From: Entophlyctis helioformis
Taxonomy: Eukaryota > Chytridiomycota > Chytridiomycetes > Chytridiales > Chytriomycetaceae
Length of the DNA stretch: 64,000 nt
Reading direction: 5' to 3'
Assembly: GCA_025526915.1 (NCBI GenBank)
Contig: JAHLKH010000022.1
Span: forward strand, 124,001-188,000
Positions 1 to 64,000 of this stretch are shown piece by piece. The notes below the pieces were generated by a model, which searched no databases, was not told the origin of the DNA, and saw nothing but the letters and a program-made list of their open reading frames with translations. The translations under genes and the position numbers were made by a program. Each line of letters opens with the position of its first letter. The first letter of the stretch is position 1.

Positions 1-212
1 CAAGCCACAGCCACGGCCACGCGGCGTACTACGACGGCGTGCTGTCGGCAGGACTGGGCATCTACGGACGGTCTGGCGTGTCGGGACTGTTCAGCGGCAT
101 CGGGCCACGCATGCTGTGGACGGGCATGCAGAGCACCATCATGTTTGTGCTGTTTGAGTTTGCCATGGACCTGACCCGAAGGAAAGACGACGATGATAGT
201 TATATTCGCTAA
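1..212 (+). CDS. Mitochondrial carrier family protein, C-terminal end (partial)
   Basis: The frame is open from the left edge and stops at 210-212. The last residues include GLFSGIGPRMLWTGMQSTIM followed by FVLFEFAMDL, which matches the end of the third repeat of SLC25 carriers: a G-rich loop, then PR and a hydrophobic sixth membrane helix. The tail is acidic (four Asp in a row). Such carriers exchange metabolites across the inner mitochondrial membrane; the substrate cannot be told from this fragment. The rest of the gene lies outside the window. Confidence 0.8.
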   Translation, partial: SHSHGHAAYYDGVLSAGLGIYGRSGVSGLFSGIGPRMLWTGMQSTIMFVLFEFAMDLTRRKDDDDSYIR

Positions 213-365
213 ATACAGACATGGAGGGTGTGACCAGACCTCGCATGCATCCATCCATTAGTTACAGATCCTCCAGATCTACCTGAACAGTCGCATTGTT
301 AAAGGTTGCACACGTGCGGATGTCCACTGGCCGTCCGTGCAGGCTGCTGACCCGTTGGTCATGGT

Positions 366-1812
366 ATGATAGCGATGTACGGGCAGCGACGGCAGCGGCT
401 CTACGGCCTTGGCTTCAACGGCTTCGGACAGCTGCGACCGCAGAGCAAGCCGCATGGCAGCAGCGCAGATGCATGCGTCTGTCGCACATCGCCGGTGCTC
501 ATGCTCGACTGGCCTGTGCTGAACGAAGCCACCGACACGCTGCTTGGCGTCTACGCCGAGTTCCAGACCGTCGTCGCATGGACATCCAACCGCATCCTGC
601 TGTGGGGATGGACGCTGCCATACACCGGCGGCAAGAGCGACCCTGCTCTGTCCAGCAGCGATGCCACTGCGCCATGCACTCTGCGCGTGCTTCCAGAGTC
701 AGAGTCGCTTGTCAAGTGCCAATGCACAGCTGTTGCCACGAACGGTCGAGGTGACTGTGGCCAGATCGTCGCGCTCACATCAGCCTCGCGCCTGGTGCTT
801 CTGCGGCCTGGGCTGCAACCGATGCAGCAAGCCGATGACGACGAGGCACAAGCCAGACCATCCAAGCGCACCAGGCGCGATCACAGCACCATGGATGCAT
901 TCACGGCAAACCTCGACGGCAGCAGCACATTCACCATCGTTGCGGCAGGCTGTTCCGACTTTGCCATCTCGTCGGCATGGGGCTCGGCTGCCACAACAGA
1001 CGGCCGCGTACTGTGCTGGCCATTGTCCGACCCAGCATCACACCGCGCACTGTCGATATGGCAAGACGACCTGCCTCTGTCCAGACACGCCAGATTGTCT
1101 TGTCTGTCGGCTGGTGCTGTTCACTTTGCTGCACTGGTGGACGGCACAGGCGATGTTGCCACCTGGCGCTGCGGACCAACACGGGCGTTGCACGGACAGC
1201 TGGGGTATATAGACCAGACATCGCCAGAGACAAGCAGAGGCAGCAGCCATTGTAGCCGTTTAGACGCGGATGATCAGATCGGCAGGGTCGTCGAGGCATT
1301 GCAGGGTCTGCATATCGTGTCTGTGGCGGCTGGCAGTGGTGGCACGGGCGGTGGATGGCACACGATGGCTGCATCGCAAGACGGCACGCTGTACAGCTTG
1401 TAAGCTTTGCGAGGGGTTGCCAAGAGCGACCGGTTTGGATGTCTGCATGACTGACACAAACATGGCCATCCACGCAGTGGTGCAGATGGAAACGGCCAGC
1501 TCGGCCATGCATCTGATCACGCGGGGTCGAGGGGACTTCCCGAGCCACTGGAGCTGGACGTGTTGCCCGAAGGCACAGATAACGCGGACAGGCGGATTCA
1601 GATTGCATGTGGCACGCACCACAGCGTTGTGTCGGATGGGACGCCGAATATTTGGCTGCGGCTGGAACAAGTACGGGCAGCTTGGACGATCGCAAACAGA
1701 GCGCGTATCGCCCATGCAGATACTTGACATGGGCGATCAGGAACTGGTACCTGCGACGAGCAGCATACAGGTGTATGCAGGTGGATGGAACACGTTTTGG
1801 AGCCACATGTAA
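366..1812 (+). CDS. RCC1-repeat protein, RCCD1-like, two exons with one apparent frameshift
   Basis: Exon 1 (366-1399) opens with YGLGFNGFGQL, the kind of first blade seen in RCC1-domain proteins such as RCCD1. The intron is 1400-1477 (GTAAGC...CGCAG, with a CTGAC branch site). Splicing restores a repeat, YSFGADGNGQLGH, followed by CGTHHSVVSDG and then IFGCGWNKYGQLG, all classic RCC1 blade motifs. Between the last two motifs, near 1645-1655, the frame must shift by one base, otherwise it stops at about 1727. I read that as a consensus error. The stop is at 1810-1812. RCC1 folds are seven-bladed propellers acting in GTPase exchange or chromatin binding; the exact role here is unknown. The start could also be the ATG at 375. 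Confidence 0.72.
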
Positions 1813-2075
1813 CAATCCCAAACAATAGACTGTCCAGCACAGGCCGTTGTTCATTGTTATCCTTCATGAAGTGAGTGCAACAACTGCTTGGACGCGCGTC
1901 TTTTACAGTCATTGCCGAGTCAGATGGAGACGGCAGCAGCATGCCAACGCGACCAAAAGATCGATGATGGTGGGAGACGTATATCGGAATGTATTTTGGG
2001 ACACTTGGAAGATGCAAAGGAAACAATGGGGGAGATGGGCATAGCAAAGATGGAGATGGTCGATGCTGGGATGGA

Positions 2076-5000
2076 TCAAGCACTTGTGGCATCCTGGTAT
2101 GTGCCGAAACAGTAGTAGTCCTGCGAGCCGGGAGGGTTGAGGACACCGACAGCTGGAGGTGCAAATGCCGACACGCCCGTTGAGAGCCAAGATGGTGAGG
2201 GCAGTGCCCGTGTCCATGGCGATCTGAGATGAACGTTTGGCAGTTAGAATACATTGGCTGTTGGATGTTCACAGGATACCCGCGAACAGCTGGCAAGCAG
2301 GAGATGCAGAGACGCAGACGGGACTTACAGCAAACACGTAGTTGTACTTTGCCCACCAAGCACGGTGCTTGTTGAAGAGGTACCACTGCGAGTACCACGA
2401 AAGGAAGAAGGCGGTCAGGATGTACGAGTTGGTGAAGCCAGCCAAGCTCGTGAACGTCAGAAGCGGGAAGTTGATGTACTTGAAGAACGCGACCTTGGTC
2501 AACTTGTACAGTCCCCACGACGTCAGCGGCAGCAGGAGGCCAAGCGCAAAGCCCAGAGCGTGATAAAGTATGGCGAGCCAGGGCCAAAGAACCGCATGGG
2601 GCCAATCGCACCCCAAATGACACCAGCGTTAACGAAATCTCGGTATAGATGTTCAGCCAGGCTGGGTCTTGGTAAACGAGCCACATGAGGTTGTCCATCA
2701 CCCAGAATGCCGTGAGGGTGTTGAGCACTGCGCCAATCAGAGTGCCGTACAGCTGTGCGAATGAATGGGCGGATGCCGAGTCAGCAAGACTGGCGTTGCG
2801 TTTGGCAAGGTTGGCCAACGCATGTCGTACCTGAGCAATGACCATGTGGATGGGCGAGATGTGCAGGTAGTGGCCAAGCTTCAGGTCCGAGGTCAGGAAC
2901 AGGCCCTGAATGACCAAGTTGAATGCAAAACTCTTGAATGTCATGACGGGCACAAGCTGCGATTGTTTCGATGCAACACGCATGACGGCCGTGTCAATGA
3001 CTGTGCACTCTTCGACAAAGCATCAGACGCGTAGAGCAGCCACTGCCATCTTACCTGGCCTGGGATAATCAGACCGATGACGAATTCACTGATGACGTTG
3101 AGACCAGGCTGCACACCCGTCACGCCTTGAATGATGCCAAAGGGAAGCATGAAGACGGTGGCAAGCGCAAAGCCAAGAAGTGTCGCCCACCACTGCAACT
3201 TGAACGGCGTGAACTCGCACACAACGATCATCACAACAGGAAGAAGCCAAGGAAGACAGCATAGATCCAGTCAGGCACATCCGTGTACGGGGACACGGGT
3301 ACAGACTTCTCGCGGCCGCTCTTGCCGTTGCCCTCGGACTTGGAAAGGCCAAACAGCTTCTTGAACTGAGCAGCAATGTCCTTGCCGTGCCACAGAGCGA
3401 CGTGCATAAGTACAGCCGAGGCGTTCATGAACGACGAGAAGTAGTCCAGGGCGAACGTCGGCGAGAGATAGATGGGGCGAAGCTCGTCGATCAGCGCCGA
3501 TTGACGTCGGAGCCGTTGACCAGAGTGGAGACGTCGATGCCTGTTCCGGTTCTATCAAAGAGTTCGACAGATGCCATAGCCGAGACATTGTGCCAGGTGC
3601 CGAATCCATCGCGCAGACGCATGTCGCCCAGCATTGGATTGCCAAACAGGTTGGAGAAGTAGACGATGGGGCAGATGACCCACAGCCAAATGATGGTGCC
3701 GGTGAAGAAGTTGACGGACGCAAACCACGGCGACGTGATGGGGTGGACCATGGAGGTGATGTTGGACCAGTCAAACGTCAAGGAGAGGACGCCAAAGCCC
3801 TCGCGGAGCTTGACGAGCCCAGGATCCGCGCGTTTTTGGATGCAAAGAAGCAGAGGAGAGACACGGCTTGGAGCACGGTCATGCAGTAGGACGGAATGAT
3901 GCTCCAGACGGCGCAAAGGCGAACACGAACCAGAAGAACGTGTAGCCGAGAGGGCGAGCGAGCCCTTGGTCTGGGACTCGTCTTCATCGCTCTTGTCGTG
4001 GAACGACACAAAGAGCGCGACCGTGGACAGGTTGGACGGCCAAAGCATCCGACGGACGCACAAGGATGCCGCGGAAGAGACCGGCAAGTCCATAACCGAT
4101 CATCTGGGACGAGATGACCCACGCCAGCGAGTTCCACACCGTGACTTGCTTGTCGTTCTGCCAAGAGCATACACGTGCGAGATATCCAGTCAGATGCATG
4201 CTGGGTTATCCACAGAGAGAGTGCCATCCAGACATCGAGACATTGCCACTTACAAACTTGAGACGCTGCGCAAGGACATTGTCGAGACCGTAGGCAATAC
4301 CGCAGCAGCGCCGGCGATAATGTACACGATCACATGCTCCTTCATCGAGAACGGGCCTGGGTTGAGGATGCCCTTGGCAGCACCTTGGAGAGGAAGACGC
4401 CCATCGGATAAGCGAGGAGCGTCGCGGCGCCCGTTGGCACTGTAAAGTAGTTTGTGCGGAAGAGAAAGACGCTGTTGCAGATGGCGAGGATGACTGCCCA
4501 AAGCGTGCCCAGGAGGAACGCGCGGACGGTGAACGACGGCGTGTCTGGATCGTCTTCGGCGGGCACGAGCGCGGCCGTGTACTCTTCGGCCGAGATGGGC
4601 ATGGGTCCCTCGCTGTCCTCGTCGCTGTCGTCATCGGCGGCGTCATCGCCAGATACGGGCTTGGAGTCGCCATAAAAGTTGGCTGGGCTGTTGTATGGCG
4701 AAGCAGAGAAGGAGTCGTAGCGCATCTTTTGGGAAGCGGGCAGGCCGTAGCGGGTTGGCGAGGATGCCCAGGCAGGCAGCATCTGGGGCTCTTGGCCCTG
4801 CATCTGCATCTGCTGCATCTGCATCTGCTGCTGCTGCTGCACCGGAGGGGGGGCCGTACAGGTCGGTGGCGTTGCGGACAGTGTGGCTGAAGAAGTTTGC
4901 GGGCGGTGATGAGCGGGCCTGTGCCCCAAAAGAGCCAGCAAAGCCAGTGACAGCGGACGGCACGGGTCCAGGCATGGACGGCATGGGCGATGGCGATAAG

Positions 5001-5434
5001 AGCGCCGACGGCTGGCCGACCTGCGAGCCCTGCTGGAGCGCCTGTTGCTGCTGCTGCTGCGCTTGCTGCTGCTGGTCAAGCTGCTGCTGGAGCTGCTGCA
5101 TCTGCAGCATGAACGCTTGGTACTGCTGGAACTGCTGGTCGAACGAGATGTCGCCGGCAGACTGGCCGACCTGCGAGCCCGGCTGCTGCTGCTGCTGCTG
5201 GGTGCCGTCTGGGCCATTGGCGGGCGGCTCGGCAGGCATCGAAGGCGGCCAGACGGGCTGGCTCTGGCCTTGTTGTTGTTGCTGCTGTCCAGGAGGCGGC
5301 CGCATGCTGCAAGGTATGGGGCTGCGTTGTTGGATGGACGGAGGAGTCTGTACCACAACGCTGTCCACCACGTTGTGCACCATGCACAGCGCCGATCTCG
5401 AAATCAAATTTTCATTGGCCGACGACGTGCTCAT
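2076..5434 (-). CDS. OPT-family oligopeptide transporter with Gln-rich N-terminus; many 1-base frameshifts
   Basis: A multi-pass plasma-membrane proton/oligopeptide symporter of the OPT family. Diagnostic pieces in order: NPGPFSMKEHVIVYI, MLWPSNLSTVALF, LREGFGVLSLTFDWSNITS, WWATLLGFALATVFMLPFGI, PGLNVISEFVIGLIIPG, FFLSWYSQWYLFNKHRAWW and YNYVFA. About 200 N-terminal residues from the ATG at 5432-5434 are Gln/Pro-rich and cytoplasmic by position. Introns include 4157-4255, 2985-3054, 2771-2831 and one before the last exon; the last exon stops at 2076. About a dozen single-base shifts lie between 2172 and 4853, for example in the G7 run at 4847-4853. Between them the protein stays fully conserved, so these look like sequencing gaps in homopolymers. 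A recent pseudogene is the alternative. Confidence 0.88.
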
Positions 5435-5651
5435 CAACCAGCCAATCAAACGGCGCCGCATGCCAAGACGCCAGCAGCGGCATCGCATAGAACGCCAAGG
5501 AGACCCCCGTGGCCAGCAAAGCCGCCACCCATCACGCCCAGCGAGCTTGCCTCTCTGTGCGCCTCGCCAAGTGCAGCCAGCACGACGTCCGGCCTTGCGT
5601 TGCGCAAGTGTCAGCAAAAGAGCTGCTCGCAGCAGACAAACAGACACAGAC

Positions 5652-8600
5652 TTACGTGGCTTGGCCGTACTGAACATCAACACGCGCCGACCAGCTGCCG
5701 CACGGATAGTGGAACATGCCATCATCGCCTTCGTCGTCGCCAAGCCCGAATCCAATGTACGCCTTGAAGCGAGTCTTGGCTGCAAACGAGAAGAAGACGC
5801 ACTCGAGCAGCACTGCAGCGCCATCAAGCCCAAGGCCGGGATCCGAGACGACTTTCACGTGCGGACAGACGCGTCGCGTATGCACCATGTCGCGCCAGAA
5901 CCCCTTGAAGTTCTCCCACGTGTACGCCACGTCGTCCAGGACGCGCTTCATCTCTCGCCACCCAGTGCACACTGGATGGCGTCGCTCGTATGCGTTGAGC
6001 ACATCCTGCACCTGCTCATACACTCTTGTCAGCACACGCGGCACAGACACGCCGCACACTCGGCCGCCCCAAAAAACACATACATTCTGCGTGCCAACAC
6101 CGTCAAGCACATCGAACCCATGGGCATTCGTCTGCACCAAGATCTTGGACACGCGTGACTCTTCCAGACGCTGCACCGTCGACAGCTTGACAGACACAGC
6201 CTCGCCTTGCTTGTAAAAGGCCACCTGCACAACATCGTCGTACACAAACACCTGGCGAGCAGCAGAAATCTCCGTCGGCCGCCAAAGGTGCGTGAGCACA
6301 GCCGTCTTGTACTCGTGGCGCAGGTGCGGGAGATCTTCAGGGTCAAACACCATGAGATCCTTGGACAGCTCTTCGTACTGAGCAATAGCGGCGTGCAGCC
6401 CATCCGCAGAGGACTCGGTTGCCTGGATGCCTGCCGTTTCCTCATCCAGTTGGCGCTGCATGTCCTCGAGCTCCTTGATCAGCGTTTCCATCTCGGACCT
6501 GCTCCATTATGCCAAGGTCAGCATAATCGACAGCTTACTCAGCTAGAGCATACCAACTTGCCTCTGCTGTTCCTCAAGCAGCGTGAGCTCAGCAATCCTC
6601 GCTGTCTCTGCCTTCTCCGCCTCTTGCTGCCTGCATCACCAAAACACACCAAATGTTAGCACTATACCATACCAGCACAAACAAATCGCAACTCACTCTT
6701 GCTGGAGTGTCGTCAGCTTGCTGCTCAGCTCGTCACGGTACGCGGCTCCATCGCCGTTTAACAGCACAAACTGCTTCTCGAACTCGTCCAAGAAACGCTT
6801 GTCCTGCACACGGTGTGAGTTGCTCAAGTTCAGCTCAGCACCACTGCTTTACAATGTGCTCGTTACCCGCATGAGTCGCTTGCGGTTCTCTTCGAGCGCA
6901 TCCTGAAGCGGCTTGATCAGCTCATCGCGCCAAGTGTACCACGCCTGCTTCGACTCGAGTTTGGCAAACGACTTGCTGATCCGCAGATTGCTCTTTCATC
7001 CACGCAAATCAGCACAAACACAGGAACTGCAACACAATGCAAGCCAATCCAAGCCATGCCATGCCATGCCAACTCACTGCAATCTCGTCGCGCTCTTCCG
7101 GTGTGCCTTCCGCATACTCAATGAAAACCATGGGCATGTCGTTGATCACCTCTGCCTCAATCTCCTCGAGTCCTGCCTTGCCCTCGGCCACGTACTGCGT
7201 CAACTCGCGGCATCCCTGCCATGCGTTCCACACGACCATGGTCAGCACCATGACCGGTCATTGCAGACTCTGTCGCACCAGCAAACAAAAACGCCATGTC
7301 CACACGCACAAACTCGTAAATCTCAAGCTCGGGGAAATGGATGCACGCCGCCTTGGCATACTCGACAAGCATCGGCTCGGCGGACGCGCGTGTCAAGAAC
7401 TTGTTGGTCTCGCGACGCAGCCGTGTTGTGAGGCCATCCATGAAATCGATTCCCGTCCTTGTCAAAAAGTCCTTGAGCGTCACAATCTGAAGGTCCTCGT
7501 GCTGGTCCGCCATCGGATGAGTGCGGGCAGTCTTGGCCTTGTCCAGGCTGCCAAGCGGCATCTGGTCGTTGGCGTTGGCAGCGTGACTGGCCGGCTCGGG
7601 CTGATCGTCGTCAAACGCCTCTTGGTAGAACGAGCCGTCCACCACAGAGAGATGCTCGTCCATCAGATCGTCTTCCGTGTCGTTCAGATCCAGATTCGGG
7701 TCTTCTTTCTTGTCGGCCTGCGTCTGGGCAGGCTCTTGGACGCGCGGCTCGACATCGTTCTTGGCATCAAACAGCTTTTCGGAAAGTGACTTGCGTGCAC
7801 CTGCCCAGCCATACAGACAACAATCAGCCCAGGCAAAGGACAAGTGCCAAACGGTTCAGAGACATACTTCGTCGGCGACTGGCAGAGCCTGGCGTCGCGA
7901 AGGTTCTTGGCGTTCTTGGCGAGAACGGAGCAGGCGATGCTGCGCCAGGAGTCGACATGACATGCGAGGCGAGTGGCGACTCGTCACCAACAAAGCCAGT
8001 CTTTTGCGCTGACATGATCGCCTTGGAGCGGCTGCGTGTCACGGGCGATCCGACGTCAGGCAACGAGAGTGCAGGCGAGTTTGCAATCGGACTGGCAGCA
8101 GCAGCAGCAGAAGCATCGGTGGCAGCCTGCTGAAGCCTCTCACGATCCATTCGCTCTCGCTCCTCGAGTTCAAACTGTCGCTGTTTAGCAGCAGCCACAA
8201 CAGAGGAGGCGGACGCCTTCAGCGCAGACTTGAGGAGCTTTGGCGTGGTGCCAGATGTCAGCCCAGGCGTCTGGCGCTTCTTTGACGCTCTCGCACCTGC
8301 AGACGCATGTAATGGCGTGTGTCCAGCACCAGACAGACGCGCAGAAGTGCGCCGAACTGCAGCCAGACAATCATGGTTATCCGAGAGAGTGAGCATCAGT
8401 GATTTTGAGTGGCACAGCAGCGCAAAACAGATATGACGTACCTGGAGTGGCGGCGGGCTCAGGCGTGGAGATCATCGAGTCGTCCTCGTCAAAACTGTCT
8501 TCTGGTGGTAAGATCTGCTGCAGCCTGGCAGGCGACTTGGCAATCGACACTCGCCGCGATTTGAGGTCGCGCTGCTTGGAAGCATGGACGCCTTCATCCT

Positions 8601-10633
8601 CCTCCTTGAGAGAACCAGCATCAGCAAACGATAACGAAGGCGCTGATCCAGACGCAGATGGCGCCGAGAAGAAGAGGGAGATGGTGTCGTCTTTCTCGAC
8701 GACCGCCTTTGGAGCTGCACCGATACTGGCTGAAATTGCCTTGAATGTCGACGACATGCTTGACGCTGAACCCGACCGCATCAGGTGCTGCGTAGATTCT
8801 TGCTCCTCGTCCTCTTCGCCCATGACGACCGATTCCTGGCCAATACTGCCATATCTGTTGCTCTCTTGGCTGCCGCAGATATCCATGGAGACATCGGCGG
8901 TGACTGAGATGCTTCCAGACGACATGCTGCGGCCGGCTGTGCTAGCCGTAACATCGGTGCTTTGGCTGCTGGGCTGGTCCGTGCTCTGCGAGAGAGGCAT
9001 GCGCGACGTCAAGTCGTCATCTGCCAATGAAAACAACAGTGCATATGTTTGGACAATGAGTCACCACCGGGCCAGAAAGGGGCATGATCAGCACAAGCAG
9101 CACATACCCGCAACAGATGCAAGGTCCATCGACTGCTCCCCAAAGTCATCGTCAACGAAGCTCTCTTCTGCGATCTGATGCGCGTTCGAGTTGCGTGCCA
9201 TGGTAGCCACGACACGCGCAAGCGGCGATGGGGCCGCAGGACTGTGGAAAAACTGCGCAATGCTGTCACGATGGCCCTTTTGCAGGGTAGCCTTGGTGGG
9301 CGTGCGTCGAGATGGCGACACGGGATTGCGTACAGGCGACAATCGTGGAATCGCAGACAGCCGACCAGTCATGTCATTGAAGAATGGCGCAATACTGTCG
9401 CGGCGCATCGAGGCACTCAGTCGCTTTGCTGATGCCGGCCTATCTGTGCTGCCTGGCCCAACGATAATGTCGGGCGATTGGACGGCATGGAGGGCTTGGC
9501 GGGAAGCGGCCTGGCGCGGCGTGGACTCGGATCCCTTGCTGCCCAGCAGCTCTGCCAGTCGGAGCAGCGATTGCGACGTGTGCATCTGGCCACTGCCGTG
9601 CGTGTAGTCCATGTCTTCGTACGACATGGAGATGCTCACATCATTGGCATGCTGCGGTGTTCCAGGAGATGCAATGGGCTGGTTTCTGGCGCTGTTGTTT
9701 CTGCCATTGCTGTCCGCGTTTCCAGTGGGAGGATTAGGCGATCCCTTGAGCACGACTTCAAAGCTCTGCTGTCTGCTTTGCATTCAAGCGTGGATCAGCT
9801 GGTCTGTGGAGTCAGGCAACTTGGACAGCCTTGTACGCTGCAGATCACTCACTGGTCGTGGCCGAGGTCCATGCTGACTTCAGGCTCGCTCATGACAGCA
9901 GACATGGACATGTCGGCATCCGAGTCAGGAGCAGAAGTCGCCGTCTGAGGAGCAGACAGAGAAAGACGCAGCTGGTAGTCACTGGATGGGTGCATGAAGC
10001 GACAGTCAGACATCTCAGATCTGCAGGCAAGTGCGGACATATCCAAGCAACCTGGGCTTGCCTGTTGCTGCGCACCGACATGAGGTTGGGCATCTGGAAC
10101 GCGAGATGGGCACCCTGCTGCATTCCAGCCGACCCGTCGCCAAAGAAGTCGCCGTCCATCATGGCCAGATCGTCCTGCGACGCCCTGGAGTCGGCAGCCG
10201 GCCACGAGTCGTCGCCGTCCTTGTCAAACAGCCTGTCGGTCGGTGGCATCGAGCGTCAGATCCAGACAGCCAGCCACACAGCAGCACGACGATGGCCGCA
10301 CATACCGGACATGGGCCGTGGCTGCAAAGCTCACGCGGCGACTTCCGATGCCCGACTTGCGATGCTGCATGCTCTTGGCGGTCATGGCGGAGGCTCCCTG
10401 GCTCAGACTGGACAGCAGCAAGTCAGTCGGACACGCGAGCGGCACTGGCACAAATGGCGGAGAGCAGCGACTTACTAGTTGCCGTGGCTTCCGAGCGGTG
10501 CAGCGGCGGCGTCTGCGGAGAGAGCAGTGGCCATGCCCGCCACTCCGCGCTCTGCGCCTGAGCCTGAGCCAGCCGGTCCCGCCTCGTAGTCGTCCAAGCT
10601 CGCACCGCCCGAGCCGCCTGCACCAGCCGCCAT
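5652..10633 (-). CDS. spc7: KNL1/Spc105/Spc7 kinetochore scaffold
   Basis: An outer-kinetochore scaffold that recruits Bub kinases and protein phosphatase 1. The start is ATG 10631-10633. Exon 2 holds SRRVSFAATAHVR and the next exon begins LFDKD: the PP1-docking RVSF box in its usual KNL1 setting. Short Met-Asp motifs resembling MELT repeats follow: SMDLGHD, ADVSMDI, QSMDLASV and YEDMDYT. A partial duplication, RRDSIAPFF and HRDSIAQFF, lies near 9280-9400. The C-terminal third carries the Spc7 signature (LKDFLTRTGIDFMDGLTTR and LRRETNKF), then coiled coil, then an RWD-like domain ending near HYPCGSWSARVDVQYG. About ten introns separate the exons, and no frame correction is needed. The exact last codon is uncertain: a GTAAGT donor at 5650-5655 suggests one more short exon near 5550. 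Confidence 0.85.
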
Positions 10634-10963
10634 CTTGGGAGCCGGTTCGACGAGCGTTGGCCGCCGCCGCCGCCAGTGTCGGTGCAGTCGAGTGAGCGAG
10701 GAAGCGAGAGAGCCAGCGAGTGCGTGAGTAGGCAGTGTGCCTGGGCAGACAGCACGGAAACCCGCGCTTCTGTGCCGCTCGGGGCCGCCTGCCACTCACC
10801 GACTGGCGTCTGCCTTCGTTCATGTTGCCGTGTCTGTCTGTCCGTCGAACGATCGTCTGGTGGTCGGACAAACGTGACGCGCCAACGACACGACAACGAC
10901 AACCGCGTGTGGCCATTCAGTGATGCTCAGCCAGATTCATTGGCACTGGCAACACGACAAGCA
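10634..10963. other. Intergenic: upstream region of KNL1 / downstream of ankyrin gene
   Basis: 330 bp without a supported gene. It is GC-rich and holds the KNL1 upstream region on one side and the 3' end of the ankyrin gene on the other. No TATA box is visible. Short direct repeats of the type GCGAG/GTGAG occur around 10690-10730. Confidence 0.5.
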
Positions 10964-12205
10964 TCACTTGGCAAGCGCCATCAGGCGGAGAATGGCAGCC
11001 TTGTTGCCGCTCGTAATGATGGCATCAACGATGGCGTCACGTCGCGCACCAGAGAGACTCTTGACCAGAACAGTGACGATCTCGTCGGTCTTGGCTTTGA
11101 TGATGGCATCGGCAGAGAAACCTTCGGCGCGGTTGGCTAAGAGCCATTGGACGACGTCAAGATGGCCATTCTCAGCCGCCTTGTCAATCGCTGCTGTTGT
11201 GCATCCTTCTCTGCGATTGGCATGGAGCCACTGGACGACAGGAAGATAGCCGCGCTGGGCAGCCCAGTCCATCGCATCCGCTGTGCATCCTTCTGTGCGG
11301 TTGGCATGAAGCCACTGGACGACTTGAAGACGGCCAGCCCATGCCGCCCAGTTCATCGCTGCTGCTGTACATCCTTCAGTGCGGTTGGTGTGGAACCAGA
11401 TGACGAGATCCAAGTTGCCCGAGTAGGCAGCACAGTCCATGGCGCGTGGTGTGCACCGAAGCTCGGGAAGCGACAGCAGATACTGCACCATCTCGAGTCG
11501 ACCGAAGTCTGCCGCAAGGTTGAGGACGGATTCTAGCCTGGAATGGATGGCACACTCCTTGTGGTTGTTGAGCTCCTCGATCGTAACGAGATTCTTGCCG
11601 AGGAGAAACTTGAGAAAGTCGACGCAGTTGCCCCTGACAGCCATGATGCCGAGATCAACCAGCGAGACCGTCGGAGTTGCATCCAGCCACATCTGCTGCA
11701 ATGGGATGTATCGGATCCATCCAACAGTGAATCGCTTACACAGTCGCTGGTACATGCCGATCGACTTGACATGCGCAAGGTCCTCGAGTTCCAAGAAGAC
11801 AGCAGGCAGCAGGCTGAGATCGCCCTGCCAGTCTTGCTGGAAGCCATCGACCCACAGCGCTCGCTTGGCTGTGTCGTCCATTGTGTCGACATCGAGACGA
11901 CCGTGAAGGAAGCGAGTGAGCGGGCCAGCGTGCTTGAGGCACTCGTCCCGGACCTCTTGCGGACACAGCAGCCAGTAGTCGGACGCCTGCTGTGCTCGCT
12001 GTGCGGCGAGTCTGGCTTGCGGCGACTGCACAACGACGCCGGCTTCCTTGAGTGCCGCTGACGGAACGGCTTGAACGAACGCTGCGACAATGGCTGCCAG
12101 CGAGTGGCCGGCAGTGACGAGGTCCTGCACGATGGCGGCGGCCTTGGCTGCGAGGTCGGTCTCGCCCATGCGCACGACGACGGTATCTGACAGAGTGTGC
12201 GGCAT
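10964..12205 (-). CDS. Ankyrin-repeat protein, single exon
   Basis: An uninterrupted 413-residue frame with ATG at 12203-12205. The C-terminal half has at least five ankyrin units, three of which carry the phrase HANR(T/R)EGCT followed by AMDWAAQRGYL and VVQWL. The N-terminal half has no repeats but contains CLKHAGPLTRFLHGRL, reminiscent of the short box that precedes ankyrin repeats in expanded families of chytrids, oomycetes and giant viruses. Ankyrin repeats mediate protein binding; no partner or enzymatic domain is visible. The repeat phrase is so regular that the family is probably multicopy in this genome (inference). Confidence 0.85.
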   Translation of the reverse strand: MPHTLSDTVVVRMGETDLAAKAAAIVQDLVTAGHSLAAIVAAFVQAVPSAALKEAGVVVQSPQARLAAQRAQQASDYWLLCPQEVRDECLKHAGPLTRFLHGRLDVDTMDDTAKRALWVDGFQQDWQGDLSLLPAVFLELEDLAHVKSIGMYQRLCKRFTVGWIRYIPLQQMWLDATPTVSLVDLGIMAVRGNCVDFLKFLLGKNLVTIEELNNHKECAIHSRLESVLNLAADFGRLEMVQYLLSLPELRCTPRAMDCAAYSGNLDLVIWFHTNRTEGCTAAAMNWAAWAGRLQVVQWLHANRTEGCTADAMDWAAQRGYLPVVQWLHANRREGCTTAAIDKAAENGHLDVVQWLLANRAEGFSADAIIKAKTDEIVTVLVKSLSGARRDAIVDAIITSGNKAAILRLMALAK

Positions 12206-12465
12206 TGCTGCAAGAGTTGCGTGTCGTTGAGCAAGATGCGTTCGCGTTGAATCGGAAAGTCAAGCAAAGTTCGCTTCAACGAAGCAAGAAAGGTGGACAG
12301 GTTCATTGCACAGCAGACTCGCAGATGGCTGGAATGCCGTTGGAGAACGGTAAGATGGTGATCACTGGGCAAGCGAAACGAGGCCAAGATCTCGCTTCAT
12401 TCACTTCAGCGGTTCAAGTTGGAAGCACGCAAGCAGCAGACAAGGCGTCTGGCCAAGCTCAAGTA

Positions 12466-15400
12466 TCAGGGTTGAGGCTAGGCGCGACCGTCTTTGCAAT
12501 GGCTGCCGTGGTTGCAGAGGAGCTCGGCACTGCAATGCGTCCTGTTAGTCCACAGACGGCCAGCTCCGCAGGTCCCAATCGCAGCCAACAGCAATCACTT
12601 ACGGCCGTTGCAGCTCAAGTCCCAGGACGACCGCCACCTGAGCGACTCGCAGTACTCCTTGTCCATCGGCAGCCCGTATGCGATCGGCGCAAACAGCACA
12701 AACACGTAGATGGCAGCACCGGCGACCGCAAGTGCTGCAAGGATTTGGCCAGGCGTGCGCAGCTTCAGCGTGAGCACGTCAAACATGCCTCCAAGAAGAA
12801 GGATCGAAAAGTAGAGCGACGGCAGATAGTGGTGCAGGAACAGCTGTTGCGGTGCATGCTTGTGTCAGTGAGCAGCATGCCATGCCAAGGAGCCGTTGAA
12901 CGAAAGCTGCACGCACCTGGCGGCCCATGACAAAGAACGGCAGGTAGTGGAGACCCCAGCCTGTGAAGAAGAACCAGCAAGCGTTGGTGGCTTCCTTGAG
13001 GAATCCTGTTCGATCCAAGCCGACGGTCAGACCAGAGCTTGCCAGATCCAATCCGCTGGCATATGGATAGCATGCATACCTTGGTTGACAAAAACGATAC
13101 CGCGACGTGTGGCAATAGCAGCAAGGATCTCGTACCCAGCGTACACCACAACAGCAGCGAGAGCCGACCACCAAATGAGCGGATTGCCAAGCAGGTAAAT
13201 AAAGGTCTTGGCATCGCCCGCCTTCTTTGCGCGCCAAAAACTGATGCCGCGCTTGAGGATGGGCCATGTTTCTGCGGTCGGCGGAGGCGATTGCTTGCTC
13301 AGCGACAATGCATGCTTTGGCATGGGCGATATGACGCATGTCTTACCAGGACGCGAGCTGAACGCGTGGGTGCCCTTGAGGTTGGCATTGATACGCCACA
13401 TGACCTGGTGCAGCTCAATAACCTTGGATAGGAAGCCCGGTGCTTTGTAGTTGACCTTTTTGGCATCAGCCGGCACTGCAGTCACATCCCATCAGTCAGC
13501 CAGCCTTGTTGTTAGCCAGTGCTGCAAGCCATTCCATCGCTGGCAAGGCCTTACTGTTGTCGTGCTGGTTGTACTCGATGCGCCACCTGGCGATCGGTGA
13601 GCAGAAACAGCAGAGTCAGCCCATGTCTAGCCACTTCAAGATGGACGCGGGAGAGTCATACACTGTGAGCTTCTTGAGTGCGAGACGCGAGCATGTCACT
13701 TCCTGCTGCGAGAAGCCTGCCATTCGTCGTCAGTGTCGCTTCTCGGCCAGAGCATCACCGGCAAGCAGCGACGCACCCCACTCTGGAAGTTTCTGTGCAC
13801 GCGAGTACAAGTAGCAACCCAGGTTGGCGTGGCGAAGCCGGATACGCGAGTGGATGGCTTTCACGTTGGCTGTCGAGCCGTCCTTTTCGTCAACAAGCTC
13901 GACAACCCAGTGGTCGTTGGTGTCGCCCGGATGTCCCTTTTCGCCATAGCCACTGACTTCGTTGATGTCCTTGTCTTCGTTCCACGATGGACGGACATCG
14001 TGACTGTGGATACGCTTGGCCGTTGCATTGTGCTCTATCAGGTATGACCATTGCACTGGTTAGCATGCGCTTAGTCGTGGCTTAGGATTGACCCGACGCA
14101 CCGAGACGGATCGTCGAGCCATGGGTAATAAGCTGGAATCCCTCAGTCGGGGGATCGATCGTGCTGCCATCCTTGACGACAAGGGGGAGCTTGACTGAAA
14201 ACCAGCTGTTGGTGTCTGCCATCGCCAATCAACGTGTCAGATCTGAAAGCCACTGAACTCGCTGAGAAGAAATGAAGCAAGGAGATGCATACCGCGGTAC
14301 GGGTAGCAGGTCATCTGCTGCTGCTTGGATCCGGCAGGATAGTTGGATGGGTGAGAGTGCAGGTAGCCACCACGCGTAGCCTCGTGACGCAGGGCAATCA
14401 TGGATCCATAGGCAACATCTGCAAACCACATTAGTCATGCCCAGTCACACACACGAAACAAAGTGGGACTTACCGGCGTAGGTGTTTTCAATCTGCTTGC
14501 CCTTGAACGTTGACTGGAACTCTGGGCTCATGTAGCCAGTGCTGGGCGTCTCTTTGGTAAGCAGCGAAAAGTGGATCTGGAAGAAGAACAGGTAGATGGC
14601 GAGCGGGACGGCAATCAGGCAGACTGCGCGAGCGAAGAAGTGACGGGCAAACTTGGTCTGAAAGCGTGGATGCAGCTCGTTAGCAGGAGCGCTTAAGCAA
14701 TCCCAGAAGCAAGACAAGAGAGATCACTCGGCTCACCAACGGAATGGCGCTGTCCGTGAGCAGCTGCCACAGGTCCATGAGTGTAAACACGCCAATGAGT
14801 GCAACAGTGAACAGGCCGACCCATTTGACACTGCAGCGCAATGAATGTCAGCTAGAGGCAAGGTCATATCTTTTCAGGAGCGACAAACCTCAGGGTGAGT
14901 CCAAGACCAATGCCGGTAAAGGTGAGTGTGCGCCACCAGATTGTGCTGAAAGGGCGGTCATAGGCGCGACGGAACTCGGACCACAGCATTGCCGTCAGAG
15001 CCGTGAAAAAGAGCAAGAACGAGTCCAGCAGGATCAGACGGAACTGGCTGTGAAAGTGTTAGGTGTCGTTGTCGTTGCCATTGCCGTTGTCATTGGCAAT
15101 GCGCAGAATGACTTGCCAAACAAACGCGTTCTCGACCGTCACAAGCACAGCCGTGAGAATAGCAGCAGCACTCGAAAAGCCAAAGTTGCGCATGGTCGTG
15201 TATGCGATCTGGCCGCCAGGAACCATCAGCGCGTGGCTCCACAAGGGGCAATCCATGAATGCCGACCTACAGGTGACAGCATCACGCCGAAGATGGCCGA
15301 CACACCACGCATTGGAACATACGGAACGCTTGCATTGTTGTAGTCCAAGCCGATCTCCTGTTTACCAGCATGGTGATTAACGTGCGAGAAACAGCATTGG

Positions 15401-16333
15401 GCAGGACTGATGAATGGCATGCGGATCCGACCTTGAACGTAAAGGAGCCGTTGAAGCCAGAGACCACACCACTGGCAGTCACGATGAGCTTGCCAAGCTG
15501 CCGCGCAGATCAAAAGCATGTGAGCATGCATGCATGCATTCGGACAGACAGACATGCAGACAGACAGGCACGCAGGCAGACGTGCAGACATGCACGCAGC
15601 GACAGCAGAAAGCGGCAAGAGGCTTACAGGAGGGTGGACGTCCATGAAGAACTTTGACTGGATGTACTTTGACGCAAAGCCACCTGTGCATCAAGAGGAG
15701 GTTGGGATCAGCCACACAGTAGATCTGCCGCGACGCCTGCCATAGCAACGCACCAAAGTGCACTTCGTCAAAGACGACTTCGTGCGGGTGGCTGATGTTG
15801 TACAAGCGCACGGCCAGTGTGGCCAGCGTGATGAGCAGCACGACGGCCATGTTGACGTTCTGCGGGCCACGGCGATGGCTGTACGCAAAGAAGGTCTGTG
15901 CTCGGCCGTATGGCGAGCATTCGGTCGGTCAGTGTGAGTGCATGAGCTGGACAGACAAGCGCAGCACGGCATGCAGAGCACGCACCTGCTTGGGCTCCTT
16001 GTCGTAGGGCGACGGCAGCTCAGAGCCCGAGCGAGGCGTCGTGCGTTTGGGCGAGCCAGACGGAGTTGACGGCCCTGCCGCTCCGCCGACAGACGCTGCC
16101 GACGCAGGCGGGACGGCATACTTTGCCTTTGGGCTGCCCTTGGCATAGGGGCTGCCTTGCGTGGGCGGTGGCACACCGGCTGCACGCAGCGGAGGCGTGG
16201 CAACAGCCACAGGCGTGCCGCTGCCGTATGCGCTGTTTGCGTTGCTGGCAGTGCTGCGCTTGCGGGCGTCCAACGAGGGCATCGCGTTCGACACTGATCT
16301 GGGCTGGAATGCAGATTTGGGGGAAGAGTGCAT
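12466..16333 (-). CDS. Dolichyl-phosphate-mannose:protein O-mannosyltransferase (PMT)
   Basis: An ER-membrane enzyme that starts O-mannosylation of secretory proteins. Start ATG 16331-16333, stop 12466-12468. After a Ser/Pro-rich cytoplasmic head of ~115 residues come HPHEVVFDEVHFGGFASKYI and FFMDVHPPLGKLI, the catalytic DE loop of the GT39 family, then LILLDSFLLFFTALTAM. The lumenal MIR repeats follow (LHSHPSNYPAGSKQQQMTCY, HSHDVRPSWNEDKDINEVSG and QQEVTCSRL), then C-terminal helices with LHYLPFFVMGRQ and LFLHHYLPSLYF. The GGFASKY wording argues against the PMT2 class. At least 14 short introns join in phase with no correction. One is GC-AG: donor GCAAGT after ENAFV, near 15105. Confidence 0.93.
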
Positions 16334-16482
16334 GCGTTGAGACACAGATCCGGCTGACTCGTTCGCTCGCTCGCTTTGGACATCCTGCACATCACACCAG
16401 ATCACCAGCATAAACAGCAGATGTGTGCAAGGACCACATTTTATTGCGATTCTCACGCATGCTGGACCAAAGACAATGTGCA

Positions 16483-17118
16483 TCATCCCGGCAGCTGAAG
16501 AGGAGGCAGTTCCACGTCAGAGTAGCTTGATGGTGACGAGCAGTACGATTCGGAATCCGACTGCGTTAAATCGATATAAACGATGGCGGCGGAGCGGCGG
16601 TTCTGCGGCTGCCGCTGCTGCTGTGCAACGTGTGTTGGAGACAGCTCACGGCTGCAAGTCGTGGGCGACTGGCCGAGTCGTGGCCGCACGCTCCGCGGTG
16701 ACGGCCGTCGCTCGAAATCGTCCTCGTCCTCGTCATCAAACTCGTCGAAGGAACGCTTTCGACGAGCTACTGGAGACAAGCTACGCGCATGGCTACCCGG
16801 CATCATCACGCCGCTTAGTCCAAGGCCGACAAGTTGGCTACCTGTTGAGTTGCTCAATAGAGCCGGCGTGGTAGCCACGTTGAAATAGGCAGCTTCGCGA
16901 GCATCCGTGCTGCTGATGCTGATGATGCTTCTGCTGCTGATGCTGATGATCTCGCGTTGACAATGCGATGATCCAGTCGACGTCGTTGATCCAGACGAGG
17001 CTGGCGATAAACTTGACGCGTTTGAGCTTGGCGAGACAGGCGACGTCGGCGAGGTTGATGATACAGACGAGATTGAGGGGGATTCCGGCAGCCCGTACTG
17101 CCCGCTGTAGTCGGTCAT
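16483..17118 (-). CDS. Ser-rich nuclear-type protein with a SUMO-interaction motif
   Basis: Not recognised as a family. The in-frame ATG is at 17116-17118; the frame is open further upstream, so an earlier exon is possible. The protein is Ser/Thr/Pro-rich with a repeated SIISISS segment, a basic-acidic patch ARRKRSFDEFDDEDEDDFER that looks like a nuclear signal, and near the C-terminus AAIVYIDLTQSDSESY. The last is a textbook SUMO-interaction motif (hydrophobic VYIDL followed by acidic/Ser residues). Function unknown; a nuclear or chromatin role is inference. Confidence 0.5.
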   Translation of the reverse strand: MTDYSGQYGLPESPSISSVSSTSPTSPVSPSSNASSLSPASSGSTTSTGSSHCQREIISISSRSIISISSTDAREAAYFNVATTPALLSNSTGSQLVGLGLSGVMMPGSHARSLSPVARRKRSFDEFDDEDEDDFERRPSPRSVRPRLGQSPTTCSRELSPTHVAQQQRQPQNRRSAAIVYIDLTQSDSESYCSSPSSYSDVELPPLQLPG

Positions 17119-17192
17119 TGGGCCGGCGGCTGGCGACGACGGCGTGGTTGCCCGCGATGATGGGTAAGAACACGCACTTGCAGATGGTGCCG

Positions 17193-17778
17193 TCAATGGC
17201 GTTGATAATCGTGATAGAATGTAAGGGCTGCAGACCGAGTATGCTGGCGTTGATGGCCAAGATGGCCAAGATGGCTGGCAATCCGTCGACGCATGCCACC
17301 ACGATGACTGTGGCGCGTTGTCCGATGCCTCGCTGCGAGGCGGCTCACTCGCGTGGCGTCGCGCCTGACCAAATAATGATCCATAGCCATTTCCAATCCG
17401 TCAGCCAGGCGGCCGGTCATCCCGACACTCTGCAGCCAAGCCACAAAACAACATGCAAGCAGAGCAGATGCTGCGACAGATACAGCTGCAAGAGCCGCCC
17501 ATGCTGATACTGATGCTGCTGCCGCCCTTGAGCATAGCCGTAGACCGGCGATCCACATCATCCGATGCATGGCACTTACAGCTGCAATGCAGTCGAGAAG
17601 AGCATATTGCCGGAGCTTGTCTCGAACGTCTCGCATGAATGCGTCCGTTCGCGGGGTTTCCACGGTGAGAGTGGTGCGTGGGCGGACGGTGGCGGGCTTG
17701 TACCAGCGGTACGGTGCGAAGCGAGGCGGCTGATCGGCGGTAGCTGCGCCAGTGCTGTCGTTGCTGTAGTTTAGCATT
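17193..17778 (-). CDS. Hypothetical protein with one or more membrane segments (gene model uncertain)
   Basis: ATG at 17776-17778 begins MLNYSNDSTG, then a basic stretch PYRWYKPATVRPR and MRDVRDKLRQYALLDCIAA. In the unspliced frame a hydrophobic segment follows (AALAAVSVAASALLACCFVA). A perfect donor GTAAGT sits right after LDCIAA (17570s), and a downstream open segment in another frame also reads like membrane helices (ACVDGLPAILAILAINASIL). A spliced multi-pass protein is therefore equally possible. I could not find one splice solution that fixes the frame, and no family was recognised. Confidence 0.35.
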
Positions 17779-19602
17779 GTCGTATTGTTTGCCTGCTTGA
17801 TTGTCAAAATGAAAGTGTTGGGCAGAAACGCAAGTCGGCGTTGTGGATTGAAAACGGCTGGTGCTGTGCATCTGGCGAGCTGTGGCGGTGGCTCATCAGG
17901 GGCTGTGATGCAGTTGCGTGGTGTCGCCTGATGCTCACAGTCTTGCAAGCGATTCGTCTGTCTGTGTGTGAATGGCAATGTGCCTGATTGTTGCCGATGC
18001 AGCGCAGTTGACCTGCAACGACCAAAGAGCGAGTCTGTCCATCGATGGCGTGCGAGACGGATAGCGACGAGGCGGGCTGCACGGACATCTCATGGACACC
18101 GCACAGAACCACCAGGGACAGAGGCGAGTGCTGGATGCTGCTGCTCGAGTCGTTGGCGTGTCTGAGTTCCACAGAGCAGTGGATGCAGCCAGCCTGCCAG
18201 CCTGCCAGCCTGCCCGTCTTGGGTGGATGGATCCATGGACGTTGTCGCGACGACCACTGCGAGCACCATCAAGGCCGCCTTGTGCATGGACAGCGTGTGC
18301 GGGGCGAGAGGGCAGGAGTGAGGAGGGCACACAGGCGGCCATGGCATCAAGCACCAGTGGCAGAGCATCGCACGGCTGCCAGTGGCCGCACACTTGGCTG
18401 ACTCAGTCTCGCAGGCTTTGTTGCTGCTGCTGTTGGTGCCGTGAGATGGACAGCACACACGAACGCGAGACGCGCACAGCCTGCACGCGGACACGGACGC
18501 GACTGACCAAGCGGGGCGAGCAAGCGAGTGCAGCACAACAGGACGCTCTCTGTCGCATCCAACAGCACGGCAAGAGCACGTCAGCAGCACTCTACGATCC
18601 AGTCCAGCCCAGTCCAGTCCAAGAGCGACGATCAAGCGACACTCGACTGCAAGCATTCACACAGGACGGACGGACGCATGCATCTGGCCATCCAAGCCAC
18701 TCGCACACAAGCCACGCCAAGTGGACAGAGTCAAGCCACTCCAAGCCATTCCAGGTCAAGTGGACAGACAGCCAAGAGTCCTGTGGCTCGCACAGTCCGA
18801 GTGACCAACACCAGCCTCTTGGGGGCAGCAACTGGCTGCTGTTGGTTGCGCAGACTGCGCGGCATGAGCGATCGACTGACGCCTGTCTGGCACTGCAGGG
18901 CTGCTGCGCTGTGGAGCAAGGCGGGCTGGAGTGGCTGGGCTTGTGGAGAGCTGCTTGGCAGGACTGCTGGCTGCTGGCTGTTGGCTGTTGGTGGTGGGAG
19001 GGATGAGAAGGATGGTGGGTACATGGCTGTGAGGGGCGAGTGGATGGACAGCAGACGGACGGCTGGCAGTTGGCTGGCAGAGTGGAGGCAGGCGTTGGTG
19101 GGCCGAGTGTTGGACAGCAGACGGACGGACGGCTGGTGGATAAGTGTCGGTTGGGGGTGGGAGTGGCAGGCGTGTGCAGACTGGCAGGGCATGGTGGCAG
19201 CAGCTGGCAGCAGCTGGCTGTGGCATGCCGGCTGTTGCTGTTCCCGCCGCCGTTTGTTGTTGCTGGGCCAAGATGCGCTTCGGAGCGTGGCTGGCTGGCT
19301 GGCTTGTGCCGACTGCCGCTCTCGGCAAGACAGCAAGGCGAGTGGGGCGGGCGATCGGTGGGCGGCACAGCACTGGCTGGCATCCACAACCAAGTCAGGC
19401 TTGGACAGCCTCGCTCAGTCTCGCACAGTCGACAACGGCAGCCGCCACGCACAGACACGTTTCCTGTCCAAGTGGCAATGCCGCCACAGCAGCCAATCAG
19501 CCGTCGCCAGCTCGATCTGTGCCAAGCCATCGTCATCAAGTGGCCAAGCAGATGCTGCACGACACAGGCTGTCTGTCTGTCTGTCTGTTTGCACAAGCCG
19601 CC
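17779..19602. other. Gene-poor 1.8 kb with imperfect direct repeats
   Basis: Long frames are open on both strands here, but they have no domain, no balanced composition and no splice structure, and they follow from low stop-codon density in GC-rich DNA. Visible structure: a ~66-bp imperfect direct duplication with the phrase GGACAGCAGACGGACGG at about 19045 and 19111; CTGG-rich tracts; a CCAGTCCAG cluster near 18600; and a (CTGT)n tract at 19571-19590 just before the TATA box. It may hold a non-coding transcript or an upstream regulatory region, but nothing is proven. Confidence 0.4.
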
Positions 19603-19610
19603 TATAAAAG
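19603..19610 (+). promoter_or_regulatory. TATA box (TATAAAAG) of the small Ser-rich gene
   Basis: A perfect TATAAAAG lies 76 bp upstream of the ATG at 19686, preceded by a (CTGT)n tract. Most genes in this window have no visible TATA box, so its presence points to a strongly or conditionally expressed small gene. Confidence 0.6.
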
Positions 19611-19685
19611 CCATCGGCTGTCCCTCTCTCGCTTGCTCAGCATCAACAGCCAACAGCCAACAGCCAACGCTCTCTGCATCCAAAC

Positions 19686-19916
19686 ATGATCCACAACAAC
19701 GTCCACGCATCTGCACTCGCTTCGGCTGGCTTCCCTCCCGTCACAGCTCGCTCGGCTGCTGCACCAAAGCCAAGTACCACATCGGCATCCACCTCGTCTG
19801 GCAGCACGCTGTCGCCTGCACATGGCTCCAACACGATCAGCAAACGCACGAGCTCGCTCGAACTCGCGCAGATGAACCCTGCACCGTCTGCACCAATGGC
19901 CCTCCGTCGCTTCTGA
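19686..19916 (+). CDS. Small Ser/Thr/Ala-rich hypothetical protein (76 residues)
   Basis: ATG follows a TATA box by 76 bp. The protein begins MIHNNVHASALASAG, is rich in Ser, Thr, Ala and Pro, and ends SKRTSSLELAQMNPAPS and APMALRRF. No signal peptide or membrane segment is convincing; it is predicted disordered from composition. A second gene of the same build (TATA box, ~75 codons, Ser-rich, a KRTS motif followed by an acidic/hydrophobic end) lies at 58833-59057. The product is unrecognised. Confidence 0.5.
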   Translation: MIHNNVHASALASAGFPPVTARSAAAPKPSTTSASTSSGSTLSPAHGSNTISKRTSSLELAQMNPAPSAPMALRRF

Positions 19917-20136
19917 TCTGCATCCAAGACACGCACCATGGCTCGCTCTCTGTCCATATCCTGCACATCCTGCACATCGCACTCCCAATACATCTATTCA
20001 TCCATCTCTAGCTGTCCATTCCGAGTGCTCTTCATCTCACATGGGGATCACTCCTCAACAAGCATCGTGTGCCCAACACCCAACGGTTCAACATGACACC
20101 TATTCATTGCTCGGCACATAAAGGCCAACAAACCAC

Positions 20137-23100
20137 TCAACGACGAGCCAACTGCACATCCACAATATCAGCCAACAACGATCCCTCGCCAAGCGTTCCC
20201 CGCACAGACCGATACAGCCGCAGCAGATCCTGATCCGTTTCCTGCTGACCACCAAACACGCCCATCACGCTCTCACGCCCGCCCATCGCAGCCTCCAGAT
20301 CGCCCGCCGTCAGCCGCACAGCCCGCAGCAGCCTCACGTCGTTCAGCATTGTCCAAAACGCAGAGCGGTAGTCGCGCGGGAACGTCATGGCAAGCGGCAC
20401 CACCAGGTACTTTTGGAAATGCAGGGCCGCAAACGAGACGCCGGCAAACTGCTGGATGAGGTCTTCGTACAGCTGATAGAAACTGGTGCCGCCGCCTGCG
20501 CCTGTCTCGAATGCCGATGCCACGAGCCCCCCATGGCCAGCAGCCATGATCTCGGCGGTAAACGTGTCAAATGCCCAGTCAAGCACCGAGGCGATGCCGT
20601 CGAGTCGGAACAGCTCGGTGCCAGAGCCGTCCGAGAGCAGAAACACGCGCATCATGTGGAGCAGCTTGACGGACGGCGGGATGCTGGCGGGCGACAGACA
20701 TCCAGCCGACGAGAGCGCATGCACGAGGCCAAGGACGTGGCGCACAATGCCAGCCATGTCGTCAGGGATCGAGGTGAGGCCGTGTGCGCGCATCTCGCGG
20801 TAAAGGCGGTCGAGTGGTCCAAACATCCAGTCGCGACGCAGGGGCAGGGATCCGGCACCCACGGCTGCCTCGAAAAAGAGGCTGTTGAGACGCACGGCAT
20901 CGTCGCTGCGGTAGAGGGCCTGGGATTGCTGCAGGGGAGATGTTGCAAACGCGTCCAGCGCAAATACCTGCGACAGCGCCGCGTCGATGGACGGCAGCGG
21001 CTTGGACTTGGCCGAGAGCAGGTATCCGTTCAACCACTCGGCAGCAAGGTACTCGTCACCGGGAACGAGCTCTGGCAGACCGACCGTGCCAACAAGCGCC
21101 ATGAGCGGCCCGAGCGTGGCCAGCGTCTCCTCTGGCACGACTGGCGCAGCAAGAGTAGCAGCAGCCGACGAGGCGTGGCGGGCAAGGAGCAGCGACGTTG
21201 AGCGCGTCCAGACAAGCAGCAGTGCCGGCTTGCCTTGCCCAAAGACACGCACCCAGTCGCCGTGCCGCGCATAGGACGTCAGGGGCACACGCGTAGCCAA
21301 GTGGCGCACAAACCCGACGCAGGCAGGGTCCACAGCCAGAGCACCGCCTGCAGACATCTCGCGCGCCAGGTGGCGACGCGCGGTCTGGTCCATCTCCAGC
21401 ATCGACGAGAGAGCGTGGCCAATGGCACCGGCATCCCCCAGACGAGACGCCAGAACACGGCGGCTCGTGCTGCACAGCGGCGTGCTCCAGTGGTAGTCCT
21501 CTCCTGGCGCAAACTCTGCCGCACCACTTGTCGCGTGCGCACCTGCCAAGCCTGTCTCGAGTGCACTGGCGAGGCCGACCGTCGTGAACCGAGCAGCAAG
21601 CGTCGACAGCGGCCCAGCCACGGTGCGCAGCGTCGCCATGGTATGCGGCATCGGCTCGTACTGGAACGTCAGCGACTGCGAGACGTACGTGTGCAGGAAA
21701 TCCAGCGCGGCCGACACAAACACGGCGTCCATGTGCTCAGGCAGCGACGCGGCATCACGACCCAGGCTGTTGTTGTTGACCGTGACAAGGAGGCCGGCCA
21801 TCAGCCCAGCATACGACTGCATGGCGTCGTTCTCGCCACCGGCGTTCATGTCGGCACGGTACCGCACCAGCAGCGTCGTCAGTGTGCGGCACACCGCCGC
21901 CAGAGTGCCAAAGGCCGTGCACATGAGCGCATCAGAATACTCGCGCATTTCGAGCCCTGACGAGCGAGCACCCATGACCTTGCTCAGCACGTCGCACACG
22001 CTCTTGGCATGGTCAAACACGAGCGTGCGGTACTCGTCAAACAGCCGGCCGCCAAGCGTGTATGTGAACACGACACCCTGGATCGTCCACACGTGCATCG
22101 CGATCTCGAGCTTGAGCTGGAGACCAGCCATCTCAAGAGGCTCTGACGGCACAACCGACGGCGGCATGGTGAGGAACCGCACCACCACGTCAATGACATG
22201 GTGCCGGATGAGCGCGGCAGCCGCGTCGCGACCCGATTGGCACAGCACACGGAACAGGCGCAGCGCGTTTCGGATGAGCGTCAGTTGCGGCGTGGCCGTG
22301 TTGGGCAGCGGCCACTTGGCAGCAACGGCTGTGCGGGCAATCGCATCGACCAGACCAGCACACTCGAGAATATCCTGCGCAGACGAATCCGAGTGGTGCG
22401 CAATGGCCGTGAGGACGCGGATGACATCCATGTGCGAGGCGAGCGGCAGTTTGAGGTTGTCTACGAGGTAGCGCAGGCGCACGAGGATGTTGGTCGACAG
22501 CAGACCGAGGACCGTGTCCTTGTTCATGAGCGAGAGAATGGATGCGAGACTGCCGTTGTTGTCAGGCATCTCGATGGCCGCCGTGTCTTTGCCGGCAGAC
22601 TTGGCGGCAAACAGCGAGAGCGACTCGGCAGCCAGAGGAACGGCGCGGTATCCGGCACGGCCAAGAGCGAGGCGGTCCCACAGCCATTCACGGTCGGCCA
22701 CGGCTGCAACAGGACGCGACGAGTCTGACGGTGTGATGGCGGGCCCCATGTCAGACGACGCGCCAAGGACCTCGACAAGAGCCTCGAGGCCACGAATGAC
22801 GACAGTCTCGTGCGATGCATCCAGAGCGACACGGATATGCAGCAGAACGTTGGTGCTGCGGCAAAAGCGGCGGATCTCGCGCCGCTGCTCGACAGGGTAC
22901 TGCTCCGTGTGCAGGCTGGCCAGAATGCGCGCGAGCGTCTGCAGGCTCAGGGCACGCTGCGTCGGCACCGTGCTCTTGGACAGATGGACCAGCTCCTCGA
23001 TCGAGTATCCTGCCAGAGACGGATCAGCGCCGTGGTGGAACAGACCCGAGTGCGACTCGTGCTGCGTGCCGGCCTGCTCGTCCATGACGGCACCCTTGAA

Positions 23101-24399
23101 GTCGAAGCGCAAGCGGCTCTTTTCAGGCACAAGTTCCGGCAGGTCGTCTGTTGGAGGCGGCTGGCGCTGCTCTTCCTGGACCATCTCGAGCTCCTGCATC
23201 CACGCCAGCTTCTGCGGCTCGGCAGTTGCAGGATCAATGTACTCGTCAATGTGCGCAAACCCTCCAGCGTCCACTTTGGCGTCCATTTCCGTGTCGTGCA
23301 CTTGCTCGACCTGCTCCAGACCGTGACTCGCTGATTCGACGACATCGGCGACTGCATCGGCGCCAGTCTGCTGCTCCTGCCGACGCTGCTCATGCCGACG
23401 CTGCAGAAACGCCAGTGCCGACGGGTCGAGTTTGGACATGATCTCGCGACGCATCTCCTCAATCTCATCAGCCGACATGCCAGCAATCGCACGGTCGTTC
23501 TCGTCCGAGATGCCCTGCTTGACAGCGTCCTGGCCGGAAGGTGCCACAGCCTTTGGCCGCGCAGCTGGCTCGGCAGCAGCCAGTCTGTTGGCGCGCGACG
23601 GTTTCCATTGCGAGCGATGCACGGGGACGGGGAATCCGTGCGCGTTGGTGTTGGACTGCACGGGGACGGGCATGTCGGCGTCGAGGTCGAGGGCTCGTTC
23701 ACGGACGCCGGACATGACGGTGCCAAAGAGCGAGTCGGCGGACTCGAACATGCGGCGAGGGCGGTTTGTGCGCGAGGCGGGGCGGTCGCCGGCGTCTGGC
23801 GCATCTGCGCTGGCTGCCGGAGCCGCTGGCACAGATCCAGCAGGGGCGGCTTGTGCGGCGGCTGCGCGGCGCTGGGCAAACAGAGACGGCCGCTTGGCTT
23901 GGTGCTGCTGCTGCTGCTTGACCGGCGGCACCGGCTCCTGCTCGCTCTCGCGATCGTCGGCATCCTGCAGCCTGGCCCACGAAACGCTTTTTTTGGCCGC
24001 TGCTGGCACCGGCTGCTGGTGCTGCTGCTGCTGGTGCACATTGCCAGGCACGGGCTGCTGGTCGGGCTCGGACGCAGGCGCATACGGAAAAGAGTCGGGC
24101 ACCGACACCTTCATGGCGGGCATGGCAGCCGACCGGCCCGGCAGCGCCTGGCCCGCAGCAGTCGCCGTCGCCGAGGCTGGCGCAGATGCCGCTGCAGATG
24201 CCGCCTGCACGACCTTTGGCGGCGGGCCTCGCTTGGCAAAGGCGGCCGAGCGCTGGGCACCGGCAACGGCCGCCACCTTGCCGATGTTCTCAAACTCTTG
24301 CTGCATGCGCAGCAGGTCCTCCTCGCTCTCGTCGGCCGTGGGCCTGCGGGCGAGCTCCACATCGCCGCGCCTGCTGCTGCTGCTGCTGCTGCCGTTCAT
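20137..24399 (-). CDS. RPAP1: RPAP1, RNA polymerase II-associated protein 1, single exon
   Basis: Needed for RNA polymerase II assembly and import. The 1420-residue frame starts at ATG 24397-24399 and stops at 20137. The N-terminal signature is RRPTADESEEDLLRMQQEF, the RPAP1_N box. After a disordered Pro/Gln/Ala-rich stretch comes SRLRFDFKGAVM, then HGADPSLAGYSIEELVHLSK and RALSLQTLARIL, the RPAP1_C box. The remaining ~900 residues are helical, as in the family. The frame stays open another 720 bases upstream, but that stretch runs through the HIS6 first exon and its (GT)n intron, so I reject it. It shares its promoter region with HIS6. Confidence 0.93.
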   Translation of the reverse strand: MNGSSSSSSRRGDVELARRPTADESEEDLLRMQQEFENIGKVAAVAGAQRSAAFAKRGPPPKVVQAASAAASAPASATATAAGQALPGRSAAMPAMKVSVPDSFPYAPASEPDQQPVPGNVHQQQQHQQPVPAAAKKSVSWARLQDADDRESEQEPVPPVKQQQQHQAKRPSLFAQRRAAAAQAAPAGSVPAAPAASADAPDAGDRPASRTNRPRRMFESADSLFGTVMSGVRERALDLDADMPVPVQSNTNAHGFPVPVHRSQWKPSRANRLAAAEPAARPKAVAPSGQDAVKQGISDENDRAIAGMSADEIEEMRREIMSKLDPSALAFLQRRHEQRRQEQQTGADAVADVVESASHGLEQVEQVHDTEMDAKVDAGGFAHIDEYIDPATAEPQKLAWMQELEMVQEEQRQPPPTDDLPELVPEKSRLRFDFKGAVMDEQAGTQHESHSGLFHHGADPSLAGYSIEELVHLSKSTVPTQRALSLQTLARILASLHTEQYPVEQRREIRRFCRSTNVLLHIRVALDASHETVVIRGLEALVEVLGASSDMGPAITPSDSSRPVAAVADREWLWDRLALGRAGYRAVPLAAESLSLFAAKSAGKDTAAIEMPDNNGSLASILSLMNKDTVLGLLSTNILVRLRYLVDNLKLPLASHMDVIRVLTAIAHHSDSSAQDILECAGLVDAIARTAVAAKWPLPNTATPQLTLIRNALRLFRVLCQSGRDAAAALIRHHVIDVVVRFLTMPPSVVPSEPLEMAGLQLKLEIAMHVWTIQGVVFTYTLGGRLFDEYRTLVFDHAKSVCDVLSKVMGARSSGLEMREYSDALMCTAFGTLAAVCRTLTTLLVRYRADMNAGGENDAMQSYAGLMAGLLVTVNNNSLGRDAASLPEHMDAVFVSAALDFLHTYVSQSLTFQYEPMPHTMATLRTVAGPLSTLAARFTTVGLASALETGLAGAHATSGAAEFAPGEDYHWSTPLCSTSRRVLASRLGDAGAIGHALSSMLEMDQTARRHLAREMSAGGALAVDPACVGFVRHLATRVPLTSYARHGDWVRVFGQGKPALLLVWTRSTSLLLARHASSAAATLAAPVVPEETLATLGPLMALVGTVGLPELVPGDEYLAAEWLNGYLLSAKSKPLPSIDAALSQVFALDAFATSPLQQSQALYRSDDAVRLNSLFFEAAVGAGSLPLRRDWMFGPLDRLYREMRAHGLTSIPDDMAGIVRHVLGLVHALSSAGCLSPASIPPSVKLLHMMRVFLLSDGSGTELFRLDGIASVLDWAFDTFTAEIMAAGHGGLVASAFETGAGGGTSFYQLYEDLIQQFAGVSFAALHFQKYLVVPLAMTFPRDYRSAFWTMLNDVRLLRAVRLTAGDLEAAMGGRESVMGVFGGQQETDQDLLRLYRSVRGTLGEGSLLADIVDVQLARR

Positions 24400-24651
24400 C
24401 GGGTTTGACGCAAAGTCCAGCCGGCGCTTGAGCGTGTGCTGCTGATTGGCCCGCCATCCAGTCACGTGAATTGTCACGTGATGAGCATGCAGTCCAGCCA
24501 TTTCCGGCTCGTCGGACTGAACCAACCGATCGGCCGCGCAGACACAACCTTGTGGGTGGCATGCGTGCAGACGTGCGCTGCCCGCTGGCATTGCACGCTG
24601 GCTGCTGACCCTTGGGTGCTGGCATGGCTCGCCGGCCTGCAGCCGCCACGA
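24400..24651. promoter_or_regulatory. Divergent RPAP1/HIS6 promoter with tandem E-boxes and a CCAAT box
   Basis: 252 bp between the two start codons. It contains two identical palindromes TCACGTGA at 24462-24469 and 24474-24481, 12 bp apart (CACGTG is the core bound by Cbf1/bHLH-type factors), and a GATTGG (inverted CCAAT) at about 24443. Twin E-boxes at one helical turn suggest cooperative binding (inference). Confidence 0.6.
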
Positions 24652-24762
24652 ATGTCGCTGTTCCGGCCCTGCATCGACCTGCACGACGGCGAGGTCAAGC
24701 AGATTGTGGGTGCGTCGCTCTCCGACTCGACGCCCTCGGACCTGCGCACCAACTTTGTGTCG

Positions 24763-24798
<36 letters not shown>

Positions 24799-25857
24799 AC
24801 CACGGACAGCTGCGTCTGGCCTTGTCTGACCTTGTGCATCCGAGCCAGCCAGCCGCCTGCCTACTATGCGCAGTTGTACCGCACGCACGGCCTGCGCGGT
24901 GCCCACGTCATCAAGCTCGGTCCCAACAACGACGAGGCTGCAAGAGCCGCTCTGGCCGCCTGGCCCAAGGGCATGCAGATTGGCGGCGGCATCTCCATCG
25001 ACAACGCCCAGCTGTGGCTCGACGCCGGCGCCGACAAGGCAAGCGGCGAGTGTATGTCTGCCGGCTGCCATGGCACACGCGAACTGACCCGTGCGGCGAA
25101 TCTTGTGCAATGCCCACACAGGTCATTGTCACCAGCTGGCTGTTTCCCGATGCCAAGCTGAGCATCGACCGTCTGCGTCTCTTGTCAGAGACCATCGGCC
25201 GCGATGCTCTTGTTGTCGATCTGAGCTGCAAGCGCCGCGTGCGATCGCCCCAGGACGGACCCGCTGATGCAGCTGCCGAGCCCGAATGGGTTGTTGCCAT
25301 GAACAAGTGGCAGACACCCACGAATCTGGTGCTGAGCGCAGAGTCCATGGCCGAGCTGGCGCAGTACGCGTCCGAGTTCCTTGTGCATGCGGCTGATGTC
25401 GAGGGTCTGTGCCAGGGCATCGACGAGCAGCTTGTTGAGCGTGAGTCTAAGCCGCGATGGATCTGGATCTGGATCTGGACTGTGGTCGTAATCTGGCACA
25501 GTGGCTGACGTCATGGCATCGGATGCTGGTTGCAGGTCTGGCCCAGTGGTCTACCATCCCATGCACATATGCAGGCGGCGCAAAAGGTCTGTTGGCTGCC
25601 ACTGCCGACGTCGAACTGCATTGCAAGACTGACCATGGATCCGTCGCAGATCTGGGCGATATCGAGCTGGTCGACAGATTGTCACAGGGCCGTGTCGACA
25701 TCACCTATGGAAGGTACGCGACAGTGGACATGTATTGCAAGGATCGTGGCAATAACGCAACCGGGTGCTGGACAGTGCGCTCGACATCTTTGGCGGCTCT
25801 GGCGTCAAGTTTGACGACCTGGTCGCATGGAACAACAGCAAACAGTCCCAAAAATAG
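24652..25857 (+). CDS. HIS6: Phosphoribosyl-formimino-AICAR-phosphate isomerase (HIS6/HisA), six exons
   Basis: The fourth step of histidine biosynthesis. Exons 24652-24764, 24849-25038, 25122-25440, 25536-25586, 25650-25713 and 25776-25857 give 272 residues, the normal eukaryotic HisA length. Motifs: [17 protein letters not shown] (first strand with catalytic Asp), [78 protein letters not shown] and [19 protein letters not shown], the last with the phosphate-binding GG. Intron 1 is mostly (GT)n; intron 2 is GC-AG (AAG|GCAAGC). The stop lies 23 bp from the stop of the convergent ARMT1 gene. Confidence 0.95.
24765..24798. repeat. (GT)n microsatellite inside HIS6 intron 1
   Basis: About 16 GT dinucleotides immediately follow exon 1, so the splice donor itself is part of the microsatellite. 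Length variation here could shift or multiply donor choice. Confidence 0.9.
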
Positions 25858-25880
25858 ACGATTATGCAACTGCGTCCGTG

Positions 25881-27414
25881 TTACTCGCTCGCGACGGGCA
25901 CGCCGCTGCGTCCTGCAAAGAACTGGATCATGCCAAACTTGCCATTGACCATCCAGTCCTTGTCGATCTGGCCCAGCTGCGTGCCCTGGCCAGGCGCAAG
26001 CCCAACAGCCGTGTCGCTCTTGCACGTGCGAAGCAGAACAAACGGCGCAACGTCAGTGGCAGCGAGTGGACCCATGGCGTCTGCGAGCGGCGTGTCTGTT
26101 GGCCAAGCGGCATCGTGCACCATCTGTATCCGCACATGGCAGGTCAGAATGATTCCAAAGGCTTCATCACCCAAACCCCAGCACAAACCTTGCGGTAGTT
26201 CAAGTCGCCCTTGAAGAAGATGAACCGCGCTTCAGACAGCCGCTGCAGCAGCTGCGGTGCCTGGGATGGCAGACGCCAGTACGGGAATGGAGACGTCCAG
26301 AACGGATCCGCGCGCAGCTGCCAGCGGCCACTGGCAAGCCACGACCGCCATCGGGCCACGGCCTGCACAAGCGCGTCGTTGGATTTGGACTTGCCCAGCC
26401 GATCGCACTCGGACAGCGTGTACTCAAAATCAGCAAAGGTGGTGTCGCTGACAAACCACGGGTATGCCTTGGCTTCGAACACGATGGTGCAGCCTGTGGT
26501 CTGCGAGATGTGGTCTGCGAGGCACAGATCGGCAAAGAGCTCAAAGCCTGATGGCGTGTTTCACACACGTTAGATCTTGGTGCAATGCGCTCAGGACGGT
26601 ATAGCATGGCGTGGCATCGCTTGCCTGCATTGTCCAGCACAAACACAATGGTGCCGTCGTTGATGGCGAGCAGCTTGTCAAGCACGGCTTCTGTGTGGTT
26701 GACAATGATGTTGCCGTGCGATGCGGCCAGCTGCTCCTTGCCAGACACTTGCATCTTGTGCATCTCGTCGTGCTTGGCATGCACCAACAGCGACAGATCG
26801 CTCTATGGACACAACATGAGCATGAGCATTGGGATAGGGCCGTGGCAGCATCAAGACTGCGTACCTGGTTTCCCCACAGCGAGAACTGGCACATGCAGCC
26901 ATCATCGAGTCAGTTGCAAGTCTGCACATCTCGGTGCTGGCGCGGCAGCAAGCCCCACCTGGATCAGCTCGCGCAGCAAGTCGCGATCGCGAGTGGCAGG
27001 AGCACCAAGGCCACCTGCCGAATGCGGCGCAAGCACAGCCGACGCTAACTGCAACACAGACGCCACCGATCCCTCCAGCGACGCCTGCTTCTCGCTCTCA
27101 AACAGATCAAAGTCCTTCCAGTTTGTGGTGCGCTGCACCGTCTGTCTGAGCAGGCGGTACATGTAGCACTCGATCAGCAGCCACGGTGCCCTGAACCACG
27201 TCCTCTGGCTCTCGTCCACGGCCAGCAAAGCGCTGTTCCACATGTCGACATCGTTGGCGTGCATGGCTGCAGATGCGGTTGATTCAGACGATGCGGACAG
27301 TAGCTCGATGGGCTTGTCGCGCACCATGGCGTACTTGAGGGCCGAGATCTCGGACATGATGACCTGCTTGGCTTCTGCAATGGCCTCGGCCGAGATGGGC
27401 TTGTCGAGGCTGTC

Positions 27415-27445
<31 letters not shown>

Positions 27446-27704
27446 GTGCCGCTACGTGCTGGCGCAGTGGAAGGGGCAACCTCCTGCAGATGGAAGCGGC
27501 GGACGAGCCGGTCGATGATCTTGGTCAGAATCACCTGCGAGTGAGCGTCCATGTGTGTGTGTGCGTCAGAGCGAGTGGCTGCACAAGCATCGCAGTACGC
27601 AGTCAGGGCAGGCGCACAGGCAGTCTGTCCTTGATGGTGTAGTACGCAAACGACTCGGGCACGCTGCCTCTGAGCAGTGGCGCCGACGGCAGCTTGTCGT
27701 TCAT
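25881..27704 (-). CDS. ARMT1: ARMT1/DUF89 metal-dependent damage-control phosphatase, six exons
   Basis: A DUF89 subfamily III protein; yeast relatives dephosphorylate harmful sugar phosphates. The human homologue is named as an acidic-residue methyltransferase. Exons from the minus start: 27704-27618, 27534-26959, 26885-26865, 26802-26625, 26547-26189 and 26123-25881, giving 487 residues. Motifs: PESFAYYTIKDRLPVILTKI at the N-terminus; LWGN encoded by a 21-base microexon; FVLDNAGFELFADLCLAD with the metal-binding Asp-Asn pair; FKGDLNYRK; LRTCKSD (the RTxK signature); and DWMVNGKFGMIQF at the end. Intron 4 is GC-AG (GCAAGC donor). The start codon is 56 bp from that of RPAP2. Confidence 0.93.
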
Positions 27705-27760
27705 CCCGATGCGGCTTTAGCGGTTTGTAGCGAAATCGACATTTATCGTTAAACTGAGCA
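27705..27760. promoter_or_regulatory. Ultra-short divergent ARMT1/RPAP2 promoter
   Basis: Only 56 bp separate the two predicted ATGs, so the core promoters must overlap or lie in the 5' coding regions. No TATA box. The AT-richer core (CATTTATCGTTAAACT) near 27740-27756 stands out in this GC-rich window. Confidence 0.45.
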
Positions 27761-30418
27761 ATGCGAGCGAGTCCGCTTGGCGCCGGGAACACAGACGCCG
27801 GTGCAGACGGCAGGCCGCCAGTCGCACCGGGCAGGCCAGGTGCTGCCACTGGAGCAGCAGCATCTGGAGCAGGATCTGCGGCAAGCAGAAGAGGGCGAGG
27901 AAGAGGACGGGGACGAGGAGCAGCAGCGGCAGGCACCAAGGCATCGACGCCTGCACTCGATGCACGGCGCAAGGCGGCCGAGCAGTCGGCCAGGGCCAGG
28001 ATCGACGCAGACAAGAGCGTCTCTGCAGCACAAGAGTTGCTGTTTGAGGGTGCTGTGGACGCCGCCACCGTGCAGTCGGCCGTGAGTGCATGCTGCGTGC
28101 CTGCCCGTCTGCGTGTGCCTGATCGGCTGGCTGACGCCGCGGCACGGCCATCCAGTGCAGGCTGTTGACGCCAGAGACGTACAGCGAAGTCGTCCAGGAG
28201 CGTGAGGCTCAGCGGCTCTGTGGATACCCGCCATGTGGCCAGAAGACGGTAAGCTGCAGGCCATCGGCTATCGTGCGATTGTGCGATCGCTGCCATGGCA
28301 GCCTGTATCTGATCGCACACTTGCACCGACAGAACCCAACAAAGGCACATCTGCGCATCGACCTGAAGGACCGCAAGGTGTACGACATCACCGCGCTCAA
28401 GGCATACTGCTGCACCGACTGCTTCAGCGCATCGACCTACCTTGTGTCCCAGTTGTCGCTGGATCCCGTCTACATGCGCGACTTGAGCAGCGGGCGTCCC
28501 GTGGATGTCTTGCCGCCGCGCACACCGATTGGGTAAGTTCGCCGAGCGTCTGGGATAGCCGCCTTGTGCTGACATTCAAGTCTGTATCCAGTGATGTTTA
28601 TGCTGCACGATCAACGCCGCACGTATCTGTCGACGCAAAGGCTGCGACGGTCAACGCGCCGTCCGAGAGGCAGCTCGTGCACAACTACATCGATACACTG
28701 ATTGCGTCGCTGCCAAACATGGCGCTTGGCAGTGACGAGCCCCTCACGATCCGCGAACGGTCTGATGACGCCTTAGAGACTGCGGCGGAAGCACCCGAAG
28801 CACAGAAGGAACTAGAAGTAGAGCCAAGCACAGCTGCAAGGCGGCTCAAACCAGCAAGCGTTGTTGCAGGCTCCTTTGACGAAATCGAGGGCTATAAGCC
28901 GTCCATCAGATCGTCGCGTCGCCAACCGCCGCAACAATCCCAAAAGCCCGAGCAGCCACCTTCGGTTGGCACAGAGCGTGCTCCGGCGTCCTCGGCCGCA
29001 AAGGCTGCAGAACTGGAAACGACGCCACCTAACGGACTCTCAGTCTCCAAGCGCGAATCTGCCAGATTCCTGCGGTTTGCGGACCCGATCGAAGCTCCTT
29101 CTGAGGCATGGACTGCGATCAAAGAGCCCACAGCCGCACTTCCGAGCAAGCCTTCCATCCGCCCTGCACAGGAGCCAGCGGCGATTGCTCCAACAGCGTC
29201 TGCACAACAACCGAAGCGGCTTATTGAGCAGCAGCCGCAGCATACGGCGGAGCAACCAAAGCCATCACCAACAGCAGCAGTCGTGCCCGTTCAAGCAAAG
29301 GTTGCAGCATCAGCACATGCAGTCCAGCCAGAACCAGCTGCAACACCAAAGCCAACCGCCAAGCCAGCTGCCAAGTCAGCGCCACTCAAAGCATCAGCAA
29401 CAAAAGGCAAACCGATTGCCGATGCGGATGGCAGTGACGAAGAGGATGACGATGACGACGATGATGATGATGAGCTGTTCAATGGCGACGAGGATGACGA
29501 AAACGACCGCTGGCTGCGTCCGTCCAAGACACCCGTCAAGCCAACGCTGTCGATCTTTGGCCGCATGTGGGTGCTCGTCGACCGGGTCGTGACACCCAAG
29601 ACGCGGCTCCTGCTCCGCCATGCGCAGGCACCAGCCGCTGTCTTTGAGCGTGGCGCGATCGTCTTTATCAGCAGCGACGACGACCATGGACTGCGCAAGG
29701 ATATCTTTGCGGGCAAGCTGCTCAAGACGTATGCACACTGCTCGAGACTTGCACTGTGGAGAGTGCTGTTTGGTATGCTGACACGCCGTGCTCTGGGATG
29801 CAGGCTGCGCCATATCCGCCGAGAGCACAAGCTGGACTGGGACATGGACCACGAGATGCTGTGCATCATTGACACGCTCGCGCTCGGCAAGGCGACGACG
29901 ATGCTGCCGTTTGTCGAAGAGTGGATTCTGTGTGTTGTGTTTATGCGACTGTACGTGCCTGTTGATTGTTTGTCAATGGCTGTGTATGGCTGCCCATGGC
30001 GATGCATATGGCTGCCAAAAGCTGTGTGTATGCTTGCTATTGCATGAATCCCACCGAGATCGGCTAGTGGAGCGTGACGCGTCCCGACGCGTCTCGCAAT
30101 CGTGGTGATGGGCTTTTGTCATGATTATGCGGAGAAACAGTTTGTGAGTGACGTGGTGATGCGGTGCTAACATCTGTCCGGTCGATTGATGCTCCGGCCT
30201 GGTACATTTTCCGTGGAAGGCTCTGCCGTGCGAAGCAAGCGTCAGCCATGGCCGCAAACGAAGCAGCAGGCGGGACGAGTGAAGCGTCGTTGGCGGACGT
30301 TCCGGCAGGCTCTGCAGCGACGCATGCGGCGCACGAGTGGGACTGGACACGCATGCTCAAGCCGACAGGGCTTGGGCTGGCTGAGCTGGACGTGTTCGTG
30401 CGGATGGTGATGGACTAA
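27761..30418 (+). CDS. RPAP2: RPAP2/Rtr1-type RNA polymerase II CTD phosphatase
   Basis: Removes phospho-Ser5 from the Pol II tail and helps polymerase import. Exons: 27761-28081, 28156-28248, 28333-28532, 28592 to about 29951, and the end (ending at the stop at 30418). Zinc-finger signature: TPETYSEVVQEREAQRLCGY followed by PPC, then RIDLKDRKVYDI and YCCTDCFSASTYLVSQLS, matching the Rtr1 CX4C...CX3C fold. A long disordered acidic region (nine Asp in a row) precedes LSIFGRMWVLVDRVVT and LPFVEEWILCVVFMRL. The final exon ends LKPTGLGLAELDVFVRMVMD. The join between 29951 and about 30080 has no clean frame and may hide one missing base. Confidence 0.82.
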
Positions 30419-30667
30419 AGCGAATAAAGGCGTCGCTTGCTTGCCCTGCCAGATGGTGTCACTTTGAGATTTGTCATCACCAGTTTATGCATCAGTTTTT
30501 GTGCGATACCCTCACCACCACCTACCAGCGCACGACTGCAAGACGGTGAGAAAGCGATCGCGTCGGTCGCTTTTCGTGATTCCGAACAGCCACAAATCAG
30601 CTTAGAACAGCGCAAGCCTTCCCATCTACCAGCCAGCCAGCCCGCCAGCCAGCCAGCATTGTCGGTC

Positions 30668-32809
30668 ATGGCCAGGCTCGTCCAAATCGCACTGCTCTGC
30701 TCAAGCATCCTCGGCGCTCTGGTCAACGCGCTCATGGTCGCCGTGTTCGCAGCCAGCAAAACGCTGCAAACCCCGCACATGTACATGATGGCCAACGCGA
30801 TCCTTGCCGACTCGCTCTTTGCCGTGTCGCTGTTTGCGACGTGTCTCGCGCGCATCATCCTCGAGGCGTCCTCTTCATCAGCGTTGCCGCCGTCCGGCGC
30901 ACCTCGGCTGACGCCGTCAACGCTGCCGTCTGCCCAGCTCGGCGAGTTTGTGCTGTGCCAGGTCCAGGGCTTCACGCTCAACGTCTGTCTGCTGGTGTCT
31001 ATCCTCAGCTCGGCGCTCATTGCGTTGAACCACTATTTCCAGCTGCGGCCAGACTCGCTCAACATGACACGTCTGCAAATCTACTCGAGCATCACGGCCG
31101 TGTGGGTCGTGTCGGCGCTCTTGGCCACTGCCCCCGAGTGGACCGTCGAGCACGCTGATCCATACACGCTCGACTCGGCTGGCGCGTTCTGCTTTGTCGA
31201 CTTTCGCAGCACCAAGAGCTGGCTCGTCGGCGCGAACATTGCTCACATGGTCATCAGTCTGTGTGCTCCCTGGATCGCGTTTGCGACATACTGCGCAATG
31301 GCGGGTCAGCTGCCCATGTTCCTGTACGAGGAAAGGGTCAAGGGCGTTGACGGTATCGGCACCAACGAGTACGACAGTGATACGGATGACGAGGACGGCT
31401 ACATGTCGGATGGCACAGACGATGATCAGGACGCCGGTGATGACGAGGACGAGGACGACGAGTTTGACGAGTTTTATCAGATCGGCCCTGTCCATGATGT
31501 CGAGTCGCCTCGCCGCAAGTCCCGTGTGGCCGGCATGGATCCGCCGCCGCCGCCAGTGCCGGTTCCGCCCATGCCGCAGCTCAGTGCGATCCGCAAGACA
31601 CCAGACGGCACAGCGGAAGACGTGCGGATCCACATCAAGCCGCCGTCGGTCACGGACGATCCGAGTGCAACGAAGCTGGCCAGCCAGCTTCCACTGCCAC
31701 CGCCCACCGCCGACGAAGACATCCAAGTCTGTCCACTCATGCAACCCGTCACGGCTCGCGACATTGCCTCCATCAACGCAGCGTCCAAACCGGGTGCCGA
31801 AACCGACGCGGACGCGATCGAGACAAGGGCAGTGCCCGTCGCATCCACCGACGAGCCCACAACAACAACGCCGCGCGAGCCGTCAACCAGCAGACGCATG
31901 AGTATCGCGATCGTGAATATCGCCAAACGCGTATCCATCACGCTGCAACGCAAGTCGTATTCCTCGGCATGCGATCCGCCCACATCATCGCCGTCAGTGC
32001 CCATGACAGACGCCGAGCTCGCCGCATCAGCGAAACAAGCACAAGCACTCAAACTCGCAGCAGCAGCAGCGGCAGCGGCAGATCGCAAACGCAAACTCAA
32101 GGCCGCAGCACGGCGTCGCAAAGCCAAAAAGTCTGTATCGTCCGTGTCGTCGCGGTTGACCAAGTCGCGCATGCGCAGCGTGTTCCTGCGGCGTGGTGCT
32201 GCCACGCTGTTCCAGTGGCTCGTGTTCTGGTCGCCGTTTGTTGTGTCGCACCTGCTGGACCTCTTCTCAACATTGCCCGCGACTGCCGACGACGACGGGA
32301 GTGGTGGGAGTGGAGGCAGTGGCAGTGGCGGGAGTGGTGGGCATGAGGGGAGTGGGTCAGCACTCGCGTTGCAGCAGGCTGATCCGTGGGTGAGCGCTGT
32401 CGGAGCCGTACTCGTGGCTCTGAGCTGCGCGTCGCAGCCGCTGATGCACTTTATCCTCGATGGGCGGGTGCGAAAGGCCCTTGTGGCGTTTAGCGTGTTG
32501 AATCAGCGGTACATGCGGTCCAAGCTCGGCGAGGTATGGACGAGCATCAGCGATATCACTCGCAGCGAGTCGACGCTGAATGCTGGGAGTATGGGCAGCA
32601 TGGCCGGGCTGAACCGATCGGTTGGCGGGTCACTGGCGTCTGTCGGACCAGGTGGTGGTGGCGGTGGCGGCGGTGGCAGCAGCAGTACTGGTGTGCACCG
32701 ATCCACATCGTTCTCGCAAACTGTGACAACCAACACGTTCCATGCCAACAAGGCCATCTCTGGGCCGGGTAGCGCTGGCGGCGTTGGTGCACGACGCAAC
32801 AAATCATGA
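30668..32809 (+). CDS. Class A-like seven-transmembrane receptor with huge third loop
   Basis: The single-exon frame has ATG at 30668. Seven hydrophobic helices are visible: TM1 with the conserved Asn (LGALVNALMVAVF), TM2 MANAILADSLFAVSLF with the conserved Asp, TM3 starting FVLCQVQG with the disulfide Cys, NHY in place of DRY, TM4-TM5, then ~300 residues of acidic, Ser/Pro and basic sequence as intracellular loop 3, then TM6 (ATLFQWLVFWSPFVVSHLL) and TM7 (LVALSCASQPLMHFILDGR). A Gly/Ser-rich tail follows. The lysine that binds retinal in opsins is replaced by Ala, so it is not an opsin. The ligand is unknown. It is convergent with a second receptor 129 bp away. Confidence 0.82.
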   Translation: MARLVQIALLCSSILGALVNALMVAVFAASKTLQTPHMYMMANAILADSLFAVSLFATCLARIILEASSSSALPPSGAPRLTPSTLPSAQLGEFVLCQVQGFTLNVCLLVSILSSALIALNHYFQLRPDSLNMTRLQIYSSITAVWVVSALLATAPEWTVEHADPYTLDSAGAFCFVDFRSTKSWLVGANIAHMVISLCAPWIAFATYCAMAGQLPMFLYEERVKGVDGIGTNEYDSDTDDEDGYMSDGTDDDQDAGDDEDEDDEFDEFYQIGPVHDVESPRRKSRVAGMDPPPPPVPVPPMPQLSAIRKTPDGTAEDVRIHIKPPSVTDDPSATKLASQLPLPPPTADEDIQVCPLMQPVTARDIASINAASKPGAETDADAIETRAVPVASTDEPTTTTPREPSTSRRMSIAIVNIAKRVSITLQRKSYSSACDPPTSSPSVPMTDAELAASAKQAQALKLAAAAAAAADRKRKLKAAARRRKAKKSVSSVSSRLTKSRMRSVFLRRGAATLFQWLVFWSPFVVSHLLDLFSTLPATADDDGSGGSGGSGSGGSGGHEGSGSALALQQADPWVSAVGAVLVALSCASQPLMHFILDGRVRKALVAFSVLNQRYMRSKLGEVWTSISDITRSESTLNAGSMGSMAGLNRSVGGSLASVGPGGGGGGGGGSSSTGVHRSTSFSQTVTTNTFHANKAISGPGSAGGVGARRNKS

Positions 32810-32938
32810 CCTCCGAGAATGGCGGCTCGCAGTGTTTCGTTGATGCAATGAATTATAGGAAAGCCACATGCAGAGTTTATGACAATGGGGATGATGGATG
32901 TATCTGGTGGAAAAGGTGCAACGAGTCGCGAGGCCAGA

Positions 32939-34018
32939 TCACACAGCCAGTGCAGGCGGTTTGTCGAGTCCGACGAGCTCGCGCACCGACCGACGGAGAC
33001 GACGGTCGACCGAGACAAAGATGATGGGGTTGGCAAGCGTGTTGATGGCGGCAATGATGGTCGAAATGCCATCGACCTGCCACGACACCTTCTTGCCCGT
33101 GAACATCTGCACAAACGAGAGGGCAACAACACCTATCCACAGGGCAATGAACACGGACGAGATGGCGATACCGCGGAAGGCGACATTGCGCAGGGCCTCG
33201 TCGAACTGGCCGGCAATGCGCGCCGACGAGCCAGCGGCGCCGCTGCTGCTGCGGTTGCTGGTCTTGCCGGGAGCATCCGCACTGTTGTTGCTCGACTTGA
33301 GCACCGCATCGTCGTGGCGGTGGTCGGCCGACGCGGAGAGGGAGCCCTTGCTGCCGCTGGTCGGCGACATTTCGATGCTCGCCGTGTGGGTGTGCATGAC
33401 GTTGCGGATGCTCTCATCGACGACCTTGATCTTGGACCACACCGACACGTAAGCCCAGATGACGACGACGGGCACGACAATGAGCAGCAGGTCGCCATAG
33501 ATGTTGATGGCGACCTGCACGGGGTTGCGCGACGTATAGTCAAAGTGGCAGTGGAGATTGGCAGGCTCAATGACATAGCCGCTGCCATCGATGTACACCA
33601 TGAGCGACGAGACGATGGATATGATCCAGCAGAGCAGAAGGTAGATGCCCACACGCTCGCGGGTGACGTTGAGCCGCTCGCGGCAGATGACGTTCCACTG
33701 GTTGAACGACATGAGGGCAATGGAAATGACGGCGGCCGAGGCGGTGGCCTGCAGCGTGATGCCGACGATCTGGCAGCTCGCCGGCGAGCGCACGGCAGGG
33801 ACGCCGTTGGAGAAGGAGACGGCCGAGACGATGGTGACGAGAAGAGCAAAGATGGTGTCGGCGACGACCAGACTGAGGTTGAAGAAGTAGTCTGGCGTGC
33901 GGCGGGTGCGCATGATGGCGGCCAGCACGACGGTGTTGGCAATGACGGCTGCGGCCGAGATCAGCATGATGACCAGGAACAGCGTGCCGTGGTAGTCGGG
34001 ATCGGCCTCGGAGCTCAT
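32939..34018 (-). CDS. Class A-like seven-transmembrane receptor
   Basis: A 359-residue single exon, ATG 34016-34018. TM1 has the conserved Asn (AAVIANTVVLAAIM), TM2 reads FFNLSLVVADTIFALL, TM3 starts at SCQIVG, and NQW stands at the DRY position. ECL2 Cys is in LHCHFDYTS. Loop 3 is Ser/Gly-rich, TM6 begins AISSVFIALWIGVVAL, and TM7 reads AAINTLANPIIFVSVDRRL with NPxxF in place of NPxxY. An Ala sits where opsins carry the retinal Lys. A short basic helix 8 follows. Together with its neighbour this looks like a local receptor pair, perhaps an old inverted duplication (inference). Confidence 0.85.
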   Translation of the reverse strand: MSSEADPDYHGTLFLVIMLISAAAVIANTVVLAAIMRTRRTPDYFFNLSLVVADTIFALLVTIVSAVSFSNGVPAVRSPASCQIVGITLQATASAAVISIALMSFNQWNVICRERLNVTRERVGIYLLLCWIISIVSSLMVYIDGSGYVIEPANLHCHFDYTSRNPVQVAINIYGDLLLIVVPVVVIWAYVSVWSKIKVVDESIRNVMHTHTASIEMSPTSGSKGSLSASADHRHDDAVLKSSNNSADAPGKTSNRSSSGAAGSSARIAGQFDEALRNVAFRGIAISSVFIALWIGVVALSFVQMFTGKKVSWQVDGISTIIAAINTLANPIIFVSVDRRLRRSVRELVGLDKPPALAV

Positions 34019-34350
34019 GTCTGTCAGCGAGTCCTGCTTTGTTGCGTGTCCGTGTCAGCAGCCGCACAATTTGCTTTGTCGAGGCAGCGTGGCGTTCAAG
34101 CGGGGGGCGTTTTTTGGACGACGCAGTGATGCTCACGTAAACGGCAAGGAGGGGCGGCTGCGTGCTGGAGGGGGCTGCTGGGATAGGGGGCGGGGGCGGG
34201 GACGGGGGGCACCGGCAGGAGCAGTGGCCTTGTGCGTCTAGTCTCTATCTGCGCTGGGCAGCGTGCAGCGAATGGGCGGCGTGCGGTGTCGAGCGGCGTG
34301 CACACTCGGCAGTGTCGGTGACGTCAAGATACTGAGAGCGGGGGGAAGCA

Positions 34351-34373
34351 GGCCCGGTTCTCATACCATTACC
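34351..34373 (+). repeat. Left terminal inverted repeat
   Basis: Starts GGCCCGGTTCTCATACC. It matches the reverse complement of 42351-42373 at 19 of 23 positions, including the unbroken blocks GGCCCG, TCATAC and ATTACC. Found by eye; no flanking duplication is certain. Confidence 0.6.
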
Positions 34374-34390
34374 CCTGGTGGAATATTCCT

Positions 34391-34515
34391 GATTGGTCAA
34401 CTCTTGGTGTAATCGCTGTGATTGGTCGATCCTGGTGGAATCGGTGTGATTGGTCAACTCTTGGTGGAATCGCTGTGATTGGTCGATCTTGGTGGGATCG
34501 CTGTGATTGGTCGAT
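34391..34515 (+). repeat. Tandem 28/29-bp repeats, each with an inverted CCAAT box
   Basis: Units begin GATTGGTC at 34391, 34420, 34448, 34477 and 34505. Two forms alternate: type A continues AACTCTTGGTG (29 bp) and type B continues GATCCTGGTG (28 bp), giving a 57-bp dimer. A partial unit (CTGGTGGAAT) precedes the first. ATTGG is the reverse of the CCAAT box bound by NF-Y/HAP factors. There are no unique spacers, so it is not CRISPR-like. The position just inside the left inverted repeat suits either a promoter or a transposition-protein binding array. Confidence 0.85.
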
Positions 34516-34661
34516 CTAGAGAGCCCTTGCACAGTGCAGACACTGCGTGATGCGAGCACAGCAACGACAGTGGTGCAGGCAGCAGCGCCTGCTGTCTCGC
34601 TGGGCCGTGCGTGTGTGTCCTCCATGAATAAAGAGGGGCGAATGCATAGTCATGTGCAACG

Positions 34662-34681
34662 CTCTCTCTCTCTCTCTCTCT
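34662..34681. repeat. (CT)n microsatellite
   Basis: About ten CT dinucleotides upstream of the XPG-Fanzor gene; a short CA tract follows at about 34698-34708. Pyrimidine tracts like this are common in fungal promoters and 5' leaders. Confidence 0.85.
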
Positions 34682-34808
34682 GAGGAGCATGCCAATCCAC
34701 ACACACACAGACCAGTGCTCCATGTGTTGCTGCCAACCATCAGTCTGATATTACGAGAGCAGCTTGCCCGTAAAACGACCGACACAAAACAACACACAAC
34801 AAACACAC

Positions 34809-37800
34809 ATGGGAGTCGACGGCAGTCTCCCCACCATCGACAAGAGAGGTGGTGTCAAGACATACAAAGCAGACACCCCTCTGCCCACTGCCATTCAGGC
34901 CATTGCCCAGCAGCAGCCAGATGCAGCAGCAGCAGCAGCAGCAGCAGTCGACTCTGAGCCCATCAGCTGCATCATCCATGTCGACATCCTTTGCCTGCTC
35001 TTCATTGACATTATGTAAGGAGTGGCACCGACCATTGCCGCGCCTCCAACTTGGCCGCGGCCAATCACATGGGCCGCAATTCTGCGCCGCAGGATTGCAG
35101 TGTATAAAAGGCACATTTCGCCGCTTGGCAAGCCCGCTAGTGGTCTAGACACTTACAGCTTGCCAGGTACGCTGCTCTGCTCTGATGACGCTCATTCTAG
35201 AATGAAGAGACACTTACAGCTTGCCAGTGCCAAGCGTCACACATTATGAGAGCAGCAGCCGCAAAGCCGCCCCAGTCTGACAACGACTGGAGGCTGCTAC
35301 TCGAGCCGCTCATCAGCAGCCTCGCCGCAGCCATTGGACAGCTGCACACAGTCCAGCTGCACGTCGACGGCTCGCAGCTCGACACCGCCATCAAGGCTGC
35401 CTATGCCGGGCGGGCCTGGGCAGCATTGGAGGCGGCATCCTTTCTCATGGCTGAGGCAGCCAAGCGAAATACCGGCCAGAAGAGCGGCAAGCTCTCGAGG
35501 TGTGCCACTTGCTGCTGTTGATCTGCATGCTGTACTGACTCAATGCCATTCCAGAAACGAGATGCAGCGCCTGCAGAAGGCATACCCCCTCACACGCGAG
35601 CGCAAGGCAGCCATCTCGAGGGCCCTGGGCAGTCTTCTCAGATACTTCAAAGGCGGGTCGTCTGTGTGCCTTTGCGAGAATGAGGCGGATGTTTGCATCG
35701 CACGCCATTCCCACAAAGCAAGGTTGGTTGGTCTTCTGCATGCCTCTCCAATCCATGGCTCACGCGCCTTCTTGACAGCGATGTGCCAGTCATTGTGATC
35801 AGTGGCGACTCCGATCTGGTGTTCCACTGTGCCGGCTATTGCCCTGTCCTGCTGCTGCAACTGCGCAGTGGGCAGATCAATCGAATGCGATCATATAACC
35901 ACCATGGCATTGCCTCTATTGCAGCCACCTTAGGCTTGCCAGACATTCCCTTTGTCTGCCAGTTGGTGGCCGCAATGGCGAGCAACGACTATTTCCATTG
36001 TGTTGGGATTGGTAGGTTGGCTTGCCTGCTTTGCATTTTTGGATGTCATGCACTGCGACCTTGACTTACTCGTGATGCTGCGATGTGGACTTGAAAGGGA
36101 TCGTCACGGCTGCAAAGTGCATCATGGCATGCATTCGTTTGGAGGCAGAGCAGCTGGGCATCTCTGTCACGGATGTCTGTGAATGCCTCCAAGACCCCGA
36201 CATTGCGAGGATGTTTGTGCATGTCATCAAGATTGCGTTCATGTGGCAGATGTACAAGATCGGCGGCAAGCCTCTTGCTCAGTCATTCAGCAATGCCTTC
36301 GCGGTGTTTCTCAACTGTGACGAGAAAGGAGCCGATATTGGAGAGATCACAGCCCCAGCATGTGGCCATTATGCCAGTGTGTTTGCAGGACAGATGCGGC
36401 AGTAAGTCTTGGTTTGGATGCACTTGGACAGCATGGCATTGACATGAATGCATGCACCATCCAATGGCGACAGCATCACTGCCAACAGGACCATCTCGCC
36501 CCAAAACAGGTAGGCACGGCTGCGATCTCTGCAGGATTCTTGTGGCACTGACTCTGATGGATGCCACTGGCAGATCTGCCTCTGCATGCACGGCCTACAG
36601 CAACTGCTGCTTGAGCCACACGGCACAGCAGCTAAAGGGCAATGCCAGTCGTGCAGTTTGGCACCTCACACAGGACGCAGTCACAGAGCTCGCCAACCAC
36701 ACTGTCAGCACAAGGCGGATGGACGGCGTTTTTGGCGAATTCAATGGCTGCCGTGTCGTGCTTGGCTGCATCCTCCGGTGCACAGCAGATCAGCTTGCCA
36801 ATGACAGCATCAACGGCCGCGACATCCTTGCTGATATCTGCGAGAATGCAAGCAAGCAGCTGCTCCAGGCTGTGCACGAGAAGGATCTTGCTACAAAAGG
36901 ATATGAGATACTCAGCCCAGCTGAGCAGAGCCTGTTACACGCCTTTGTGAGTTTTGGGTGGCTTGGATGCGTGTCTTGACTGTCCACTGCATGCTGTTGC
37001 TGATTTTGAGCATGGCTGACTTGATCCATCACTGGGCGAGCAGATGGTGATCCTGAGACTGCAGGAACGGCTCAAGAGGTATCCAGGCGTCGCATGTGCA
37101 CCATTCAGGCGGTCAAGGAAGCCAGGTTCGCTCTGCATTTGTTTGGCACAGTGCGACCTTGTGTATTCACAATCAATCACGGCATTCTTCTGGCAGGCAA
37201 CCGCAAGGCTAAACAGCACCGCAGAAAGAGCACACGGATCGCGACTCGAAAGGCTGTCGCTGCCATTCGCAAACAGGCCGTAGATACGCTGAATCTCTTG
37301 GAATGCCAAAAGAAACACAGCCCGGACGACTTCAAGCCGCTGGCACTTTCTGAGCAGTATCAACAAGCAACGGACGCGCTGAAACTGATCATTGACAGGG
37401 CTCCAGTGCGTCTTTGCATTTCTATGCTCTGTTTGCATGTGGCGGCTTGATGCACCTGCTCATGCTTTGACTTGACAGGTCGGCAAGCCACCGAAAGCGC
37501 CAAAGATGCTGCTGCCATCTCCAGCCGCAGCTGATGGCACAGATCGCGACAAGATCCTCTACATTGATGTGCTTCAAGACACAAAGACAACCGTGAGTTG
37601 AACTGCAGGCTTGTGATTGTGAGCATCTTGTGCACATTCAGAATGCACGCCTAAGATTGCATCCAAACACGGCAGGAGCCATACCTTGTCACACTGGCCA
37701 GACAGGCTGTATTCAAGAAGGAGCGAGAAGAGCGTGCAGAGAAGGCCAAGGCAGATGAGATCATCAAGGAGCTCAAGAAGGATGCAAGCAAGCAAGCCCG

Positions 37801-40800
37801 CCAGGCTCAATCTGAGGACGAGACACAGGCGTAAGTGGCATATGGCATGTCGCGTGCCTTGATTGTGCTTGCTGACATGCATTCTGCTGGCAGATACGCA
37901 TTTCATGCAAGACGCACCTTGCACAATGAGCTTGTCCGGATGGGCGACTACAAACAAGGGGCCTGCCAGACTCTTCCTGCAGCCGCCAATTTCAAAGCAC
38001 CAACAGAGGAGGGCACGGAGAAAGACAAGGAGAAGGACGAGCACGAGCGCGAGCAGGAGGCACAGCAGCATCCCAAAGCACCAAAGGCTCAGACAAACAC
38101 GCAGCAACATCGCCCCAATATGATCGTGGATCTGAAGGTATGGGGGTTGATCGCCATGCTGCTCTGCATGCTCGGCTTTTTGCATGCTGACAGGTGTGCA
38201 GGAGATGGTTTCAGACAATCCAGCAAGCGCAAAGTTGTTGGGCCCTCCAGCCAAACCACCATCAGCAGAGCAAACCATCGCCATGGTTGTCCTAGCCTGC
38301 ATTTCCAAGGTTTACACGTTCATCGTCGGCGCTCGGCATGTCGGGATTGTGATGCTTGGCGCTGTTCTTGAAGTACTGCTCAAGCTTGAGTCAGATGAGC
38401 CACTGCCTCTCGATTATCGCGTTTTCAAGTGGACCCGCGATGGAAAGACCAACTACTGCTTTCTTGATCGCGAGAAACTTGACCGCAAGACAGAGGCTGC
38501 GCTCTTGGCAGGATACTGTGTGCTGGAACAAGACACCATGGTCCGGTTTATGTACGGCGTTGGTCCACATGGTCGCAAGGGCAAAATCCCTTTCTATGGG
38601 GATTCTGTGATCCTCTCAAAGGACACAGTGCTTGAGCTCTGCTCGCTCGGACACGTCAAGAAGCCCAAGCAGCCCAATGGCCCCAATGACCCTGACGGTC
38701 CTGACAGCCATGAGGACGATCGCGACCACGAGGATGATGATGATCATGATGACCACGAGGACGATGACGATCATGAGGATCACGAGGACGATGAGCAGCA
38801 TGATGACCATGAGGATGACGAGCAGCATGAGCAGCACGAGCAGCAAGCAGAAGCAGAAGCAGAAGCAGCAGCAGTCATTCCAACTGCCAATCAACTCCTC
38901 ACAGCACTGACCAGCAGCAGATCCGGTGGCGAGACGTCTGTGGCATGTCTCCTACGCCACATTGTCACGATTGTTGGCAATGGTCGCATGGCAAAGCCGC
39001 GATCATATATGGACACCACCAACGCATGGCTGGTCACCGTCATGCAACTGATTGTTCACCGTAACTGGACGCGGCGCATGGTGCACGCCAATGCAGGCAA
39101 GGTGCGTGCAGACATGGCTGATGCTGACATGATGGGCATGGATATGATGGATGCTGACAAGATGGACGCGATCCAGACAAGCGCGATCCAGACAGATTTG
39201 GACAAGGCAGTCCTGCCATGCAAGCTGGCTGTTGGTCTGTGTGGGAAAGCGGCCAATGACATCTACAGCTACTTGGCCAGAGATATCTGCACCATGCTGG
39301 CAGTGCATGCCATCTCGAACCAGTCGATGCTCATGCTTGCTGCTGCCCACCAGCTGATGCCCGGCGCATCAAAGGAGGAGGTCGTGGCATCAGTCGCGGC
39401 CATGACCAAAGCCATTGAGGATGCCACGCCACTGGCCGCCGAGGATGCCACACCACAGGTCGCTGAGGACGCCATGCCACTGGTCGCTAAGGACGCCCCA
39501 TCGCTGGCCGATCTTGACGCTGCACCACAAGCCACTCTGGATGCTGCACCTCCTGCAACAGGTCGCAAGAGGGCCCTGTCTAGCTCTTCGTCGCCCACCG
39601 ATTGCACCGCGACCAAGAAGCCATGTGGCGAGAGGGACGAGGCCACCACAGACGCGGCATCCAGCACACCTTCAGACACAGAGGGCATAGCCATTGCTGG
39701 GATCCCCCAACAGCTGGTCAGGCTTGCGGCAATCTTGCTCAACAAATCGCTGTCGGAAATAGGCAAGTTCTACCGGCTGCGCAAGCTGGCTGGCGAAACG
39801 GTGATCAAGTTATGCCCTGAGGCGGCGAATCGGGACCCATTTGTCCATATCACCGAGACCATTCTGTTTTGGTCGGTGATAGGGAACCCAAAGGATCGCA
39901 AGCCAACCAAGAACAACGCGGCATTGCAGGCTTTGCAAAAGCGTCTCTTGGCTGCGATCAGCAGTAGGTCGCACTTGGTTATGCCATGTTTACATGATTG
40001 GATACTTACAAACCACTCTTCTCAAAGAGCCTGGCTCGCAAGCCTTGACTCTTGCGTCATCCAACAAGGACATACAAGCCGCTTTCAGCTCAAGCCGCGA
40101 GGATTGCGTTCTCGACATTCTCCTCCCCGGACTCGCCTCGGATACACGACGCTTCCAGACGCCTGCAGACGCTAAGGTCCAGATGGACGCGGCTGCCAAG
40201 GCCAGAGCAGACGCCATTGCCGATGCGACTCTTGAGGCCAAGAGACTCCTTCTGGTTGGCAAGGTGCGCGAGGATTACATCCAGGCTGCGATCAAAGCCC
40301 TGCCCCCAGCGCGACCAACCAAGGCCGTCAGACTAGGCAGCATCAAGACCGATGGATACAGCGTCTCTCAGCTGACTCTGGACTTTCGCACAGACCGTCC
40401 AGAGTCGCCTCGCAGTATGTGGCGCACTTGAATGCGATGGTGCACACATTGGTTCTGACATCCGCCTTGATCTGCAGGTCCCAACGCGGCGTCTTCAGCC
40501 CAGCAACTCAGTCTTGCTGGTGATGCTCATGATCACATGGACGTCACATGTGAGTTGCTGTACCAATCCAGACGCGCACTTGTTGACCACACCAACTGAC
40601 ATGCCATCCACAGCCACCAATCCAGCCGACCCATCAGCCACAAGCCAAAAGTGACCAATCCTGTAAGCCACTTGCATGCTAAACTCGCGCATTGGTGCAC
40701 ATGCACTGCACATTCCTCACTCATGCCATGGCATGACAGGTCAAGCGCAACTTTTACGCCTCGCAGCGACTGCCCGATGTTGCTGATGCCAACAAGCTGC

Positions 40801-42225
40801 TCGCCAACAAGGGCTACCGGTTTGTGTGTATTGTCAGCTTTGATTGGGGCGAGCGGTACCTGTTTGGCGCGTCCAGCATGCTGGTCAATGTCAAGGAGGA
40901 GACATACACGCTCGAGGCCAACTACGTGCTCTCCTCTGGCGTATTCATGCTGAGCGTGACCTTCAGCGGTGGTATGCATGCAATGACTCTGCCACATGCA
41001 CTCTTGACCAGATCAACTCACAGTGCCTGCATCCTGTGCCAGGCTCAACAATCGATATGCCAAGGCGACCGATGTCCACGAGGCCATTGCATTCAAGACA
41101 GCAACGCATGCCGATCCAAACGCCACAGCAGGCGAGAGAGCCTTTTGGGATCTGCGCTGCCATGCGTACTGCTCGCCATTCCTGAATGCACGGGTACGGT
41201 TTCTCTGTTTCTGTATGCCCATTGACATGACCGCCATGCTGCTTGATCGCCTGCTGATTGCACTGGATGGCACGGCATGACATGGCATTCCACAGAAGGT
41301 CAAGGCCAAGCGGTTCACCATGTGCAGCAACAGCATGTCTATTCGCGGAAACGCTCTTGAGGGCATCATGAAGCTGGCAGGCTCGACCACTGGCAAGCGC
41401 GCATCTGCTGCGTCTCAAGGCCTCCCTGTCGACCGAACAAAGTCGACAGAGGACAACATTCCTGTTGTGTGGGCATTTGGCATCGACTTTACAGGCCAAG
41501 GTGGCAGGCACGCTGTGTTTGAGAGGTTTCTCATCAGGCATCTGCGGTCGTCTGGATATGCCTATGTGCGTCTGATGCCACACTGTCCATCCATCCATCC
41601 ATCTGTGCACCAACTGACCACACGATCCTGCACACACACACACACACACTCACAGATCTACCGCTGCAATGAGAACCTGACCAGCCAGATGTGCCCGCAG
41701 TGCAAGCAGCGGATCCCATACGAGAACCGCACCAACCTGCGACGCTACGAGTGCATACCATGCGAGACTGTCTACCACCGAGACGTGCTTGGAGCCACCA
41801 ACATCGGGATGGTCGCGCTGTGGCATCTGCTCTTTGGACACCGGCCGCTCTACTTGACGCACACCAAAGCCGACAGCAATCCAGCCACGCCAGAGCACCT
41901 CAAAAGCATCGCAAGAATGCATACTGCCATCAAGCTGCGTGCACGAGATGCTCCGCCTGTTGTCCCACAGCCTCAAACGCGGAAACACTTCAAGTCGCAT
42001 GTGGCCTCATGGGACCAGATCAGCCTGCCGTCCTGTGGTATTCAAGACGTGCTGTACAGCAGCGTTCAAGACACGGACCATCCGTCGTCCAGCTGCGACC
42101 AGCACACAGACAGCCTGCCCTCAAGTCACTTGACCTGCATCCCACACAGTGACTTGTTTGACTACCAACTCTTTGAATCGGGGGACCTCCCGATCGACCT
42201 AACGGGTCACTTCAATAGAAGGTAA
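34809..42225 (+). CDS. XPG/FEN1-like nuclease fused to Fanzor (eukaryotic TnpB) nuclease, 19 exons
   Basis: Exons 34809-35014, 35251-35499, 35555-35722, 35779-36011, 36098-36401, 36474-36509, 36574-36946, 37058-37405, 37479-37592, 37676-37830, 37894-38137, 38202-39963, 40028-40414, 40478-40559, 40614-40662, 40740-40971, 41012-41193, 41296-41565 and 41656-42225 join in phase to 1987 residues. The N-terminus is XPG-like: MGVDG, HVD59, CENEADVCIA (Glu193, Glu195, Asp197), SGDSD (218, 220) and ASNDY (278), then VGIG. Residues ~810-1397 hold a His/Asp/Glu-rich linker and Asp-Ala repeats. The C-terminus is Fanzor RuvC: FDWGER (Asp ~1604), NENLTSQMC (Glu ~1804) and YHRDVLGATNI (Asp ~1841), with a CX2C...CX2C zinc ribbon. 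The acceptor at 37057 is the least certain join. Two separate genes remain possible. Confidence 0.75.
35103..35110 (+). promoter_or_regulatory. TATA box inside intron 1 of the XPG-Fanzor gene
   Basis: TATAAAAG lies 144 bp upstream of an in-frame ATG at 35246, itself just before the exon 2 acceptor. It could drive a shorter transcript lacking the MGV N-terminus of the XPG domain. Flanking direct repeats are at 35147 and 35208. Confidence 0.4.
35147..35227 (+). repeat. Two identical 20-bp direct repeats flanking a palindrome
   Basis: Copies at 35147-35166 and 35208-35227 are identical (AGACACTTACAGCTTGCCAG). Between them lies the 12-bp palindrome CATTCTAGAATG (about 35193-35204). All sit in intron 1. 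Each copy ends GCTTGCCAG, which resembles a splice acceptor, so the duplication may offer alternative acceptors. Confidence 0.75.
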
Positions 42226-42237
42226 GACCCTCGTTGG
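42165..42237 (+). ncRNA. Candidate omega-RNA 3' structure overlapping the Fanzor stop codon
   Basis: Complementary segments nest around the end of the frame: CCAAC 42165-42169 with GTTGG 42233-42237; TTGAA 42173-42177 with TTCAA 42211-42215; ATCGGG 42177-42182 with CCCGAT 42189-42194; GACC 42196-42199 with GGTC 42205-42208. Together they form a branched fold with two hairpins inside a closing stem. Fanzor and TnpB guide RNAs are known to overlap the 3' end of the nuclease gene and to continue toward the element end, here 42373. The structure was drawn by eye and the RNA is not proven. Confidence 0.4.
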
Positions 42238-42350
42238 ATGTGTCTCGCCCGCCTGTCGTCGCATGCTCGTTGCTGACTCGAACCTTCAATCGTGTGATGT
42301 GCTTGCTTGCATCCGTCGCCTCTCTGGTCGAATTTAACTCCAAAATCCTT

Positions 42351-42373
42351 GGTAATTGTATGAATATCGGGCC
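42351..42373 (-). repeat. Right terminal inverted repeat
   Basis: Reads GGTAATTGTATGAATATCG and then GGCC on the plus strand, the inverted partner of 34351-34373 with four mismatches. It lies 126 bp after the Fanzor stop codon, the distance expected if a guide RNA fills the interval. Confidence 0.6.
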
Positions 42374-42592
42374 GAGAAGTACGCAACATGCGAATGCCGT
42401 TGGCTTAGCTGGGCTCAGCAGCGTGACTTCTGCTTTTCATTTCGAGGCGGATCATGTGTCCGGGTGTGCACCACAGCAGCATGACCAGCACAGGTGCAAG
42501 CGGCGCCGCCGCCACCATGTCCACCACCACGACCACCACCACGACCACCACGACCACCCAGACACAGACAGACACAGACAGAGCGCAGCAGA

Positions 42593-45032
42593 TCAAAACT
42601 TGAACTCCTTGGTCTTGTCCTTCTTGCCGTCGCCTCCGGCCTTCTTCTGCCGCTTCGCACTGGCGCCGGCCGCATGCTCTGCAACCAGATCCGAAAAGTC
42701 CTCCTTGGCGACCTCGGCTCGCTTGGCCGTGGTCTGCTGCTCAAACTTGCGCTTGAGCGTCGCTTCATCTATGCCGCCGCCCGTGAGGTCTTCCGGATTG
42801 AGCGCCACATCGATGGACGACGACGTGATGCCGAGCTTGCGCTTGGCGGCGGCGGCTTTGGCGGCAGCGCTCTCGCCCGCTGGCCCGCCCGAGGCCGTCG
42901 TCGTCGACTCGAGATCGTACACGTACTGGCTGCCCATGAAGCCCTTGATGGCCGACTCTTTCTGCTCAATGACTTTGTACAGCTGCTTCGGTGCCTCGGG
43001 CGGCGCCGGTGCAGACACGCCGGTGGGTCTGTCGCGTGGCAATGGCACCAACAACCATTCGTCAGTACACTCGCAAGCACACTCGCAAGCACAGCACCGA
43101 TGACGCTCGCCAATGCGTACCGCTTGCGCAGCTCGATAAACTCGGGCGTCTCCAGCCCACTGGGCACGCTGGACAGACCGCTGGGAGTAACAAGACCGTC
43201 GGGCGGAAGCTGGCCGCCGTGGCCTGCCGCACCCTCGTCCTCGTCCTCCTCGTCCTCGGATCCCTCCTCCTCCTCCTCCTCTTCCTCTTCGGGCTCGGGC
43301 TCAAGCTCACCCCACAGCGTCTTGTCCACGGGCTCAGCATCCTGCCATCACCATCATCATCACCATCGCCATCCTCAAAGCGGTCAGCCTCGTGTCCAGA
43401 TGACGACAAGCGCCAACACGATCTGCTTACGGCACTCTCCAATGCGGCGGCCTCGATGCCAAACACGTCGCCGTACAGCGGCCGGTTGGCCTCGTCGACC
43501 GGCGGCTTGCCCCAGCCGCCTGGATGGTATCCCCACTGTGCACCCTGTGGAATCGGCGCGTTCAAGCCAGGCACCTTGAGCTGCGGATAGCTGGGCGGCG
43601 GGCCATACCGCTGCATGTTGATGAGCCATGGCGGCGGCGCAAGCGGCGGGATGTTGAGCGCCATCTTGAGCTCTTCAGACAGATCGCCTGGCTTCTTGAG
43701 CTTGAGCTTGGTCTCAAACTCCTTGCCCTCGTAGTAGCTGGTGCATGCATCCATCCGTCCAGGTTGTGAGCATGATAAGCCAATGTCAAACGGCAGTGGA
43801 TGACGAAAACGGACGATGCGCGACGTACATGTCTCCAAACGCAGACAATCTCGGCTTGGTCTGCCATCTGAAAAAGGCATCGTGCAGCTTCTGGTAGTCG
43901 ATCTCGATCTTGCCCATCTTGGGCTGCATCCGCTCGCGCGTCTTGCCCTTGAGCTTCATCGAATCCTCCTTCTCTCTCACGGCCTCGCGCATCTGCATGA
44001 TGCCCGTCTGCTTGATAAAGTCTGTGCAATGCAGCAGTCAGAGGCAGCCGCGGGCCGCACATGCCAGCAAGCGTTGGCGAGCGACAGACAGAGCGTGTAC
44101 CTGGCAGATCGAATGGCGCCTTCTCCAGGCCGCGTTTGGCTTGCAGATACTTGCGCTTCTGCTGCCAGTGGGCAGGCACGGGGACCGTGTTGCGGCACGC
44201 CTTGATGCTGACGAGCAGCTTGGGATCAGCTGCCGTGACATCGACCCACTGCACCCACAGCGCCGTCGCCGTCGCCATAGGGGATAAGAGCAAGTGCGTC
44301 AGCTTGTGTGATCAGCGCATCAGCGCCATCGGTGCACGCCGGCAGACGGGTACACACCTCGACGACTTCGGGCTTGCGCACGAGCTGCTTCAGCTCAGCG
44401 ACGGTCAGCCGCTGGTTCCTGCGGATCTTCTTCTTGGAGCCGGACTTGCCATCGGCACCCGCCTCGCCGTCGTCGTCGTCGTCGCCATCCACGTCCATCT
44501 CGTCTCCGTCGCGCTCGCGCTCGGCGCCGGCCTCGTCGTCTCCGTTCTCGTCGCCAGCACCATCCGAGCCGGCAGCCGCATGCGTGAACTTGGCGAGCAC
44601 CTGCGCAAAGGCATCGTCAGGCGCATCGGCGAACAGCAGCGCTTCGGGCACATACTCGATGACGACGTCCCCGTTGGTGTCGGCCTGGGCCGCGTCATGG
44701 TTGGTGGTGCTGGCATCGGCGTCGGCGTCGGCGTCGTTGGCACCAGCAGTTGAAGCTGCCGCACCGCCGGCCCGCTTCTTTCTGCGGCGCTTCTTGGTGG
44801 TGTCGGCGGCCTTGCCGGCCTTGGCGGCCTTGCTCGCATCCGCAGCACCGTTGGACGCAGCGCCGTTGGAGGCAGCAGGGGCCAGTTTGCGCTGCAGCAC
44901 CCAGTGGCGGTCGATGCGGGTGACGACGGTTGCACGCGGGCCGACGGGGTCGATGCCCAGGCCGAGGGCGTAGCGTCTGAGCTCGTCGTCGGGCAGCTGC
45001 TTGTACTCGCTGGCTGCGACTGCTGCTGCCAT
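42593..45032 (-). CDS. SF3B2: Splicing factor SF3B2 (SAP145/Cus1)
   Basis: A U2 snRNP SF3b subunit at the branch site. ATG 45030-45032, stop 42593. The N-terminus is a SAP-like helix pair (KQLPDDELRRYALGLGIDP), followed by basic and acidic disordered regions. The DUF382 core runs VEWVDVTAADPKLLVSIKAC, then VPVPAHWQQKRKYLQAKRGL, GKIEIDYQKLHDAFFRWQT and YYEGKEFETKLK. The PSP domain follows: LNIPPLAPPPWLINMQRYGP, then GLNAPIPQGAQWGYHPGGWG and KPPVDEANRPLYGDVFG. It ends with basic KRQKKAGGDGKKDKTKEF. Introns are short GT-AG; no frame correction is needed. It is divergent from peptide deformylase (448 bp). Confidence 0.95.
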
Positions 45033-45480
45033 GTGTGTGTGTGTGCTCGTTCGTCTGGCTCGTTGACGATCACGATCCTGCAAAGGCAACCACGACACGG
45101 CAAGACACGGCGCGACTTTACTGCTCGCGTCGGGTGCGGGCCACGTAGGCTAGTGCAGGCCATGCAGGCCATGGCAGCCAGTGCCAGTGCACCACCCGTG
45201 CACCACCAGCGGGCGACGCACGTCTGCGGGCATGCGATCCTGCACGTCGACCGCGTCTGTCTTGGCGTGTCGTCGCATGCCGTAGCATCCACTTGCGGCC
45301 TTGCCACAAGCGATCGTGGGCAAGCTTCCAAGCCGCCTGTTCCAGCCAGCCCCTTGGCCCGTTGGCCCCTTGGCACCTTGGCCTCTGCAGCGCTGCGTCC
45401 AGATCCGCGCATGTCGACGTCGGCGTCGACGTCCAAGCGAGCCTGCGATTCCCCGCTTTGCTGCACCGTCGGAATCCGCC
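45033..45480. other. Divergent SF3B2/peptide deformylase upstream region
   Basis: 448 bp between start codons, with no convincing gene. It begins with a CACACA tract in the SF3B2 leader and contains near-direct repeats such as GTTGGCCC/CTTGGCCC and CAGGCCATGCAGGCCATGGC. No TATA box. Confidence 0.5.
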
Positions 45481-46542
45481 ATGACCATCTTCAAGGCCGC
45501 CGCACGGATGCTGCTGGTGCGTGGCTGCACATGGACTACTGGCATGCTGGACTACTGGACTACTGGACTACTGGACTTCAGACTGGCATGCATATGCAGA
45601 CTGACCGACTGACTGGCTGGCTGGCTGGCTGGCCCTGCAGAAACCCGGCCCCGAGGTCATCAAAGCAGGTGCGTGCGTGCAGGCAGCAGCCAGTGCAGCA
45701 ACCAGTGCAGCGCATTTTGCAGCGCACCGCTGACGGCGCCGTGCACATGCAGGCCACCCTGCGCTGCGCACCCAGGCGCTGGCGGTGCGGCCCGAGGACC
45801 TGACGTCGACCAAGTTCACGAACATTGTGCGGGACATGGGCCTGGTGCTCAAGTCGGTGCGTCTGCCCGCTCGATCCGTCGTCTGCGAGTTGCGAGTTGC
45901 GAGTTGCACGCTGACCTCGCATGGCCTGGCATGAACATAAACACACAACGGCCGTACGCACGCAGCCCATCAACCCGGTGCTCGGCCTGGCGGCGTCGCA
46001 GATCGGCCATCCCATCCGCCTGATCGCTTACCAGATCACAGACAGCCAGCTGATCCGCGAGCATCGGCTGCCGGGCCCAGTCGAGCCGACGTTTGTGGTC
46101 AACCCCGAGATGACGGTGCAGGACAGGCTGCCGCCCGCGCAGTGGGCCGCAGACTACGAGTTCTGCGAGAGCATCCCCGGATACAGCGGCCTGGTGCGCC
46201 GCGCGAGCCAGGTGCACTTGACGGGCCTGGATCTGGACGGCAAGCCCGTGCGGCTGACGGCGCGCGGCATCCTTGCGCGCATCATCCAGCACGAGATGGA
46301 CCATCTGGACGGCGTGCTGTTTGTCGACAAGATGGAGCCGCAGAGCTTCCGTCACGACAGCGTAAGTGCGACGCGTGTCTTGGCCTGCCACCAGCGGCCC
46401 GTCCTGGCTGGCATCTACTGACATCTGCTGGCATCTGCTGGCTGACATCTGCTGACTTATACTGGCTGGCATCTGCTGACTTATACTGGCTGGCGACCAT
46501 GGCCCGCAGTACGTCGACAAGTTTGAGCTGATCCGGAAATAG
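45481..46542 (+). CDS. PDF: Peptide deformylase, mitochondrial PDF1A type, five exons
   Basis: Removes the formyl group from N-terminal fMet of organelle-made proteins. Exons 45481-45516, 45641-45668 (28-base microexon), 45753-45856, 45966-46361 and 46510-46542 give 198 residues. All three metal-site motifs are visible: GLAASQIG (motif 1), CESIPGYSG (motif 2, the CES form of mitochondrial PDFs, with the zinc/iron Cys) and IIQHEMDHLDG (motif 3, HExxH). The short first exon, basic and hydrophobic, could act as an import signal. Yeasts lack this enzyme, so its presence fits an early-branching fungus. Intron 4 carries tandem CTGGCATCTGCTGAC repeats. Confidence 0.93.
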
Positions 46543-46687
46543 ACCGAGCGAATGAATGTACTCAGGGGCAGATCTGTGCCTCGACTGTGGGTGCCGTGGG
46601 TGCCGTGGCCTGCCGCAGTGTCTGTCCTTCAGCAGCACCGAAAGTGGCGCATCTCGATGCCGTAAAATCTTGCCTCGAAACCGCATA

Positions 46688-49316
46688 ATGGACGTCGACA
46701 TGATCCTGAGCAGCTACGATGTCAATCCGCTAGATGCAGCGGCGCCTCGTTCTGCATCGGCATCGGCAGGAGCAGCATCCACAGCATCCACAGGAGCATC
46801 CTCGGCAGCAGCATCCTCGGCAGTAGACGCACCCGCCGCAGTAGACGCATACACTTCCGGCGCCAACTGGCCGGTGCCCGGAAGCACCGTGAGCGGGCGG
46901 CTGTGGATTCGCGTGGTCGAGGGCAGGAACCTGCTGGCCCGGTGCCCGCAGAGCCGGCCGTACTGCGTCGTCGAGTTTGAGAAGAACGAGTTTGTGACCA
47001 AGGAGGCCATGGCCATCAACGGCGTCCCCACCAGCGCTGCCGCCGCCGCCGCGCTGGCTGCCGCTGGCTCGTCGCTGCATGCCCCGCCGCCGCCGCTGCT
47101 CGAGCAGCAGGACTCGACGGGCTCTGGCGCTGGCAGCGCTGCCGAGCCCGGGCTCTTTCCCGTCTGGCGACACGAAGCGTCCTTGTGAGTGCCCGCGGAT
47201 TTTCCACCTTGTGCCGCGGGTGGCCACTTGTGCAACAGCCGCTGCCGTGCTGGCATATTGGCATAGGGGCATGCTGGCATATTGGCTGCCGTGCTGGCAT
47301 ACGGGCATGCTTGCATAGCACCTGCCGGCCTGCCAACCCGCAAACTTGCCGAGCGGGCCACAGACTGACCGGCCCCTGCTTCTCGCTTGGTGCACATGCA
47401 CGCGGCTCACAAACAACGCACCAACACCTGCAGCGATGTCACCCGCAGCGACGGCGAGATGACCGTGAGCATCTGGGACCGCATGGGGCCCAACCAGGAA
47501 GAGGCCTTCCTGGGCATGATGAAGATCCGCCCGCCCCGCATCGACGGCAAGCTTCACGACAACTGGTTCAGGTGCGGCTGCTTGTGTCCACGCCGCAGAT
47601 CTGGCGCACGTTGCACAGGATGCTCGCCTGACTGCTTTGGTGATGGAGCATGTGCTGCTGCTGACCCTCGCTCGCTCTGTCGCTCTCTCTGCCGCTCGCA
47701 ATCGCCCGCCGGTGCGCAACCGCATCTCTCTGCCACAGGCTGCTGCCGCGCCAATGGAACGAGCAGATCAGCGGCGACATCCGTGTGCAGATCAAGTACC
47801 AGCAGCTCGAGGTGCGTGCCTTGGCAGAGCGTCTGTTCGCCATCAATGTGTGCCATGCACGTACTCAGCACAACCCTGCATGCACGACTGCACGACTGCA
47901 CGAACACAGGCCAAGGCGCTCTCTGCAAACGACTTTGAGCTGCTCAAGGTCGTGGGCCGCGGCTCGTTTGGCAAGGTGCTGCAGGTGCGCAAAAAGGACA
48001 CGGGCCGCATCTACGCCATGAAAGTGCTGGTCAAGAAGGAGATTGTGGAGCGTCAGGAGGTGCAGCACACGCTCTCTGAGCGCAACGTGCTCATCCAGGC
48101 CACGTCGCCGTTCCTGGTCGGCCTCAAGTATTCGTTCCAGACCCCCGAGAAGCTGTACCTGGTGCTCGACTACATGAATGGCGGCGAGCTGTTCTACCAC
48201 CTGCAGAAAGAGACGGCGTTTAGCGAAGAGCGTGCCAAGTTTTACGTCTGCGAGCTGATTCTGGCGATCGAGCACCTGCACAAGTTCAACATTGTCTACA
48301 GGTGGGGGCTAAGGAGGGCCGATCCGGCTGGGCGATGGCAGATCGCTGACATGGAACGGCATGGACTCGGTTGTATGTGCTCGACAGAGACTTGAAGCCC
48401 GAAAACATCCTGCTCGACTCCAACGGACACATTGCCCTCACGGACTTTGGACTGTGCAAGGAGAACGTCGCGTATGACGAGGTCACCAACACGTTCTGTG
48501 GCACTCCCGAGTACGTCGTTGCCCATGTATCTCAGCTATCAGAGGAATGCACGACTTACAATGGCCCGTCTGGCTGCTCTCGGCAGATACCTTGCTCCCG
48601 AAGTTCTGACCGGCGTTGGATACGGAAAGGCCGTTGACTGGTGGTCTCTGGGCATCCTCTTCTATGGTGCGTGCACTCTTGCCTCGCCTTTATGAGCTCA
48701 TTGTGGCTGACAACAGCAAGCGGCCATGGCATCAACAGAAATGACGACTGGCCTGCCGCCGTTCTACTCGGAGAACACGAACCTCATGTACAAGAAGATC
48801 CTGCACAACCAACTCGTGTTCCCGCCTGGCTTCTCCCCACTGGCCCAGTCGCTCTGCCAAGGGGTGCGTGTTCTCCTCTCGTCATCCTCTCGCCATCTGA
48901 TGCCTGTTCAAAGCACCTAACTGCGTGCCGCACACCCAACCCAGCTGCTCAACCGCGACCCCAAACAACGCCTTGGTGGCGGCCCAGAAGACTCGGAAGC
49001 CATCAAGCAGCACCCATACTTTGCAGATGTGGACTGGAGCCGCCTCTCCAAACGGCGCGTCAAGCCGCCCTTCAAGCCAACGGTCGTCTCCGAAACCGAC
49101 ACGTCCAACTTTGATCCCGCCTTCACCGAGGCGATGCCCATCGACTCGGTCAAGGACGACACGCCGCTGTCCGGGTCCGTGCAGGAAAACTTTAGGGGCT
49201 TCACGTACACGGACGAGAACCAGCACCTGGCCGGGAGCGCCATGAGCAGCAGCAGCATGATGAGCTCGGGCGGCGGGCTGAGCAGCTACCAGGCTGGCCG
49301 GCTCCGCATGCAATGA
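46688..49316 (+). CDS. YPK1: AGC protein kinase of the YPK/Gad8 (SGK-like) class with N-terminal C2-like region
   Basis: A TORC2 effector kinase by architecture. Eight exons (46688-47184, 47434-47571, 47739-47811, 47910-48301, 48388-48510, 48587-48666, 48739-48863 and 48945-49316) give 599 residues. The C2-like region ([28 protein letters not shown]) comes first, as in Ypk1/Gad8. Kinase marks: [26 protein letters not shown], the catalytic loop [28 protein letters not shown], and T-loop [16 protein letters not shown] (split by an intron). The turn motif region is DDTPLSGSV and the hydrophobic motif is [10 protein letters not shown]. An earlier in-frame ATG at 46556 exists; I chose 46688 because the upstream stretch is Cys-rich and unlike the family. 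Confidence 0.93.
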
Positions 49317-49624
49317 TGCCTTGCACTCGGCTGGTGGTCCCGCCTCCCGCCTTTACCGCGCCAACCAGCCAGCCAGACAGCCTGCTACACAGACAGCCAG
49401 ACAGCCGCTCCGTCACCACCACCGTGACTCTCTCATACACCTCTACAAGTAGATTATACAGACACCCATCCACCCACCATCGTCTCCCCCTACACACACA
49501 CACGCACACTGTGAACTTTTTGCAATACACTCTTGTCTCTTCTGGATATGTATGGATGTATTGCATCGGCCGGGCTCGGCGTCTTGGACGGACCGGTTGA
49601 CGGACAGACAGACGGTCGCACGGA
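49317..49624. other. Convergent 3' region of YPK1 and RAB3GAP2
   Basis: 308 bp between the two stop codons. It holds CA-rich and CAGACAGCCAGACAG-type short repeats (49370-49400) and a CACACACACGCACAC tract near 49493-49508, both likely 3' UTR. Nothing else is visible. Confidence 0.5.
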
Positions 49625-52600
49625 TCATCCAGTCGCGCCAAGAGAGCCAATCCGGTCGCTTTGAAGACCAAACGCATTGGCAATCACTTTGGCCTGCATG
49701 CGATCCGTCTCGGCCAGCTTGGCCACAAACGAGATGCGCTCGGCCGAGATCCTGTCACCGCCGCCAAGGTCACCAAGGTCAGCATGATGTCAGCCAAGAG
49801 TGTCACAACAACGCGTCATGGCACGCGTCACGAGCCGACATACTTTGGGTTGGCAAGTGCAAGCGTGTTGGAGTTGGCGTCAGCGTCCGTGTCGGCTTGA
49901 CCTGTCCCGGCCGACAACGGTGCGCTCAGCAGCCGCTCGCAAAAGACGGTGTTTGGTGCAAACATGCGCATCGGCCGCACAGGCTTGATGTCGTGGGTGA
50001 ACGTCATGAGCAAGATGCTGGCCATCAGACTGTGCCGCGTCACCACAACACTGCACACAGTCGCGTGGGGTCGGGTCGGAGAGTCAGTGTCACGCTGCCC
50101 CCGCCTTCATCCGTGCGCGTAACAGAGACTCGCCTGTCGATCACCCGCTGTTCTCGCGTGGCAGGTGCATGGCCGCCAGCGTCGTCCAGAACAGCCAGGA
50201 TCAGCCCGCATGCGTCGTTGAGGTACTCGCGCTCGGCTTGCGGCGACCGCGTGTCGCCCAAGAGCCCCAGCGCGTGTTGGTGCGACGTCAGCGGGTCAAA
50301 GGCCAGATCGTGCACAATGGCCCGCATGGCTGTTGTCGTGACCGTCTGCGACACCTCCATCATCTCCAGCAGTGCCACGCACTCGGTCAGGAACCGTGTG
50401 GCTCTGGCAGCTGTCCACCACCACCACCGTCACCACCCAGAGCAGTGCGGCACGGTCAGTCGAAGCATGACGTCGCCGTAATGCAAGGAGCGGTCACCAA
50501 CCTGCCATGCCGCACAGCCGCTCGCACATCTGGTCCTTGGGCACACGGCGCGTCTTCTCCATCGTGTCAATGAGGTTGGCCAGCTTCGTCGTGAAGCAGT
50601 GCGAAAACAGGCCCAGTCCAACAGCTTGCTGCAGCTCGGTGTCAGACACTCGCTGTGCGATTGCCACTGCATACTGCAGTCCATCTGTACCGTGTGTTGA
50701 AGCCATCCGCAGGTTTAGCGAGGATACTCGCGCAGTGTTGTGAAGGCAACGCATGGATTACCCAAATCAGACTGCTGGATCCAGCGATCGGCGTACTCAA
50801 ACACCAGGTACACTGTTGCGAGCGACCTGTTGGCAATTCCAGCCACCTTGGCCAGTTTCTGTGTCCAGCAACATACGCACAGTCAGCCGGGCAAAAAGCT
50901 CGTCTTGTGATCACGACGAACGATCCCTCACCTCCAAGCCAGCATAGCACGCATCAGGAGACAGTCGATCGCGGTCGCTGATCCGTTGCTGCTCAACAGC
51001 CACAAGCCGCGACAGGCACGTGCGCTCTGTCTGGGAAATGGCATCAGACTGTCAGCCGAACCAACATGACCGCCAAGGAATCGCAGTGGCAGTCACGATC
51101 ACGCGTACCTTGCCAAGTTCGGCTGCTGCGCAAGGGATGGCGAGTCCGTCCAGACCGCGGTACAGCTCTGCAAAAGTCGCGAGTATTTTGGACAGCGTCG
51201 ACTGCTGCGACCTTTCGTCACGCAAGTCTTGTGTCTCGGGCTGCTGTCCAAGCACATGGCCGACAACGGTCGATACGAACATGGCATAGCCAAGCTGCAA
51301 GGCAAGCACAGGTCGAGCTGGTCAACGTGTGCACCACAGAACGCGACGCCGCATGCCGAGCCACGCTTACATCGCGGGTTGTCCATGCATAGTCGAGCAG
51401 CAGGTTGGTCACGGGCAGGTCGAGCCCCAGCGGTGTTTGCATGATCAGAGACAGCACCGCTGATGCTCCTGCCAGTCGCACGGCATCGCTGCCCACAGCG
51501 CGCACAAACGGCACCGACTTGAAGTACTTGATGACCAGTGTCTGGGCATCGGCCAGTCAGCAACGTGGGCTGGATACCAAACAGGCAGACAGACAGCAAA
51601 GCCGCGCGCGACAAACGTACTGCCCAGTCAGCATGAGCAAGAAGCATGCCGGCAATGATGCTGCCCAGATCGGTCTTGCCGCTGATCGCTGGAACAAAGA
51701 GTAGTTCGGCCAGCGCTGCGATCGCGTCGCCGTCCAGCCTTTCGCTCAACTTGAGCGGCATCAAATGTGCACCTGCATTGCCCGGTATCCAGCGCCGGTT
51801 GATGGCAAACGCCTGTGTAAACATGGTAGGTCCCGTCTTGGCGCGAGTTGGCGCTGGCGGCTGCGTCTCGACTCGAGCGCCGTCCTCTCTGACATCCAAT
51901 GCAGCAAACAGAGCAGACAGCTGGTTCACGAGCTCGCTTCTTGGCTGATCTGGTGCATCGTTGGTGACCGCTGTCGCACGGTCCTGCTGCAGCAATCCGT
52001 ACTGCTCGAGCAAATGGATGCGCAGAGACGTCTCCAACGCCGCCTTGACTTCCTGGCTCTGCTGGCTGACCTTGGAATGCATGGATGTGGTTTCAAGCGT
52101 GTCCAGCAGTGTCGATCGCGTCATGCCGGATGCAGCAGCCATCTCCCGCAAGATATTCAGATGCGTGCGTTCCGGGATGTCGTTGGACAGCAGCGTGAGC
52201 GCCTGTCGCACGCATTCACGCACCGACATTCAGTTCAGTCATGGGTACCAACGCAAGCAAGCCCTGTCCATGCACACGGCATCTTACATGCAGCTGCTGG
52301 GTTGCGTCCGGCAGGCTCTTGATGAGCTGCTCCATCTCAACCGTGACTGCATGCTGCTTGGCCGTGTCGCCAGCAAGCGTTGCGTGTTTGCCACCAGCTG
52401 CGAGAGCACGCCGACATAGCCGGATTGGACAGCAGACTCTCGACCTTGGCATACGACAGCTGGATCTTGCGCACGTCCCCTGTCGGCGACACCAGAAAGC
52501 AGCTAGCAAGCGGACCATGCGAGTGCGGCTCGGCCAGACGCCAGTACATGCCGCCCAGCACGCCAGGTGCGGTCTGCACAAGCCGCATGCCGGCACCGGG

Positions 52601-54668
52601 ATTGACAATGGCGATCCGCTGGCGATGGCGCATGAGGTACAGCTCCAGCACGCCGCGCGGATTGTAAATAGCCAGAACGAGAATGACGGGCTTGGACGTG
52701 CCGGCGGCTTCGTCGACCACCTGGATCCAGCCGACCTGGGCATCGCGGATGCCCTTCCACATGCGCACAATCTCGCCCTCTTCCGTGTCCATCAGGAGCA
52801 CGCGTCCGAGCGAGTCGGTCATGACGGCAAGGGACGGGTGCGGAGACGTGAGCGATGGCGGCGCGAGCGAAATGGAGTTGATGTAGCGTTGCGGATCTGC
52901 CAGCACCAGCACGGATGGAATAGGCGTGGCTGGCGTGTGCAGATGCTGGTCGCCCGAACCCGATGACGATGCCGACGACGACTGCGCAGGCATCCCGGGC
53001 CGCTCCACAGCGACTTTGCAAACGAGAACACGGCACTGTAACAGCCGGGCAGAGTGTCAGGTGTCATGCAGGGCTGATCGCCGTTTGACAAGGCAATGCG
53101 CACCTGGTGACTGCGTTGGTGACCTTGTTGGACACGATACCGGCGAGGAACGATCGGCTGGTTTCTGTTGTTGCGTACATGGCGACCATGGGACGGCCAA
53201 CAGCAATGTACCGAGCAATGTAGTTGACCGGCATGTAGTTTCCCGTCAGATTGTTGAACTGCGGCGCAAAGAATGTCGAGTTTGGGGCAGGACCTGTCCA
53301 TGATCGACGCAACGGAGCAGGTGATCAGTTGTAGGAGGGCTGCTTGGCGAATCCGGGCATGCATACCACAGCTGATAATGTCCGAGATTTGCTCTTGGCT
53401 CTGGAAAGACCATTTCTTGTAGGTCAGGGACGGCGACTCTGGACGAAAGAGATCGTTTGCACTGGCGCTCTCCGAAGAGGGCTGTGCAAGACGCGCCGCC
53501 ATCCAGAAGCTTGTGCCATCAATGCTGGTTGCGCGGCGGTCGCTGTAGCACACCAGGATCTCGTCGGTCTCTTGTAGTCCAAACGCAACCACTGTACGCA
53601 GCTTGATGGTCTGCACGCTGGCTGTGTGCAGCTGCTGTGCAATCAAGACTGTTCCAGACTGTCTCGTGCATGGCATGATTGGTAAGCATGCACAGATCGA
53701 TCCACTTGAGAGTGGCATGCACACAGACCATGTCAAAGACGCGCAGGTATCCGTTGCTGTAGCCGACTGCAAAGCACATGGACATGCTGTGCAGCGCGTC
53801 CGTGGGTCAGCCACTCGCATCTTTCCAGACTAACTCGTAAAGACAGAGCAGCCGAGACACAAGCCGCACGCAGGCTTACTGGCTTCCACCGGTTTTCGAT
53901 GGGATGTACAGGGGGATGCACAGACACGCCGTGATCATCTCGCTCGGATCGTCGCATCCAGACCCTTGGCCGACTTGCTCGTACTTTGTCGTGCCGCTGG
54001 CCTGCTTGAGCTGGAATATGACAAACTGCCGTCGTGCGGCACAGATGATGCTCGAGGCATCAAACGACATGGACACCATGTAGGGCACGATGATTGCTGC
54101 CTTTGGCGTGGACTGCTGCCCAGACCGGTCAAGATGCCTGCCGTCCTTCTGCGCACTCGGCGTGTCAGACTGGTACACAGGTGGTGCATGGCTGCAACAG
54201 GCTGATCCATGCATGGCGTGCGACGTACAGGAATGCTGCTCCACGCTTCGTCGCCCGTGTCCCAGCTGCCCGACACGGAGGCTGACAACAAGGCATGCTT
54301 ATCGTGTCAGATCCGACGACCGTTGCCAGCCACGGCCGATCCGCACACAGCATACCGGCGTGCTGCAGAGTCGCAGTGTTGGCTGCAGCCGTCCTCGGCA
54401 GCTGCTGCGCACTCATCTCCTCCTGCCAGTCCCAGCTCTTGCCAAGACTGTTCTTGTCTGACGGCAGGCCAAGTCAGCGTCGAGGGAAGCAGCACCTGCC
54501 AGCAGATGCGTGTGCGTGCTTACTGCCGGCCAGCGACTGCGGGCTGGTCGAGGGTGATGCGGGGGCAGCAGCAGGCGTGTCTGCAGCGTCCTGCTGGGCC
54601 CTTGCGCCTGCGCCCAGACTCGCCACCAGACCGTCCAGCGGCAGTGGCCACCAGTGTTGCAGCTCCAT
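49625..54668 (-). CDS. RAB3GAP2: RAB3GAP2-like non-catalytic Rab GAP/GEF subunit
   Basis: The large subunit of the RAB3GAP complex (Rab18 exchange and autophagy in animals). It starts near ATG 54666-54668 (MELQHWWPLPLDGL) and stops at 49625. N-terminal propeller marks: SMSFDASSIICAARRQFVIF, AVGYSNGYLRVFDM and LTYKKWSFQSQEQISDIIS. The hallmark domain is RYINSISLAPPSL, then TDSLGRVLLMDTEEGEIVRM, WKGIRDAQVGWIQV and IYNPRGVLELYLMRH. A helical C-terminal part ends ISFVAKLAETDRMQAKVIAN and AFGLQSDRIG, matching the family's last helix. There are many short introns. Near 54303 one base appears missing between GSDT and KHALLSASVSGSWDTGDEA. The exact N-terminal exon is uncertain. Confidence 0.87.
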
Positions 54669-54997
54669 GTTGTAGCGTTGAGATTCGACCACGATTCCGG
54701 CGACGGGTCGAAGTCGGCATGAACGCGTTGGTGAACATGCCGATGGTACCTGCAAGACGATCCAGCACGATCGGTCGGATAGGGTCTATTACTATTGTGT
54801 GGATCCAGAAGAGAGAGATAGAGAGAGGGAGTCGAGAGAGAGAGAGAGAGAGAGAGAGAAAAGACAGCTGGAGCTGCGCTATGCTACGCAGACACCATCG
54901 AGACTGGTACAGAGGAGAGACGAGAGAGGAAAGGAGAAGGGGAGGGCACATGAGAGCACAAGCGGGCGAGGAGACTGGATAAGGAGGTGCGGGAGCA
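54669..54997. other. Upstream of RAB3GAP2 / 3' side of the stathmin-like gene, with (GA)n tract
   Basis: 329 bp. A GA-rich stretch at about 54805-54860 includes an unbroken (AG)n run of about 13 dinucleotides at 54836-54860. An open stretch just upstream of the chosen RAB3GAP2 start (MFTNAFMPTSTRRRNRG) may be a further 5' exon. Confidence 0.5.
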
Positions 54998-56953
54998 CTA
55001 GAGAGGCACGAGTGCAGGCGAGATCAGGCTGGTGGCTGTCGTCGCCTTGAGGATCGATGCAGACACCTTGCCGCCCTCTGCCGCACCAGTAGTAGCAGCA
55101 GCAGCATTCTTGGTCGGCTGCGGCGGTGAGTTGGACGCCTGCGAGGCGTCTTCGCCAACATCGGTCGTGTCCGTGTTGGTGCTCCGGCCACTGCCGCCGC
55201 GACTGTTGTTGGCATTGGCGAACAGATCGGCGGCTGAAGAGTCGGCGCTGGAGCCGGCGTGGTCAGCCGACGAGACGCCAGATCCCTTGGACGAGGGGTT
55301 GCCGCTCTCCTCATTCGCCGCCCCATTTCCCGCACCGCTGCCGCTGCCGCTGATACTGTTGCCGCTGCCGAGCACGCCCTCGGCCAGCCCCTTTTCGCCG
55401 CCCCACGACAGCCGCAGATCCTCATTGGAGCCGCCGCCGCCCAGCGCGCGCTTGCGTTCTTGGACGCGCCGAGCGTGCTCTTCTTGGCGGGCGAGCTTGG
55501 CCTGCAGCTTCTCAATCTCTCGTTGGCGGTTCAGCGCAGCGGCGGCCTCCTTCTCCAGCAGTCTGCGCTTGAGCGACTCGGGGTCGGCCTCCTTGTTGCG
55601 GCTGACGAGCTGCGGCTTGTCTCCCTTTCGGCGACGGCGGTTGTCGCTCTCGTCCTCGAGATCCTGCAGCATATTGCACAGCATAGAAAGAATGGCATGC
55701 ATGGAGCAGTGAGTCTGGCTGTCCATGGAATTGCGGCTGGGGAGGTGTAGTGGTGCTTTTCCGTGAGTTGTGCCAAGGAGAGGAGGGATATGGGGGGGCT
55801 TGGATGGGATCGTGGCGCGAGAAAGACAAACAGGAATGCGGGAAGAGAAGGGCAGCACAGACAGATCCAGCACCCACCCCATCCAAAAGGCGATCGAGGT
55901 CAGCACGCACCTTCCAGCGTGCCTCGGTGTTTGCCAACTTCTCCTGCAGGTCCTTGTCCGATAGATGCAGCTTGGGAAGCGACAGCTTGGTGGCGGATGC
56001 ATGGACCGACTTTCCAACGGCAGGCAGCGGAGCGGACGCGTCTGTGAGCGACTTTCGCACGGCTGTGAGGTTGTCGAGAGGAATCTCGAACGCAACCGAC
56101 ACTGGGCCCGCGTCCTCGCCTGAGCCGGCCTCGACTGCGCATCGAATGGGAGAGAAAGAGAGAGTGTGTGTGCGAGAGGACGAGAGGCAGAGCGAGACGG
56201 TGTGAGAGTGTATAAGAGATGCGCATATCATAGAAGATGTCGATGGCAGACGTGCTCGTATTAGCATCGTTGAGTTTCCAAACAAGGCGGTGAGCAGAAC
56301 GCCACTGACCCTTTGGAGCATCGGATGGAATGGACGGGATCACAGGCTTGGATAGTCCATCAGATGCTGTGGGCGGAAGGCGTGTGGAAACCCAGTGTCA
56401 GTATTGGATGATCAGTGGCAGTTCAGGGCAGAAGGTGGTGGCATGTCAGGCTTCGTGGGGATGGCCAAGCCGCCACGGCAGACGCGAACGACACGTAAAC
56501 ACACGCGAAACACGGCGCGTCGAGCCAGACGGCGGCAGGCTGCCCCGCTATTAAAGTGGGCAAGAGACGTTTGTGTATGGTCATAGCCATGTACCCAAGG
56601 CCGGCTCATGTGTGTATGGATGGCACTCCCACTGCAACAAGCGTCTGGCAAACGGCACAACTCTCTGGCGACTGTGTACGCTTTCCAAGACAGCCAAGCA
56701 GAGTCATTTGCCCACCTGACAGCGCGGACTTGGCAGCGAGTTCGGCCGCCTTGTCCTTGTCCTCGGCATACTTGCCAGCCGTGACAGACACTGTCGGCGT
56801 GGGCACGCCAATCTGTGTTGCCTTGAGCGTCTCTGCCGTGTGGTCGATGCCAGCCGACTTGGCCGGCGCGGCGGCCGGCTCCGCGGCGGGAGGGGCAACC
56901 GGCGGGGCAGCAGTCGTCTCGACAGTCACTTCTTTGGAAGCACCACAGCCCAT
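54998..56953 (-). CDS. Stathmin-like protein with N-terminal MGC lipidation signal, four exons
   Basis: Exons 56953-56716, 56366-56310, 56134-55911 and 55663-54998 give 394 residues. The start MGCGASKE is a strong N-myristoylation/palmitoylation signal (Gly2, Cys3). After an Ala/Pro-rich linker come VSVAFEIPLDNL, LQEKLANTEARWKDLEDESD and a long charged helix with ALNRQREIEKLQAKLARQEE followed by HARRVQERKRALGG. The helix aligns by eye with the C-terminal tubulin-binding helix of stathmins, and membrane-anchored stathmins also start with a lipidated head. The tail is Ser/Gly-rich and disordered. Stathmins bind tubulin dimers; that role here is inference. A generic coiled-coil protein is the alternative. 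Confidence 0.6.
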
Positions 56954-57025
56954 GTTGATCAAAAGCTTGTTGATGTCTTGAGGAAAGGCGGGGCGACTCT
57001 GCTCAACATTGCCGTTCTCGCCACG
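56954..57025. promoter_or_regulatory. 72-bp divergent promoter between the stathmin-like gene and GLTP
   Basis: Only 72 bp separate the two predicted start codons (56953 minus, 57026 plus). No TATA or CCAAT box is visible. The sequence upstream of the GLTP ATG is open in frame but lacks a further ATG. Confidence 0.45.
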
Positions 57026-58147
57026 ATGCCGACGTTCTTTGATGGTATCCAGCGCTCGTTTGCCGACGTTGCCGTCCAGCCAGCAGCCGCAGCAACAGGA
57101 GACGGCCAGATTGACACTGTGCAGTTCCTTGAGGCTGCCAGCGGCTTGACGCTGCTCTTTGGTGAGCCAATGTCCGCCACATGCCACATGCCACATGCCA
57201 TCTGCTGCCCCGCCGTCGCCAACAGCCTGCCGACTGCGAGCAAGCTTGCATGGGCCGCTGCGTGCTGTGCCGCACGCTGTCTCGCACAAGGCGTTTGTGC
57301 CATGCTGCATGCCCCCTCAGCTACTGCTCTTCCCGTGCAGACGGCGAGGGGGGCGGCGCAGACGGCGTGCATTGCCATGGGCCGCAGCGGACGCTGCTCT
57401 TGCTGCGTTACGTACATGCATGGTGTCGCAGTGCCACCGACATGACCAACGCAGCCTGTGCGGCCTCGCGTGATAAACCCGTTCGCATACATGGCATGCT
57501 CAAACCCGTACCATGCTCGGCGGCTGCTTGTCCAGACACCCTGGGTGCGTCATTCATGGTTGTCAAGAACGACATTGCCGGAAACATCACGGTACGCACG
57601 GCTCGTCCAATCCCCTCCAAGTGCCCTTGGCATGATGTGGACGCTCATATGACTGTGCACGAACAGAAACTGCGCACCCGCTACGACCAGAGCCCGTCCA
57701 AGAGCAAGACGCTGCAGGATCTTGTGCGCGCCGAGGTAGCCGAGAAGCAGAACACGGCGTCAAACGGTCTGTTGTGGCTTAAGCGCGCTCTCGACTTTAC
57801 CGTCGTCAGCCTGCAGCGCAACCAGACCAACCCAACCGAGGAGCTCAGTGTCTCTTTCAGCAAGTCATACGAGACCACGCTCTCCAAGCACCACAACTTT
57901 TTGATCCGCAAAGTCTTTTCGGTAAGCCGTTGGTGGCCATGCATGGCCGGCGCATCTCGTCTACTGACTCGCTTGTGATGTGCAGGTCGCGTTGAGTGCG
58001 TGTCCGACACGCGCCGACTTTTATGCCAAGCTGGCTGCTGGCGACATGGCCAAGATGCTTGAGCAGTTCAAGGCGTGGATTGCGGCTCTTGCAGCCCAGG
58101 TCGCCATCATTGACGCATTCCTGCATGCTCTTGGCATTGAAAAGTGA
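57026..58147 (+). CDS. GLTP: Glycolipid transfer protein (GLTP fold), four exons
   Basis: A soluble carrier of glucosyl/galactosyl-ceramide or similar lipids between membranes. Exons 57026-57161, 57536-57591, 57667-57921 and 57986-58147 give 202 residues, close to the 209 of animal GLTP. Motifs: PTFFDGIQRSFADV, TVQFLEAASGLTLLFDTLG, MVVKNDIAGNI (sugar-headgroup Asp and Asn), TLQDLVRAEV, NGLLWLKRALDFTVVSL (the Trp that stacks on the sugar), LSKHHNFLIRKVFSVAL (the headgroup His) and ADFYAKL. Intron 1 is unusually long (374 bp) and has CACATGC repeats. Confidence 0.95.
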
Positions 58148-58303
58148 CCGCCGTCTCAATACACAGCGATCCCTTTGACGATCTTTTGATGCCCTGTTCC
58201 CAGAACCGTTGCACCAGCTGTGCCGTCTGCCACTGTTGTGGTTGCTGCGCCAGCCCCCTCTTTGACCATCTCTGCCACCGTGTCTGCATCAACCACAACC
58301 ACA

Positions 58304-58492
58304 ATGGTTCGCCGGACGACCGTCGCAGCCCCGTTGCCGCTTGTCACTGGCAACGCCATTCCGGCCGCCGTGCCTTCTGGCGCTGTGATTGGCGGCAGCA
58401 AGAGCGGCGCTTCCAGCAACAACGTCATTGCTGCTGCGGGCATCACGGCCGCCATGACGCTGACGACGCTGCTCTCGCTCATTCTTGCATGA
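58304..58492 (+). CDS. Short hypothetical protein with hydrophobic C-terminus
   Basis: ATG at 58304; 62 residues, MVRRTTVAAPLPLVTG and then SGASSNNVIAAAGITAAMTL with a TTLLSLILA end. Small residues (SSNN) followed by a hydrophobic terminal tail resemble a GPI-anchor addition signal. The frame is open upstream to an acceptor-like TTCCCAG at 58196-58202, so this may be the last exon of a gene whose other exons I could not place. Low confidence. Confidence 0.3.
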   Translation: MVRRTTVAAPLPLVTGNAIPAAVPSGAVIGGSKSGASSNNVIAAAGITAAMTLTTLLSLILA

Positions 58493-58756
58493 TCGTTGCC
58501 GCCGTTGCCGCCGTCCCCCTCTCTCCATATACATAAACGTCGTTGGTTCTCCTCCTTTTCCGATCCGCCAGCTCTGCGTGTCCGTCTGCTTGCTGCCTGC
58601 GATCGAGCGGATCTTGGTTGCCTCCTTGGCACGCAGCCCGTCGTGTGCCGGTGGCGGAGGCGGCACTCTGTCCGCCTCCTGTGTGTGGTGGCACGGGCAA
58701 ATCTGCCTAAACACAGCGGAACAAAAAAGTTTTGCGGCATGAGCCCGCGCGCAGAG

Positions 58757-58764
58757 TATAAAAA
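58757..58764 (+). promoter_or_regulatory. TATA box (TATAAAAA) of a second small Ser-rich gene
   Basis: Lies 76 bp upstream of the ATG at 58833, the same spacing as the TATA box at 19603 relative to its ATG at 19686. Confidence 0.6.
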
Positions 58765-58832
58765 CGTCGTGCACATTCCCCCCCTTTTCTTGCTGGACAG
58801 CTCACACTCTCGACAACAACACACACACAGCC

Positions 58833-59057
58833 ATGCCTGCCCTCCTTGTCAACACCATCCTGGCCGCTTCGTCGTCGCAGTCGTCGCAATCGTCCTCCAG
58901 CGGCTCGTCGCCCGTCGTCTCTCCCTCGTCCAGCACGGCATCGTCGTCATCGTCGTCGTCCTCGTCGTCGTTGTGGTTCAAGGCAGCCACCAAGACAAGC
59001 GCCAAGCGCACGTCCACCGAGAACTGGTCCGAGGTCCGCGCCTTTGTGCGTGCCTGA
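58833..59057 (+). CDS. Small Ser-rich hypothetical protein (74 residues)
   Basis: Starts MPALLVNTILAASSSQ, then an almost pure Ser/Pro run, and ends KTSAKRTSTENWSEVRAFVRA. The N-terminal VNTILAA segment is too short for a signal peptide. The TATA box sits 76 bp upstream and the leader ends in a CAACAACAACACACAC tract. It resembles the gene at 19686-19916 in length, promoter and KRTS motif. The function is unknown. Confidence 0.5.
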   Translation: MPALLVNTILAASSSQSSQSSSSGSSPVVSPSSSTASSSSSSSSSSLWFKAATKTSAKRTSTENWSEVRAFVRA

Positions 59058-59401
59058 GCGTTTGTCAGCCAGTCTGCGCCTCTCCTTTGCGACGTTGGCA
59101 CACAACGACAACTACAACGACAACCACACCACCACAGCCTATCCTTATTCAACCCTAACTTATCCAATGAATGAACGCATCGTGCACGCCTGCCTGCCAC
59201 CCCACGCCTTGGTGCACTCTGTTGCGGTGTGTGTGCTGCTGTCCGTCCACGACCAGAGCTGAGCTGAGCAAAGCCATCGCCGTCGATGCTCGCAAGGGGC
59301 ACTAGCAGTACCATCGCCATCGTCATTGTCAACTGGATACACAGGAGTGCCCAGATCGGGCGAGCGACTTTTGACTTTCCCCTCTTGAACGCAACGTCGC
59401 C
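59058..59401. other. Intergenic, 3' of the small Ser-rich gene
   Basis: 344 bp with no convincing gene. An AC-rich stretch (ACAACGACAACTACAACGACAACC, listed here only to its first 20 bases ACAACGACAACTACAACGAC) lies at about 59102-59125, probably 3' UTR. No TATA box is visible before the ATG at 59402. Confidence 0.45.
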
Positions 59402-62400
59402 ATGTCACCGCGTCGAAGCGCCAGCCCAACAAAGGCGGCACATGCACACGCACATGCACATGCACAGCAGCCTGCCGCACCCGAGCAGCCAGCACAACAT
59501 ACGCAGCAGACCGAAGAGCAAGCAGATGCACAACCGCCGGCAGCAGCAGCAGAAACAACAACAGAATCAACAGCAACAGCAGCAGCAGCAGCAGCGGGGC
59601 GCCGGCACCGCTACACGATGCGGCAGATGATGGCGCTGGCCCAGTCGCCGCTCGTCGAGCGTCCTGCCGACATGCCGTCGATGGAGGACTTGGGGTGCGT
59701 CTGTCTGCCGCCGTGTCTGCCTGCCTGGCCGTGCCGTTGGTCCGCTGACACTTGCACGCCCGCCTGCCTGGCTGCCCGCCCTGGCTGGATGCATCACGCC
59801 GCCCAAACAACGCCCGACCACGACCACCACGACCACCTCGACCTCGACAACGCCGCCAGCATCAAGACGGCCGGCCCCAGGCGCAGACAGGACGACGGCC
59901 CCACCCCCACCCGTGCGTCCGTGTGCCTGCCTGTCTGCCCGTCTGCCTGCCCTGCCTGTCTGTCCTCTGGTTGCCGGCTTGCGGACGAGGCCGCATCGCC
60001 CGGCACCTTACTGACTGACCCGCCGCCTGCCTGCCTGCCTGCCTGCCTGCCTGGCCCTGCCCTGCACCACCGGCCTTTGCACCCACGCCGCCACAGGGCC
60101 GGCCGGCTCCAGATCCTTCACGTCCCCAACCGACCCGTCGCTGCCACCGGCCCCTGGATCCGCAAAGTCTGCCCACTCGGGACTCAACGGCCATGGCCTG
60201 GTCATGTCGCCCTTTGCCGCCCAGTCCCGCCTGCGTGTAAGTCGGCGGCCGTCGTTGCCCCCACCCGCACACAGCAGCCGCCGCTGATGATCTGCCGTGC
60301 ACTGACTCTGTGTCGCCGACTGCGCCTCCAGGCCAGCGAAACAAGCCCGACAAAGTCAAAGTTCCCGTCACACCCGCTCCCTCCCACCCCGCTCACTGCA
60401 TCACACCAGCGCAACAACGCATCCCGCAGACACGATCCGTCTGATGCGCGGCTGGCGGGAACGGCACCAACGGCAACGGCACCAACGGCAGCAACGGCAA
60501 CAACAGTCGGTCCAATGGCGGCCCTGGGGCCCAGCCAAAGAGCCCGAGTGGATGTCGTTTTCTGTTCAGGGCGAGGCATTGGAAGACAGTGGCGACACGC
60601 CAGACGCAATCAATATCAACCCCGCTGGCGTCGATGCGATCCAGCAGTTCAAGGCCATGATGCGCCAGCGCGAAGACCAGTCTCGGACGGGCAAGTCCAG
60701 GCAGATGGCAGCCAACCCAGCGCACAGAGCCCATGCGCCGAATGACGGCAACGGCAGCACCGGCTCTGGCGTCCCGCGCAATGCTGCGGCTCCTGCTGCC
60801 CCTGGCGCGGCCAACAAGGACAGCCACGAGGGTGCGCTGTCGTCGGTTGGCGCTGCATCGTCTGCACCGGCGTTTGCGGCTGGTGGAGGCAACGTGCCTG
60901 ATGCGGACCGCGTCTTCTTTGGGGCAGATCAGCAGAAGATCACGCCATCTGGCCCAACCAAACGCAAGTCGCGCTTTGAGCGCTTATTTGAAGACGACCA
61001 AAGCCAGCAGCAGCATCATCGCCACAGCCGCAGCAGGAAAACGCAGGATACGGATCCAACATTCTGTCGGCCCTGTTTAGTGCTGCTGCCGCTGCCTCCT
61101 CTGACGCCCCTGCTGAGCCCACGACATCGACAAGCACACTGCACCAGATGATGGGCATTGGACAGCCAGCAGCGTCAAACGCCCCGCCGCACATGATGTC
61201 CGAGGATGACGTCATGAAAATGCTGCTTGCTGGTCGACGCCCTCAGGAACAAGGCGCTTCTGCACCGCCTCTGTCGTCTCCGGCCGCACGGTCGCGTGTC
61301 GTCTCGGGCGGCTCCCCGTCCATCGCCCTCGCCGGCCAGCCAGCTGGTCACCCGTCGTCCACAGCCGGAACGCCACTCCTGGGATCAGCGCCGTCCAACA
61401 ACGCGACTCCGCAGGGCATGGTGGCGCTGTCCGAGAGCGACGTGCTGGAGCGCCTTGGTGTCCGCACGTCGCACCAGGCTGCCGTGTCTCGCCAGGCGCA
61501 AGCATCGACCGAGGACGACAAGCAGGCCATGCAGCGCATCATGGCTGCTCTCTCTGGCGCCAATCTTGGCCAGGTACATACATGCGCGTGCTCTCACCGA
61601 CGCTTTGGACTGTTGCTTGACGAGCGTCCCTCGCTGACGCATCCCTTGTTGCCGGCCTTGTCTCGATCGGTTCTTAGAGCGCGGCTCCCGAGACGGCCCG
61701 GCCGGCCAATGCGTCATTGTCGGTCAAGACGCTGCCTGAGCAACAGTCGCCTGCGGGGTCGGCCCAGCTGTCGCCCAAGACCGCCGGCGGTGCGGGTGCA
61801 AAGAGCCAGTCCCAAGCCCAGACTCAGGTCTCGCGTCGCCAGTCGCAGCATGCGGCGCAGGCTGCTGCCTCGAGCCCTGCCACGAAGCCGGCCAATCTGG
61901 CATCGTCGCCCAACACCAAGGCCGACCAGAAGCAGACACAGCAAACACAGCAGCCAGCCTCGGCAGGTGCAGCCGCGTCAGCCACTCCTACCGAGAAGCT
62001 CATGTCGCCGGCCGGTCGCGCGATGAAGCCCGACATGCTGTCACCACAGGGGCAGGGCCCGAGGGCCAAGACCAGGCGCGACTGTTCCAGCCGATGCCGC
62101 CGATCGCCGGGATGCACATGCCGATGGGCAACCCCATGCACGGCCTGCACATGCGGCCGCCCCTGATGATGGACCCGTCCGCCATGGACCACCCGCAGCT
62201 ATTCCAGGCGCCTGGCGGGATGTTTGGCGGGCCGATGCCCATGATGGGCGGCGGGTTCCACGGGCCGGGCGATGTGCCAGTGTCAATGGGTATGGGCATG
62301 AACATGGGCATCGGAATGGGCATGGGCATGGGGATGCCGCCGCCGCCACCACCACCACATGGACACGGCATGCCGCCCGGTGGGATCCCGTTCATGCCGC

Positions 62401-62962
62401 CGGGCATGAAAAACGGCAGTGTCGAGATGCCGCCTGGAATGCCGCCTGGAATGCCGCTCGGTAAGCGCCACGCTCCGTACATCATGTGCTGGCTGAGCCG
62501 TGTGACGTGCAGGGACTAACGGGCTTGGTTGGGGCGTTGGGGCGAACATCAGAGATGCAGCTCAGTCTCTTGCACGGAGGGCAGATGCCGCCGTTTTTTG
62601 ATCCGCAGAGCGGCCAGGGCGGACACATGCAGCTGCCGCCGCACCATCTGCTCATGGCCGGCGGGCCGAACGGGCCGGGTGCTAGCCTGTACAGACCGCC
62701 GCCGCCGCCTGGGCCGCCGCCACACCTGCAGCATCTCATGGACAAGGGCGTGATGCCGCCAGGGCCGCCGATGCCGCTTGGATCGATGATGGCGATGCCG
62801 CCTGGACCGCCGATGCATGGACAGGCGTTTGAGATGATGGGCGGGCAGCCGCATCCCATGATGATGGGGCCGCCCATGCAGCCGCCGATGTTCTCGATGC
62901 CTGCGTCACTTGGCGGGCCGATGCCTGGCATGCACGACCATCCTTCGGATCAGATGCAACAG

Positions 62963-62994
<32 letters not shown>

Positions 62995-63010
62995 GCCTGT
63001 CTTGTTCTGA
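59402..63010 (+). CDS. Pro/Gln-rich protein resembling eIF4E-transporter (4E-T)
   Basis: Exon 1 (59402-59694) has His-Ala repeats and then RYTMRQMMALAQSPLVERP, close to the eIF4E-binding box Y(X)4L-hydrophobic with Met at the Leu position. Exon 2 starts at about 60095. Later marks: EPEWMSFSVQG, FKAMMRQRE, DRVFFGADQQ, SRFERLFEDDQ, MMSEDDVMKML and ALSESDVLERLG. The C-terminal third is Pro/Met/Gly-rich with a poly-Gln end. These pieces recall 4E-T, a P-body repressor that links eIF4E to decay factors; the match is by motif and composition only. At least two single bases seem missing (near 61025 and 62062), and the junction near 62461-62515 also does not keep frame. Confidence 0.55.
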
Positions 63011-63234
63011 GTGCCCCATATCCTCTGTGACTGGGTGTGTATGGCTGTTGTATCGCCCGATCGGTCAGTCTGTCCACGAGCGGCCTGGCTGCCAGGTGAT
63101 TGGGCCATTGTTGGGCTGTGCGCGGCGTGATGTTGGAACGCGATCCCGCCCGTCCATGCAATGAAAGCCCCCCTGCTCGACGCGTTTCCCCGCATTGTCC
63201 GAGACCGTCCTGCCAAGACATTGCAAAAACGAGC

Positions 63235-64000
63235 ATGGCCGACACTGACTCGCCGCGCGTCCCAGACGCCGACGCAACACCGACGACGTGATGCTGACGA
63301 AGCTGCGGCTCAGGCAGCAGCAGCAGCAGCTCGAGGCGGCCTCGTCGGCCTCGCTGGCGGACCTCAACGCCGCGCCGCTGAGCATCCGCGACCGGCCGCC
63401 AGCCAGTAAACATGTCCACGCCGACAACGTGTCAACGATCGCCTCGCGGCTGGGCAAGACGGGCAAATCGGTGAGCATCATCGCGCCGCAGGACTCGAGC
63501 TGGACGTTGCTGGGGTCCGTCGAGGGCACGCCGCGGTCGTCGGCCTACATCGCTTCGTCTGCCCCGACTTTTGTTCCTTCTGCCCGCGCGCAGAGCGTTA
63601 CGGGGCTCGTGTCTGCGCTGCGTGTGTCCACCGTGGCTCCGCCCGCACCGGCACCAGCACCGACACCGGCACCTGTACTGGCATCTGTCCAGACCGCGCC
63701 GGCAGTAGGAGCCGACACGCCCAGCACCAAGGGGGTGCCACCGGCAACGGCCATCAACCTGCACGCCGTCGAGGCCGGCACACGGTCCCTGCTCACGCTG
63801 CAGCTCGACGATCTCGACGGCGTGCTGAGCCGCCATGCCAAGCCGCTGTCGAGCCGCAGCGTGGTGGTCGATCCCGCCACGCACCAGAACGCGGCATCGG
63901 CCGTGTATTCGCGCGTGCTGAGCGGCGTGACAGCGGCGTATTCGGCCGCGCGACGCCGCGACGACACGGACGTGGCCGAGCACCTCACGGCGACGAGCAT
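63235..64000 (+). CDS. Unrecognised Ala-rich protein, N-terminal part (runs off window)
   Basis: ATG 63235 gives MADTDSPRVPDADATP, after which one base seems missing (near 63283) to continue DDVMLTKLRLRQQQQQLEAA. Without the correction the start is ATG 63291. From there the frame is open to the window end: SIRDRPPASKHVHADNVSTI, SSWTLLGSVEGTPRSSAYI, an Ala/Pro-rich linker, then AINLHAVEAGTRSLLTLQLD and DLDGVLSRHAKPLSSRSVVV. No known domain is recognised; helical segments follow the disordered head. Confidence 0.55.

Follow-up and report, generated by a model that had tools for sequence, protein, structure and literature searches.

CRISPR nucleases have eukaryotic counterparts, the Fanzors, whose benefit to the transposons that carry them is an open question. 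In the window analysed here (the whole stretch of 64,000 nucleotides taken from contig JAHLKH010000022.1 of the chytrid Entophlyctis helioformis), an XPG/FEN1-like pattern is followed by a Fanzor-like one, and the locus raises the question whether both belong to one protein and how such a protein might act. A Fanzor-type nuclease and an end-processing nuclease in one chain would point to copying repair as the purpose of the cut, in a way that can be tested.

The element and its copies

The locus was found to be a member of a high-copy TIR transposon family, not one gene, and more than 100 copies of the transposon, whole or partial, are present in the E. helioformis genome. The whole element spans 34352..42372 on the forward strand (8,021 bp), as judged from the left- and right-end patterns and from the loss of similarity to relatives near both ends. 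The left terminal inverted repeat is located at 34352..34373 (forward strand; pattern match at G000:C22:158352) and the right one at 42351..42372 (reverse strand; the right-end pattern stops at C22:166372), and 18 of 22 bases match between the two when counted on the printed letters. With up to two mismatches allowed, 82 genome matches were detected for the left repeat and 125 for the right repeat, against none in either control. An XPG match was observed downstream of 64 of the 82 left ends, and a zinc ribbon upstream of 77 of 100 right ends among the matches listed. Of 10 copies, 5 have a 9-bp target duplication whose two sides agree at 8 or all 9 positions, compared with 1 of 90 mismatched pairs.

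Both marks of MuDR/MULE elements, TIRs and a 9-bp target duplication, are thus present. The element was not filed under this class, because the MULE transposase (PF10551, the MULE family being the one searched) gave no match in the genome. Pfam scans of the predicted chain detected no transposase domain. Among copies with longer 5' parts, two open reading frames of L030, which has a longer leader, gave no match over the Pfam cut-off, and L029 holds an insertion in its XPG motif exon that by eye reads as a Ty3-type retrotransposon. The element might also be a standard non-autonomous TIR transposon that relies on a transposase from another locus and carries the XPG-Fanzor gene as a passenger; its cassettes would then mix by generic excision and gap repair among the numerous similar copies. 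Such an origin agrees with the repeats, the duplications and the Pfam scans, and also with Fanzor carriers that, in the passages of PMC3627910 describing them, have MuDR-like ends and 9-bp duplications with no MuDR transposase. We consider it rather unlikely, as the MULE result and the selection on the XPG domain described below argue against it.

The two nuclease halves and the right end

The XPG-type half is encoded on the forward strand by exon 1, which starts the domain at 34809..35014 with the first catalytic Asp (HVD) and continues at 35251..35499 (HVDG), and by the exons at 35555..35722 (EAD motif), 35779..36011 (DSD and NDY motifs) and 36098..36401 (C-terminal part). When four sequences were aligned, the other three being 31-37% identical to the first, seven acids in the order D, D, E-x-D/E, D-x-D, D (D56, D106, E193, D195, D216, D218 and D276) were invariant; we take these to be the catalytic acids of the XPG/FEN1/EXO1 family. 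Across 41 copies, the EAD pair was E..D in all 34 in which it was found, and the DSD pair was D..D in 38 of 39. Between the window copy and another copy, L022, dN/dS was 0.40 over 314 XPG codons, and this purifying selection suggests that the protein is in use.

Profile similarity of this half was low: the window copy scored 20.2 bits with XPG_I_2, below the Pfam cut-off of 24.2, the XPG match of L022 scored 13.9 bits, and two of the four sequences gave an XPG profile match at E 0.1 or better. Genome-wide searches detected four places for XPG_I and two for XPG_I_2, with no element exon among them. Because of this score and this absence, the half is labelled 'XPG-type' and is a candidate member of the XPG/FEN1/EXO1 family. 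Profile comparison with the host XPG, EXO1 and FEN1 gave a weak result, with a probability of 1.3% and a score of 17.4 (P 0.039), the highest among 60 shuffles being 16.2, and a scan of genome contigs with these host proteins, aimed at a deeper comparison, gave 93 pattern matches, none of them confirmed. The structure predicted for the XPG part from an alignment of 7 sequences had a mean pLDDT of 36, too low for the model to be used. A PDB sequence search with the XPG part of L022 gave no match; that with the XPG alignment returned five matches, all to ribosomal L23 and unrelated, the best at E 0.082.

The Fanzor-type half follows on the forward strand, with a TDG stretch ahead of RuvC-I in exon 14 (40028..40414), the RuvC-I exon at 40740..40971 (DWG at 40842-40850), an exon between RuvC-I and RuvC-II at 41043..41193, the RuvC-II region exon at 41296..41565, and the alternative E, C4 zinc ribbon (Cas12f1-like_TNB), RuvC-III RD, C-terminal tail and stop at 41656..42225. 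Among 21 copies, the RuvC triad was conserved for D in 20 and for both the alternative E and RD in all 21; RuvC-I reads DWG in 20 copies and was not found in L012. The Pfam search proposed in the first-pass annotation bore out the zinc ribbon (PF07282, 41.5 bits for the window copy and 38.5 for L022; cut-off 26.3) and left the XPG domain below its threshold. L022 conforms to the TnpB/Fanzor motif of Bao and Jurka 2013, given as D-X(125,275)-[TS][TS]XX-[C4 zinc finger]-X(5,50)-RD (PMC3627910): by a pattern slightly looser than that definition, D1433, TS at 1622-1623 (188 residues between), the C4 finger and RD at 1655-1656, five residues past the last Cys, were located. In the fingerprint as worded by Yoon et al. 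(PMC10711439), an alternative glutamate stands six residues ahead of the zinc finger and RuvC-I is 'near exclusively' DPG. Six residues separate E1619 of L022 from the first Cys; since RuvC-I is DWG and not DPG, the half departs from the canonical Fanzor of this fingerprint and is termed Fanzor-type. The dN/dS of the RuvC half was 0.55, so the copies may be drifting. The window RuvC/zinc-ribbon frame, read through the last intron, was predicted with a mean pLDDT of 32, likewise too low for use, and the one PDB match of this half (E 0.55) is a chance match.

The non-coding right end at 42226..42372 (forward strand), a candidate place for a guide RNA scaffold, is conserved as a block in 22 sequences. 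Compensatory change was observed in 0 of 35 predicted pairs, none of four folded ends was clearly better than shuffles, and no Rfam family exceeded its cut-off there. These results bear on the possibility that the fused protein is real and that its XPG domain acts, while the cut is made, on the guide RNA or on the displaced strand and not on the break ends. The XPG/FEN1 family cuts 5' flaps, and the conserved catalytic acids leave the substrate unspecified; the failure of these right-end tests to show a structured guide RNA argues against such a role, no feature here links the XPG domain to RNA, and we regard it as unlikely.

The joined gene and its mosaic copies

The XPG-pattern exons (34809-36401) and the Fanzor-type RuvC/zinc-ribbon exons (40740-42225) are on the same strand with GT-AG introns, and are connected by linker exons 6-11 in window numbering (36474..37830, forward strand), whose length and splice sites are kept in most of 14 relatives. 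This order, XPG pattern first and Fanzor RuvC with zinc ribbon last, had been noted at first pass and recurs through the family. With 150 matches listed for each domain and an upstream distance of up to 9 kb on the same strand, the zinc ribbon is preceded by an XPG match in 72 of 150 cases, the reverse order was observed for none of the 150 XPG matches, and three partners are on the other strand, all among the matches listed.

The first-pass claim of nineteen exons without stop or phase conflict was not confirmed for the window copy. Its apparent intron 1 is covered by a 225-bp mobile insertion in the coding sequence (35016..35240), which is absent from 13 of 14 relatives, L010 being without the region, and which occupies 13 genome places including the window, 12 at full length. 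The small exon at 40614..40662 (forward strand) lacks one base compared with 13 of 14 relatives and has an in-frame TGA, which marks a probable break in the window copy. Read with the splice sites that its relatives conserve, this copy does not stay open as a 19-exon frame; stop-free joins from exon 14 to exon 17 with introns of 40-160 nt number one with up to two introns and four with up to three, and each depends on one or more sites that the model from the relatives does not contain. L022 (G000:C139:32874-40103), in contrast, is open across all 19 exons (1,777 residues) with a total splice-site displacement of 3 nt. It is the only one of 15 copies open at 3 nt; three others need 16, 22 and 60 nt, and 11 fail. 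A shorter middle cassette accounts, at least partly, for the L022 chain falling short of the 1,987 residues of the window model.

L022, the recurring order and the largely conserved splice sites support a single open predicted chain that contains both types of nuclease. The claim of an XPG-Fanzor fusion is thereby partly supported, with the reservations that the copy in the window is probably not intact, the XPG score is below cut-off and RuvC-I is DWG; the fused architecture does exist at the level of the family, and the window copy is not its best example. That the fusion is an artefact, of two adjacent genes with separate transcripts or of a decayed repeat family without functional protein, would fit the interrupted window copy, the 11 failing copies and the public gene models (P0001-P0004, each covering one half), but is improbable in view of the open L022, the conserved linker exons and the dN/dS of the XPG part.

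Homologues with both domains do exist, and all those found are in this genome: none was detected outside E. helioformis in protein databases or viral contigs. Protein-database searches, by a method that relies on shared five-residue words, gave two E. helioformis proteins per half (6,578 candidates; 7,995 scored) and no match to the whole chain among 7,993 scored; 34 pattern matches in viral contigs were related to neither half.

The family is a mosaic: XPG cassettes that hardly differ between copies stand next to middle cassettes that differ widely. In five copies the XPG cassettes are 95-96% alike and the middle cassettes 55-57%. The swapped cassette consists of exons 12-13 (37894..39963, forward strand), a putative Fanzor recognition lobe, and its breakpoint is located at 37870..37900, near the end of intron 11 and the start of exon 12, where L009, L013 and L017 stop resembling the window copy and become L022-type. 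At the zinc-ribbon end, 20 copies share 90-99% identity, and dS goes from 0.61 (XPG) and 1.9 (exon 13) down to 0.076 in the last exon. Identity of the window copy to L017 and L022 peaks in the last two exons and declines again to 86-88% over the last 200 bases, so that the tract of uniform sequence does not culminate at the very end.

Proposed mode of action and known systems

Our tentative reading, held with less than even confidence, is a TIR transposon with one predicted protein whose XPG/EXO1-type and Fanzor-type halves would likely act in turn on the same break. If expressed as a single protein, the Fanzor half would cut DNA under RNA guidance, at a related or element-free site, and the XPG half would trim the 5' ends so produced; the cell would then repair the break by copying another element, and such copying would keep or spread the transposon. 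Repair copying from other elements could explain both the cassette exchange and the closely alike 3' halves; ordinary excision with gap repair can also cause the exchange. A stronger form, which we hold to be doubtful, is a self-contained RNA-guided 'cut and resect' protein, of which the Fanzor half would cut a chosen site and the EXO1-like half open the ends for homologous copying; the element would spread by directed repair, and an intron-mediated swap of the target-recognition cassette between sister copies would be the by-product. Such cassette trading may be likened to specificity shuffling by bacterial restriction systems, and the natural exchange of middle segments would offer a ready-made library for locating the target-reading part of the Fanzor.

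Among known systems, SpuFz1, the Fanzor1 of Spizellomyces punctatus, is likewise a fungal RuvC nuclease in many copies between inverted repeats, with a reported 42 Fz loci besides 134 'ghost' loci, no transposase found inside the repeats, protein-less copies and Ty3 insertions in some loci (PMC10432273). It differs in its single-ORF locus of about 2.1 kb, against 8 kb, about 19 exons and 1,777 residues here, and an XPG domain is not among the features described in the relevant parts of that paper. MCi-2 of Mucor circinelloides also has subfamilies with differing 5' parts and a nearly identical Fanzor-coding 3' part, but is without recognisable TIRs, whereas the E. helioformis element has its switch point in an intron within one chain; the MuDR-like carriers ROr-4, PBl-3 and MCi-4 share TIRs, 9-bp target duplications and a Fanzor without MuDR transposase, and for none of these elements do the passages concerned describe an XPG domain (PMC3627910). 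The 'Fanzor flap endonuclease homologs' of two viral contigs bring both names together, with no fused XPG domain in the text that names them (PMC11071296). The host XPG, FEN1 and EXO1 genes (L032-L034) have the same catalytic motif order as the element; EXO1, with EAD, EDSD and CDY in that order, is the closest by eye (EAD, EDSD). The element domain differs from this family in being too divergent for the Pfam cut-off and in being fused to a RuvC nuclease within a transposon.

A composite reading frame and its probable damage in the window copy

Both nuclease ends described in the first-pass annotation were found in the window, on the plus strand and with GT-AG introns: the left exons (34809-36401) carry HVD, HVDG, EAD, DSD and NDY, and the right exons (40740-42225) carry RuvC, zinc ribbon and RD. 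In a Pfam check of this chain the zinc ribbon was clear (Cas12f1-like_TNB, 41.5 bits; cut-off 26.3), but XPG_I_2 was weak (20.2 bits, E 4.6e-4; cut-off 24.2). The exon borders were then carried over by alignment to 14 relatives in the same genome. GT and AG were kept at most junctions and the length in most exons; the exon-13 donor as transferred was GG in 10 of the 14, and the donor actually used in relative L022 (G000:C139:32874-40103) lies near the transferred position. In 15 copies including that of the window, an open path starting at the first ATG and reaching the last exon was sought, with small splice-site shifts allowed. Four were open, with total displacements of 3 nt (L022), 16 (L020), 22 (L018) and 60 (L019). 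The path failed in the other 11, among them the window copy, for which 19 exons without stop or phase conflict had been claimed; the claim holds instead for L022, where 19 exons are open and encode 1,777 residues. This open reading suggests that the XPG-type and Fanzor-type halves form one predicted chain. The public gene models (P0001-P0004) each cover a single half separately.

Probable damage was located at two places in the window copy. A 225-bp sequence (35016-35240), occurring at 13 genome places (12 full length, three at 100% including the window's), is absent from 13 of 14 relatives, the remaining one, L010, being without the region; a short duplication lies at its edges. This mobile sequence carries a TATAAAAGG box, and contig C3 has a further one close to an XPG exon. 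A GTAAG donor and an AG acceptor are available where the insertion meets the duplicated site, so splicing there is possible, presumably in the manner of an introner, and would be private to insertion-bearing copies. The exon at 40614-40662 falls one base short of its length in 13 of 14 relatives and has a TGA, and every stop-free join of exon 14 to exon 17 uses one or more sites that are not in the relatives' model.

Catalytic residues of the two halves

Seven acids of the XPG half (D56, D106, E193, D195, D216, D218 and D276) are common to four sequences, L022 and three others 35, 37 and 31% identical to it; we take them to correspond to the catalytic acids of XPG/FEN1/EXO1. EXO1 of the same genome shows the element's motif order, with EADAQLAF, EDSDLL and GCDYL. 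By pattern search in 41 copies, the EAD pair was E and D in all 34 found (7 not found), the DSD pair was D and D in 38 of 39 (G in L044; 2 not found), and the Asp was kept in 35 of 37 for NDY (exceptions L015 and L041; 4 not found) and in 30 of 30 for HVDG (11 not found). The first Asp was present in 22 of 22; the 19 not found include the window-type copies, because the pattern does not permit their HVDIL. Between the window copy and L022, dN/dS was 0.40 for the XPG part (314 codons) and 0.19 for the DSD/NDY exon. XPG Pfam scores of element sequences stayed under the cut-off, none of the genome places matched by XPG_I and XPG_I_2 was an element exon, and profile comparison of this part with three host proteins was weak.

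At the other end, the long TnpB/Fanzor motif was found, with a glutamate six residues before the zinc finger and RD after it, and the RuvC triad was kept in 20/21, 21/21 and 21/21 copies. We call this C-terminal half Fanzor-type. Its RuvC-I is DWG, in contrast to the DPG described as near exclusive in Fanzors by Yoon et al. (PMC10711439). The metal ligands of SpuFz1, D383 and N385 (PMC10432273), suggest some latitude. The middle cassette (exons 12-13, 37894-39963) may be the recognition lobe, as it is placed before RuvC-I.

A terminal-inverted-repeat element and its family

Similarity of the relatives to the window copy ends near common points, which delimit an element of 8,021 bp (34352-42372). 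With up to two mismatches, its left end occurs 82 times and its right end 125 times in the genome, control matches being zero for both; the two agree in 18 of the first 22 bases, and at least 44 of the 82 left ends have a right end within 25 kb when tested against 100 listed right ends. Of 10 testable copies, 5 lie between 9-bp target duplications that agree at 8 or 9 positions, whereas such agreement occurred in 1 of 90 mismatched pairs; in this comparison L021 had its right flank taken from the wrong place. Agreement between the flanks of the window copy itself is 6 of 9. The element is accordingly a DNA transposon of the TIR type, and its target duplications are most likely 9 bp long. MULE transposase (PF10551) had no match anywhere in the genome. 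The element lies between two minus-strand host genes: one, at 32942-34054, encodes a rhodopsin-type 7TM receptor (Pfam 7tm_1, E 1.3e-23), and the other, at 43065-43955, a PSP-domain protein (Pfam, E 3.4e-21) presumably resembling splicing factor SF3B2.

The element belongs to a repeat family in the E. helioformis genome (29.57 Mb, 482 contigs searched, in which the window is C22:124001-188000). The zinc-ribbon exon gave at least 150 matches (150 scored of 259 candidates; 88-100% identity) and the XPG exon at least 150 (150 scored of 157), both lower bounds. Among 150 listed XPG matches, 76 are followed on their own strand by a zinc-ribbon match within 9 kb, none is preceded by one on that strand, and 3 have one nearby on the opposite strand; 72 of 150 listed zinc-ribbon matches are paired with an upstream same-strand XPG match, some copies giving two XPG rows and the pairing being underestimated.

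Variant copies were also noted. Three short elements that retain the two ends and match the zinc ribbon (G000:C35:164493-165479, 987 bp; C436:7861-8910, 1,050 bp; C199:20581-22747, 2,167 bp) are deletion derivatives and resemble the reported 'ghost' elements of SpuFz1. All six of L023-L028 share about 49 bp (ATTTGCCGGCGGTTTGCCGGC...) past the usual right end, and therefore the terminus of that subfamily is either longer or of another kind. L030 (G000:C78) and L031 (G000:C11) form a subfamily with about 3.3 kb from left end to XPG exon and a leader in common, two of whose ORFs had no Pfam match over cut-off. In L029 (about 1311-7962, reversed), a Ty3-type retrotransposon, judged by eye, lies inside the XPG motif exon.

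Mosaic structure and a proposed mode of propagation

Fixed-place segments were compared among 20 copies. In the XPG segment, L009-L017 are each 95-97% like the window copy and L018-L022 are 97-99% alike. L009, L012, L013, L014 and L017, 95-96% like the window copy there, are 55-57% like it in the middle segment, where they are 66-72% like L018-L022; every pair is 90-99% identical in the zinc-ribbon segment. Around the junction of intron 11 with exon 12, L009, L013 and L017 turn to L022-type letters, which places the switch there. Synonymous divergence between the window copy and L022 was 0.61 (XPG), 1.9 (exon 13) and 0.076 (last exon), 300-base windows including introns gave the same trend in several pairs, and the subfamilies have similar introns on both sides of the small exon. 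Since synonymous divergence drops toward the 3' side and introns share the trend, the uniform 3' half is the outcome of recombination or conversion, not of protein-level selection alone. Over the last 200 bases the window copy is less similar again to L017 and L022, at 86-88% identity. Its RuvC-I segment (40740-40971) is 95% like L027 and 83-85% like L010, L011, L015 and L016, the copies otherwise most like it, which makes it a visible conversion tract.

From the open composite gene in L022, the element, its catalytic residues and its mosaic structure, all directly observed, a mechanism may be proposed: both halves would be expressed as one protein, the Fanzor-type half would make an RNA-guided cut, the XPG half would trim the 5' ends and the break would be repaired by copying. 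Alternatively, the copies could have been mixed by ordinary gap repair after excision. For cut-induced copying, propagation via homologous recombination after the cut is discussed, by TnpB analogy, by Saito et al. (PMC10432273), a proposal with which a resecting domain on the same polypeptide would agree. The literature searched, mostly outside subscription papers, held no paper joining Fanzor with XPG or on Fanzor in Entophlyctis, and a passage naming Fanzor together with flap endonuclease (PMC11071296) described no fusion. A precedent for varied 5' parts joined to a uniform Fanzor-bearing 3' part, as in this family, is offered by the MCi-2 elements of Mucor circinelloides (PMC3627910).
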